DNA from: a virus
Direction: 5' to 3' (one strand)
IMG/VR virus record: IMGVR_UViG_3300030090_000989
Span: 1-31,025 of that record
DNA length: 31,025 bases
Shown here: one piece after another, positions 1 to 31,025 of the stretch
Layout: each line of letters begins with the position of its first letter
Position numbering within the stretch: position 1 is the first letter of the stretch
Notes under the pieces: generated by a model
Told to the model about the DNA's origin: nothing
The model's database searches: none
The model's input: only the letters and a program-made list of their open reading frames with translations
Position numbers and translations under genes: made by a program

Positions 1-2
1 AA

Positions 3-368
3 GGAGACACAAAGTACAACGGCAGCGATGGAGCAGGAGCATTTGACGATTGGGATGACGTAGAGTTACTCACAACTGCTCGTCATGTCACAGTCACAGA
101 TAAGAAATTCGCTAAAAAAATGTTTGGGAACTTTGTTCAAGAAAATGCTGAAGTTTTAGATAAGTATGGCGTCATCACAATGAATGATGACGGAAACCAT
201 TTTATTAGCACTAAGGGGTTAAATGCTTTAGTGATTGATGCTATTCGACAAACCCGAAATATTCAAAAGGCTTTCTATAATATTCTTTCTGATGAACAGA
301 AGAATAAATTTGCTGGCGAGTTAAATGAAATGAAATTGCCTGTGTTGCCAGCATTTCAAACACCATAA
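3..368 (+). CDS. Partial virion-module protein, C-terminal part, unknown function
   Basis: The reading frame is already open at base 3 and runs to TAA at 366-368, so this is the C-terminal 121 residues or so of a gene that starts outside the window. The first ATG (120) is internal and has no ribosome-binding site, so it should not be taken as the start. The visible part begins with a Gly/Asp-rich stretch (GDTKYNGSDGAGAFDDWDD) and continues as a mixed alpha/beta-like sequence ending KLPVLPAFQTP. I do not recognise the family. It sits just upstream of small virion-module genes on the same strand, so a structural or assembly role is the likeliest inference. Confidence 0.75.
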   Translation, partial: GDTKYNGSDGAGAFDDWDDVELLTTARHVTVTDKKFAKKMFGNFVQENAEVLDKYGVITMNDDGNHFISTKGLNALVIDAIRQTRNIQKAFYNILSDEQKNKFAGELNEMKLPVLPAFQTP

Positions 369-385
369 GTAAAGGAGATTAAATT

Positions 386-694
386 ATGGCACTACAAGCA
401 AATATTCCACTACAGGGCGGTATTACTCACAACAATGGATATGTTCGTGTGACGAATGCTCGTGTCTGTAGAAAAGATGGTACAGATGAAGATTGGTTTC
501 TGATGGTAGATGTGTCTGTGTATAAAGATGCAGATGAACGAGCAAAAGCGGCTCCTGAAGTTATTCCATGTCCTTCTATAGATAAGTTTAAGTATGCTTA
601 TTCTGTAGGCGACGAGAGTGGTAGTAATCTTGTTGCTCATGCTTATGCTAAACTTAAAACAGAAAAAGTATTTGAGGATGCTTCTGACGTTTAA
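386..694 (+). CDS. Hypothetical small virion-module protein (102 aa)
   Basis: This 102-aa frame starts at ATG 386 behind a clear ribosome-binding site (AAAGGAG, spacing about 8), 17 bases after the preceding stop. It has no signal peptide or membrane segment. The sequence (MALQANIPLQGG, then WFLMVDVSVYKDADERAK) looks like a compact beta-rich phage tail or neck accessory protein, but I recognise no family. Its place between structural genes suggests a minor virion component. Confidence 0.8.
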   Translation: MALQANIPLQGGITHNNGYVRVTNARVCRKDGTDEDWFLMVDVSVYKDADERAKAAPEVIPCPSIDKFKYAYSVGDESGSNLVAHAYAKLKTEKVFEDASDV

Positions 695-729
695 TCGCAC
701 TTGGAGAACATACATAAGGAAGTATTTTT

Positions 730-894
730 ATGTCAAACCAAGCAGATGTAAATGATTTTATTAACGCAATTGTAGAACAACGTAATAATGCTTTAAATTC
801 TTTAGCCGAAGCCGCTGCTATGATAGCATTCCTAAAAAGGCAACTTGAAGAGGCGCAAAAAAATGAACCAGATACTGAAACTACTACCGATTAG
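730..894 (+). CDS. Short helical protein, 54 aa
   Basis: An ATG at 730 follows AAGGAAG with a spacing of 7 and opens a 54-codon frame ending TAG at 892-894. The product is predicted to be almost wholly alpha-helical: an Ala-rich segment (NSLAEAAAMIAFLKRQLEEAQ) and a Thr/Asp/Glu tail. The last 32 bases overlap the start of the exported-protein gene in another frame, which suggests coupled translation. The function is unknown; a small chaperone or lysis accessory is possible but not shown. Confidence 0.7.
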   Translation: MSNQADVNDFINAIVEQRNNALNSLAEAAAMIAFLKRQLEEAQKNEPDTETTTD

Positions 895-1270
895 TTTATG
901 TGGTATATTAATATTTAGTACAGCTTCATTATCTCAAATGATGCCGGGACCACCCATGATGTGTGGATCACCTGATATGGTAGTTGGACTTTCAGAAAAA
1001 TTTAAAGAAAATGAATTTATGGTTCTTCAAACAGATAAAGCAAATGCAGGACCATATTATGTATTATACAGAAATACAAATACTGGTACGTGGAGCATGA
1101 TAGCTTTTAATGTTCCTAATGCTCCTCCAGATATTATTTGCATGGTGCAAGGAGGGTATTCCTCATACATTCTTCCTGATTTAAAAGAAATTAACAAGAT
1201 GTTAAAAAAACAAGAGGATGGCCTTGACAGGCCAAATGATCCAGATAAAGCTCCTGATAAAGAAACCTAA
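863..1270 (+). CDS. Exported protein with N-terminal signal peptide (135 aa)
   Basis: I choose ATG 863 rather than the in-frame TTG 845, because GAAGAGG lies upstream at good spacing and a signal peptide then begins at residue 1: MNQILK, a hydrophobic core LLPISLCGILIFSTAS, and cleavage probably just after SLS. No lipobox cysteine follows. The mature part has two cysteines and a stretch resembling small periplasmic proteins of Alphaproteobacteria (YYVLYRNTNTGTWSMI, then CMVQGG), with a charged Asp/Lys/Pro tail. It is probably delivered to the host periplasm. Host-envelope interaction or superinfection exclusion are guesses from location only. The start overlaps the preceding gene by 32 bases. 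Confidence 0.75.
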   Translation: MNQILKLLPISLCGILIFSTASLSQMMPGPPMMCGSPDMVVGLSEKFKENEFMVLQTDKANAGPYYVLYRNTNTGTWSMIAFNVPNAPPDIICMVQGGYSSYILPDLKEINKMLKKQEDGLDRPNDPDKAPDKET

Positions 1271-1284
1271 AGGAATTGTAAATA

Positions 1285-3417
1285 ATGGCATTACCAACTA
1301 ATCCGTTTATGGGATATAAACAAGATAAATTACAAGAGATGGCTAAAGAATATGGCTATGGTGGAGAAGACCTAACTGACTTTGGTAGTTTTTTAGAACA
1401 AAATCCAGATATTGCAACTAGGTATTTTGCACAGCAAGACATAGACATGTTTGGTGAAGACCAAGTTAAGCAATTCCAAACGGGCGGCTTTCTACAAACA
1501 CCTTTAATTGGTGAGCTTACTGCCCAAAGAACAACGACACCGGGACTTGTTCCGGGAGCAGCGTTTCAAGCGGTTACTACTCCATTTGAAGGTGCTCAAA
1601 CAATTGCACCAGCGGCTGGTCAAGTAACTACAGATGTTACAGTTCCTGCTGCTACACAAGTTACTGCACAGCAAACCACTGTTCCTACGGCTGCTGCTGT
1701 ACCACAAGTTACTGCTGCTGCTGCTACTCCTGATGTAAGAACTGTTGCTGCACAAGCTGCACAGATACAGGCTCCTACTCAAACAATTGAAGCACAGCAA
1801 CAAGCACAATCTAATATTGCAAATATTCAAGCTGCTCAACAGGCGCAAGCTGCACAGATACAGGCTCCTGCTGCCAGAGCTTTACAGGCAGGAGAGGTTG
1901 TAGCTGCACCTACAGGGCAAGCTCTTGAAGCAGCACAATTTATTGAGCCAGTAGCACAAGCTGCTGTAGCTGCACCTACAGAACAGGCTACAGTTCAAGG
2001 ACAACTTGCGACATTATTGCAACAGTTTGAACAGGGTGAAGTTCCTCCTTGGGCAAGAGGTGCAGTTAGAGTAGCAGAACAGACTATGGCTGCACGAGGA
2101 TTGGGTGCAAGTAGCATAGCAGGACAAGCTATTCTTGATGCGGCTATTGAACAGGCGTTGCCCATTGCACAGCTAGATGCTCGTACAGTAGCTACATTTG
2201 AAGCACAGAATTTAACTAACAGGCAACAGGCTGCTATGGCCCGTGCTCAGTACAGAGCGCAGTTTATGCAACAGGAATTTGATCAGGGATTTCAAACTCG
2301 TGTTCGTAATGCAGCTACTGTGTCAGACATAGCAAACCGTAACTTTACGGCTGATCAACAGATTGCTTTGGAAAATGCTAGGCTAACTCAGACGGTAGAC
2401 TTAGCAAATTTAAATAATAATCAGGCTGTGACTATGGCACAAGCTTCTGCTCTTGCACAGCTAGACATTGCTAATTTAAACAATCGTCAGCAAGCGGCTG
2501 TACAAAATGCTCAGAACTTCTTGCAGTTAGACACTGCTAATTTAAGCAATGCTCAACAGGCATCTATATTTAATTCTCAGCAACAGGTTCAGTCTCTGTT
2601 AACAGATACTGCTGCAGAAAATACTACTAGGCAAATTAATGCTCGTAGTCAACAGCAAGCAGATCAGTTTTATGATAATTTGATTGCCAGCGTTGGGCAA
2701 AATAATACGGCACAGCAAAACGCAATGAACCAGTTTAACGCTGGTGAAGTAAATGCACTACAAAGATTTAATTCTGAAATTGTAAATCAAAGAGAGCAGT
2801 TTAACGCTCGTAACCAGTTGGCTATTGAACAAAGTAATGCTGTATGGCGAAGAGAAATTGCTACAGCAGACACTGCAGCTACAAATTTTCAGAATCAATT
2901 GAACGCACAAAATCTTTTAGATATTAGTAATACTGCTTACAACAATCTTTGGCAGGAATATAGAGACGTTATGGAGTTTGCTTGGACGAGTGGTGAGAAT
3001 GAACTTGAAAGAATTTCGGCGCTGCAGTTGGCGCAATTAAATAATAAGAGTAGTAGAGATTTAGCTGAATTTGCTGCAGATAGACAAAATAGTGCTAATG
3101 TAGGTAACTTTATTGGGCAAATCTTAACACCATTTGCTACTGCTGGTGTTAGTTCTCTAGCGAAAACTCTTTTCCCCGGTTTTTCAGACATTAGATTGAA
3201 GTCTGATATAGAAAAAATTGGAGGATTTTCTTCTGGTCTAGGATTGTATAAATGGAAGTGGAACGATACAGCAGAAAAAATCGGCGCTGATTTAGGCCCA
3301 ACTACAGGAGTACTAGCACAAGAACTTCTTGAATATCATCCTGATTTAGTTTCTATGAGTGATGAAGGGTTCTTTAAGGTGGACTATAACAAACTATTTT
3401 TTGGAGAAAATGCATGA
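1285..3417 (+). CDS. Tail-fibre-like virion protein with C-terminal S74-type chaperone domain (710 aa)
   Basis: The start at ATG 1285 has AAAGGAA upstream. Domains in order: a short N-terminal region (about 1-85); a long Ala/Gln/Thr-rich low-complexity region (about 85-240); a segment with VPPWARGAVRVAEQTMAARG; an Asn/Gln-rich, probably coiled-coil rod with 22-residue repeats (371-436); and a C-terminal part from about residue 634 that opens SDIRLKSDI and continues GVLAQELLEYHPDLV. That C-terminal pattern is typical of intramolecular chaperone (peptidase S74) domains, which trimerise phage fibres and then cleave themselves off. Here the domain is short, about 77 residues, so cleavage activity is uncertain. 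The stop overlaps the next start as ATGA. Confidence 0.85.
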   Translation: MALPTNPFMGYKQDKLQEMAKEYGYGGEDLTDFGSFLEQNPDIATRYFAQQDIDMFGEDQVKQFQTGGFLQTPLIGELTAQRTTTPGLVPGAAFQAVTTPFEGAQTIAPAAGQVTTDVTVPAATQVTAQQTTVPTAAAVPQVTAAAATPDVRTVAAQAAQIQAPTQTIEAQQQAQSNIANIQAAQQAQAAQIQAPAARALQAGEVVAAPTGQALEAAQFIEPVAQAAVAAPTEQATVQGQLATLLQQFEQGEVPPWARGAVRVAEQTMAARGLGASSIAGQAILDAAIEQALPIAQLDARTVATFEAQNLTNRQQAAMARAQYRAQFMQQEFDQGFQTRVRNAATVSDIANRNFTADQQIALENARLTQTVDLANLNNNQAVTMAQASALAQLDIANLNNRQQAAVQNAQNFLQLDTANLSNAQQASIFNSQQQVQSLLTDTAAENTTRQINARSQQQADQFYDNLIASVGQNNTAQQNAMNQFNAGEVNALQRFNSEIVNQREQFNARNQLAIEQSNAVWRREIATADTAATNFQNQLNAQNLLDISNTAYNNLWQEYRDVMEFAWTSGENELERISALQLAQLNNKSSRDLAEFAADRQNSANVGNFIGQILTPFATAGVSSLAKTLFPGFSDIRLKSDIEKIGGFSSGLGLYKWKWNDTAEKIGADLGPTTGVLAQELLEYHPDLVSMSDEGFFKVDYNKLFFGENA
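2395..2592 (+). repeat. Three tandem 66-bp coding repeats (22-residue units)
   Basis: Three consecutive in-frame units begin VDLANLNNNQ, LDIANLNNRQ and LDTANLSNAQ (residues 371, 393, 415), each exactly 22 codons. The repeat is clear at DNA level too (gacnntgcnaatttaannaat every 66 bases). A 22-residue period equals two hendecads and suits an extended coiled-coil rod. Confidence 0.8.
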
Positions 3418-3938
3418 CTGAAAAAGTAGGACACACGGCTGCTGCAGTAACTAAAGGTGGATACTTTGCAGAGTTAGACAAGGCAATAGCCGCACGAGAA
3501 GATTCAGGATCAGCTACAGCGGCAGTTCAAAGATTTCTTGGTGGAGAAAGTGGTGTAGACACTTTAATAGATGATTTAAATCTTGCTGCTGCAAGAGGAG
3601 AACCAGTTACTTTCTCAGATAAAATGTTGGCAAATGCTTTAGAACAGGTTCCGGGATTAAATAAAGCAAATGCTGCTATTATTTTAAGAAAAGCAAAAGA
3701 AATAAAAGCTAGAACTGCAAAAGCTCGTGCAAGTGCTGCACAGGGAAAACAAATACGACAGGCACTTATGGCAAAAACACAAGAGGGTTTGCCTTCATTG
3801 GCAGATAGTCAACAAACTTATGTTCAAAGAATAGCTGCATTGAGAGAGCAGCATAAAAGCGAATCTGGTGCTCCTATAGTTGGCGAATCTCCTGAAGCAC
3901 GTATTACTCCTGCACCTACTGAAAAACTTATAGGATAA
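3414..3938 (+). CDS. Hypothetical helical virion-module protein (174 aa)
   Basis: The ATG at 3414 overlaps the fibre-like gene's stop (ATGA), and GGAG lies 9 bases upstream. The product is soluble, Ala/Lys-rich and mostly helical, with a central basic helix (IILRKAKEIKARTAKARASAAQGKQ is split by the predicted turns). It has no cysteines, membrane segment or known motif. The tight coupling suggests that it works with the large neighbouring virion proteins, perhaps as a minor structural or internal protein. Confidence 0.8.
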   Translation: MTEKVGHTAAAVTKGGYFAELDKAIAAREDSGSATAAVQRFLGGESGVDTLIDDLNLAAARGEPVTFSDKMLANALEQVPGLNKANAAIILRKAKEIKARTAKARASAAQGKQIRQALMAKTQEGLPSLADSQQTYVQRIAALREQHKSESGAPIVGESPEARITPAPTEKLIG

Positions 3939-3945
3939 TTTTCAT

Positions 3946-4455
3946 ATGCCAAATCTTGATGTTTTACAATTTAATGCTCCTATTCCGGGACAGTCCTTAA
4001 CCACTGAACCAAAGGCTCGTCCTTGGGAAAATCCTCCTAAATATACTACAGAAGACGAAGCATTGGCTTTTTATGTCAATCAAATAAATGTTGTTGATAG
4101 ACTTCAACAGTTAATACACATAATGGATTCTGGATTTCCCATTGCAGATTTGGTTGATGCGGTAACTTTGTCTGGTGTAATGGAAGGATTGCATACTATA
4201 GATGTAGCCGTAATGATTTCTCCTGCGCTATTTGAATTGTTCCGATCTGTAGCAGATATTGCAGGAATAGAATATAAAGATGGTGTAGTTAAAGATGAAG
4301 GATTTTCATCTCATATTATTCAATTGGCTCAAGGTAAACCAAGAGCAGAGGAACTTGTAGAACAGGTAGAAGAAGAAGAATTAAAAAATATTGAACAGTC
4401 TGTTGAGGGTTTGATGTCTCGCCCTGACGCTGATATGGAAGAAATGGAGCAGTAA
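3946..4455 (+). CDS. Hypothetical virion-module protein (169 aa)
   Basis: ATG 3946 lies seven bases after the previous stop, with TAGGATAA as a weak ribosome-binding site. The protein starts with a Pro-rich segment (PIPGQSLTTEPKARPWENPPKYTT), continues with an amphipathic helical middle (VDRLQQLIHIMDSGFPIADLV) and ends in a strongly acidic tail (EEEELKNIEQ, MEEMEQ). I do not recognise the family. A conserved small gene just before the large internal proteins of podoviruses is often virion-associated; that role is inferred from position. Confidence 0.8.
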   Translation: MPNLDVLQFNAPIPGQSLTTEPKARPWENPPKYTTEDEALAFYVNQINVVDRLQQLIHIMDSGFPIADLVDAVTLSGVMEGLHTIDVAVMISPALFELFRSVADIAGIEYKDGVVKDEGFSSHIIQLAQGKPRAEELVEQVEEEELKNIEQSVEGLMSRPDADMEEMEQ

Positions 4456-4456
4456 T

Positions 4457-7405
4457 ATGGGATTAGATTTTTCTACAGTGGCTAGTTCTGCGTTAGGAAC
4501 AGTTGGAACAAATATAAAAGAAGAAGCAAAACGTAAAGCTGGTCTTGAAGATCAACTTTTTTTAAGCTTGTATGGTAAAGTAGAAGATGCTACTGCTGCT
4601 ACAGAACAGCAACTGGTTACTGCAGAACAAGAAATTCGTAATGGAATGGCTATTGGACTGAAAACTGAAAGAGAATTAGAAAGCTGGCTTGCTACATCAC
4701 CGAAGCGAAGACAAAGTTTACTAGAAAATTACGATAGGTATGTTAGTACACACACACTAAAAGAGGGAGAAACAATGCCCTCTGCTATAGATTTGATTAT
4801 GCCGCCTTCGTATAAAAGACCAGAGAATTTTAGTCCAGTTGCAGAAGAAGCTGTTCGTAAAATGGCAGAGAGATATGTAGGTATTTACGATACTTCAACT
4901 ATCTCTCCTGTAGAGGAAAAAACTTTTAGCCAAAATTTTCAAGATAGTTTGAATACTACTTTAGGGTTGCAAAGCCCTAGACAGTCTGCTCTTAAACGAA
5001 TAGCAGACATGACACAGAGGAATGTATCAGAACTTGAAAAAATACTAAGACCATCTAAACGAACTCCTTTTACAGTTACTGGAGGAATGTTGGCCTTTAA
5101 AATGCCAGTTAATATACAGGACCAAATAGCAATCCAAGCTGCTAAACTTGCATTAAAACAAGCACAGGATAAAAATGCAAACATTGAGGATGTAGAGTTT
5201 TATAAAAAGTATTTTCAAAAAAGAAATGCTCAAGGGCAATGGGAAGATGATCCAACAAAACAACATATAAATATTTTTGGATTGAAAGTTGCAAGAGGCA
5301 CTAAACTATCTCAGCTAACGGACCACCTTGCACTGGGAACTACGTTGGCTAGTATTTATGAATCTCTTGGTGTAGATGCACCTACTTCTGCTGATCATCA
5401 GCGTTTTAGAAATGACTATCTGAAACAATGGGGAGAAATTACAGGACAAACTATAAATGATGGTGTGTCGGGAGTTACATTTGCAGATGCTGGAAGTATT
5501 TTAGCTGCTTACGCTCGTACTGGTGCTGCTCTGGATTCTCTTTTATTTGGACAAATTCGTGATCCTAAAAACCCAAATCCTGCTCAAAATAAAATACTTC
5601 AAGGTCACACCGTTGATCAAACAGTAATGTTTGGAATATCTACCTACACTAAATGGGTAGAAATTACTAAGAAAAGGGCTGAGAAGGGCGTAACACCAGA
5701 TACTTCTTTTAAAGCATTTATAAATGTAGCAAAGACAGGAGGACTAGACGCAGTGGAGATAAGAGCAGATATCTTTGGTACAACCACTATTCCTACTGAC
5801 ATGCTTAACAAAATAAAACTATGGGCAGAAGGTGGCACTACACTTAAAGACCAGTTCAATAATAGTTTGCTACCAGAATACGTAGATGGCATGACCTATG
5901 GCGGTTATTTGCAGACACTAAATGATGAGATACAGCGACGGGCCACTGCCCAAAATATTAATATTGACCCACAAACCAATTTCAATAATGCCGTTCTTAT
6001 TATACATCAATTAGACAATGGAGTGTATGGTCGGCCTACACAATCTGGTGGTTATAATGCTGTGACTAGTACGTTTCCCATAAATCCTTCTGCTGGAGCT
6101 AGTGAACCTGAAGTAGCTGCTTCTATAGTTACGGAAGTTAGTACAAACCCAAACACAAATATTCCTGTAACAAAACGTGGAGATGCAGAAGTAGATTTGC
6201 CAGAATGGTCTGCGACAATTATTGATGAAATAAATCAGGAGGCACGAAAGGGAATAGCTAGTGGAAAAGACCCAGACGGAAATTCTGTTGACATTGAAAA
6301 CATGTCTAAATACAACCAACAACTGCATGAACTAGTATGGTATGCTAGTGCTGCAGCAAATAGAAATATAGACGTAGCTGCATTGTATCCTACCGACGAA
6401 GCTACTACAGATGTTATTGCCGCACCCGGTGTGTCTGTACTTAGCCCTGACGAAACAGCTACAGTAACAGAAGAGGATGAATTAGAGAGTGTAGAAGCTA
6501 AAGTAGAAGAAGTGAAACCTTTTGATTCTATGGAATGGGTAAGGGGCAGTATAACTAAAATTGACAGAGATGACTATAATTCTTTTCAATTAAACCCAGA
6601 CGATAAAAAAGTAGTTAGAGCTTTTAGCGAGGGTTACACAAAGAAATGGAAAGATTCTGGTGGCGCTGATGGCCCACTGAAAGAGTATCCTCCGTTTAAG
6701 TTTCTTAAATTTGCAACAGACAATCAGGACTTTAAAGGCACCGTGAATGATTTTTATAATGCCTTTTTATCTGACACACCTGTTGTGCCATACGTTGTGA
6801 CTGAGAAAGGTGGTGGTGAAGAAAAAACCACTGGCTTAATGAGTCCTAAACCTAAACCAATGGAAGTTTTAAATAAGGCAAGAGACGACCTATCTGAACT
6901 TACAACTAGGGACGATATTTTAGCGTATGACATAAAAGGCATTGATAAAAAAGGTAAAGATGCGCTTAGAACCGCTGTAAATGAGCGACTAGCAGAGCTT
7001 GGTTTGAGTAGAGAAGTAGGTACAGAAGGCGAAGGATTTTTCTCAAGAATAGGAAGGGGGGTTAGGGAAGGAGTAGAAAAATTGGGCGAAACAAGTCGTG
7101 GGGCGCAAGAAGAAAAGCTTCAGCTAAAAGAAGATAGCTTTTTTGACAGAATAAGCGGCATCATGGGAATTGATGGTAGAAATACTATTATGGAAGAAAT
7201 TGTTGATAAAGATTTATCTGAAGCAGAAGCGATTAATTTAATAGTAGAAAAATTTGTTGAACCAAATAACAAGCTGTTTCAAATTCCCGGAGAACGAAAA
7301 GGATTTACTGAAACAATACTACCTTATTCTGATAGAGAAAAAGAGCAAGCGTTTATTTCTTTAGGAAAAAGACTATATGATAGTCTAGCAATGGAGACTC
7401 CATAA
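4457..7405 (+). CDS. Large internal virion / ejection-type protein (982 aa)
   Basis: A single 982-codon frame starts at ATG 4457, one base after the preceding stop, with GGAGCAG upstream. The product is predominantly helical and charged, without signal peptide or obvious membrane segments. An acidic stretch (EEDELESVEAKVEEVK) falls around residue 675-690. No enzymatic motif (lysozyme, peptidase or lytic transglycosylase) was found by eye. Size, position and the paired 1156-aa neighbour resemble the internal core or ejection proteins of podoviruses (compare T7 gp15/gp16), which form a DNA conduit across the envelope. This is inference; no homology was tested. Confidence 0.8.
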   Translation: MGLDFSTVASSALGTVGTNIKEEAKRKAGLEDQLFLSLYGKVEDATAATEQQLVTAEQEIRNGMAIGLKTERELESWLATSPKRRQSLLENYDRYVSTHTLKEGETMPSAIDLIMPPSYKRPENFSPVAEEAVRKMAERYVGIYDTSTISPVEEKTFSQNFQDSLNTTLGLQSPRQSALKRIADMTQRNVSELEKILRPSKRTPFTVTGGMLAFKMPVNIQDQIAIQAAKLALKQAQDKNANIEDVEFYKKYFQKRNAQGQWEDDPTKQHINIFGLKVARGTKLSQLTDHLALGTTLASIYESLGVDAPTSADHQRFRNDYLKQWGEITGQTINDGVSGVTFADAGSILAAYARTGAALDSLLFGQIRDPKNPNPAQNKILQGHTVDQTVMFGISTYTKWVEITKKRAEKGVTPDTSFKAFINVAKTGGLDAVEIRADIFGTTTIPTDMLNKIKLWAEGGTTLKDQFNNSLLPEYVDGMTYGGYLQTLNDEIQRRATAQNINIDPQTNFNNAVLIIHQLDNGVYGRPTQSGGYNAVTSTFPINPSAGASEPEVAASIVTEVSTNPNTNIPVTKRGDAEVDLPEWSATIIDEINQEARKGIASGKDPDGNSVDIENMSKYNQQLHELVWYASAAANRNIDVAALYPTDEATTDVIAAPGVSVLSPDETATVTEEDELESVEAKVEEVKPFDSMEWVRGSITKIDRDDYNSFQLNPDDKKVVRAFSEGYTKKWKDSGGADGPLKEYPPFKFLKFATDNQDFKGTVNDFYNAFLSDTPVVPYVVTEKGGGEEKTTGLMSPKPKPMEVLNKARDDLSELTTRDDILAYDIKGIDKKGKDALRTAVNERLAELGLSREVGTEGEGFFSRIGRGVREGVEKLGETSRGAQEEKLQLKEDSFFDRISGIMGIDGRNTIMEEIVDKDLSEAEAINLIVEKFVEPNNKLFQIPGERKGFTETILPYSDREKEQAFISLGKRLYDSLAMETP

Positions 7406-7406
7406 T

Positions 7407-10400
7407 ATGGCTGAACCAAACACCCCGTATTATCTACAAGAAAAACTTACTAGAAGCCAACTTTTAAAAGATTCAAATTTTTTAAATGACGCTGCTGAAT
7501 TTTTGTATGATAGAACAGGTTCTGCATATGATAATCCAGAAGACATAGTAGATGAATTAGCTGAAGTTATACGTTGGGGAAAGGCTAATGAAGTTTCTAT
7601 GGCGAAAACGTATACCTATGCAAAAAAAGCTAATGAAAAACAACGAGACACAATGGGCAAAATGTTTCTTACCTTTGATAAAACAGATGACATTACAGGT
7701 ACAGGAGAATTTCTTAAAGATTATGGTGGAGCAATAGTAGCTTCTCCTGCCACACTTGGTGCTATCGGTTCGGGAGGAATAGGTCTACTTGGAAGAGGCG
7801 CTGTAAGAGGAGGAATGACGAGAGTAGCAAGTTTAATTAATGACCTTACAGTTAAACAGCTTTTGAAAAAGACCACAAGGGGCCAAGCTTTTAGGCAGGG
7901 AGCCGTTAGAGGGGCTGCAATAGAGGGGCCAATCGGTGCTCTTATGGGAGCAGGGGAAGCTGAAACCCGAAAGCTAACGGGAAGAGAAGAATTTCAGGAT
8001 ATTGATACTGGAGAACAAGCAGTCATAGGAGGAACTGTAGGTGCTCTTTTTGGAGGAACTGTAGCTGGAGGAACAAGATTACTACGTCGAAAACAAGAAC
8101 TAAAGGCACAGGCACTATTTGGAGAAGGTCTTGAAGCAACAGGCGAGAGAGCAAAAGAGGCTACAAAAGTTTTTGATGTATACCTTAAAGAAGTAGGTGA
8201 AGCAGGAGAAAGTACAACGAAACTAGTTAAAATTAGAGAGGGTGTAAGAGGCCAGCTTGATCCGCTTAAAGATTCAATGATAGGAACAGACTTAAAAAAA
8301 CAAATTGTTCCTACGCCAGAAGGATTTAAAGCAAGTTTTAGCGATAATGTTCATAGCAACATTATGGATGCAGCCTCTGAGATTTTGCATAAATACGGTA
8401 GGGGGGCTGTAGATTTTACTGAAGATAAGAGAATCACAGAACGAATAATTGATGCACTGGAATATGCTGCGGATGTACAGAAAAAAAATCGTAAACAAGG
8501 AGAAATTGTTGAGAGCAGTGATGCTTTTCAAGCAATAGATAACATACTAGAAAAATATGCTTTAACGAGAGAACAATTTACTTCAATCTTTAGAGCAGAC
8601 ATGTCTGAGTGGGGTAAAACTGGACAGAGAGTAGGACAGTTTGCAAAGGAGAACTTTGAGAGAAGATTAACAAAAGCAACAAACGATTTAACAGCAACTA
8701 GGTTTCTTAACCCAGAAGCACAAAAAAAGTTTGAACAAATTTCTAAATTGGCGGCATCTGGTGAGGTAGCCATATGGACAGGCATTCAGGCAGTAGATAA
8801 ATTTCGCTTGGGCATGATGACAATTCAAACTGCAACTACAATTCGTAACACGGCGAATGCTTCAGTTAGAACGGCTCTGTATGCTCTGGATAATTTTTTC
8901 TATGGTGCAATGACACGTAACCCTAGTAGAATGCAATCTGGATTTACAGCAGCTAAAGAAGTATTTTTAAATAACTCTGAATCAAATTATCTACGCCTTA
9001 TGTTTGCTCAAAACATGCCGGATGAATTTCAAACTTTGTTTAGACAAATGGCTGACATTGAAGCTGATTCCTTGTCTAGTTCAAAGCTCGTTGGTGTTGC
9101 TAGATTTTTAAATAGGGCCAACACTTTCGCAGATAATGCCTTTAAAAGAGCTATCTTTATGTCGGAACTTCAGGCTCGTGTGGGCAGAGATAAACTTTTA
9201 AAGCACATGAAAGAAGGAACCTTTGGAAAGATAGACAGAGATGACATTGCTGGAGCAATGGAAGAAGCACTTCATTTCACATACCAAAAGTCCTTTCCGG
9301 GTTTCAAACCACCGGGAGCAGCAAATAGATTTGAGAGGGGCTTATGGAATGGCATAGCCAACAAGTTTATTGGGGCTTTTAGCACTCCTGCCACCTCTAT
9401 AGCTATACCTTTTCCAAGGTTTGTGGCTAATTCGTTAGAGTTTATGTACAAACATGCTCCACTTATAGGCATAGCCGATCCTGCTTTGTTTTACAGATAT
9501 GCTAAAGCAGCAGGAGGTAAAGGCTTTACCAGAGAGACAAGGGGGGCCATAAGAAAACGTATGGCACAACAGGTTACTGGTTCAGCAATGCTGTTTGGAG
9601 CCATTCAGCTAAGAGCACAGCAAGGCCCAACGGCAAACTGGTGGGAAGTTTATGACGAAGAAACGGGAAAATACAAAAATGCTCTGGCTTTTTACGGACC
9701 ATTTGCACCGTGGATGTTAGTAGCTGACAAAATTGTTAGAACCTACTGGGGAAATAATTTAATAATGAGTGATGATGCAGCCGCCCAATGGAATACAGTA
9801 GAAAAGCAAAGCTTTCAGGAGGGGTTGTTTACTAAAGAAACTGGTAGAGAGTTTCTACAGGCAGCTTTTGGTTCCGCATTTAGAACAGGATTTACTGGTG
9901 AAGTAGTAAAAGAATTTACTAATGCTCTAAAAGCTACAGATGTTTTTGAGGAACAAGGAGACATAAGTAGTCAGGTTCTTGGTGAAAAATACAAAGATGC
10001 CTCAGTTCGCTTGGATGATTGGGCAGCGAGTGCCGCTGGAAATTGGCTGAATACGTTTGCCGTGCCTCTTGGTCAGTTAAGAGATATAATGGCGGCGTAT
10101 GACCCTAAAGAATACTCAGGAATGAAAGAATCAGTAGTTGTAAATCCAGTAGAACTGTTTATTAGAAAATGGCTTCGATCTGCTCCGATAAATAGTAAGG
10201 GCGAATACCAAATTGGCCCATTTAATTTGGGAACTTCAAAAGAAATAGCAGAATCTGGCATATTTAAAGCTATGGGAGGAAAAGGTACACCTGCGGAAGA
10301 TATAGTTACAGCAACTTCGCTCCCCGGCACTAGAAAAGTTCGTGAAGAAGGTATTCTTAGGCAACTAACGGGCATTGGTTCTCCTGCTAAAAAGAATGTA

Positions 10401-10877
10401 TTAGAAAAAGAGATGCAAAGGCACAATTTACTGGCCTACAAAGAATTTCCAAAAATTAAAAATGATCCAGAGCTTACTCGCAGACTAAGATTAGAATACC
10501 AAAAGATGGTAGAGAAAAATATTATTCCGTATATATTAGGAAGGCATAGACAAAAGTATTCAGAACTATCTCCAAAAAAACAAAAACTATATTTACGAAA
10601 ACAAATAAGAACAATAAGAGAAAATTCTCTAAACTTGGTAGAGGCTTCAGTTCGCACTGACTTAAAACGGGACAGATTTGATTCAGCAGAAGAAAAACAA
10701 AGAGTAGAAGATCAGCTTGTACGAATTATGCAAACACGCTTTAGAACAGCAGATGAATTGAAACAGCTAGAGGTTGTACAAAAATTTCAAGATCAAGAAG
10801 GAAGAAAGCCCAATCTTGATAGTCAGAGAGATTTAAGATTGCTTTTGTCTGGCATAAAATTAACAAAGACTGAGTAG
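7407..10877 (+). CDS. Very large internal virion / ejection-type protein with glycine-rich hydrophobic segments (1156 aa)
   Basis: ATG 7407 follows one base after the previous stop. Near the N terminus are three Gly/Ala-rich hydrophobic stretches: about residues 104-130 (GAIVASPATLGAIGSGGIG), about 168-182 (IEGPIGALMGAG) and about 205-225 (AVIGGTVGALFGGTVAGG). They look able to enter a membrane after release from the particle. The rest is long, helical and basic, with aromatic-rich parts (WWEVYDEETGKY) and a Lys/Arg-rich C terminus. No catalytic motif is evident. As the longest gene in the window, next to another giant virion protein, an ejected channel-forming or DNA-translocating protein is the best inference. 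Confidence 0.8.
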   Translation: MAEPNTPYYLQEKLTRSQLLKDSNFLNDAAEFLYDRTGSAYDNPEDIVDELAEVIRWGKANEVSMAKTYTYAKKANEKQRDTMGKMFLTFDKTDDITGTGEFLKDYGGAIVASPATLGAIGSGGIGLLGRGAVRGGMTRVASLINDLTVKQLLKKTTRGQAFRQGAVRGAAIEGPIGALMGAGEAETRKLTGREEFQDIDTGEQAVIGGTVGALFGGTVAGGTRLLRRKQELKAQALFGEGLEATGERAKEATKVFDVYLKEVGEAGESTTKLVKIREGVRGQLDPLKDSMIGTDLKKQIVPTPEGFKASFSDNVHSNIMDAASEILHKYGRGAVDFTEDKRITERIIDALEYAADVQKKNRKQGEIVESSDAFQAIDNILEKYALTREQFTSIFRADMSEWGKTGQRVGQFAKENFERRLTKATNDLTATRFLNPEAQKKFEQISKLAASGEVAIWTGIQAVDKFRLGMMTIQTATTIRNTANASVRTALYALDNFFYGAMTRNPSRMQSGFTAAKEVFLNNSESNYLRLMFAQNMPDEFQTLFRQMADIEADSLSSSKLVGVARFLNRANTFADNAFKRAIFMSELQARVGRDKLLKHMKEGTFGKIDRDDIAGAMEEALHFTYQKSFPGFKPPGAANRFERGLWNGIANKFIGAFSTPATSIAIPFPRFVANSLEFMYKHAPLIGIADPALFYRYAKAAGGKGFTRETRGAIRKRMAQQVTGSAMLFGAIQLRAQQGPTANWWEVYDEETGKYKNALAFYGPFAPWMLVADKIVRTYWGNNLIMSDDAAAQWNTVEKQSFQEGLFTKETGREFLQAAFGSAFRTGFTGEVVKEFTNALKATDVFEEQGDISSQVLGEKYKDASVRLDDWAASAAGNWLNTFAVPLGQLRDIMAAYDPKEYSGMKESVVVNPVELFIRKWLRSAPINSKGEYQIGPFNLGTSKEIAESGIFKAMGGKGTPAEDIVTATSLPGTRKVREEGILRQLTGIGSPAKKNVLEKEMQRHNLLAYKEFPKIKNDPELTRRLRLEYQKMVEKNIIPYILGRHRQKYSELSPKKQKLYLRKQIRTIRENSLNLVEASVRTDLKRDRFDSAEEKQRVEDQLVRIMQTRFRTADELKQLEVVQKFQDQEGRKPNLDSQRDLRLLLSGIKLTKTE

Positions 10878-10878
10878 C

Positions 10879-11295
10879 ATGAGCATACCTCAGTTCTTGA
10901 AAATGTTTGAAACTGTGGGCATACCTGTCTTAACAGCCGCTGCTGCTGGCTATGCTTTATGGTGGTTAATCAGATGGATAACAGGAAACTTTAAACAAGA
11001 ACTTAATGATGAACATAATGATATTGTTAAAGCAATTGATCATCTGAAAGAAGAACTTGACGAAGAAACCCGTGATACACGAGAACAAATAGGTAAGACA
11101 CTGGACGATGTACGTTTGATGGTCATACGTTTGATTGACAGAGTACGTGTACTTGAAATTAATTTTATCGAACATGATGAAACGGTACGTGCTGCTTATG
11201 GATTAACTAGAGCAGAACGAAAAAAGCCCCGCCATGAGCTTGTGGAGGAGCTTAAAGAACAGATAAAGGATGCAGGTAAAACTAATGGCGACTAG
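10879..11295 (+). CDS. Holin-like protein: one membrane helix plus coiled coil (138 aa)
   Basis: The start ATG 10879 is one base past the preceding stop. Residues about 10-35 (VGIPVLTAAAAGYALWWLIRW) form one convincing membrane helix. It is followed by a long charged coiled coil (ELNDEHNDIVKAIDHLKEEL, then VRLMVIRLIDRVRVLEINF) and a Lys-rich tail. One N-terminal helix with a cytoplasmic coiled coil suits a small holin or a membrane-bound lysis regulator. The wall hydrolase lies about 16 kb away on the other strand, so there is no classical lysis cassette to confirm this. Confidence 0.75.
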   Translation: MSIPQFLKMFETVGIPVLTAAAAGYALWWLIRWITGNFKQELNDEHNDIVKAIDHLKEELDEETRDTREQIGKTLDDVRLMVIRLIDRVRVLEINFIEHDETVRAAYGLTRAERKKPRHELVEELKEQIKDAGKTNGD

Positions 11296-11578
11296 AAAAA
11301 AATCAAACATGAAGGGCATGACGATTAAAGGTGGACATAAACGGCCTACCAAATCTGGTGCTGGCATGACCGCAAAGGGAGTAGCCAAATATCGTAGACA
11401 AAACCCCGGCAGTAAATTAAAGACCGCTGTTACAGAGAGCAAGCCCCGCACCAAGGCTAGAGCAAACAGGCGCAAGAGTTATTGCGCTAGGTCTGCTGGA
11501 CAGATGAAAAAGTTTCCCAAGGCAGCTAAGAATCCTAACAGTCGCTTGAGGCAAGCTCGTAGAAGGTGGAGGTGCTAA
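11285..11578 (+). CDS. Small basic conserved phage protein, DUF6321-like (97 aa)
   Basis: ATG 11285 (MATRKKSNMKG) overlaps the previous gene by 11 bases; an in-frame ATG at 11270 is less likely. The protein is strongly basic, with conserved-looking blocks KRPTKSGAGMTAKGVAKYR, RRKSYCARSAGQMKKFPKAA and LRQARRRWRC. These patterns match, from memory, a family common in marine and environmental phages (often labelled DUF6321). The function is not known to me. The first of three consecutive basic genes at the end of the late module, it could bind DNA or RNA. Confidence 0.8.
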   Translation: MATRKKSNMKGMTIKGGHKRPTKSGAGMTAKGVAKYRRQNPGSKLKTAVTESKPRTKARANRRKSYCARSAGQMKKFPKAAKNPNSRLRQARRRWRC

Positions 11579-11743
11579 ATGGCTAAAGCAAAAAAGAAAA
11601 AGAGTGGTGCAAGACCAACTAACCCTAAACTTTATGCAAGAGTTAAATCAGAAGCCAAACGAAAGTTTGATGTGTACCCAAGTGCGTATGCAAATGCTTG
11701 GCTAGTTCGTACCTACAAGAAACGTGGAGGTGGTTATGCCTAA
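11579..11743 (+). CDS. Small basic conserved phage protein, DUF5872-like (54 aa)
   Basis: The ATG at 11579 lies one base after the upstream TAA, and GGAGG sits 8 bases before it inside the previous gene's last codons. The 54-residue product starts MAKAKKKKSGARPTNPKLYARV and continues KRKFDVYPSAYANAWLVRTYKKRGGGY, closely resembling the short DUF5872-type module found in many environmental phages. Its end overlaps the next gene by 8 bases. The role is unknown; the Lys/Arg content suggests nucleic-acid contact. Confidence 0.85.
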   Translation: MAKAKKKKSGARPTNPKLYARVKSEAKRKFDVYPSAYANAWLVRTYKKRGGGYA

Positions 11744-12017
11744 ACCTACAGGTGGTCTTACTGCTTGGTTTGGTAAAGGCCCAAAAGGTGATTGGGTAGA
11801 CATAGGTGCCAAAAAGAAAAAGGGTAAGTTTCAAGCTTGTGGTCGAAAATCTACTAAGACAAGCAAAAGAAAATACCCTAAGTGTGTGCCTAGAGCTACC
11901 GCTAATAGAATGACTAAATCTCAAATAAGAAGTGCTGTAACAAGAAAAAGGGCAGCAGGTAATGTTGGGGGCAAACCTAAGAATGTAAAGACATTTACAA
12001 GAAAAAAGAAAAAATAA
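11736..12017 (+). CDS. Small basic conserved phage protein (93 aa)
   Basis: ATG 11736 (MPKPTGGLTAWFG) has GGAGGTGG directly upstream and overlaps the preceding gene; GTG 11724 is a poorer choice. Recognisable blocks are KGDWVDIGAKKKKGKFQACG, RKYPKCVPRATANRMT and KRAAGNVGGKPKNVKTF, a pattern recurring in environmental and marine phages. It is the last gene of the late module, and its two cysteines could form a metal site or disulfide. No function is known to me. Its net charge is very high, with a KKKK tail. Confidence 0.85.
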   Translation: MPKPTGGLTAWFGKGPKGDWVDIGAKKKKGKFQACGRKSTKTSKRKYPKCVPRATANRMTKSQIRSAVTRKRAAGNVGGKPKNVKTFTRKKKK

Positions 12018-12031
12018 GTAAACAATATATA

Positions 12032-12061
12032 ATATAAAAATGTATTAGCAACATTTTATAT
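12032..12061 (+). other. AT-rich stem-loop in the late-module 3' region
   Basis: The arm atataaaaatgt (12032-12043) pairs with acattttatat (12051-12061) around a 7-base loop, with one bulged base. It is AU-only, so not a terminator on its own. It may act as an RNA 3'-end stabiliser or processing site upstream of the strong terminator. Confidence 0.4.
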
Positions 12062-12120
12062 CTACCAATTCTTTTAACTAGAAAACAATTTAATATGAAC
12101 CTTGGAAAAGGTACTACAAT

Positions 12121-12147
12121 GGGGGGCAGTTTAGCCCCCCTTTTTTT
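12121..12147 (+). terminator. Rho-independent terminator of the late module
   Basis: A GC stem (GGGGGGC at 12121-12127, GCCCCCC at 12134-12140, loop AGTTTA) is followed directly by seven T. It ends the rightward virion operon between the convergent gene sets. On the other strand the stem is preceded by A's but not followed by a T run, so it should act mainly on the + strand. Confidence 0.9.
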
Positions 12148-12169
12148 CATCCATTCTTTTGCTTCCTTC

Positions 12170-12349
12170 TCAAGCTGCATTTATTTTTTCCAAGTTTTCA
12201 AAGTACGCTTTATTAAAGCCTCTTTCCCATTCTTTGTAAAAAGCTGTATTTGTTTTATATGGATTAGTTACCTTACCCCTATGAAAAGCTTTATACCCCT
12301 TTTCAACTTGAATACGAAGTGGAGGTTGTCGGTCTTTTATCTGTTTCAT
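12170..12349 (-). CDS. RMF/CrpP-like small protein (59 aa)
   Basis: I start at ATG 12349, which shares its A with the TAA stop of the 38-aa gene upstream (TAATG) and has GGAG nine bases before; an upstream ATG at 12364 would add five residues. The core GYKAFHRGKVTNPY...FYKEWERGFNKAYF has the spacing of ribosome modulation factor and CrpP-like proteins (G-x-x-A-x-x-x-G...NP(Y/F)...W-x-x-G(F/W)). In bacteria RMF dimerises 70S ribosomes. A phage copy could act on host translation, but this rests only on a short motif. It is the last gene of the leftward operon. Confidence 0.65.
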   Translation of the reverse strand: MKQIKDRQPPLRIQVEKGYKAFHRGKVTNPYKTNTAFYKEWERGFNKAYFENLEKINAA

Positions 12350-12465
12350 TATCTCATTCTCCATGCTGATTTTGGTCCTAACTTTTTCCTGTGTCTTAGA
12401 TGTTTGGCTTTGTGTCTTCGACGCATACGTTTCTTTGGTTTGTAATCTCCTGTTTGTTTTTTCAT
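12349..12465 (-). CDS. Very basic 38-aa peptide gene
   Basis: ATG (12465-12463) overlaps the reductase stop as ATGA, and the TAA stop (12351-12349) overlaps the next start as TAATG. A gene linked by overlaps at both ends is unlikely to be chance. The product (MKKQTGDYKPKKRMRRRH..., ending SAWRMR) is about half Lys/Arg/His and resembles short basic phage peptides or ribosomal-protein fragments. Nucleic-acid binding is plausible; the function is unknown. Confidence 0.6.
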   Translation of the reverse strand: MKKQTGDYKPKKRMRRRHKAKHLRHRKKLGPKSAWRMR

Positions 12466-14411
12466 TGTGAAGCTGCCGCTAAAGGCGTTATCGAGGGAAA
12501 GTCTACAACTTCACAACTGGTAGCAGTACAAGCAAGCTCTTGTGAACCTGTAGTCAAGTCTTCTTTTTCATAAGCACTAAACTCCTCCCAATCTACGTCT
12601 GTAGGCATCCTGTCCAACAACTCTTTGTACTGTTGTCTAGTACAGTCTTGATAGGGAGCTTGTTTATACGTGTGCTCAGTCATAGGAAGAAAACTTACAC
12701 CAGACATGTTATCAAAATTATCGTAAACAAAACTTCCAACATTTAACCACTCCCTTTCTTTTACACTTACCGTAATAGATGGCTTATGTTCACACCAATA
12801 ATTAGCATAGATTTGCCACAAAGTCAAATGATCTATGGCAGATATTTTATTTCTTGTAATGGCACCAGCAGGAGATTTCATTGGAAATGAAAACACGGTC
12901 ATGCTGTCTGGCTTTTCTAATGCATCTTCATGGGGAAACTGTTGATCAATTAAAAACTGTGTAAGCGGGTCTTTCTTGTCTGCACGAATAGTACGAATGT
13001 AGTAGTCATTGTGCCGTGGATGAATGCCACTGGCAGCGTCTACAAGCTGACTGACTGTACCTGATGGCTTAACACAAGTAATTGCAGCGGAAGGCTCAAT
13101 GTTAAACAACTTGGCCCACTTTTTATTAGTATTTACAGCCGTAAGTCTCAATTTACTTAGTAATTCAGGTAGCTCTTTGCTTACATTAGACAGTAATTTA
13201 TTGTCCATAATACCTGTAAGAGAAACACCAAGAAGTCTTTCCTCTTCTGTATTACGTGTCCATTGTCTGCTTATTCCTTTAAAATCAGTAAAGCAAGATT
13301 GAATAGTTCCTAGAATAGTAGCAAGTTCAACTTTTCTGTCTAAAGTTTCTAGTGTATCTTCTGCCCGTACTACAACTTCAGATAAGTTGCAAAACTGTTT
13401 GGGCCGCAAAATAATCTCACTACATGGATTAGTGCCGTACTCTACATTGACTTCTCTACGTCCATATTTAGCTGCCTGTTGTTGTGCGGACTGTCTATTG
13501 AATACGCCACGTTCACCCGATTTGCTCTCATGTAAAGCTACCCACTCACGCATAAATGTACCAATGTCTGGTTTCTCTGTATAGCAGACACTATTGTTTG
13601 ATAGTGTCCTATGTGGATCAGTCTCCCACCATGATCCTGACTTGGCATGTCTCATGCGATCATCTGAAAGATTAGACAAACTAATGAGGGCAGACCTACG
13701 TACTCCACCAACAACAACCACATCTGCAATCTTACACATCAGATCATGACATTCAATGCTAGACAATTTACGCCCAGCAGCTTTACTAAACGTATTTACA
13801 GTAAATAAAAATAAATCATCAAGAGGATCAGGACCACTTGCTCTACCACCAAATGTCTTTAGCTTAGAACCAGCAGGTCTAACACGAGACATATCCCATT
13901 GAGGAACCATACCAGCATAAAGAATATTAATAAGTTCCTTGTACGCACGATGCCACCCTTCCTTGCTGTCCTGTACAATGATAGTGGTTTCGCTGTTTTC
14001 AAATTCATCTGGAACTTTTGGTAACTGAGATACAAACTGTCTCTCTACAGAGAAGCCTACACCCGTGCCGTGCATAAGGATGTACAAGCATTCATCAAAA
14101 GACCTTGGGTTGTCTACTGGTAAATACGAGCAATTGTATGCTGCAATGTGATTGCGTTCCAGAGCAGGTCCAGCAGTCATCATGGCTCGCATAGAAGGCA
14201 TAACCTTCAGTGTAACCATAGCTACATACAAGTCTGTATACATCTCCTTTGGTAAATCATAATCGTGTTTATCTTTTAAGTAATCTCTATAAAAATCTAA
14301 CAAACGAGTGACAGTTTCTTGCCATGTCTCTCTACGTTGTTTCTCTTCATTCCACCTCGCATAACGAGACATTGCAATAATATTCTGGTAGTCGCTCATT
14401 AAATCAGTCAT
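12462..14411 (-). CDS. nrdJ: Adenosylcobalamin-dependent (class II) ribonucleotide reductase, monomeric type (649 aa)
   Basis: This enzyme makes deoxyribonucleotides from ribonucleotides for phage DNA synthesis, using a B12 radical. The start ATG 14411 has GGAGG upstream. Key residues are visible: C94 (AYNCSYLPVD) and C341 (QFCNLSEV) as the active-site redox pair, C330 in NPCSEI as the thiyl-radical cysteine 11 residues before C341, and E332. The C-terminal C628-x4-C633 pair matches the shuttle cysteines of the Lactobacillus leichmannii triphosphate reductase. At 649 residues it is somewhat shorter than that enzyme. It overlaps the gene on each side (8 bases and ATGA). Dependence on host cobalamin is implied. 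Confidence 0.95.
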   Translation of the reverse strand: MTDLMSDYQNIIAMSRYARWNEEKQRRETWQETVTRLLDFYRDYLKDKHDYDLPKEMYTDLYVAMVTLKVMPSMRAMMTAGPALERNHIAAYNCSYLPVDNPRSFDECLYILMHGTGVGFSVERQFVSQLPKVPDEFENSETTIIVQDSKEGWHRAYKELINILYAGMVPQWDMSRVRPAGSKLKTFGGRASGPDPLDDLFLFTVNTFSKAAGRKLSSIECHDLMCKIADVVVVGGVRRSALISLSNLSDDRMRHAKSGSWWETDPHRTLSNNSVCYTEKPDIGTFMREWVALHESKSGERGVFNRQSAQQQAAKYGRREVNVEYGTNPCSEIILRPKQFCNLSEVVVRAEDTLETLDRKVELATILGTIQSCFTDFKGISRQWTRNTEEERLLGVSLTGIMDNKLLSNVSKELPELLSKLRLTAVNTNKKWAKLFNIEPSAAITCVKPSGTVSQLVDAASGIHPRHNDYYIRTIRADKKDPLTQFLIDQQFPHEDALEKPDSMTVFSFPMKSPAGAITRNKISAIDHLTLWQIYANYWCEHKPSITVSVKEREWLNVGSFVYDNFDNMSGVSFLPMTEHTYKQAPYQDCTRQQYKELLDRMPTDVDWEEFSAYEKEDLTTGSQELACTATSCEVVDFPSITPLAAASQ

Positions 14412-14586
14412 TTAGTTGTCCTCCAGTGCATTTTATACTAAGCCGTACAAGATTTGTACCGTCAAGGTGATCCACTAGTTCTTCTAACATATCTTGAAGT
14501 TCCTCTGTTGGATCACCATCAACAGGCATAGGAAACTCGTCTGCACTAATCTCTAGTGTCATATTTACTCGTGCTTTTACTATCAT
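14404..14586 (-). CDS. Hypothetical small acidic protein (60 aa)
   Basis: ATG 14586 is one base past the DUF3310 gene's stop, and the TGA overlaps the reductase start by 8 bases (ATGACTGA). The product (MIVKARVNMTLEISADEFPM..., EELQDMLEELVDHL) looks like a small beta-strand plus acidic helix. I recognise no family. Its tight position between nucleotide-metabolism genes suggests an early accessory role. Confidence 0.75.
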   Translation of the reverse strand: MIVKARVNMTLEISADEFPMPVDGDPTEELQDMLEELVDHLDGTNLVRLSIKCTGGQLND

Positions 14587-14587
14587 G

Positions 14588-14803
14588 TTACTCTAAACTT
14601 TCTATTAACCTATTTAAATACCAAGCGGCTTTTTTTAAGTCCTCTAGTTTATTCTTGTAGTTCTCTCTCCACGTATATTTTAGTACATTACCTTTTATAT
14701 ACCCCCGAAACTCCTCCTCTGTAAGTGCTGCCTCTATAGCTGTTATACATTCTATACCATGTTTATTATAATGAGGTGGGTTGTTTACCATATCTACACT
14801 CAT
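14588..14803 (-). CDS. DUF3310 family protein (71 aa)
   Basis: The sequence NPPHYNKHGIECI...FRGYIKGNVLKYTWR...KLEDLKKAAWYLNRLIE carries the signature of DUF3310, a small phage family sometimes annotated as nucleotide-kinase-like. Its biochemical role is not established to my knowledge. The start ATG 14803 overlaps the upstream TAA (TAATG), and AAAGGAAA lies before it. It forms part of the coupled nucleotide-metabolism operon. Confidence 0.9.
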   Translation of the reverse strand: MSVDMVNNPPHYNKHGIECITAIEAALTEEEFRGYIKGNVLKYTWRENYKNKLEDLKKAAWYLNRLIESLE

Positions 14804-15153
14804 TAAGCATTTCCTTTCGTGTCTGTATCCATTGTTAATAAGTCGTAATTTAATTCCTCCTCATCCTCTGGTATTGGCATGATCATGTTTTTCTGAGCAT
14901 ATCCTTGAATAAGATCACGAACAAATGCGTTTTCCTCCATAGCAGGAATAGAAGCTGCCGCAAAATTACAAAGCATGACCATATTATTAAACTCTAATTC
15001 AGTTAATGTAGTTTGTTTAGCGTTGGTTACTATAGAAACTTGAACTTCTCCTGTCCAAGTTCCTTCATCAAAATTAAAGTCTTCTTCATCTCTTACAGGT
15101 CTAACTATAATAACAAAGTCATCTGGTGTCAAGTGTTTATGAATAGTTTGCAT
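14803..15153 (-). CDS. Hypothetical acidic protein (116 aa)
   Basis: I choose ATG 15153 (MQTIHKHLTPDDF), because AAGGAA lies 7 bases upstream; ATG 15168 lacks a comparable site. The product is acidic, with VIIVRPVRDEEDFNF near the start, a hydrophobic helix (ELEFNNMVMLCNFAAASIP) and an Asp/Glu-rich end. No motif is recognised. It overlaps the resolvase gene by 17 bases upstream and the DUF3310 gene by 1 base downstream. Confidence 0.75.
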   Translation of the reverse strand: MQTIHKHLTPDDFVIIVRPVRDEEDFNFDEGTWTGEVQVSIVTNAKQTTLTELEFNNMVMLCNFAAASIPAMEENAFVRDLIQGYAQKNMIMPIPEDEEELNYDLLTMDTDTKGNA

Positions 15154-15595
15154 GTAATGTTCCTTCACTTTGAATTAGTTTAGGCGGCATAAAAATTAAC
15201 TTTTCTTTTAACCAAGTCTTAGGAACAACTCTATCACAAAATTGTATTTCTTTTTTATTACACCAATCTGCGTAGGTAGTCTTTGACCCTTTTCTTATTT
15301 TTCTTTTACTGTTTTCAAATACCATTCTTATGTCTAGCTGGTCATGTTGTTTTTTTATTTCTACATGCTTCCGACGATCAGCCGTAGACCAAAACCCTTT
15401 AACTTCTAAAATGATACCATTATCAAGAACAAAGTCTGGAGTATAGGAGCGTATAGAAAAGTCTACCCACTGAATTTTCATGGCCTCATAGCGAATTTTG
15501 TGCCTAGCTTGTTTAATTTGCTTTGCAATGGTTTGCTCTAGACCAGATCGAAAACCACTGGCTCTCGCTTTTCTATACCCCTCCTTATTATACAT
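15137..15595 (-). CDS. T7 endonuclease I-type Holliday-junction resolvase (152 aa)
   Basis: This protein should cut branched DNA and help resolve recombination intermediates or degrade host DNA. The family pattern is clear: SGLE with E20, YTPDF with D54, then LEVKG with E64 and K66, which are the metal-binding and catalytic positions of phage T7 gp3. Downstream blocks LDIRMVFENS, KGSKTTYADWC and VVPKTWLKE also match. The length is close to T7's 149 residues. The stop of the gene before it overlaps its start. Confidence 0.93.
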   Translation of the reverse strand: MYNKEGYRKARASGFRSGLEQTIAKQIKQARHKIRYEAMKIQWVDFSIRSYTPDFVLDNGIILEVKGFWSTADRRKHVEIKKQHDQLDIRMVFENSKRKIRKGSKTTYADWCNKKEIQFCDRVVPKTWLKEKLIFMPPKLIQSEGTLHANYS

Positions 15596-16038
15596 TATGA
15601 CATTTCTAAAAGTTGTGCATGTTGTACTGGTATATGAAAGAACTTTTCTCCCTTTCGTATGTATCTATTACTAGCCTCTTTAACGGTGGCTATGTTTTTA
15701 ATGGTGTCTGCACTTATAGCCCAAGCTTGTTTGCAGTCGGCCCTAAGAACATAGAAAGTTAAATTGTTTTTAGTTAAAAGTTTCTCCTTTCTGTAAGGAA
15801 TACGAATTTCTTGCCAAGAATCCGGCCAATCACCTTTCCATGAAAACTTAATTTCTACTTCTGTGTTATGCACTACTCCATTTTTTTCCGTAACAATATC
15901 ACAACTATAATTCTCTTTGCTATCAGTTATATTATGCCCTTGTTTGGTAAGCCAAGAAGATATTACATCTTTTCCTTGCGTGTCTGCTTTGATATACAAT
16001 CCTCTATCAAAAGCTTTATATGCTCCTTTGTCTGACAT
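15595..16038 (-). CDS. Putative PD-(D/E)XK nuclease-like protein (147 aa)
   Basis: ATG 16038 (MSDKGAYKAFDRG) is preceded by AAAGGTGG; the GTG at 16047 is less likely. D47 in CDIV followed by E62-I-K64 in TEVEIKFSW gives the D...ExK core typical of PD-(D/E)XK nucleases. A later Q/W-rich part (PDSWQEIRIPYRKEKLL) resembles a restriction-endonuclease-like fold. It lies between the resolvase and a terminator-like hairpin. A role in DNA recombination or host-DNA degradation is inferred; other endonuclease-fold families are possible. Confidence 0.75.
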   Translation of the reverse strand: MSDKGAYKAFDRGLYIKADTQGKDVISSWLTKQGHNITDSKENYSCDIVTEKNGVVHNTEVEIKFSWKGDWPDSWQEIRIPYRKEKLLTKNNLTFYVLRADCKQAWAISADTIKNIATVKEASNRYIRKGEKFFHIPVQHAQLLEMS

Positions 16039-16050
16039 ATAAACCACCTT

Positions 16051-16080
16051 TCAAAAAATAGGGGGGAGAAATTTCCCCCC
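16051..16080 (-). terminator. Internal leftward terminator / attenuator
   Basis: On the - strand GGGGGG (16080-16075) pairs with CCCCCC (16066-16061), extended by A-U and G-U pairs, and is followed by TATTTTTT. It lies between the 88-aa gene and the nuclease-like gene, whose ribosome-binding site follows directly. It may reduce read-through into the recombination and reductase genes. Confidence 0.8.
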
Positions 16081-16089
16081 TTTCAGTAA

Positions 16090-16356
16090 TTAAAGTCTAC
16101 CGTAACGATTACTAAATGGATCAGCAATAAACAAGCTCCTTGATCCTGCACGATGACCAATCTTACGCAACTCCTCATTAAGATCAGCGTCTGCCTCTCG
16201 CCGTGCTTCAAGTGCTGCCCTTACGCCCGACAGCCGTTTGTCTCTCAAAGCGATCTTTGCATTTCGCAAATCAGCAGACATCTGTTCAACAGCATCCTGT
16301 AACTCATCTACAGACATACTATCAAATACATTAGTTTCTGTATCATGCTCAGTCAT
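16090..16356 (-). CDS. Hypothetical helical protein (88 aa)
   Basis: AAAGGAG ends 7 bases before ATG 16356 but only 1 base before ATG 16362, so the second ATG is the better start, although the first forms an ATGA overlap with the upstream stop. The protein is charged and helical (SVDELQDAVEQMSADLRNAK, ARREADADLNEELRKIG), probably a short coiled coil, ending in SNRYGRL. The family is unknown. It is followed by the internal terminator. Confidence 0.75.
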   Translation of the reverse strand: MTEHDTETNVFDSMSVDELQDAVEQMSADLRNAKIALRDKRLSGVRAALEARREADADLNEELRKIGHRAGSRSLFIADPFSNRYGRL

Positions 16357-16358
16357 AC

Positions 16359-17213
16359 TCATGCTCCTTTCTCCATAGATACATAGCTAACTATAGGTTT
16401 ATTCTTTGCCTTACTCACTTTAGAAGTTTCCTCAGTTAGCCTATCACCCCAACAGTCGTGTCTAAAACTACAAAACTTACATTCCGTACTCAAAACATAC
16501 CTTCCTGTCTCCTTTCCATAAAAAGTTTCTTTCACTGGCTCAAAACACCTACTAAACTCATTGCTGGATATTGCGTTTACAGTCTTTTCCAGACTCTTCA
16601 TTACAATATCTGGATCACTCGTGTACTTAACATATTTAAATTCACCAGAAGAATGATTTACAACCCACCAACCTCCCGGCTCTACATTTTTGCCTTTTGC
16701 ATACACAGTTAGCTGTCCTATGTACCCAAAGGGATCACTTTTTTCTATAGTTTCGCCGTCAACCCACTTATTTTTATAGCTCCAAGGACTTGCTGATTTA
16801 ATGTCATCTACTTTGTTGTCTAACACTAAATCATATTCACCTTGAATTTTTGTTCCAGCTATCTCAGTTTCTACTTTTTCTGGTTCTTCAAACGTAGCAC
16901 CTGCCTCTTTAAGAATGCCCTTGAACACAGCTTCCGTAATATCACCAATCATCATTCTTACTAAGAAATGAGAGGAAGGTGGAATAGCAGCCTCCGGCTT
17001 GTTCTTTTGAAACCAGAGTTGGCAAGATGCTCTACCCACATTACTTGCCCGTAAGCGAAAATCTTTTCTAGATTGTTTAGATTTGAACTGCTTACGCACT
17101 GCTTCTTCCACATGCTTAACTATGCCCTGTATATTTTCCTCAGACATTGTAGATAACCCCTGACGAGCATCGTCAAGGTACGAATGAACGAGAAGTTCTG
17201 CAGGGTGCTCCAT
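16359..17213 (-). CDS. Cas4/RecB-like exonuclease with a probable iron-sulfur cluster (284 aa)
   Basis: This protein likely degrades or trims DNA ends for recombination. Visible PD-(D/E)XK elements are D128 (GEYDLVL), D137-I-K139 in VDDIKSAS and the QxxxY motif at Q167 (GQLTVYA). Four cysteines lie as in Cas4/AddB iron-sulfur nucleases: C64 (RASCQLWF) near the N terminus and C245, C248 and C254 (TECKFCSFRHDC) near the C terminus. The start ATG 17213 is two bases after the preceding stop. Such a nuclease beside pol A and an ssDNA-binding candidate is common in podoviruses. The family call is strong; the precise substrate is unknown. Confidence 0.9.
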   Translation of the reverse strand: MEHPAELLVHSYLDDARQGLSTMSEENIQGIVKHVEEAVRKQFKSKQSRKDFRLRASNVGRASCQLWFQKNKPEAAIPPSSHFLVRMMIGDITEAVFKGILKEAGATFEEPEKVETEIAGTKIQGEYDLVLDNKVDDIKSASPWSYKNKWVDGETIEKSDPFGYIGQLTVYAKGKNVEPGGWWVVNHSSGEFKYVKYTSDPDIVMKSLEKTVNAISSNEFSRCFEPVKETFYGKETGRYVLSTECKFCSFRHDCWGDRLTEETSKVSKAKNKPIVSYVSMEKGA

Positions 17214-17215
17214 TT

Positions 17216-18169
17216 CTAGTCGCTTTCTACAGTGATGAAACCATCAATCACATCTGTTTCTTCATCTGACAAAGGGTTACTGTTGGCATTTTTATCATAT
17301 GCTTCTTGTATGTACTTATTATACTTGTTAACCCAAGATTGAAACTTCATGAGAGCCTCATTGTCTTCTGGCTGAAGCTTAACTTCCTTAGTTAGCTCAA
17401 CATTGTATACAGGTTGATACAACATGTTTCCGTTAGACATAGGAGCACCATCAGTAGACAAAGAAATATGGTGTTGAGGAAACAGTCGTCCCGCATCACG
17501 ATACTTTGCCAAAGCCTCTCCCATGATCTTGAAAGCAGTATTGTTTTCAATCTCCCAGATTACAGGAATTGGAGTGCCATCAACTGGAACCGCCTCTCCT
17601 GCATCGTTAAGAGCTTCACCCTCTTCCAAAGTTACCGTACCAAAGATGGCTCTGACCCGCCTCACTGATGTTATGAGATTTCGTGTAGCTTCTGGAACAG
17701 ACTTCCAATCTTGAATAAAACCTGACGGTCTACCACAATTAAAACCTCCAGACTCATCAATTAAATCTGATGAACTAAATGTTTTGTAATCATGGGTGAA
17801 TGCAGATTTTACATACTTTCCCTTTCGACCATCTTTATCTGGTGTCTGATACGGCAACCAACGGTTATACCTAAACCGCTGCAAGAAGGGACGAAGTTTA
17901 ATACTTTCGCAATAAAGATAATTTCCCGTTCCTTGATCTAAGCGATAGGAACCACCATGATCAAAGCGATATGTGCCTCCCGGCACCACTTCCATTTGAC
18001 GTTTCTTACCGCCCTTTTCAATTGTTCCCATAACAGGCTTATTCCAGATACGAAGACGGCATAAAGCGTCCTCAGATCGTGTCGGCCTATTATCTGTATT
18101 TTCTATACCCATGATAGACGCAATCATGTCATAGTTGGTATTGTCCATAGTAACTAAATCTGTTTCCAT
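17216..18169 (-). CDS. Probable single-stranded-DNA-binding or replication accessory protein (317 aa)
   Basis: The start is ATG 18169 (METDLVTMDNTNYDM) with AAAGGAAT upstream. The frame extends further upstream but only through promoter and leader. No catalytic motif was seen. The protein is rich in aromatic and basic residues in the middle (PFLQRFRYNRWLPY) and ends in an acidic tail (LSDEETDVIDGFITVESD), the arrangement used by phage ssDNA-binding proteins to recruit partners. It is expressed from its own consensus promoter just after the polymerase gene. The function is inferred from position and tail only. Confidence 0.8.
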   Translation of the reverse strand: METDLVTMDNTNYDMIASIMGIENTDNRPTRSEDALCRLRIWNKPVMGTIEKGGKKRQMEVVPGGTYRFDHGGSYRLDQGTGNYLYCESIKLRPFLQRFRYNRWLPYQTPDKDGRKGKYVKSAFTHDYKTFSSSDLIDESGGFNCGRPSGFIQDWKSVPEATRNLITSVRRVRAIFGTVTLEEGEALNDAGEAVPVDGTPIPVIWEIENNTAFKIMGEALAKYRDAGRLFPQHHISLSTDGAPMSNGNMLYQPVYNVELTKEVKLQPEDNEALMKFQSWVNKYNKYIQEAYDKNANSNPLSDEETDVIDGFITVESD

Positions 18170-18186
18170 ATAATTATTCCTTTCTG

Positions 18187-18196
18187 AAAAAAAAAA
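18187..18196 (-). other. Ten-U tract in the 5' leader of the 317-aa gene
   Basis: Transcripts from the promoter at 18206-18233 should begin near 18199 and soon contain ten consecutive U (AAAAAAAAAA on the + strand), then CAGAAAGGA. Such a run could bind ribosomal protein S1 or allow slippage by RNA polymerase. Confidence 0.5.
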
Positions 18197-18205
18197 GATT
18201 GCCCC

Positions 18206-18233
18206 ATTATACATGGTCACAAAACATTGTCAA
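18206..18233 (-). promoter_or_regulatory. Consensus sigma70-type promoter, leftward
   Basis: On the - strand there is a perfect TTGACA (18233-18228), a 16-bp spacer and a perfect TATAAT (18211-18206). The -35 contains the polymerase's TGA stop (18232-18230). It should drive the 317-aa gene, the nuclease and genes beyond, up to the attenuator at 16051-16080. Confidence 0.85.
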
Positions 18234-20275
18234 GCGTATTGTTCTAATTCCATCCAATTTTCTCCTATTTTGCATTCCATTATCAGAGGAACATCGAAAT
18301 CTACCTCCAACTTGTTAAGAAGCCCACTTCTTAAAGTTTTTTCTACTTCTGTGATACAGCCTATGACTTGCTGCTCCTCACTTGGGTATGTATCTATAAC
18401 TATACTATCATGTACACTGTTAACTATCATACTTTTTAGATTTCTTTGTCGCATTTCATCCTCTACCAATAGTAAAGTCATCTGTACTATGTCTGTTGAT
18501 ATAGACTGTACAGGATAGTTTTTAACAGCAGTGAAATGCGTTATGGTTCCTCCTGACCTTCGTTCAGCATCAGGAAAAGCAAACTGTCTACCAGTAGGCG
18601 TAGTGACCATGCCCGTAGACATAACTTCATTGGCTAATTTTGTGTGCCATTTAGCTATACCATAGTATTTATCCGTGAACTGTTGGTAATATGCTGCCTC
18701 TGCACTTGTTCTGCCAAATCCCGTAGCACCAAATAGCGGAGCAAAGGTATGTGCCTTTGCTTCCTGCCGTGTAATGGGCTGACCAGAATTGCTAATCACT
18801 TCTGCTGTGTAGCTATGAACATCAAAACCTGTGTCTATCTCTTCCCGTGCCACTTCATCATCTCCAAGAAAAGCGGCGGCTCTAAATTCAAGTTGAGCAA
18901 AGTCTGCCTCTACTATTTTTCCTTCCGGCCAACGAGAACGAAACACTCTTTTTATTGGAAATGTACCACCACGAGGCATATTCTGTAAGTTTGGAGAATC
19001 TGAAGCCAAACGTCCAGTTGATGTTCTATGTTGCACCAACCGTACATGCAATTTATGGTCAGATTTCATGAAGGTTTGGATACCATCCACAAAAGATGAA
19101 AGATAGGTATCTAAAGCAGACAATCTCCTTACTTTATGCAAAAAACTCTCTGCTTCAGTAAGGTTTTTACGCTTTGCAGCTTCCTCTAGCATTTCAATGT
19201 TAGTCTTGCTGGTACTAAACCCATGATTTGCTACCCAAGCAGCAGATGGAGCAGAAAATTTAAGACCAGCAATCTTTTTGTTAGGAATGTACAGTATTCC
19301 TTCCTTGTTACATTCTTTACAAATTCTACGTGCCTTACCTACCGTGCCATCTTTCTTTATCGCAAGATTGTACCCCCTACCAAAACAATTTTTACATTGA
19401 ACGGCTGTGGTTCTGTATACATACTGTGAATTTTCTTTCACAGCCAAATCAAAGTCCGCTTTCTTCATGTACTTAGTGAAATTACTAGACCATGTAGGTT
19501 TGTCTTTAGGTTTGCGACTATAAATAACCATACTCAATTGCTCTGGAGAGGCCAGATTAATTGGAGTATCCCCCATGAGTTCATAAACTTGTTTATTTAA
19601 AGAATCCTGCATTTCTTTTCGTTCTGCTTCAAATTCTAGCTTAACATCTGCTAGTTCTTCTGCATTTACAGAAAAACCTCTGTAGTAAATCTTGGATAAC
19701 AAAACGCATAGATCATTTGTCAATGTAATTATATTTTGAAGAGGAGAATATTCATTTGTAAACATCTTTTGACGTAAACTGTCCGATAATTCTTGTGTAG
19801 CTCGTACATCTACCAAGCAATATTTTTCTAGCTCATCTCCATCTATCTCATCTACAGATAGACCTTGCTTAAAGCTTTCCGTAAGAGTATCAAGCTTCTG
19901 GTTCTCAAGTTCATATCTCTCTGCTACTGCCTGTAGAGATAAAGGCTGTTTGATTGCTCGTTGAAACAAATACTCAACCAACATGGTATCAAATACAGCA
20001 CCATCATAAACAAAGCCTGTTTCCCACAGCCATATCAACTCATGCTGTGCATTATGACATATTAATACCGTAGCCTGATCTAGCTGTGCTTGTAAAAGTT
20101 CTTTTGCATTGCGTGTGCTATGAGTAGAGTGACCAAACCAAAAAGATGATTCCTCACCTTTGTCTGTTCTAGTGCATACCAAGACAAGCTTATTGCCCTC
20201 CGTAAAAGGATCAAGAAGGGTCTTACCTGATGGTAATTTAGATACCGTGTTCTCTACATCTATGGTTAATTTCAT
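18230..20275 (-). CDS. Family A DNA polymerase with 3'-5' exonuclease and inserted DnaJ-like zinc module (681 aa)
   Basis: This is the replicative polymerase. Order: exonuclease (residues 1-170) with D6/E8 in TIDVENT, HNAQHEL at 74-80, D96 and YxxxD (Y152, D156); a linker; a zinc module with C294, C297 (CKNCFGRG) and C319, C322 (CKEC), a half DnaJ central domain; then the polymerase. Motif A is EADFAQLEFR (D458). Motif B is R503-x3-K507-x3-F511 and ends LFG instead of the usual YG. Motif C is SVHDSIV (H622, D623), with Ser where most family members have Glu. The start ATG 20275 has AGGAAA upstream. The zinc insertion is, from memory, diagnostic of HMO-2011-type phages. Confidence 0.95.
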   Translation of the reverse strand: MKLTIDVENTVSKLPSGKTLLDPFTEGNKLVLVCTRTDKGEESSFWFGHSTHSTRNAKELLQAQLDQATVLICHNAQHELIWLWETGFVYDGAVFDTMLVEYLFQRAIKQPLSLQAVAERYELENQKLDTLTESFKQGLSVDEIDGDELEKYCLVDVRATQELSDSLRQKMFTNEYSPLQNIITLTNDLCVLLSKIYYRGFSVNAEELADVKLEFEAERKEMQDSLNKQVYELMGDTPINLASPEQLSMVIYSRKPKDKPTWSSNFTKYMKKADFDLAVKENSQYVYRTTAVQCKNCFGRGYNLAIKKDGTVGKARRICKECNKEGILYIPNKKIAGLKFSAPSAAWVANHGFSTSKTNIEMLEEAAKRKNLTEAESFLHKVRRLSALDTYLSSFVDGIQTFMKSDHKLHVRLVQHRTSTGRLASDSPNLQNMPRGGTFPIKRVFRSRWPEGKIVEADFAQLEFRAAAFLGDDEVAREEIDTGFDVHSYTAEVISNSGQPITRQEAKAHTFAPLFGATGFGRTSAEAAYYQQFTDKYYGIAKWHTKLANEVMSTGMVTTPTGRQFAFPDAERRSGGTITHFTAVKNYPVQSISTDIVQMTLLLVEDEMRQRNLKSMIVNSVHDSIVIDTYPSEEQQVIGCITEVEKTLRSGLLNKLEVDFDVPLIMECKIGENWMELEQYA

Positions 20276-20283
20276 AACATTTC

Positions 20284-21510
20284 CTATGCACTATATGTAG
20301 CCGTTTCTGGGTCAAGCATTGTTATAACACGACCATGCTTACCTGTCAATTTATTTTTAAGAACTAGCCAATGTCTCTCTGGACTTTCTTCTTCTTGCTG
20401 ACCCTCTACCATAGGTGTTTTAGTTATACAAAACAGCACATCTGCTTCACTTGCTTTACCCGTGCGACTGCCCTCCAACATACTCATGTTTACAAACACC
20501 TTGCCCTCTGCTTCAGCAGACAGTTGAGACATGGCAAACAAAACACAATTATACTGCTTGGCTATAATTCTAAAACGAATATACGCAGCCTTGAGTTGTT
20601 CATGGTGAGCAGTGTACTTACCTTCTGGCTGAAACTTGTCAGCCATGTCAGCAATCACAATGTCTGGTTCATATGCCTTGACTGCTCGTTCTACACGATC
20701 CAAGTCCCACCCTGTAGCATCGGTGATTTTAAGATTGTCTTTGATAGGACCAAACAATTCCTCTGCACGATGTTTGTTCTTAACAATCTCCTTTATGGTC
20801 ATACCACAGGCAGCAGTGAGATAACGGGAAGATACTCTACTTGTGGCTTCTTCATTAGCAAGAACCATAATCTTTGCTCCTTGATGAGCAAATCCTCCCG
20901 GACCTGCACAAAGGTAAGCATGGCTACTAGTCTTACCCGTGTTTGGACGAGCAGCCCCCACCACTATCTGACCTGCATTCACTCCCGGCACTAGCTGTGC
21001 CACTGTAGGTATATTAAACTTCCACTTAAATTGTAACTCATTTTTTTCTAGCAGTGAATCAATATCCATTTTCTCAAAGTACACTTTAAGTGCTGGCATG
21101 AAATCCTCCTCACGCCTCTCTGTAAACTGAACTATTTTATGTAGAGATGTTACCTCACCGTTGGACATTTTAAATGCTATGTCCATTAGTTCATTGGCAG
21201 CGTCTTCTCTGTTTAGTTCTCGCAATACATTCTGTGCTACGTCCTCATTGAGAGGATCAGCGTTCTCTATCTTGCCAAAAATACTTTGATATATGTCTCT
21301 TTGTGCCGTAGTAAGCGTAGGATTTTGAGTAAAGAACAATGCCTCTACATCTGAAGGTCCAATGTCATTCTCATAGTCCGACATAGCCTCATCCAAAACA
21401 TGCTTGATACTACGAGTTTCCTTGCTCCTAAATATTCTTTCCTTTGCTATATTTTTGTTTCCATTATAAAATTCTCTATTCATCAATGTGCGTAACAGTG
21501 CCAGTTCCAT
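20284..21510 (-). CDS. DnaB-type replicative helicase (408 aa)
   Basis: This protein unwinds DNA ahead of the polymerase. The RecA-like ATPase core shows Walker A GAARPNTGKT (185-194), a following NEEATSRVSSRYL block and Walker B DIVIAD (D288). SQLSAEAEG further on resembles motif H3/H4 of the DnaB C-terminal domain. The first 160 residues or so form a helical N-terminal domain without primase motifs, so this is helicase only; the primase is the separate upstream gene. The start ATG 21510 is preceded by AGGAGAAATAA. Confidence 0.92.
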   Translation of the reverse strand: MELALLRTLMNREFYNGNKNIAKERIFRSKETRSIKHVLDEAMSDYENDIGPSDVEALFFTQNPTLTTAQRDIYQSIFGKIENADPLNEDVAQNVLRELNREDAANELMDIAFKMSNGEVTSLHKIVQFTERREEDFMPALKVYFEKMDIDSLLEKNELQFKWKFNIPTVAQLVPGVNAGQIVVGAARPNTGKTSSHAYLCAGPGGFAHQGAKIMVLANEEATSRVSSRYLTAACGMTIKEIVKNKHRAEELFGPIKDNLKITDATGWDLDRVERAVKAYEPDIVIADMADKFQPEGKYTAHHEQLKAAYIRFRIIAKQYNCVLFAMSQLSAEAEGKVFVNMSMLEGSRTGKASEADVLFCITKTPMVEGQQEEESPERHWLVLKNKLTGKHGRVITMLDPETATYSA

Positions 21511-21519
21511 TTATTTCTC

Positions 21520-22281
21520 CTAACCTATATAAGATTTCAAGTTCATAATATCATCTATTCTCCTGTATTTCAAGTCGTCCATTAGTTTCATAGCACATAT
21601 CGTAACATACAGGCGGCTTCTCAATATCCCTGTAAACTTAAATGTCTTTTGTACTGCGTCAGGATCAAGAGCTACTATAATTTTATTATAATCTTCAAGT
21701 TGTTCCATATGTACATCCAAAAGGGAGGTTCCCATCAATGCAAAACCTGTAAGAGATGAATTGATTGTAGGAACTACAGCAGCGGATATGCAGTCCTCCA
21801 CCACCACTGCCACTGGACCTTTGCCGGATACGTAAGCATGACCATTACTACCATACCTTTTCCATTTAGGGTTTTGCCTTTTATCTATTGCTCTTCCCGT
21901 GGCATCTACAATTCTGTTATCGTGTACAACAGGAAACACTATTCTATTTTCTTTTACGTCATAAAGTAGGTCAACTCCCTTTATGCCATATCTCTTTGTC
22001 CAAGGGTCTATACGATCTCTGCTAGGTGTAATGTGTGTGGGCAGAGAGAATGTTTCTGTTCTGTGATCCTCCTTTTTGTTTTTAAGTAGGGCATCTTTTA
22101 TTGTATAAAGATACCCAGAACGCCCTTGTATACTGCACCCTGCCTTATAACAGTTATAAAGAATGTTGTCAGTTGTTTTAGTTACAGTAAATGTATTCTT
22201 TCCATTACATATTGGACAGTCTCCTCTATGACTTTCTTCAATTTGTAAATCCAAAGATTGGATGTAATTTTGTATGTTCAT
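21520..22281 (-). CDS. DNA primase: zinc finger plus Toprim domain (253 aa)
   Basis: This protein should make RNA primers for replication. The N-terminal zinc finger has C22, C25 (CPIC), C44 and C49 (CYKAGC). The Toprim core follows, with VVVED (acidic metal-binding motif) and IVALDPDA further on. The arrangement matches the primase half of T7 gp4, here as a free-standing gene directly upstream of the helicase. The start ATG 22281 has AGGTAAAAC before it, three bases after the previous stop. Confidence 0.9.
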   Translation of the reverse strand: MNIQNYIQSLDLQIEESHRGDCPICNGKNTFTVTKTTDNILYNCYKAGCSIQGRSGYLYTIKDALLKNKKEDHRTETFSLPTHITPSRDRIDPWTKRYGIKGVDLLYDVKENRIVFPVVHDNRIVDATGRAIDKRQNPKWKRYGSNGHAYVSGKGPVAVVVEDCISAAVVPTINSSLTGFALMGTSLLDVHMEQLEDYNKIIVALDPDAVQKTFKFTGILRSRLYVTICAMKLMDDLKYRRIDDIMNLKSYIG

Positions 22282-22284
22282 GTT

Positions 22285-22560
22285 TTACCTATATGAATAA
22301 TGTAATACAATTCCAATAAAGTATATAACAAATATAACTGCATTTAGTGTGATTAAGGCACGATCAAACCATAACATGCCTACGATAAACCAAAGACCTG
22401 TTCCAGTTAACATGAAATAAAAGTTTATGGGGGCTATCTCAAGTGAGTTTAATACTGCCCCGATTAGTATTACGATTGTAGCTATCCACTTCAAGTACCA
22501 ACTTGCCCCATATGATGGGGTTACTTTAGGCCATTTCATCTTATTATCTGTCTCCTTCAT
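22285..22560 (-). CDS. Small membrane protein with about three helices (91 aa)
   Basis: After a short polar start there are hydrophobic segments at about residues 23-41 (WYLKWIATIVILIGAVLNSL), 46-62 (NFYFMLTGTGLWFIVGM) and 71-87 (ITLNAVIFVIYFIGIVL). ATG 22560 has AAAAGG upstream; ATG 22539 is an alternative with AAGGAG at wider spacing. Similar short proteins occur in marine phages and Alphaproteobacteria. It could modify the host membrane or act as a holin-like or exclusion protein; the sequence does not decide. Confidence 0.75.
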   Translation of the reverse strand: MKETDNKMKWPKVTPSYGASWYLKWIATIVILIGAVLNSLEIAPINFYFMLTGTGLWFIVGMLWFDRALITLNAVIFVIYFIGIVLHYSYR

Positions 22561-22562
22561 GT

Positions 22563-22736
22563 TTAAACCTTTTCTATTGTAATTCTTTTACTAATGCCAT
22601 CAGTAGAGAAGATTTTTAATTTTAATTTACTATCTTTTTTAGCATGACGAAGAAAGTATACGTCCATATCCCCCCACGCATGTTCAAGTTGAGTATATAC
22701 TTTCTCAACAATAAATTCCTCGTCATCCAGTGGCAT
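22563..22736 (-). CDS. Hypothetical 57-aa protein
   Basis: ATG 22736 is preceded by a strong AAGGAGG (spacing about 8) inside the end of the integrase gene, two bases after the integrase stop. The frame ends at TAA 22565-22563, just before the membrane-protein gene. The product (MPLDDEEFIVEKVYTQLEHA..., KLKLKIFSTDGISKRITIEK) is a plausible helix plus beta-hairpin fold. The family is unknown. It fills what would otherwise be a gap in a tightly packed operon. Confidence 0.75.
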   Translation of the reverse strand: MPLDDEEFIVEKVYTQLEHAWGDMDVYFLRHAKKDSKLKLKIFSTDGISKRITIEKV

Positions 22737-22738
22737 CA

Positions 22739-23737
22739 CTATTCCTCCTTAAATTTAATTTCATTTAGTAGTTCCTCTGTTGTCATGAAGCTACGTTTAA
22801 ACTGTTTCCATTCATCGTCCTCTCCTAAACTAAACTGTCTCTTTTCTGCTGCGTTACGAGCCTGTTGTGTGCTTATACGTACATAGGGCATCAAGCTATC
22901 TCTACTCTTGTGACCACTATAGGCCATGATCTCTGTATCGGTAGCCCCGTGATTAGCTAGGTCTGTTAACACAGTCCTACGAATGTCACGTAGCTGTAAC
23001 CTAGAAGGTAGTCCAGCAGCAGCCCTGATCTTCCTAAAGGTACGAGCAATACCCTTTTCAGTGTAAGGCTCCAGCGTAAGTGGATTAGGAACAACCCATT
23101 TTTGAAAGTCATATACGTCCTTCTGTTCTGCAATCATTTGCACAAGAGCATCCGATAAAGGTATACCTGCTATACGTTCATTAGTTTTAAGTATAACCTC
23201 CCTTGTATATAGTTTTTCCTTTAAATCATAATTGTCCCATTCGGAAAGGCGTATATCTTCAATGCGTTGGCCCAACTCCACGTTAATTCTCACTAGCAGT
23301 CCCACATTCCTCCATCTAGGTTGACTAAAGGCTGTCTTTAGAAACGCAGTAAAGTTTTCTGTTCGCCAAACAGTGTTTCTAGGTGCTGGTTTACTCCTTT
23401 CAACAAAAGACCAAGGATTTTTGTCAATCATGTCATATTTTATAAGTACATTCCATGCACGAGTGACAACCTGTAGCGTGTAATTAGCAAAGCGTTCTCC
23501 TTTACCTTCTTCAGCCCCATTTATTATGGCCCAATAGATGTGCTGACACTTAGCCACAGATAAATCCTGTATCAGCATGTCTCCTACAGTTTTTTCTTCC
23601 AAGATTATACTACACAACCTCTGTAATTGATATATGTATTGCTGCCTTGTTTTTTCAGAGCGTATCTTGACACTAAATTCAGGTGTCTTTTGATACTCTT
23701 CTATAACGTCTGCGACTGAGTTTTTTTGCAACTTCAT
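22739..23737 (-). CDS. int: Tyrosine recombinase / integrase (332 aa)
   Basis: This protein should catalyse site-specific integration or resolution. I start at ATG 23737 (MKLQKNSVADVIEEY) because AAAGGAA lies upstream; ATG 23767 has no such site. The core-binding domain is about 1-115. Catalytic residues are R158 (GQRIEDI), a likely Lys near 184 (LKTNE), R253 in RDIRRT, H276 in SGHKS and nucleophile Y285 (PYVR). The usual His of the HxxR motif is Arg250 here. It overlaps the upstream gene by 59 bases. The presence of an integrase suggests a temperate or formerly temperate phage; no attachment site was identified. Confidence 0.92.
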   Translation of the reverse strand: MKLQKNSVADVIEEYQKTPEFSVKIRSEKTRQQYIYQLQRLCSIILEEKTVGDMLIQDLSVAKCQHIYWAIINGAEEGKGERFANYTLQVVTRAWNVLIKYDMIDKNPWSFVERSKPAPRNTVWRTENFTAFLKTAFSQPRWRNVGLLVRINVELGQRIEDIRLSEWDNYDLKEKLYTREVILKTNERIAGIPLSDALVQMIAEQKDVYDFQKWVVPNPLTLEPYTEKGIARTFRKIRAAAGLPSRLQLRDIRRTVLTDLANHGATDTEIMAYSGHKSRDSLMPYVRISTQQARNAAEKRQFSLGEDDEWKQFKRSFMTTEELLNEIKFKEE

Positions 23738-24107
23738 CGGGATTGTTCCTTTGCAAGTATAGTTCATGGGAAGATTTCAATTCATTCCATTTCTTTAGTC
23801 TAAGTTTCTTAACTACCTTACCTTCTCTTTTATGAGGATCACCCGGATGGCTAGTCATGTATGCCCACTTACGTCCCTCCTTTACATATACAATCCTCAA
23901 CCCACTTCCTATTCTGGGTGCCTCATCTTTAAGAAGTATATCATATCTAGTTCCATACTTTTCTTGCTTAACTTTATCCCATTCATTCCACTTGTTGGTA
24001 ACCTGTATATCAGATGGCATATCCAACAAGTTCAAGGTCTTTCTGGGTCTGCCCCTCTTCTTCTTGCGTCTTAGAAAGTCGGGGATAGTCAACAGGGCCA
24101 AGTCCAT
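23679..24107 (-). CDS. AT-hook-containing protein of unknown function (142 aa)
   Basis: From ATG 24107 the protein starts MDLALLTIPDFLRRKKKRGR and contains KKRGRPRKT at 16-24, the AT-hook core that grips the minor groove of AT-rich DNA. It continues with a basic domain (RIGSGLRIVYVKEGRKWAYM, then SHPGDPHKREGKVVKKL). The start is uncertain: ATG 24107 implies a 98-base overlap with the SET gene and only a weak GAGG. ATG 24020 (MPSDIQVTNKW) would leave 11 bases of overlap but remove the AT-hook. It overlaps the integrase gene by 59 bases and may assist DNA binding or recombination. Confidence 0.7.
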   Translation of the reverse strand: MDLALLTIPDFLRRKKKRGRPRKTLNLLDMPSDIQVTNKWNEWDKVKQEKYGTRYDILLKDEAPRIGSGLRIVYVKEGRKWAYMTSHPGDPHKREGKVVKKLRLKKWNELKSSHELYLQRNNPDEVAKKLSRRRYRRVSKDT

Positions 24108-24480
24108 GATATAAAACATCCTCATATTTAATTGTAAGTTCATCTCCCTCGTTTATGGGAGCATTCTGTAGCAAGTAACGCACCTTAATCTCAATTCCCT
24201 CTGAACTACTATACCTAGAACCAAGTAGATATCTATCCAAGTTATAGTTTTCAATAGCTACCTTAGAATTAACGGTAGTAGAGTGCTCATACACCACACA
24301 GTTAGGGGCATTACTGTGATTAATAAATGCACCTACAGCGGTGCGAAGCCACCCAATAAATGGATGGTGTATGTGAGAGATAGCAACAGGAAAGATAACA
24401 ATGTCCCTACTTGCAAATAATCCAAGACCATCACTATCGGATGATCTTATAGTAAATTCCTCTGGCAAAGCTCTTAACAT
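24010..24480 (-). CDS. SET-domain protein, putative lysine methyltransferase (156 aa)
   Basis: SET domains move a methyl group from S-adenosylmethionine to lysine side chains. The hallmarks are visible: DGLGLFASRDI near residues 17-27 (the GxG motif), FINHSNAPNC at 52-61 (the NHSC-like cofactor and catalytic motif) and INEGDELTIKYED at 109-121 (the final Tyr motif). The segment between is short, as in minimal bacterial and viral SET proteins. The start ATG 24480 has an excellent GGAGG. The last 30 or so residues overlap the AT-hook gene in another frame. The target is unknown; host or phage DNA-binding proteins are possible. Confidence 0.88.
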   Translation of the reverse strand: MLRALPEEFTIRSSDSDGLGLFASRDIVIFPVAISHIHHPFIGWLRTAVGAFINHSNAPNCVVYEHSTTVNSKVAIENYNLDRYLLGSRYSSSEGIEIKVRYLLQNAPINEGDELTIKYEDVLYHGLGPVDYPRLSKTQEEEGQTQKDLELVGYAI

Positions 24481-24482
24481 AA

Positions 24483-24635
24483 CTACCTCCTTTCAATCTG
24501 CCGTACTCTATTACGAAGCCATCTAGTCACTATCTGGTATTCTATGTCTTCTTTATCCTTAGTTACAATTTCCAATCTTTCTAACTCTAATTTAAGAGCA
24601 GCTAACTGTGCCAAGTCTGCCGAATTAGGCAGCAT
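24483..24635 (-). CDS. Short coiled-coil protein (50 aa)
   Basis: ATG 24635 (MLPNSADLAQLAALKLELER) lies one base after the upstream TAG, with GGTGG as ribosome-binding site; longer in-frame starts would overlap that gene by up to 95 bases. The product is one long amphipathic helix (LAQLAALKLELERLEIV) followed by a basic segment (RWLRNRVRQIERR). It could be an oligomerising partner of the next gene, the SET protein. The family is unknown. Confidence 0.7.
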   Translation of the reverse strand: MLPNSADLAQLAALKLELERLEIVTKDKEDIEYQIVTRWLRNRVRQIERR

Positions 24636-24636
24636 T

Positions 24637-25128
24637 CTACCACCACTCAGGAGCAGCCCTGCCCCTGTCCCACTTAGCGAAGTATGACTTCTCTCCTTTA
24701 TAATAATTACGGTAGGCTTGAACAGGATCATCTTCTACTTTGTACTGGTCAGGCATACACTGAGGAAAGGATATTGGAAACTTTACAATACTTGTTTGGT
24801 ATGGAACATCGTCAACAAAAGCTTTATGTAATCTCTCACTCGCATGATGCTTTCCATATCTATGAGTGTACTCTTGACATAGATGACCAAACAATCTGCG
24901 TGTCCAAATATAGTTTAGGATACCATGCCGTACCCACACGGTAGATGGATGGTTCTTGTGTGCCGACTTGTACATGCCGTGCTCATCCGCATACTCACTG
25001 TCACTATCTGTCATGCGCCACGCAGTTGATAGCATCTGTGCAGTTTCCAAGATCATCTTGACCACATGCTTGTCGCAATGCGACTGTGCAGCCAGCTTTG
25101 GATCATTATGTAATCTAAACAGGTTCAT
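24637..25128 (-). CDS. Conserved phage protein with CDKHVVKMILE motif (163 aa)
   Basis: The opening MNLFRLHNDPKLAAQSHCDKHVVKMILETAQ is split by no gap and, with HKNHPSTVWVR, the GHLCQEYTHRYGK block, PDQYKVEDDPVQAYRNYY and KWDRGRAAPEW, matches a family frequent in large and marine phages. It is sometimes annotated as pyrimidine-dimer glycosylase-like, but I cannot confirm that activity. Conserved His and Cys residues suggest an enzyme or metal site. The start ATG 25128 overlaps the previous stop (TAATG) and has AAGGAGAAC upstream. Confidence 0.8.
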   Translation of the reverse strand: MNLFRLHNDPKLAAQSHCDKHVVKMILETAQMLSTAWRMTDSDSEYADEHGMYKSAHKNHPSTVWVRHGILNYIWTRRLFGHLCQEYTHRYGKHHASERLHKAFVDDVPYQTSIVKFPISFPQCMPDQYKVEDDPVQAYRNYYKGEKSYFAKWDRGRAAPEWW

Positions 25129-25370
25129 TACTTGTTCTCCTTATATTCATCTGGAACTTCGCCGTATCCTACAGTGCGGTCCCACTCCCTTTGTGTGTAT
25201 GTATTACGTTCATTGTAGCATTGTTTACACTGCTGTTGCAATCCATTCGGACTACCCCATGCGAGTGCAGAAGCTTCTTCATAAAATGTTTTACCACAAG
25301 TAGCACACCTCCATTCTCCTTTGTCTGTAGGCACATAGTCCTGTGCTCCAGCTATGCCAGTGCCATTCAT
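25128..25370 (-). CDS. Small zinc-finger protein (80 aa)
   Basis: Two CxxC pairs, C22/C25 (CATC) and C48/C51 (CKQC), around 22 residues form a zinc ribbon or treble clef. The context CKQCYNERNTYTQREW resembles recombination endonuclease VII and HNH-type zinc modules, but no complete nuclease motif is present at this length. The start ATG 25370 shares its A with the TGA of the 43-aa gene and has no ribosome-binding site of its own, so it is probably translated by coupling. Confidence 0.75.
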   Translation of the reverse strand: MNGTGIAGAQDYVPTDKGEWRCATCGKTFYEEASALAWGSPNGLQQQCKQCYNERNTYTQREWDRTVGYGEVPDEYKENK

Positions 25371-25501
25371 CAGTTAAGAACTACAAGAATAAGAAGCAGG
25401 GATAGAATACAAATAGCGTATCTAGTAATCAACTGCTCTAGTTTTGTTATAGATACTCTTTTATTCCGTAGATAGGAGTAATAGCTTTTGTTGTCATACA
25501 T
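25370..25501 (-). CDS. 43-aa peptide with C-terminal membrane helix
   Basis: ATG 25501 follows AAAGGA at 8 bases; TGA at 25372-25370 overlaps the next start (TGATG). The N-terminal half is polar and Tyr-rich (MYDNKSYYSYLRNKRV). The C-terminal half (ITRYAICILSLLLILVVLN) is one membrane helix with no tail, so the protein should be tail-anchored. It lies directly after the anti-ribosome-binding-site hairpin. A small membrane toxin or lysis factor is conceivable; nothing proves it. Confidence 0.65.
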   Translation of the reverse strand: MYDNKSYYSYLRNKRVSITKLEQLITRYAICILSLLLILVVLN

Positions 25502-25523
25502 TTATACATCCTTTCAAATAGTA

Positions 25524-25566
25524 ATGGCAGGTGCATAGGGGAGAACTAAACCTACACACCTGCCAT
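25524..25566 (-). ncRNA. Stem-loop with 11-nt anti-ribosome-binding-site loop
   Basis: In the leftward transcript 16 consecutive pairs form: AUGGCAGGUG with CACCUGCCAU, then two G-U wobbles, then UAGG with CCUA. The 11-nt loop is UUUAGUUCUCC. The two wobbles would be C-A mismatches in RNA of the opposite strand, so the fold favours the leftward transcript. The loop is the exact complement of GGAGAACUAAA, which precedes the ATG of the genes at 26752 and 29071, and differs at one position from the leader at 28732. It lies between the DUF932 gene and the 43-aa gene. Confidence 0.6.
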
Positions 25567-25580
25567 ACTTTACGGCAAGA

Positions 25581-26465
25581 CTATGCAGCTAGTCGCTGCT
25601 CAAAGTCATCATATCGAATGAGCTTCTTAAACGCATCACCCCGCACCAAGGCTTGTACGTTCTGCTCTTGCCGCAATTGCACGTTACCAACTTCAGCCCC
25701 CCGTAGGCTGTTACTATCAACGTGCGTACCGTAATGAGTAAGTGCATTATAAAATGCATACCCATTTCGCCCAATCTGAGTACTGTAAGTATCCCACAGC
25801 CCCATCATACGGCCCAACCACTTCTCGTTAACCTTGACCTTAGTCTTGGTCTTGGTCAGACACAGATTTGTAGTCATAAAGTTCTGCACTGTGTCTCGCT
25901 CCATAGGCACTCGCCGCATGTGATTAAAGAGGTGAGCATCATCCTCTAAAATCATAGGCCATGTAGCGGCAACCTGCCCTATCTTTTCTGGCTCTGTGCT
26001 AATCGTGTGCTTAAATACCACAGAAGTATTTTCTGCTATTCTAGCTTGACCATTGGAACACCATAGCCGTTTGATAAAGGCAGATACGTCATACTTCAAA
26101 GACCCATCTACACTATTACGAACTCGCATTTGAAGGGCGGTCTTCTCGCCCACAATACGATCATAATTATAGGACTTCAAAGTAATATCAGCAAGCATAC
26201 GAGCACCATTGTTCATGGTACTCCACTTGATCTCTGCATCGTCAAGATCAAGACCCGACCCTTCCAGACCCTCAACAAGAGGTTCCCACAGGGCATTGTA
26301 TGGTTGTGGAGTATAGCGAGACTTGACTATACCCAACACTTGATTAGTGTCATCACGAACAATCTTCTGTCCGATAGAAGTAGGTAACCTTACCCCATCA
26401 TGCTCAATGGGCATAAGGATAGGAGTAAAGTCAAGTTCTTTTGGTAGTGCGAATGTGTCTAACAT
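25581..26465 (-). CDS. DUF932 family (phage/plasmid-like) protein (294 aa)
   Basis: The start ATG 26465 has AAAGGAG. The sequence shows the DUF932 pattern: GVRLPTSIGQKIVRDDTNQV near the start, the middle block RMLADITLKSYNYDRIVGEK, DVSAFIKRLWCSNGQARI, and VSAxx-like helices to the end (FYNALTHYGTHVDSNS). Members are widespread in phages, plasmids and integrative elements, and the molecular role is not firmly known. It has its own promoter at 26493-26522 and is followed by the anti-ribosome-binding-site hairpin, so it may be strongly expressed early. Confidence 0.88.
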   Translation of the reverse strand: MLDTFALPKELDFTPILMPIEHDGVRLPTSIGQKIVRDDTNQVLGIVKSRYTPQPYNALWEPLVEGLEGSGLDLDDAEIKWSTMNNGARMLADITLKSYNYDRIVGEKTALQMRVRNSVDGSLKYDVSAFIKRLWCSNGQARIAENTSVVFKHTISTEPEKIGQVAATWPMILEDDAHLFNHMRRVPMERDTVQNFMTTNLCLTKTKTKVKVNEKWLGRMMGLWDTYSTQIGRNGYAFYNALTHYGTHVDSNSLRGAEVGNVQLRQEQNVQALVRGDAFKKLIRYDDFEQRLAA

Positions 26466-26492
26466 TTATAATCTCCTTTGATTGATGATTAA

Positions 26493-26522
26493 GTTATACC
26501 ACAGACTGATCTTAGATGTCAA
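26493..26522 (-). promoter_or_regulatory. Sigma70-type promoter of the DUF932 gene
   Basis: On the - strand TTGACA (26522-26517), an 18-bp spacer and TATAAC (26498-26493). The -35 includes the TGA stop (26521-26519) of the 77-aa gene. The leader to ATG 26465 is about 20 bases and contains AAAGGAG. Confidence 0.75.
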
Positions 26523-26752
26523 CAACTAAATTCACTAGTGTACAAAACCTTTGTACTCATAGGGAGCATGTAACGTGCATTGTACTCCTTTACATATGCT
26601 AATTCAATGTCCGCATTGGGATGCTGCTCTCTTACCATATTCATAGCGTACTCTGTCGCAGTCACCCAATCCTCATCGTACAGGGCAACCTCTTTTCTGC
26701 CATGTGTGTGTACATGGTAGTCATGCACATCAACTCCTACATGATACATCAT
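26519..26752 (-). CDS. Hypothetical His/Tyr-rich protein (77 aa)
   Basis: ATG 26752 is the first of two adjacent ATGs and is preceded by GGAGAACTAAA, the leader sequence complementary to the hairpin loop at 25524-25566. The product starts MMYHVGVDVHDYHVHTHGRK, with six His in the first 20 residues or so, then an alpha/beta part (EDWVTATEYAMNMVREQHPN). The His cluster could bind metal. The family is unknown. Its stop is built into the next promoter's -35. Confidence 0.75.
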   Translation of the reverse strand: MMYHVGVDVHDYHVHTHGRKEVALYDEDWVTATEYAMNMVREQHPNADIELAYVKEYNARYMLPMSTKVLYTSEFSC

Positions 26753-26778
26753 TTTAGTTCTCCTTTAATGTTAAAAGG

Positions 26779-26840
26779 TGCCAGTTACCCGATTTCTTCA
26801 CGCCACCTCACGCCTTGAGAGTAGTCGGGAGCCACTGGCA
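26779..26840 (-). other. Large intergenic RNA stem-loop
   Basis: TGCCAGT pairs with ACTGGCA, and inside it CCCGA pairs with TCGGG across a small internal loop. The 32-base interior can form a further CTCA/TGAG hairpin. It follows the stop of the 59-aa gene and precedes the ribosome-binding site of the 77-aa gene. The 3' side carries only TTTT, so termination would be weak. Confidence 0.55.
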
Positions 26841-26844
26841 GGGC

Positions 26845-27024
26845 TTAATCCTTTTCCTCTACATCTATTTGAAAATAATATGTACCTAAACTTTCTTCCC
26901 ATATACAATGCTCCGCTACGTACTCTCTGATAGAACCACCTCCTTTTAGATACTCTTTTACATCCTGATCCTCATCGTCTATTGTAAATATATTACACTG
27001 GGTTACCGTGACTTCATACTGCAT
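26845..27024 (-). CDS. Hypothetical small acidic protein (59 aa)
   Basis: ATG 27024 opens a 59-codon frame closed by TAA 26847-26845. AGGGAGGA lies about 14 bases upstream, over the end of the hydrolase gene, which is longer than usual. The product (MQYEVTVTQCNIFTIDDEDQ..., REYVAEHCIWEESLGTYYFQ) is acidic and alternates hydrophobic residues at both ends, suggesting a small beta-sheet. It resembles DNA-mimic-sized early phage proteins in charge, but the family is unknown. Confidence 0.65.
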   Translation of the reverse strand: MQYEVTVTQCNIFTIDDEDQDVKEYLKGGGSIREYVAEHCIWEESLGTYYFQIDVEEKD

Positions 27025-27033
27025 GACTACTAT

Positions 27034-27588
27034 TTAGTCCTCCCTTAAATATGTGTGACCCTTTAGCTTGACGGTAACTGTCATGCTCTTAGCCCACGAT
27101 GGATTGACTTTATCGTGTGCATAGTAATGGGTAGCTCCATCTACTATGTCCTCACCAAACCCTGTATACACAAGAAAGGCAGCTATCACGCTGTCCTCCC
27201 ACCCATCAAGGTTATATACAGCATCACTACGTCCATCACAGTACCACGAGAACTGGCATCTATGCTTTACAGGGTAAAAGACACGATCACCATAGTCCAG
27301 ATCAGGGTATTGTTTTGTTTTCCATGACTCTCGCACTGGACCTTCTGTAATTACTTCACAGACATCCTCTGGATATTTCATGGACGCAACTCTATTCATA
27401 ACCACCTGTGCCGTAGCTATTTTGTCATCAAACGATGCCCCACGAGCCTCATGGTACGAGTTAATAGCCAAACAATATAACTCCTCATGTAAATCAATAG
27501 GGTCACCTGTATGCATAGGGTTTACCACCACTAGACCCATCACTATTTGTGTTAACGCAGTTAAGGCGTTCAAACTAATATCAAGCAT
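27034..27588 (-). CDS. SleB-type cell-wall hydrolase, probable endolysin (184 aa)
   Basis: This protein likely cleaves peptidoglycan at lysis. The catalytic domain begins with SYHEARGASFDDKIATAQVV, with the conserved Glu of E(A/S)RG, continues VMNRVASMKYPEDVCEVI and QFSWYCDG, and ends with THYYAHDKVNPSWAKSM, all typical of the Hydrolase_2 (SleB) family. Residues 1-24 or so (MLDISLNALTALTQIVMGLVV) are hydrophobic and may act as signal or signal-anchor, which would allow export without a holin. The start ATG 27588 has GAGGG upstream and overlaps the 49-aa gene by 8 bases. Confidence 0.88.
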   Translation of the reverse strand: MLDISLNALTALTQIVMGLVVVNPMHTGDPIDLHEELYCLAINSYHEARGASFDDKIATAQVVMNRVASMKYPEDVCEVITEGPVRESWKTKQYPDLDYGDRVFYPVKHRCQFSWYCDGRSDAVYNLDGWEDSVIAAFLVYTGFGEDIVDGATHYYAHDKVNPSWAKSMTVTVKLKGHTYLRED

Positions 27589-27730
27589 AATACTTTTCCC
27601 TCTTCTTCTTGCGCTGCTGCTTTCGCAGTTGCGTCTTGGACTTAGCTTGCTTCCTTCTCAAGTGCTTTTCCTCTGCCCTCCTGTTCACAAACTCATCTGC
27701 CGTACCAGATGTAGCTTTCTTGCTAATCAC
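27581..27730 (-). CDS. Very basic 49-aa peptide, GTG start
   Basis: GTG 27730 follows a strong AAAGGAG at 7 bases, and TGA (27583-27581) overlaps the hydrolase start (ATGCTTGA). The product is about 45 percent Lys/Arg, with KHLRRKQAKSKTQLRKQQRK as its core, and is probably one long basic helix. It is the first gene after the promoter at 27809-27836. Translation coupling to the hydrolase is likely; the function is unknown. Confidence 0.7.
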   Translation of the reverse strand: MISKKATSGTADEFVNRRAEEKHLRRKQAKSKTQLRKQQRKKKREKYYA

Positions 27731-27808
27731 TTTCTGTCTCCTTTATATATGTTTTACATATACTATATTAAAGAACATAGTCTATGTGTGGTTTGTGTGT
27801 AAGAACAC

Positions 27809-27836
27809 ATTATACAGGTGCCGACACAATTGTCAA
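27809..27836 (-). promoter_or_regulatory. Consensus sigma70-type promoter upstream of the 49-aa and endolysin genes
   Basis: Perfect TTGACA (27836-27831), 16-bp spacer and perfect TATAAT (27814-27809) on the - strand. The -35 carries the TGA stop (27835-27833) of the 70-aa-class gene upstream. The palindrome ACAATTGT overlaps the -35 and spacer and might be an operator half. Leader of about 70 bases to GTG 27730. Confidence 0.85.
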
Positions 27837-28042
27837 GTGTTAAAATAGTCATCCAAACTTTCCTGTACAACTTCCTCGTCATATCCCAATCGTAGCATAC
27901 TGATTTTAAATTGTTCTGTTGTATTTTTGCCATACCTCCATAGTGTGATGCATTGCTCTACCTTACGTTCAAGAAATTCTTGGTATGTAATTAATTCTCC
28001 TTTCAACATCTCTGCTTCCACTGATTTAAGTTTATTCGACAT
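27833..28042 (-). CDS. Hypothetical helical protein (69 aa)
   Basis: The chosen start is ATG 28042 (MSNKLKSVEAEMLK), six bases after GGAGG; the ATG two codons earlier touches the GGAGG. The protein is helical and ends with a segment reminiscent of small regulators (LRLGYDEEVVQESLDDYFNT). It overlaps the upstream gene by 11 bases. The family is unknown. Confidence 0.75.
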   Translation of the reverse strand: MSNKLKSVEAEMLKGELITYQEFLERKVEQCITLWRYGKNTTEQFKISMLRLGYDEEVVQESLDDYFNT

Positions 28043-28217
28043 CCACATCCTCCAATGCAGTATCTATTTTATCTATTATTGTCAGCAAAGGACGACTACT
28101 ACCACTGTTGTATGCGTACCACAACTCTGCCCTTGCTGACTTCAAAAGTTTTCTTAGCTCCATATTTTGCACCTGAATATCCATAAGGACTTCCACTGCA
28201 TTGTTTAGTTCAATCAT
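28032..28217 (-). CDS. Hypothetical helical protein (61 aa)
   Basis: ATG 28217 (MIELNNAVEVLMDIQVQNME) has GGAGGAGAGG upstream; longer starts run into the preceding gene. It is a single coiled-coil-like sequence (VQNMELRKLLKSARAELWYA) with an acidic tail (IDKIDTALEDVDVE). The family is unknown. It is coupled to the following gene. Confidence 0.75.
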   Translation of the reverse strand: MIELNNAVEVLMDIQVQNMELRKLLKSARAELWYAYNSGSSRPLLTIIDKIDTALEDVDVE

Positions 28218-28227
28218 CCTCTCCTCC

Positions 28228-28443
28228 TCATAAAATAAATATAGAAGCGACCAGACCCATCGCTGCTGCCCAACAAAAGCCAAGCACAAAGTCGTTTATC
28301 TTTATAGCTTCAGCCTTCTTGTAGTAGGGAAGTTCTTTGAGAATTTCCTCCATCAGTTCTTTCTTTAGGTCAGCAAACTCTATCTCCCTCACCAGCAAAC
28401 TTGATTTCGATGGGTTGGTTGATCGATTGGTTTTCTTGTACAT
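28228..28443 (-). CDS. Small tail-anchored membrane protein (71 aa)
   Basis: ATG 28443 (MYKKTNRSTNPSKSSLL) follows GGAGG by 5 bases. A charged helix (EFADLKKELMEEILKELPYY) leads to a C-terminal membrane helix (INDFVLGFCWAAAMGLVASIFIL). The shape matches small tail-anchored phage proteins. Upstream of it are a stem-loop and one copy of the palindromic operator. Confidence 0.75.
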   Translation of the reverse strand: MYKKTNRSTNPSKSSLLVREIEFADLKKELMEEILKELPYYKKAEAIKINDFVLGFCWAAAMGLVASIFIL

Positions 28444-28453
28444 AGTCACCTCC

Positions 28454-28490
28454 TAGTTAGCTGGCCCAGCAACACCAGACCAGCCAACTA
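28454..28490 (-). other. Stem-loop immediately before a ribosome-binding site
   Basis: TAGTTGGCTGG pairs with CCAGCTAACTA (11 pairs, one G-U) around a 15-base loop in the leftward transcript. The wobble would be an A-C mismatch on the other strand. The stem ends directly at GGAGG of the 71-aa gene and could modulate its translation. Confidence 0.6.
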
Positions 28491-28504
28491 ATACAGTTGT
28501 ATTA
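28489..28504. promoter_or_regulatory. Palindromic operator-like site, copy 1
   Basis: TAATACAGTTGTATTA: 7-bp arms (TAATACA/TGTATTA) and a GT centre. It includes the TAA stop (28504-28502) of the 76-aa gene. Confidence 0.75.
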
Positions 28505-28732
28505 AACTAGGTGATATACCCGTGTAACACCCCTACGATTGTTTTCATAGATGGCTCGCAAACCACTCTTCTTTGAACGAATGGTTTCTCTGCCACTGTT
28601 TGGCCTAAATGCTGCCACACTTACGTATGGAACATCAACACGCCAGCCGTTGTTCAACGTGTTCACACCCAACACGGTGCGATACTTTGGTGAACGAAGG
28701 TTCTTGCGAATGGTTACTTTGAATGTATACAT
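28502..28732 (-). CDS. Hypothetical basic protein (76 aa)
   Basis: ATG 28732 follows GGAGAACTAAT, one mismatch from the leader complementary to the hairpin loop at 25524-25566. The product (MYTFKVTIRKNLRSPKYRTV..., SVAAFRPNSGRETIRSKKSG) is basic and probably beta-rich, perhaps nucleic-acid binding. The family is unknown. Its stop is part of palindrome copy 1. Confidence 0.75.
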   Translation of the reverse strand: MYTFKVTIRKNLRSPKYRTVLGVNTLNNGWRVDVPYVSVAAFRPNSGRETIRSKKSGLRAIYENNRRGVTRVYHLV

Positions 28733-28734
28733 AA

Positions 28735-28899
28735 TTAGTTCTCCTCTTCATTGAGTATTTGAGTTTTACTTACACGCTTGTACACTTTACCACTAGGTAC
28801 TTTCTTCTGTTGAAACCGTCGCCACGCTAACGATCTTGCAAACTTGCTGCGTGGTAACAGGCTTAACTTACGTCTAGTTTTGCTCTTGCTATATGCCAT
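28735..28899 (-). CDS. Very basic 54-aa peptide
   Basis: ATG 28899 has AGGAG upstream (spacing 7) and overlaps the preceding gene by 11 bases; TAA at 28737-28735 lies two bases before the next start. The product (MAYSKSKTRRKLSLLPRSKF, then WRRFQQKKVPSGKVYKRV) is Lys/Arg-rich with an acidic end (NEEEN). The family is unknown; RNA or DNA binding is plausible. Confidence 0.7.
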   Translation of the reverse strand: MAYSKSKTRRKLSLLPRSKFARSLAWRRFQQKKVPSGKVYKRVSKTQILNEEEN

Positions 28900-29071
28900 C
28901 TAATTCTCCTAGTGCATTTGCATTGTCACAGGCATCAGCGTAGCTATCATAGAGACAATCATCTATGAACTTTCCCTGATGCACGACAGCATACCAATCC
29001 TTACGGTCCTCTGGTCGTAGAGATTTGTCATCTTTCGTTATGACTAACACCACTGAATAGTCATTCGACAT
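28889..29071 (-). CDS. Hypothetical small protein (60 aa)
   Basis: ATG 29071 (MSNDYSVVLVITKDDKSLR) follows GGAGAACTAAA exactly, so I reject the longer frame beginning at 29125. It has an alternating hydrophobic strand (YSVVLVIT), YAVVHQGKF and an acidic helical end (DSYADACDNANALGEL), a compact alpha/beta fold. The family is unknown. Its leader is one of the two perfect matches to the hairpin loop complement. Confidence 0.78.
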   Translation of the reverse strand: MSNDYSVVLVITKDDKSLRPEDRKDWYAVVHQGKFIDDCLYDSYADACDNANALGELDGI

Positions 29072-29085
29072 TTTAGTTCTCCTCA

Positions 29086-29103
29086 TTAATACAGTTGTAT
29101 TAA
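29086..29103. promoter_or_regulatory. Palindromic operator-like site, copy 2
   Basis: TTAATACAGTTGTATTAA, 8-bp arms with a GT centre. It includes the TAA stop (29102-29100) of the Cys-rich gene and ends 4 bases before GGAG of the 60-aa gene. Confidence 0.8.
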
Positions 29104-29831
29104 GCGTACTTGGCACCATTGCCATGCGCCACTATAGCGATAGACTTGGCCGCTACAGTAGCACCTGCACACAAACCACAGTTACTACAATTTGTGCGAT
29201 ACCCTGCTTCCTTGCTGGCAGGACAAGATATTTCCTTACCCTTGACTAGTTCATCAAGAGTTTTAATTACACGAAACGTGCGCTGCTTCTTTGCCCACGC
29301 TTGCTCTGCTTCTTGCAGAGTATCAGCCGACACCATCACCATGCTGGCATCGAATGAACTTGTAGGTATATCTTGCTGATGACTGTAGCCAGTATGACCA
29401 CTGGCCTTGGACAACAGACTATCCCACACATAGGCGGGTACAGCAGCAGGGTCACCGTATGAACCTAGCCGCACCATTCTACCCTCACCAAGCGCAGCGA
29501 TAGCGTTATGCCCCTTGGCATGGTCATAGATGCCTCTATGGTAACTTTTCCAGACATTCAACGGTGCCTGATAGATCGTGACATAGCACGTTCTGTACTT
29601 GGCAAGAGGTTTGTCTGGATCATCATGCGCTACACCACGATGGCGACAGTTACCGCATATGCTGAAGTCAGCACCTGTCTTGTTGGCTACCCGTGGATCA
29701 TGGTCTCGCATTATTATCCACGTTTGTATCATGTCGCCTGTTTTGTCATTGCTGGATGACTTTTTGTAGCCTGTAGCCACCACAACGATTGGTTCACCAT
29801 CCAACAGGGATGGACCATCATAGATAATCAT
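29100..29831 (-). CDS. Cysteine-rich phage protein, possible metal-cluster enzyme (243 aa)
   Basis: I start at ATG 29831 (MIIYDGPSLLDGEPIV), with GAGGA seven bases upstream, rather than ATG 29870, which overlaps the previous gene. Cysteines fall in two groups: C59, C62 (CGNC) and C82 (RTCYVTIYQAP), then C203 (SCPAS), C215, C218 and C221 (CSNCGLC). The middle has RLGSYGDPAAVPAYVWDSLL and TGYSHQ. The layout recalls phage proteins with CYA-type motifs and an FRxxxSGD-like block (DUF7227-like), possibly related to radical-SAM folds. That relationship is uncertain. Zinc or an iron-sulfur cluster is likely. Confidence 0.75.
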   Translation of the reverse strand: MIIYDGPSLLDGEPIVVVATGYKKSSSNDKTGDMIQTWIIMRDHDPRVANKTGADFSICGNCRHRGVAHDDPDKPLAKYRTCYVTIYQAPLNVWKSYHRGIYDHAKGHNAIAALGEGRMVRLGSYGDPAAVPAYVWDSLLSKASGHTGYSHQQDIPTSSFDASMVMVSADTLQEAEQAWAKKQRTFRVIKTLDELVKGKEISCPASKEAGYRTNCSNCGLCAGATVAAKSIAIVAHGNGAKYA

Positions 29832-29841
29832 GACTTGTTCC

Positions 29842-30204
29842 TCAATTCCTTGTCCATTTTCTAGCTTCATCCAAATACAATGGCAACGAGTCTACGTCTA
29901 CATATTGTATAACATCCACATCTAATGGTTGACAATCCTTTCCCCACGGAAGAAATTCATCCCAGACTTCGCTAGTGCGCCACACCATAACTGGATCAGT
30001 GTTTGTGTCAAAGCAAGCAATCTCTACTTGTTCTGGTAACCCATCGGCCCTCCGCTGTTCCCCTATCCAAATTATAGATACTGTCAAACCATTTGACTTA
30101 ATGTCAAATCCATACCGACCTCGACTCCAGTTGTGTCGAATTTTTAGATTGACATGGCGACGAGTGCGCTCCTTGCTACCGTCGATGTTCCACCGCTTGG
30201 TCAT
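29842..30204 (-). CDS. Hypothetical protein (120 aa)
   Basis: ATG 30204 (MTKRWNIDGSKERTRRHVNL) has GGAG 8 bases upstream; the GTG/ATG five codons earlier is less likely. The N terminus is basic, followed by likely beta strands (RYGFDIKSNGLTVSIIWIGE, VEIACFDTNTDPVMVW) and a helical acidic end. The family is unknown. It is part of the first early operon. Confidence 0.75.
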   Translation of the reverse strand: MTKRWNIDGSKERTRRHVNLKIRHNWSRGRYGFDIKSNGLTVSIIWIGEQRRADGLPEQVEIACFDTNTDPVMVWRTSEVWDEFLPWGKDCQPLDVDVIQYVDVDSLPLYLDEARKWTRN

Positions 30205-30236
30205 CTTCTCAACTCCCACGTTTTTTGCAGTGCAAA

Positions 30237-30536
30237 TTAAAGGTACTCGTATTTGCCAGTTTTACCTGACCGATACTTGATGCCAGCGGCACCCAAACTT
30301 GGCTCACCATAGTCATCCAATGGCGCAAAGCCAACCTCAGTCATCGACGCTGGATCATCATCTAACGTAATGATGCGGCCCTTTGCCATTATCTTGTTGT
30401 CGCCACACATGAGGAGAAACTTCTCTCCTTCACCATTGCGAAGACGTTCTTCAATGTCGGGCGATAAATCAGACGGACCCATCACAACATGATTGGGTTC
30501 ACCTAACTCTAATGCCATCCATCCGTATTCACTCAT
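30237..30536 (-). CDS. Hypothetical protein (99 aa)
   Basis: ATG 30536 (MSEYGWMALELGEPNHVVMG) follows GAAAGGAAA, and the palindrome copy 3 lies 15 bases upstream; starts further out would run through that site. The sequence is acidic with small beta-like segments (KFLLMCGDNKIMAKGRIITL) and ends SGKTGKYEYL. It is unrelated to any family I recognise. Confidence 0.75.
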   Translation of the reverse strand: MSEYGWMALELGEPNHVVMGPSDLSPDIEERLRNGEGEKFLLMCGDNKIMAKGRIITLDDDPASMTEVGFAPLDDYGEPSLGAAGIKYRSGKTGKYEYL

Positions 30537-30550
30537 GACGTTTCCTTTCA

Positions 30551-30568
30551 TTAATACAGCTGTATTAA
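30551..30568. promoter_or_regulatory. Palindromic operator-like site, copy 3 (perfect palindrome)
   Basis: TTAATACAGCTGTATTAA is a perfect 18-bp palindrome. It includes the TAA stop (30567-30565) of the 65-aa gene. Confidence 0.8.
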
Positions 30569-30762
30569 ACAGTACGCTTGCCTTTACCACGACCACGACC
30601 ACGATAGTATGGCGCATCCTTCCACAGAAGGACATCGCCGTTGTGATCAATTACAACCGCCACTCGTGGGCGATTACTTTCAACACCAGAATTTTTTGAA
30701 GGGTAATGGATTTCTTCTTCCGTTAGCTTGCGCCAAATCTCTTGCTGCCCGTGATTAAACAT
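30565..30762 (-). CDS. First early gene: small protein with RG-rich basic tail (65 aa)
   Basis: This is the first gene after the early promoter at 30836-30864. ATG 30762 is preceded by AAAGAG. Residues 33-48 or so (RVAVVIDHNGDVLLWKD) look like a beta hairpin, and the C terminus (YYRGRGRGKGKRTV) is an RG-rich tail typical of RNA or DNA binding. Being first and flanked by palindromes on both sides, it is a candidate regulator, although no helix-turn-helix is visible. Confidence 0.75.
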   Translation of the reverse strand: MFNHGQQEIWRKLTEEEIHYPSKNSGVESNRPRVAVVIDHNGDVLLWKDAPYYRGRGRGKGKRTV

Positions 30763-30784
30763 TTGTTTCTCTTTTTCCTATGAC

Positions 30785-30800
30785 TAATACAGTTGTATTA
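30785..30800. promoter_or_regulatory. Palindromic operator-like site, copy 4
   Basis: TAATACAGTTGTATTA lies about 30 bases downstream of the predicted start of the early promoter and 22 bases before ATG 30762. It is well placed for repression or attenuation of the early operon. Confidence 0.8.
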
Positions 30801-30835
30801 ATCAGTTAAGTTATTGATATTACTCAGCATTATGT

Positions 30836-30864
30836 ATATTAGCACAGGTAAAACCTTATGTCAA
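30836..30864 (-). promoter_or_regulatory. Early leftward promoter
   Basis: On the - strand TTGACA (30864-30859), a 17-bp spacer and TAATAT (30841-30836), with TGC before the -10 as an extended -10 element. It would start the long early operon that begins with the 65-aa gene. Confidence 0.75.
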
Positions 30865-30876
30865 TAGTCTGCAAAA

Positions 30877-30897
30877 CCACCACCACCACCACCACCA
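30877..30897. repeat. (CCA)7 trinucleotide repeat
   Basis: Seven perfect CCA units lie 13 bases upstream of the early promoter's -35 and are not in a supported gene. Such a tract can vary in length by slippage. Confidence 0.85.
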
Positions 30898-31025
30898 CAG
30901 CCACCCACACTTATCACAAAACAAAAGACTCTGGTGTCTAGATCGTGCATATATATCATATAGTGTGATTGTGTATATTCTGTATAGTGTAATGTATGAG
31001 CTAGTCGCTCATGCTTTATGTAAGA
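30898..31025. other. Non-coding right end
   Basis: No gene is supported on either strand from 30763 to the window end, apart from the promoter, palindrome and (CCA)7 listed. The last 70 bases are AT-rich, with two imperfect TATAGTGTNAT copies (near 30959 and 30984) and a small inverted repeat ATGAGC...GCTCAT (30996-31012). This could hold further control sites or an end of the genome. Confidence 0.4.

Follow-up and report, generated by a model that had tools for sequence, protein, structure and literature searches.

Lambdoid nut sites (boxA-boxB) consist of a short conserved block and then a hairpin, placed just after an early gene. In Staphylococcus aureus, a UCCCCUG motif in the 3′-UTR of the icaR mRNA pairs with the message's own Shine-Dalgarno (SD) sequence (PMC3868564). 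The Rhizobiales sRNAs SmelA075 and SmelA099 carry hairpin loops of sequence CCUCCUCCC (PMC3927594), and phages P1 and P7 make an antisense RNA, c4, that targets the ant message (PMC12197685). According to PMC9038755, HMO-2011-type phages are dominant in the ocean and occur widely there; a literature search found no description of a regulatory RNA in them. Here we analyzed a stretch of 31,025 bases from a virus record, called the window throughout, and identified what is almost certainly a structured, conserved RNA element 3′ of its DUF932 gene.

The DUF932 gene and its surroundings

DNA polymerase and gene order place the window in an HMO-2011-type phage. The polymerase shares 55% identity with its counterparts in Puniceispirillum phage HMO-2011 and Roseobacter phage CRP-345; the integrase-primase-helicase-polymerase-RNR order is similar to that of HMO-2011-type phages. 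The DUF932 gene (PF06067; 25581..26465, - strand) was assigned from its Pfam match (E 7e-12) and its relatives, and the element is in its 3′ end. The GGAGA of its own SD (26472..26476, -), which stands at the same place in relatives, is a candidate cis partner of the loop described below. An earlier note on this DNA had named a promoter at 26493-26522, and a sigma-70-like promoter of DUF932, TTGACA-18-TATAAC, is indeed present there on the - strand; many relatives have a similar, TTGACA-type promoter at this place. The AlphaFold model of the DUF932 protein (pLDDT 74) had no PDB match at E <= 0.001, and we rejected a recognizable RNA- or DNA-binding fold on this basis. On the other side of the element, the downstream genes vary between relatives, and in most members the next gene starts <60 nt away, leaving no space for a promoter.

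The early region also encodes a pyrimidine-dimer glycosylase-like protein (24637-25128, -) and a cell-wall hydrolase (27034-27588, -), and has a promoter-like site with a perfect TTGACA-16-TATAAT at 27836-27809 (-). The palindrome TTAATACARYTGTATTAA occurs four times between small early genes, at about 28484-28503, 29085-29104, 30548-30567, and 30781-30800; relative G001 has it twice and relative L003 once, as a variant, and the palindrome is a candidate repressor operator. A second strong intergenic hairpin (28453-28491, -), with 18 bp and a GUU loop, lies directly before the ribosome-binding site of the gene at 28228-28449.

Structure and conservation of the hairpin

Leftward RNA from 25566 to 25524 folds into an uninterrupted 16-bp stem (5′ arm 25566-25551, 3′ arm 25539-25524) with an 11-nt loop, UUUAGUUCUCC (25550-25540), beginning 14 nt after the DUF932 stop. 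The fold energy is -28.7 kcal/mol (z = -7.1), which was equalled by 0 of 200 shuffles; the rightward strand of the region folds at -24.5. Folding thus reproduced the continuous stem and loop that had been described in leftward RNA, along with its two G-U pairs, of which we counted exactly two.

We compared the locus with 26 other IMG/VR loci whose DUF932 proteins are 54–90% identical to that of the window. All 26 have a hairpin just 3′ of DUF932, 14–84 nt after the stop, although in L011 the contig end falls within the 3′ arm. Across members the stem is 16–21 bp and the loop 8–12 nt long. The heptamer GUUCUCC (25540..25546, -, in the window), the complement of GGAGAAC, ends the loop in 24 of the 26 relatives and is invariant in alignment A5 (0-based columns 23–29). 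The two exceptions, L038 with loop UUGUUCCC and L039 with loop UUUUCUCCAUC, are still anti-SD-like (UUCCC or UUCUCC). In L038 an additional long hairpin (6882-6980; about 17 bp) separates the DUF932 stop from the anti-SD hairpin.

When the window-like members (group A) are set against the other group of relatives (group B), identity is 48% in one arm and 36% in the other (about 42% together) but 100% in the loop heptamer. The loop is, on this comparison, a strongly conserved anti-SD sequence on a stem whose own sequence is free to change. In the 13 sequences with gapless arms, both partners have changed in 11 of 18 stem pairs, and pairing is kept in 94.9% of cells. Covariation scored 0.62, against 0.37 in shuffles (none of 500 reached 0.62) and at most 0.21 when the alignment was slid. 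Stem cells include 38 G-U and 3 A-C combinations, and the conserved molecule is therefore the leftward RNA, that is, the DUF932 strand. The earlier note had proposed both the leftward RNA as the functional strand and the DUF932 message as the carrier; the covariation and the G-U/A-C asymmetry support the former, and the latter is supported as well. Neither the recurrence of the element 3′ of DUF932 in all relatives nor the covariation had featured in that note.

Extent of the module

The conserved features reach beyond the main hairpin on both sides. Between groups A and B, synonymous codon identity in the last ten DUF932 codons is 0.81, the highest in the gene, against a gene mean of 0.46 (permutation P 0.0003 for that window of codons, 0.03 for any window). 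A hairpin of 4–6 bp, of the GCAGC-N5-GCUGC type, lies over this coding end and recurs in most members, with L008 lacking it; in the window it is GCAGC-GACUA-GCUGC (25585..25599, -), identified from the alignment and the synonymous-site conservation. The linker from the stop to the main hairpin (25567..25580, -) contains a conserved block, UUGYCKU in alignment A7 (consensus CUUGUCKUAA), which recurs as UUGUCKU in most members.

Every member has a U-rich, terminator-like tail after the stem, UACUAUUUGA in the window (25514..25523, -). In group B the tail is long, e.g., CUGCC-UUUUUGUUUU, CUGCC-UUUUUGUUUUA, or similar, and in group A it is weaker, with only about 5–6 U per 8 nt. The terminator scan accepts loops of 3–8 nt, a limit that element loops of 9–12 nt exceed. 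As read from these alignments, the whole module would span roughly 100 nt and comprise the small hairpin, the UUGUCKU linker, the hairpin with the anti-SD loop, and the U-rich tail.

Searches for other copies

Rfam gave no match anywhere in the window, and Rfam covariance models at the hairpin gave chance-level scores far below the gathering threshold; membership of a known RNA family was rejected accordingly. We searched contigs with a calibrated model of the element, model R1. It indicated a single copy per phage, with no second copy in the contigs examined; nothing convincing turned up in the absence of DUF932, and the partial HMO-2011 and CRP-345 records gave no match. Two of 80 polymerase-anchored contigs had the element, both of them DUF932 carriers, and the other 78 had none, bar one weak match (E 0.19). 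A loop-pattern search of IMG/VR beyond the clade returned truncated, stem-less, or weak matches only, and a single scan of 84,980 bacterial and archaeal genomes found no relative. In phages CRP-212 and CRP-3, where DUF932 is more distantly related, the 3′ hairpins are different ones and have no comparable loop.

The loop and the early-gene leaders

The window contains three exact copies of GGAGAACTAAA in all. One is at the loop (25540-25550, +), and the other two, on the - strand (26753-26763 and 29072-29082), immediately abut ATG 26752 and ATG 29071. These two are the leaders GGAGAACUAAA of the genes at 26519-26752 and 28889-29071, and both are the exact complement of the loop, as had been claimed. 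The sequence search likewise bore out a one-mismatch match in the leader GGAGAACUAAU (28734-28744, -) before ATG 28732 of the gene at 28502-28732. A further GGAGAAC leader, unmentioned in the earlier note, precedes the glycosylase-like gene at 24637-25128. Matches to GGAGAACTAAA with at most two mismatches numbered 30 in the window against 11.3 expected, and no shuffle reached 30.

The further claim, that the loop is antisense to the 26752 and 29071 leaders, did not hold up among relatives. No relative has the A that stands at loop position 4 in the window, and it is this base that makes the 11-nt match complete. Other group A loops have U at this position or are shortened, leaving one mismatch to leaders of the GGAGAACUAAA/G kind; the near-complete relative G006, with loop UUUUGUUCUCC, has nine leaders ending GGAGAACUAA(A/G). 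Exact 11-nt pairing as a conserved feature was therefore rejected, since relatives with the same leaders carry the U or a shortened loop, and the alignment of relatives showed no loop–leader covariation at the sole informative base. In G006, seven small early genes stand in tandem with near-identical leaders GGAGAACUAA(A/G)AUG (L060, 323-2221), an arrangement suggesting that early genes are shuffled as modules carrying a standard leader.

We also counted GGAGAAC among GGAG leaders, using mechanical ORF calls in related genomes. In group A no other GGAG leader is as common (32/220); the counts are 1/86 in group B and 17/682 in element-less relatives, defined as HMO-2011-type phages without a model R1 match. 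The enrichment of group A over the element-less set has a Fisher P of 5e-10, a value that overstates the independence of the counts; group B is not different from the element-less set. L008 retains the loop heptamer and has no GGAGAAC leaders. Thus, with group B and L008 keeping the heptamer beside hardly any GGAGAAC leaders, the loop is kept where the leaders are not. In duplex energies calculated for the loop against all leaders, group B was no better than element-less phages and group A was enriched only in the tail of the distribution, and a general binding advantage of leaders in element-bearing phages was rejected. Pairing of the loop with the leader of the next gene was not consistent across relatives either. 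The 26752 and 29071 leaders are probably not what conserves the loop. Given the unusually frequent GGAGAAC leaders, trans pairing with early leaders may occur within group A.

Possible functions of the element

The sequence evidence points to an undescribed regulatory RNA. Our preferred explanation, which we put forward tentatively and at somewhat less than even odds, is that, in one clade of HMO-2011-type marine phages, the DUF932 transcript ends in a module whose GUUCUCC loop pairs with GGAGA-type ribosome-binding sites, that of its own message first. Given the stem and tail, this module would be where the transcript is processed or (partly) terminated at its 3′ end. A complete terminator would be odd here, since in most members the next gene begins too close (<60 nt) to have a promoter of its own. 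Pairing of the loop with GGAGA(A)-type ribosome-binding sites would then lower translation. The DUF932 leader would be the most constant candidate target, giving negative feedback as in the icaR mRNA, and in group A phages, as frequent users of GGAGAAC, other early leaders could be secondary targets.

The single copy, the link to DUF932, the constraint on the coding end, and the two divergent loops (UUCCC or UUCUCC) argue for such a module. The own SD contains GGAGA in every relative whose leader is covered except L038 (GGAGC), so that at least GGAGA:UCUCC pairing is possible in all of these but L038. In L038 itself, a 7-bp duplex that includes one G-U could form between loop UUGUUCCC and the own leader, GGAGCAA. 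Conversely, a match like that of L038 has a chance of about 1 in 8 per SD on a rough estimate, which counts against the cis reading, as does the fact that some SD will pair with any C-rich loop. Within a genome, other leaders also pair better with the loop than the own DUF932 leader, which ranks from 2nd of 17 to 15th of 32, and the loop sequences are too uniform across relatives for a covariation test with the partner.

A close rival, less probable in our judgment but still a serious candidate, is a leaky terminator, attenuator, or processing hairpin between the early and the integrase-primase-helicase-polymerase genes, with a loop read by a protein and an incidental likeness to an anti-SD. 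The reader could be a phage or host antitermination or RNA-binding factor, in a nut-site-like arrangement with UUGUCKU in the place of a boxA. The position between early and replication genes fits this explanation, as do the U-rich tail of every member with its long U-tract in group B, the conserved block just upstream of the hairpin, the constraint reaching into the coding end, and a loop conserved independently of leader usage. What makes it close is that the next genes lie within about 60 nt in most members and are probably readthrough-dependent. The boxB of a nut site is a short stem with a GNRA-like loop, however, unlike the 16–21-bp stem and 8–12-nt loop found here; no candidate antiterminator was identified, and the changed loops of both divergent members remain SD-complementary. 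An ordinary terminator hairpin that resembles leaders by chance would share the terminator-like tails and would account for the private A completing the 11-nt match, and short SD matches are frequent as SDs are common. For the heptamer this explanation is strongly disfavored and quite improbable, with seven loop bases invariant despite arms at 42% identity.

The model of the earlier note, a trans-acting antisense RNA freed from the 3′ end of DUF932 that represses several early genes through their leaders, after the manner of c4 or the alphaproteobacterial anti-SD sRNAs, appears unlikely. Its anatomy is sRNA-like, and the exact match to two window leaders and the abundance of GGAGAAC leaders in group A, against their rarity in element-less relatives, speak for it. 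Group B nevertheless keeps the loop, as does L008, leader binding in group B is at the element-less level with group A differing in the tail only, the informative loop base does not covary with leaders, and the repeated GGAGAACUAA leaders may reflect shuffling of early genes. Least probable of all is a DNA-level element, such as a cruciform, a recombination or single-strand initiation site, or an insertion-type inverted repeat. A perfect inverted repeat where downstream genes differ between relatives would suit it, but the position is fixed, the copy is single, and the G-U pairs that far outnumber A-C would be mismatches in the other strand.

A broader proposal builds on both cis and trans pairing. 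Here the element would define a previously undescribed class of phage regulatory RNA, a released 3′-end module that shuts down early genes, its own included, at the move to replication, and group A would have multiplied GGAGAAC leaders as a regulon. We regard this as doubtful. A covarying stem with a fixed anti-SD loop, tied to DUF932, a gene of unknown function, offers a small testable handle on the possible control of translation or transcript ends in HMO-2011-type phages, and model R1 provides a calibrated means to find more such elements.

Comparison with described systems

Of the described systems, the icaR mRNA shares with the DUF932 message a C-rich anti-SD motif in the 3′-UTR of a coding message, with the SD of the same message as potential partner. 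The element described here differs in that the motif sits in the loop of a compact, conserved hairpin; it belongs to phages of (probable) marine alphaproteobacteria and has no sequence relationship to icaR. SmelA075 and SmelA099 likewise present a conserved anti-SD loop motif on stems of variable sequence. Each of these bacterial sRNAs has three or four hairpins of this kind, and a genome holds several copies, whereas the phage element is one hairpin per phage, linked to DUF932, with the loop GUUCUCC. The c4 RNA is, like the element, a phage RNA with complementary sequences, probably in loops, that match a ribosome-binding site. Its pairing is target-specific; the specific pairing of the element does not covary, and the element lies 3′ of an early gene. 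Nut sites also place a conserved block and a hairpin just 3′ of an early gene, but the stem of the element is much longer, its loop is different, the likeness to boxA is weak, and no N-like factor was identified. We infer a resemblance in working to icaR, the Rhizobiales sRNAs, and c4, and claim no kinship with them.

Follow-up and report, generated by a model that had tools for sequence, protein, structure and literature searches.

Gene assignment and surroundings

The locus considered here raises the question of what kind of protein is encoded by a cysteine-rich viral gene, and whether its two groups of cysteines belong to an enzyme resembling radical-SAM proteins, as a sequence-only reading had suspected. 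The window, i.e. the whole stretch of DNA that was analysed, is a virus record of 31,025 bases which may be a fragment, so that further genes could exist past its end. The earlier reading had given no strand for the gene. The plus-strand frame across the interval 29100-29831 is interrupted by several stops; the gene lies on the minus strand (Table 1), on which an alternative start at 29870 would allow a longer open frame.

The left part of the window consists of rightward genes, one with a Peptidase_S74 domain, and the right part of a leftward block including genes for ribonucleotide reductase, DNA polymerase A, a DnaB-type helicase and primase, as well as a Cas4-type exonuclease, an integrase and a DNA-binding protein. 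The cysteine-rich gene lies close to the promoter-proximal end of this block. Scanning the window for promoters yielded 9 promoter-like sites versus 4.6 in shuffled sequences (sd 2.0), and the sigma-70-like site upstream of the gene is therefore weak and listed as a candidate only. Position and promoter-like site together indicate that this is probably an early gene.

A gene for a cell-wall hydrolase (27034-27588, minus strand; Hydrolase_2, E 9e-16) is found in the leftward block, adjoining small genes and set apart from the rightward genes. On the plus strand, two adjacent genes (4457-7405 and 7407-10877) encode very long proteins of 982 and 1156 residues; at E 0.001, neither matches anything in Pfam or PHROG.

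Table 1. Coordinates of the cysteine-rich gene, its signals and its conserved elements in the window.
Feature	Position	Strand	Remarks
CDS of PHROG 2554 family	29100..29831	minus	243 aa; ATG at 29831, stop at 29100-29102
GAGG, likely ribosome-binding site	29840-29843	minus	8 nt 5' of ATG
Candidate early promoter, sigma-70-like TTGACA-17-TAATAT with TG	30836..30864	minus	about 1 kb upstream; consensus match only
N28-x-K30-T31 signature, then Q36	29739..29750	minus	102/102 homologues; form like DUF7227 NxKTG and GP88 NxKT
Cysteine site 1, C59-x2-C62-x19-C82-Y83	29586..29657	minus	putative cluster-binding site; invariant in 102/102
Y125-G126-D127-P128, at strand end	29448..29459	minus	proposed counterpart of radical-SAM GGEP motif
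H151, within Y-[ST]-H	29379..29381	minus	invariant histidine, 102/102
Cysteine site 2, C203-x11-C215-x2-C218-x2-C221	29169..29225	minus	putative second iron-sulfur or zinc site
H236, close to C-terminus	29124..29126	minus	invariant histidine, 102/102

Distribution and conservation of the family

The protein matches the profile of PHROG 2554 (E 5.3e-74, residues 1-241), as do all 90 of the 90 members of the family alignment in which it is included. PHROG 2554 is a widespread phage family, already catalogued without function. Its profile has 529 positions, of which the window protein covers only 287-517; among 117 loci, the additional N-terminal part was not encountered in any member, upstream open frames spanning at most 172 residues. 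Homologues are present in 148 of 50,697 phage records, and in 147 of these 148 the match spans 80% of the protein or more. A scan of IMG/VR gave at least 585 related stretches among the matches listed, of which the best 80 were used, and at least four loci (a lower bound) were obtained by scanning bacterial and archaeal genomes of 84,980 species with two short patterns; virus records contain sequences 100% identical to two of these four.

Conservation was counted in 102 full-length, non-redundant homologues (<85% identity, window protein included), after 21 partial matches had been dropped (7 of 117 loci and 14 of 73 loci). The seven cysteines of the window protein, at residues 59, 62, 82, 203, 215, 218 and 221, are exactly those named from the sequence at the outset, with no further cysteine in the protein, and the variation among homologues that would have spoken against the sequence-only reading is absent: all seven, together with H151 and H236, are kept in 102/102 homologues, so that the pattern is not due to chance. 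Spacing is fixed in part only. The C59-C62 gap is always 2 residues and the C62-C82 gap ranges from 5 to 24; in site 2 the C203-C215 gap varies from 7 to 13, and those of C215-C218 and C218-C221 are always 2. Invariant as well are G6, S8, N28, K30, T31, Q36, G60, Y83, R121, G126, Y149 and S168, with D127 kept in 101 of 102, and the suspicion of a conserved middle between the two cysteine groups is borne out by R121, G126, D127, Y149, H151 and S168. Taken as a set, the invariant residues other than cysteine look like those of an active site.

The gene is under purifying selection. Its nearest relative (L001), 81% identical, differs from it at 34 first, 25 second and 107 third codon positions (dN 0.12, dS 1.36; dN/dS about 0.09).

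Relationship to DUF7227, GP88 and DUF5131

Comparison with DUF7227 (PF23872), also proposed from the sequence, proved the right lead at superfamily level, though the HMMER match of the window protein (0.00043, 20.4 bits) is below the Pfam cut-off of 27 bits. With E values no higher than 1, DUF7227 is matched by 72 of the 90 aligned members, the best at 2.6e-7, and profile-profile alignment with hhalign gave P 4.2e-16 over 189 columns, or 1.4e-15 with a second alignment (hhalign 98.6-98.7%), with none of 30 column-shuffled controls equally high. On these sequence comparisons, homology of the two families across the whole domain, cysteines included, is firm. Both share the cysteine sites, NxKTG, GD, TH and a C-terminal HG. 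They differ in site 1, which is CX3CX5-6C[YF] in 13 of 14 DUF7227 sequences and CX2CX6C in the remaining one as against CX2CX19CY in the window protein, and in about 20 extra N-terminal residues and an insert before C59 in the window family.

A chain of profile matches leads from DUF7227 through GP88 and DUF5131 to a radical-SAM family. Its first link is a protein of cyanophage DSL-LC03 (locus L216), which at the same place scores 295 bits with DUF7227, 177 bits with PHROG 2554 and 31.4 bits with GP88 (PF17338; cut-off 24.4 bits). Two other DUF7227 records tested alongside showed no GP88 match, nor did the window protein at E up to 1, nor any of the 13 phage records with PHROG 2554 proper. The second link emerged when the GP88 model was run over 296 genomes of the phylum to which the genome of a Mycobacterium record (G003) belongs: 16 matched, 13 of them above the cut-off, and 13 of the 14 loci made from the matched genomes have the DUF5131 type of motif. 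Two DUF5131 (PF07505) proteins score above the cut-off for GP88 (28.4 and 27.3 bits) and match DUF5131 itself at 1e-104 and 2e-41. As the last link, one of these two DUF5131 proteins matches TIGR04471 (radical SAM mobile pair protein A) in NCBIfam at E 4.8e-26, with a score of 91.6 that is far under the cut-off of 355.

When profiles are aligned by hhalign, the connections in this chain come out weaker. GP88 against DUF5131 gave P 0.012 (0/30 shuffles as high), GP88 against DUF7227 gave P 0.014 (0/30) and 0.043 in the other direction, and DUF7227 against DUF5131 gave P 0.0036 (0/30) or 0.089 (6/30), depending on direction. For PHROG 2554 itself, the alignments with GP88 are short and unconvincing (P 0.03 to 0.11, 1/30 shuffles as high) and those with DUF5131 not significant (P 0.12 and 0.25, 3 and 9 of 30 shuffles). 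GP88 proteins, examples of which are Peaches gp85, Turbido gp94 and Kampy gene 87, resemble the window family in NxKT, a three-cysteine site and RLN-x-x-SD; unlike the window family, their site 1 is CX6CX3C (44 of 45 sequences), and the invariant columns of GP88 do not include the C-terminal cysteines. The three-cysteine site of DUF5131 is CX6CX2C[YF] in 40 of 42 sequences. Each of 20 phage records, picked for holding one match, has a single place matching PHROG 2554, DUF7227 or GP88 and no second copy.

Searches of openly licensed papers found none on DUF7227 or on DUF5131, and those for gp88, for non-canonical radical-SAM motifs and for phage radical-SAM proteins returned nothing recognised as dealing with the PHROG 2554 family. 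In one such paper (PMC8066314), gp88 and the radical-SAM proteins are different proteins, the former being concanavalin A-like. A unification of PHROG 2554, DUF7227, GP88 and DUF5131, or a radical-SAM lead with stretchable cysteine spacing, was likewise not found in print among openly licensed papers.

Predicted fold

An AlphaFold2 model of the window protein, built with 90 sequences, has a pLDDT of 97.1 and a pTM of 0.92 and shows one alpha/beta domain, in which the strand 119-125 leads into Y125-G126-D127-P128. Where a plain zinc ribbon would have undone the suspicion of an enzyme, structure prediction thus gives a large single alpha/beta domain instead. That the protein is nothing more than a zinc ribbon, or a remnant without function, is very improbable: the cysteines themselves would suit such a protein, and in Pseudomonas phage LUZ100 only the first 49 residues find a match, so that loss may happen in some phages, but 243 residues in a single confident domain, a dN/dS of about 0.09 and coverage of 80% or more in 147 of 148 phage records all speak against it.

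When 989 Foldseek candidates for the window model were re-examined with VIA-align, rows 1-9 of the ranking were all radical-SAM proteins, with Z from 3.9 down to 2.9 and an rmsd of 4.2-5.5 A across 129-151 aligned residues. These nine entries represent five enzymes, namely PFL-activating enzyme, QueE, TYW1, a viperin-like enzyme and lysine aminomutase. Row 10, of a non-radical-SAM fold, is tied with the rows above at Z 2.8, and families absent from the VIA-align lists may also fit. For a Peaches-type GP88 model (pLDDT 88.4), radical-SAM proteins fill rows 1-10 and 15 of the first 16 rows, with a best Z of 5.5 (4.9 A, 169 residues); rows 1-10 comprise four enzymes, spore photoproduct lyase accounting for six of them, and row 11, tied with the rows above, is tryptophan-synthase-like at Z 4.3. 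These Z values may reflect no more than a TIM-like arrangement held in common. A low Z alone is no proof of kinship, and weight is given to the rankings because two models agree.

Foldseek against solved structures returned nothing useful, the best E being 1.1 for the window model and 0.25 for the GP88 model. Among viral models it recovered DUF7227 proteins at E 1.6e-6 and 1.5e-4, GP88 proteins at E 0.03-0.05 and weaker, and a radical-SAM protein only at E 0.43. Sequence searches of solved structures with the window family, DUF7227 and GP88 gave unrelated matches at chance level (E >=0.033).

The same fold could serve a protein that performs no radical chemistry. Pairs of the form CxxC and runs of the form CxxCxxC are common zinc ligands, and many early phage proteins work by binding, so one may imagine a zinc protein, its alpha/beta scaffold either plain or derived from radical-SAM enzymes, that binds a host protein or nucleic acid, with site 1 (three cysteines, perhaps with a histidine) and site 2 (four cysteines) both holding structural zinc. 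The invariant H151 and H236 could complete a site of this kind, and the variable spacing of site 1, from 5 to 24 residues, would suit it; matches to Pfam zinc fingers are at chance level (the window protein with Znf_XAF1_N at E 0.96, and 3 of 17 relatives with zf-B_box, best E 0.46). The invariant residues that are not metal ligands, N28, K30, T31, Q36, R121, G126, Y149 and S168, suit an enzyme pocket, and radical-SAM folds top both structural rankings. We regard this explanation as rather unlikely, if well worth keeping in sight.

Radical-SAM motifs and profiles

The canonical motif CX3CX2C occurs in 0/102 sequences of PHROG 2554, 0/14 of DUF7227, 0/45 of GP88 and 0/42 of DUF5131, and the window protein matches neither Pfam Radical_SAM at E up to 1 nor any NCBIfam model. 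For profile comparison, a reference set of 30 loci was drawn from 68 Pfam Radical_SAM matches in four genomes, using the stretch around CX3CX2C. DUF7227 aligns to this set with P 0.00031 (0/30 column shuffles as high), its C..C..CY falling over CX3CX2C and its AGDLP over GGEP; with the cysteines masked, the signal weakened to P 0.009-0.011 over 25-28 columns, the region up to GGEP being left. The corresponding values are P 0.0085 for DUF5131 (0/30 shuffles as high) and P 0.15 for GP88 (2/30). The window family gave P 0.063, which is not significant (score 18.6 versus 18.1 for the best of 30 shuffles), and a merged profile of PHROG 2554 and DUF7227 gave P 0.22. A possible equivalence of YGDP with GGEP would run via the AGDLP of DUF7227; the merged profile aligns otherwise.

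Radical-SAM enzymes with other spacings have been described, such as QueE (CX14CX2C), HmdB (CX5CX2C) and PhnJ (CX2CX21CX5C), and from these examples, as given in PMC4389238, radical-SAM chemistry is possible without CX3CX2C. The CX2CX21C of PhnJ is nearest in form to the CX2CX19C of the window protein, a likeness of form only; its motif is near the PhnJ C-terminus according to the same source, unlike site 1 here. The radical-SAM resemblance suspected at the outset is therefore sustained in part: the structural rankings of two models, the match of DUF5131 to TIGR04471 and the homology with DUF7227 argue for it, and the missing CX3CX2C, the lack of a Pfam Radical_SAM match and the direct profile P of 0.063 argue against. 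As the defining CX3CX2C motif is absent, classifying the protein among canonical radical-SAM enzymes is not warranted, and the claim made here is that it works like one.

An iron-sulfur or zinc enzyme of other chemistry, for instance one modifying nucleotides or nucleic acids, with a barrel that is like those of radical-SAM enzymes only in a general way, would be in keeping with the low Z values, with the ordinary TIM barrels close behind in both lists, and with conserved Arg, Asp and His residues that fit many activities. Radical-SAM proteins nonetheless come first in both lists, and the cysteines and GD of DUF7227 align with the positions of the radical-SAM motifs, which makes such an enzyme improbable in our view.

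Genomic position and exchange at one locus

In T7-like phages (Autographiviridae in the records), the PHROG 2554 gene is in the early region as judged by position. It precedes integrase and RNA polymerase in Caulobacter phage S2B, where it is near the terminal repeat; in Synechococcus phage S-SRP01 these two are preceded by the DUF7227 gene. Two further T7-like phages, Roseobacter phage CRP-118 and a phage deposited as Mycobacterium phage jiawei, have the gene near one genome end. In Odin and Piro94 it is among the first genes counted from the right end. In large phages such as KpS8, Ma-LMM01 and RcXuper it is found elsewhere, and an early position was not seen.

Turbido and Piro94, both of the genus Turbidovirus, are 83% identical over 875 bases before and 79% identical over 1,233 bases after a segment which in Turbido holds GP88 (gp94) and gp93, and in Piro94 the PHROG 2554 gene and three small genes. 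No similarity between the two inserts was detected by blastn at E 1e-5. GP88 and PHROG 2554 hence occupy the same locus in near relatives, as observed in this one phage pair. At 5 min, expression in Kampy is for the most part restricted to genes 82-88, which include its GP88 gene, gene 87; among the early Kampy proteins detected by mass spectrometry, gene 86 is named and gene 87 is not in the accessible part of the same report (PMC4626039), so that strong expression of the protein, as the sequence-only reading had assumed for the window gene, is not supported by what that part contains.

No partner gene is generally conserved within 4 kb of the 102 loci. The commonest neighbour cluster, found at 15 of 102 loci and mostly on the opposite strand, resembles the large terminase on a reading of its sequence, and a fixed two-gene system is thus not supported. 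In the accessible part of a toxicity screen (PMC7474061), none of the few phage names looked for is present.

Several relatives of unusual form were met with in the course of this survey. LUZ100 gp04 (726-989 of locus L117) is a short early-region protein matching residues 1-49 of the window protein with 49% identity, and may, from its sequence, be a remnant or a small derived protein. Gp84 of a Tunturiibacter phage (2707-3399 of locus L116) is annotated as a DNA methyltransferase and has a weak family match (E 0.3); two Tunturiibacter phage records also match the DUF7227 query, and the methyltransferase annotation may be wrong. A DUF7227-type gene (1282-2004 of locus L196), in the same Verrucomicrobiota assembly as locus L107, seems rearranged when inspected by eye: the piece from CYA to GD sits after the C-terminal HG and not in the middle, which looks like a natural circular permutation or a segment move.

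Proposed function and implications

The best explanation, to which we give a probability of about one half, is that the window protein is a divergent, stand-alone radical-SAM-like phage enzyme with a CX2C-X(5-24)-C site and a second site of four cysteines, used early in infection. It would adopt a partial alpha/beta barrel of the radical-SAM type whose [4Fe-4S] cluster is bound by C59, C62 and C82, unusually spaced as CX2C-X5-24-C. Y125-G126-D127-P128 would replace the GGE motif, the G126-D127 turn helping to hold SAM. Cleavage of SAM by the cluster would yield a 5'-deoxyadenosyl radical, by which one target is altered. The cysteines C203, C215, C218 and C221 would bind either another cluster or a zinc ion with a structural role. 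The target would be encountered as infection begins and might be a nucleic acid, a host factor or a component of defence. An early target is proposed because the gene lies in the early region of T7-like phages and of several mycobacteriophage relatives, and also because there is no general partner gene and GP88 is found at the same place in a near relative.

Early phage genes are frequently tools of host takeover, and many are without known function. It is tempting to speculate that PHROG 2554, DUF7227 and GP88 together form one hidden branch of radical-SAM proteins, serving as an anti-host or anti-defence enzyme of diverse tailed phages whose hosts include Mycobacterium, Gordonia, Roseobacter, Caulobacter, Klebsiella, Pseudomonas and cyanobacteria. 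As a whole, this broader proposal is tentative, and the odds are somewhat against it; it would entail that in several of these phages the enzyme is used at the very start of infection, and that the branch has a stretchable cluster loop in PHROG 2554 and a four-cysteine second site in PHROG 2554 and DUF7227. If the protein is a radical-SAM-like enzyme, the function of the family would be open to direct biochemical testing, and the two phages of one genus that carry either PHROG 2554 or GP88 at one locus would provide a test system in Mycobacterium smegmatis.
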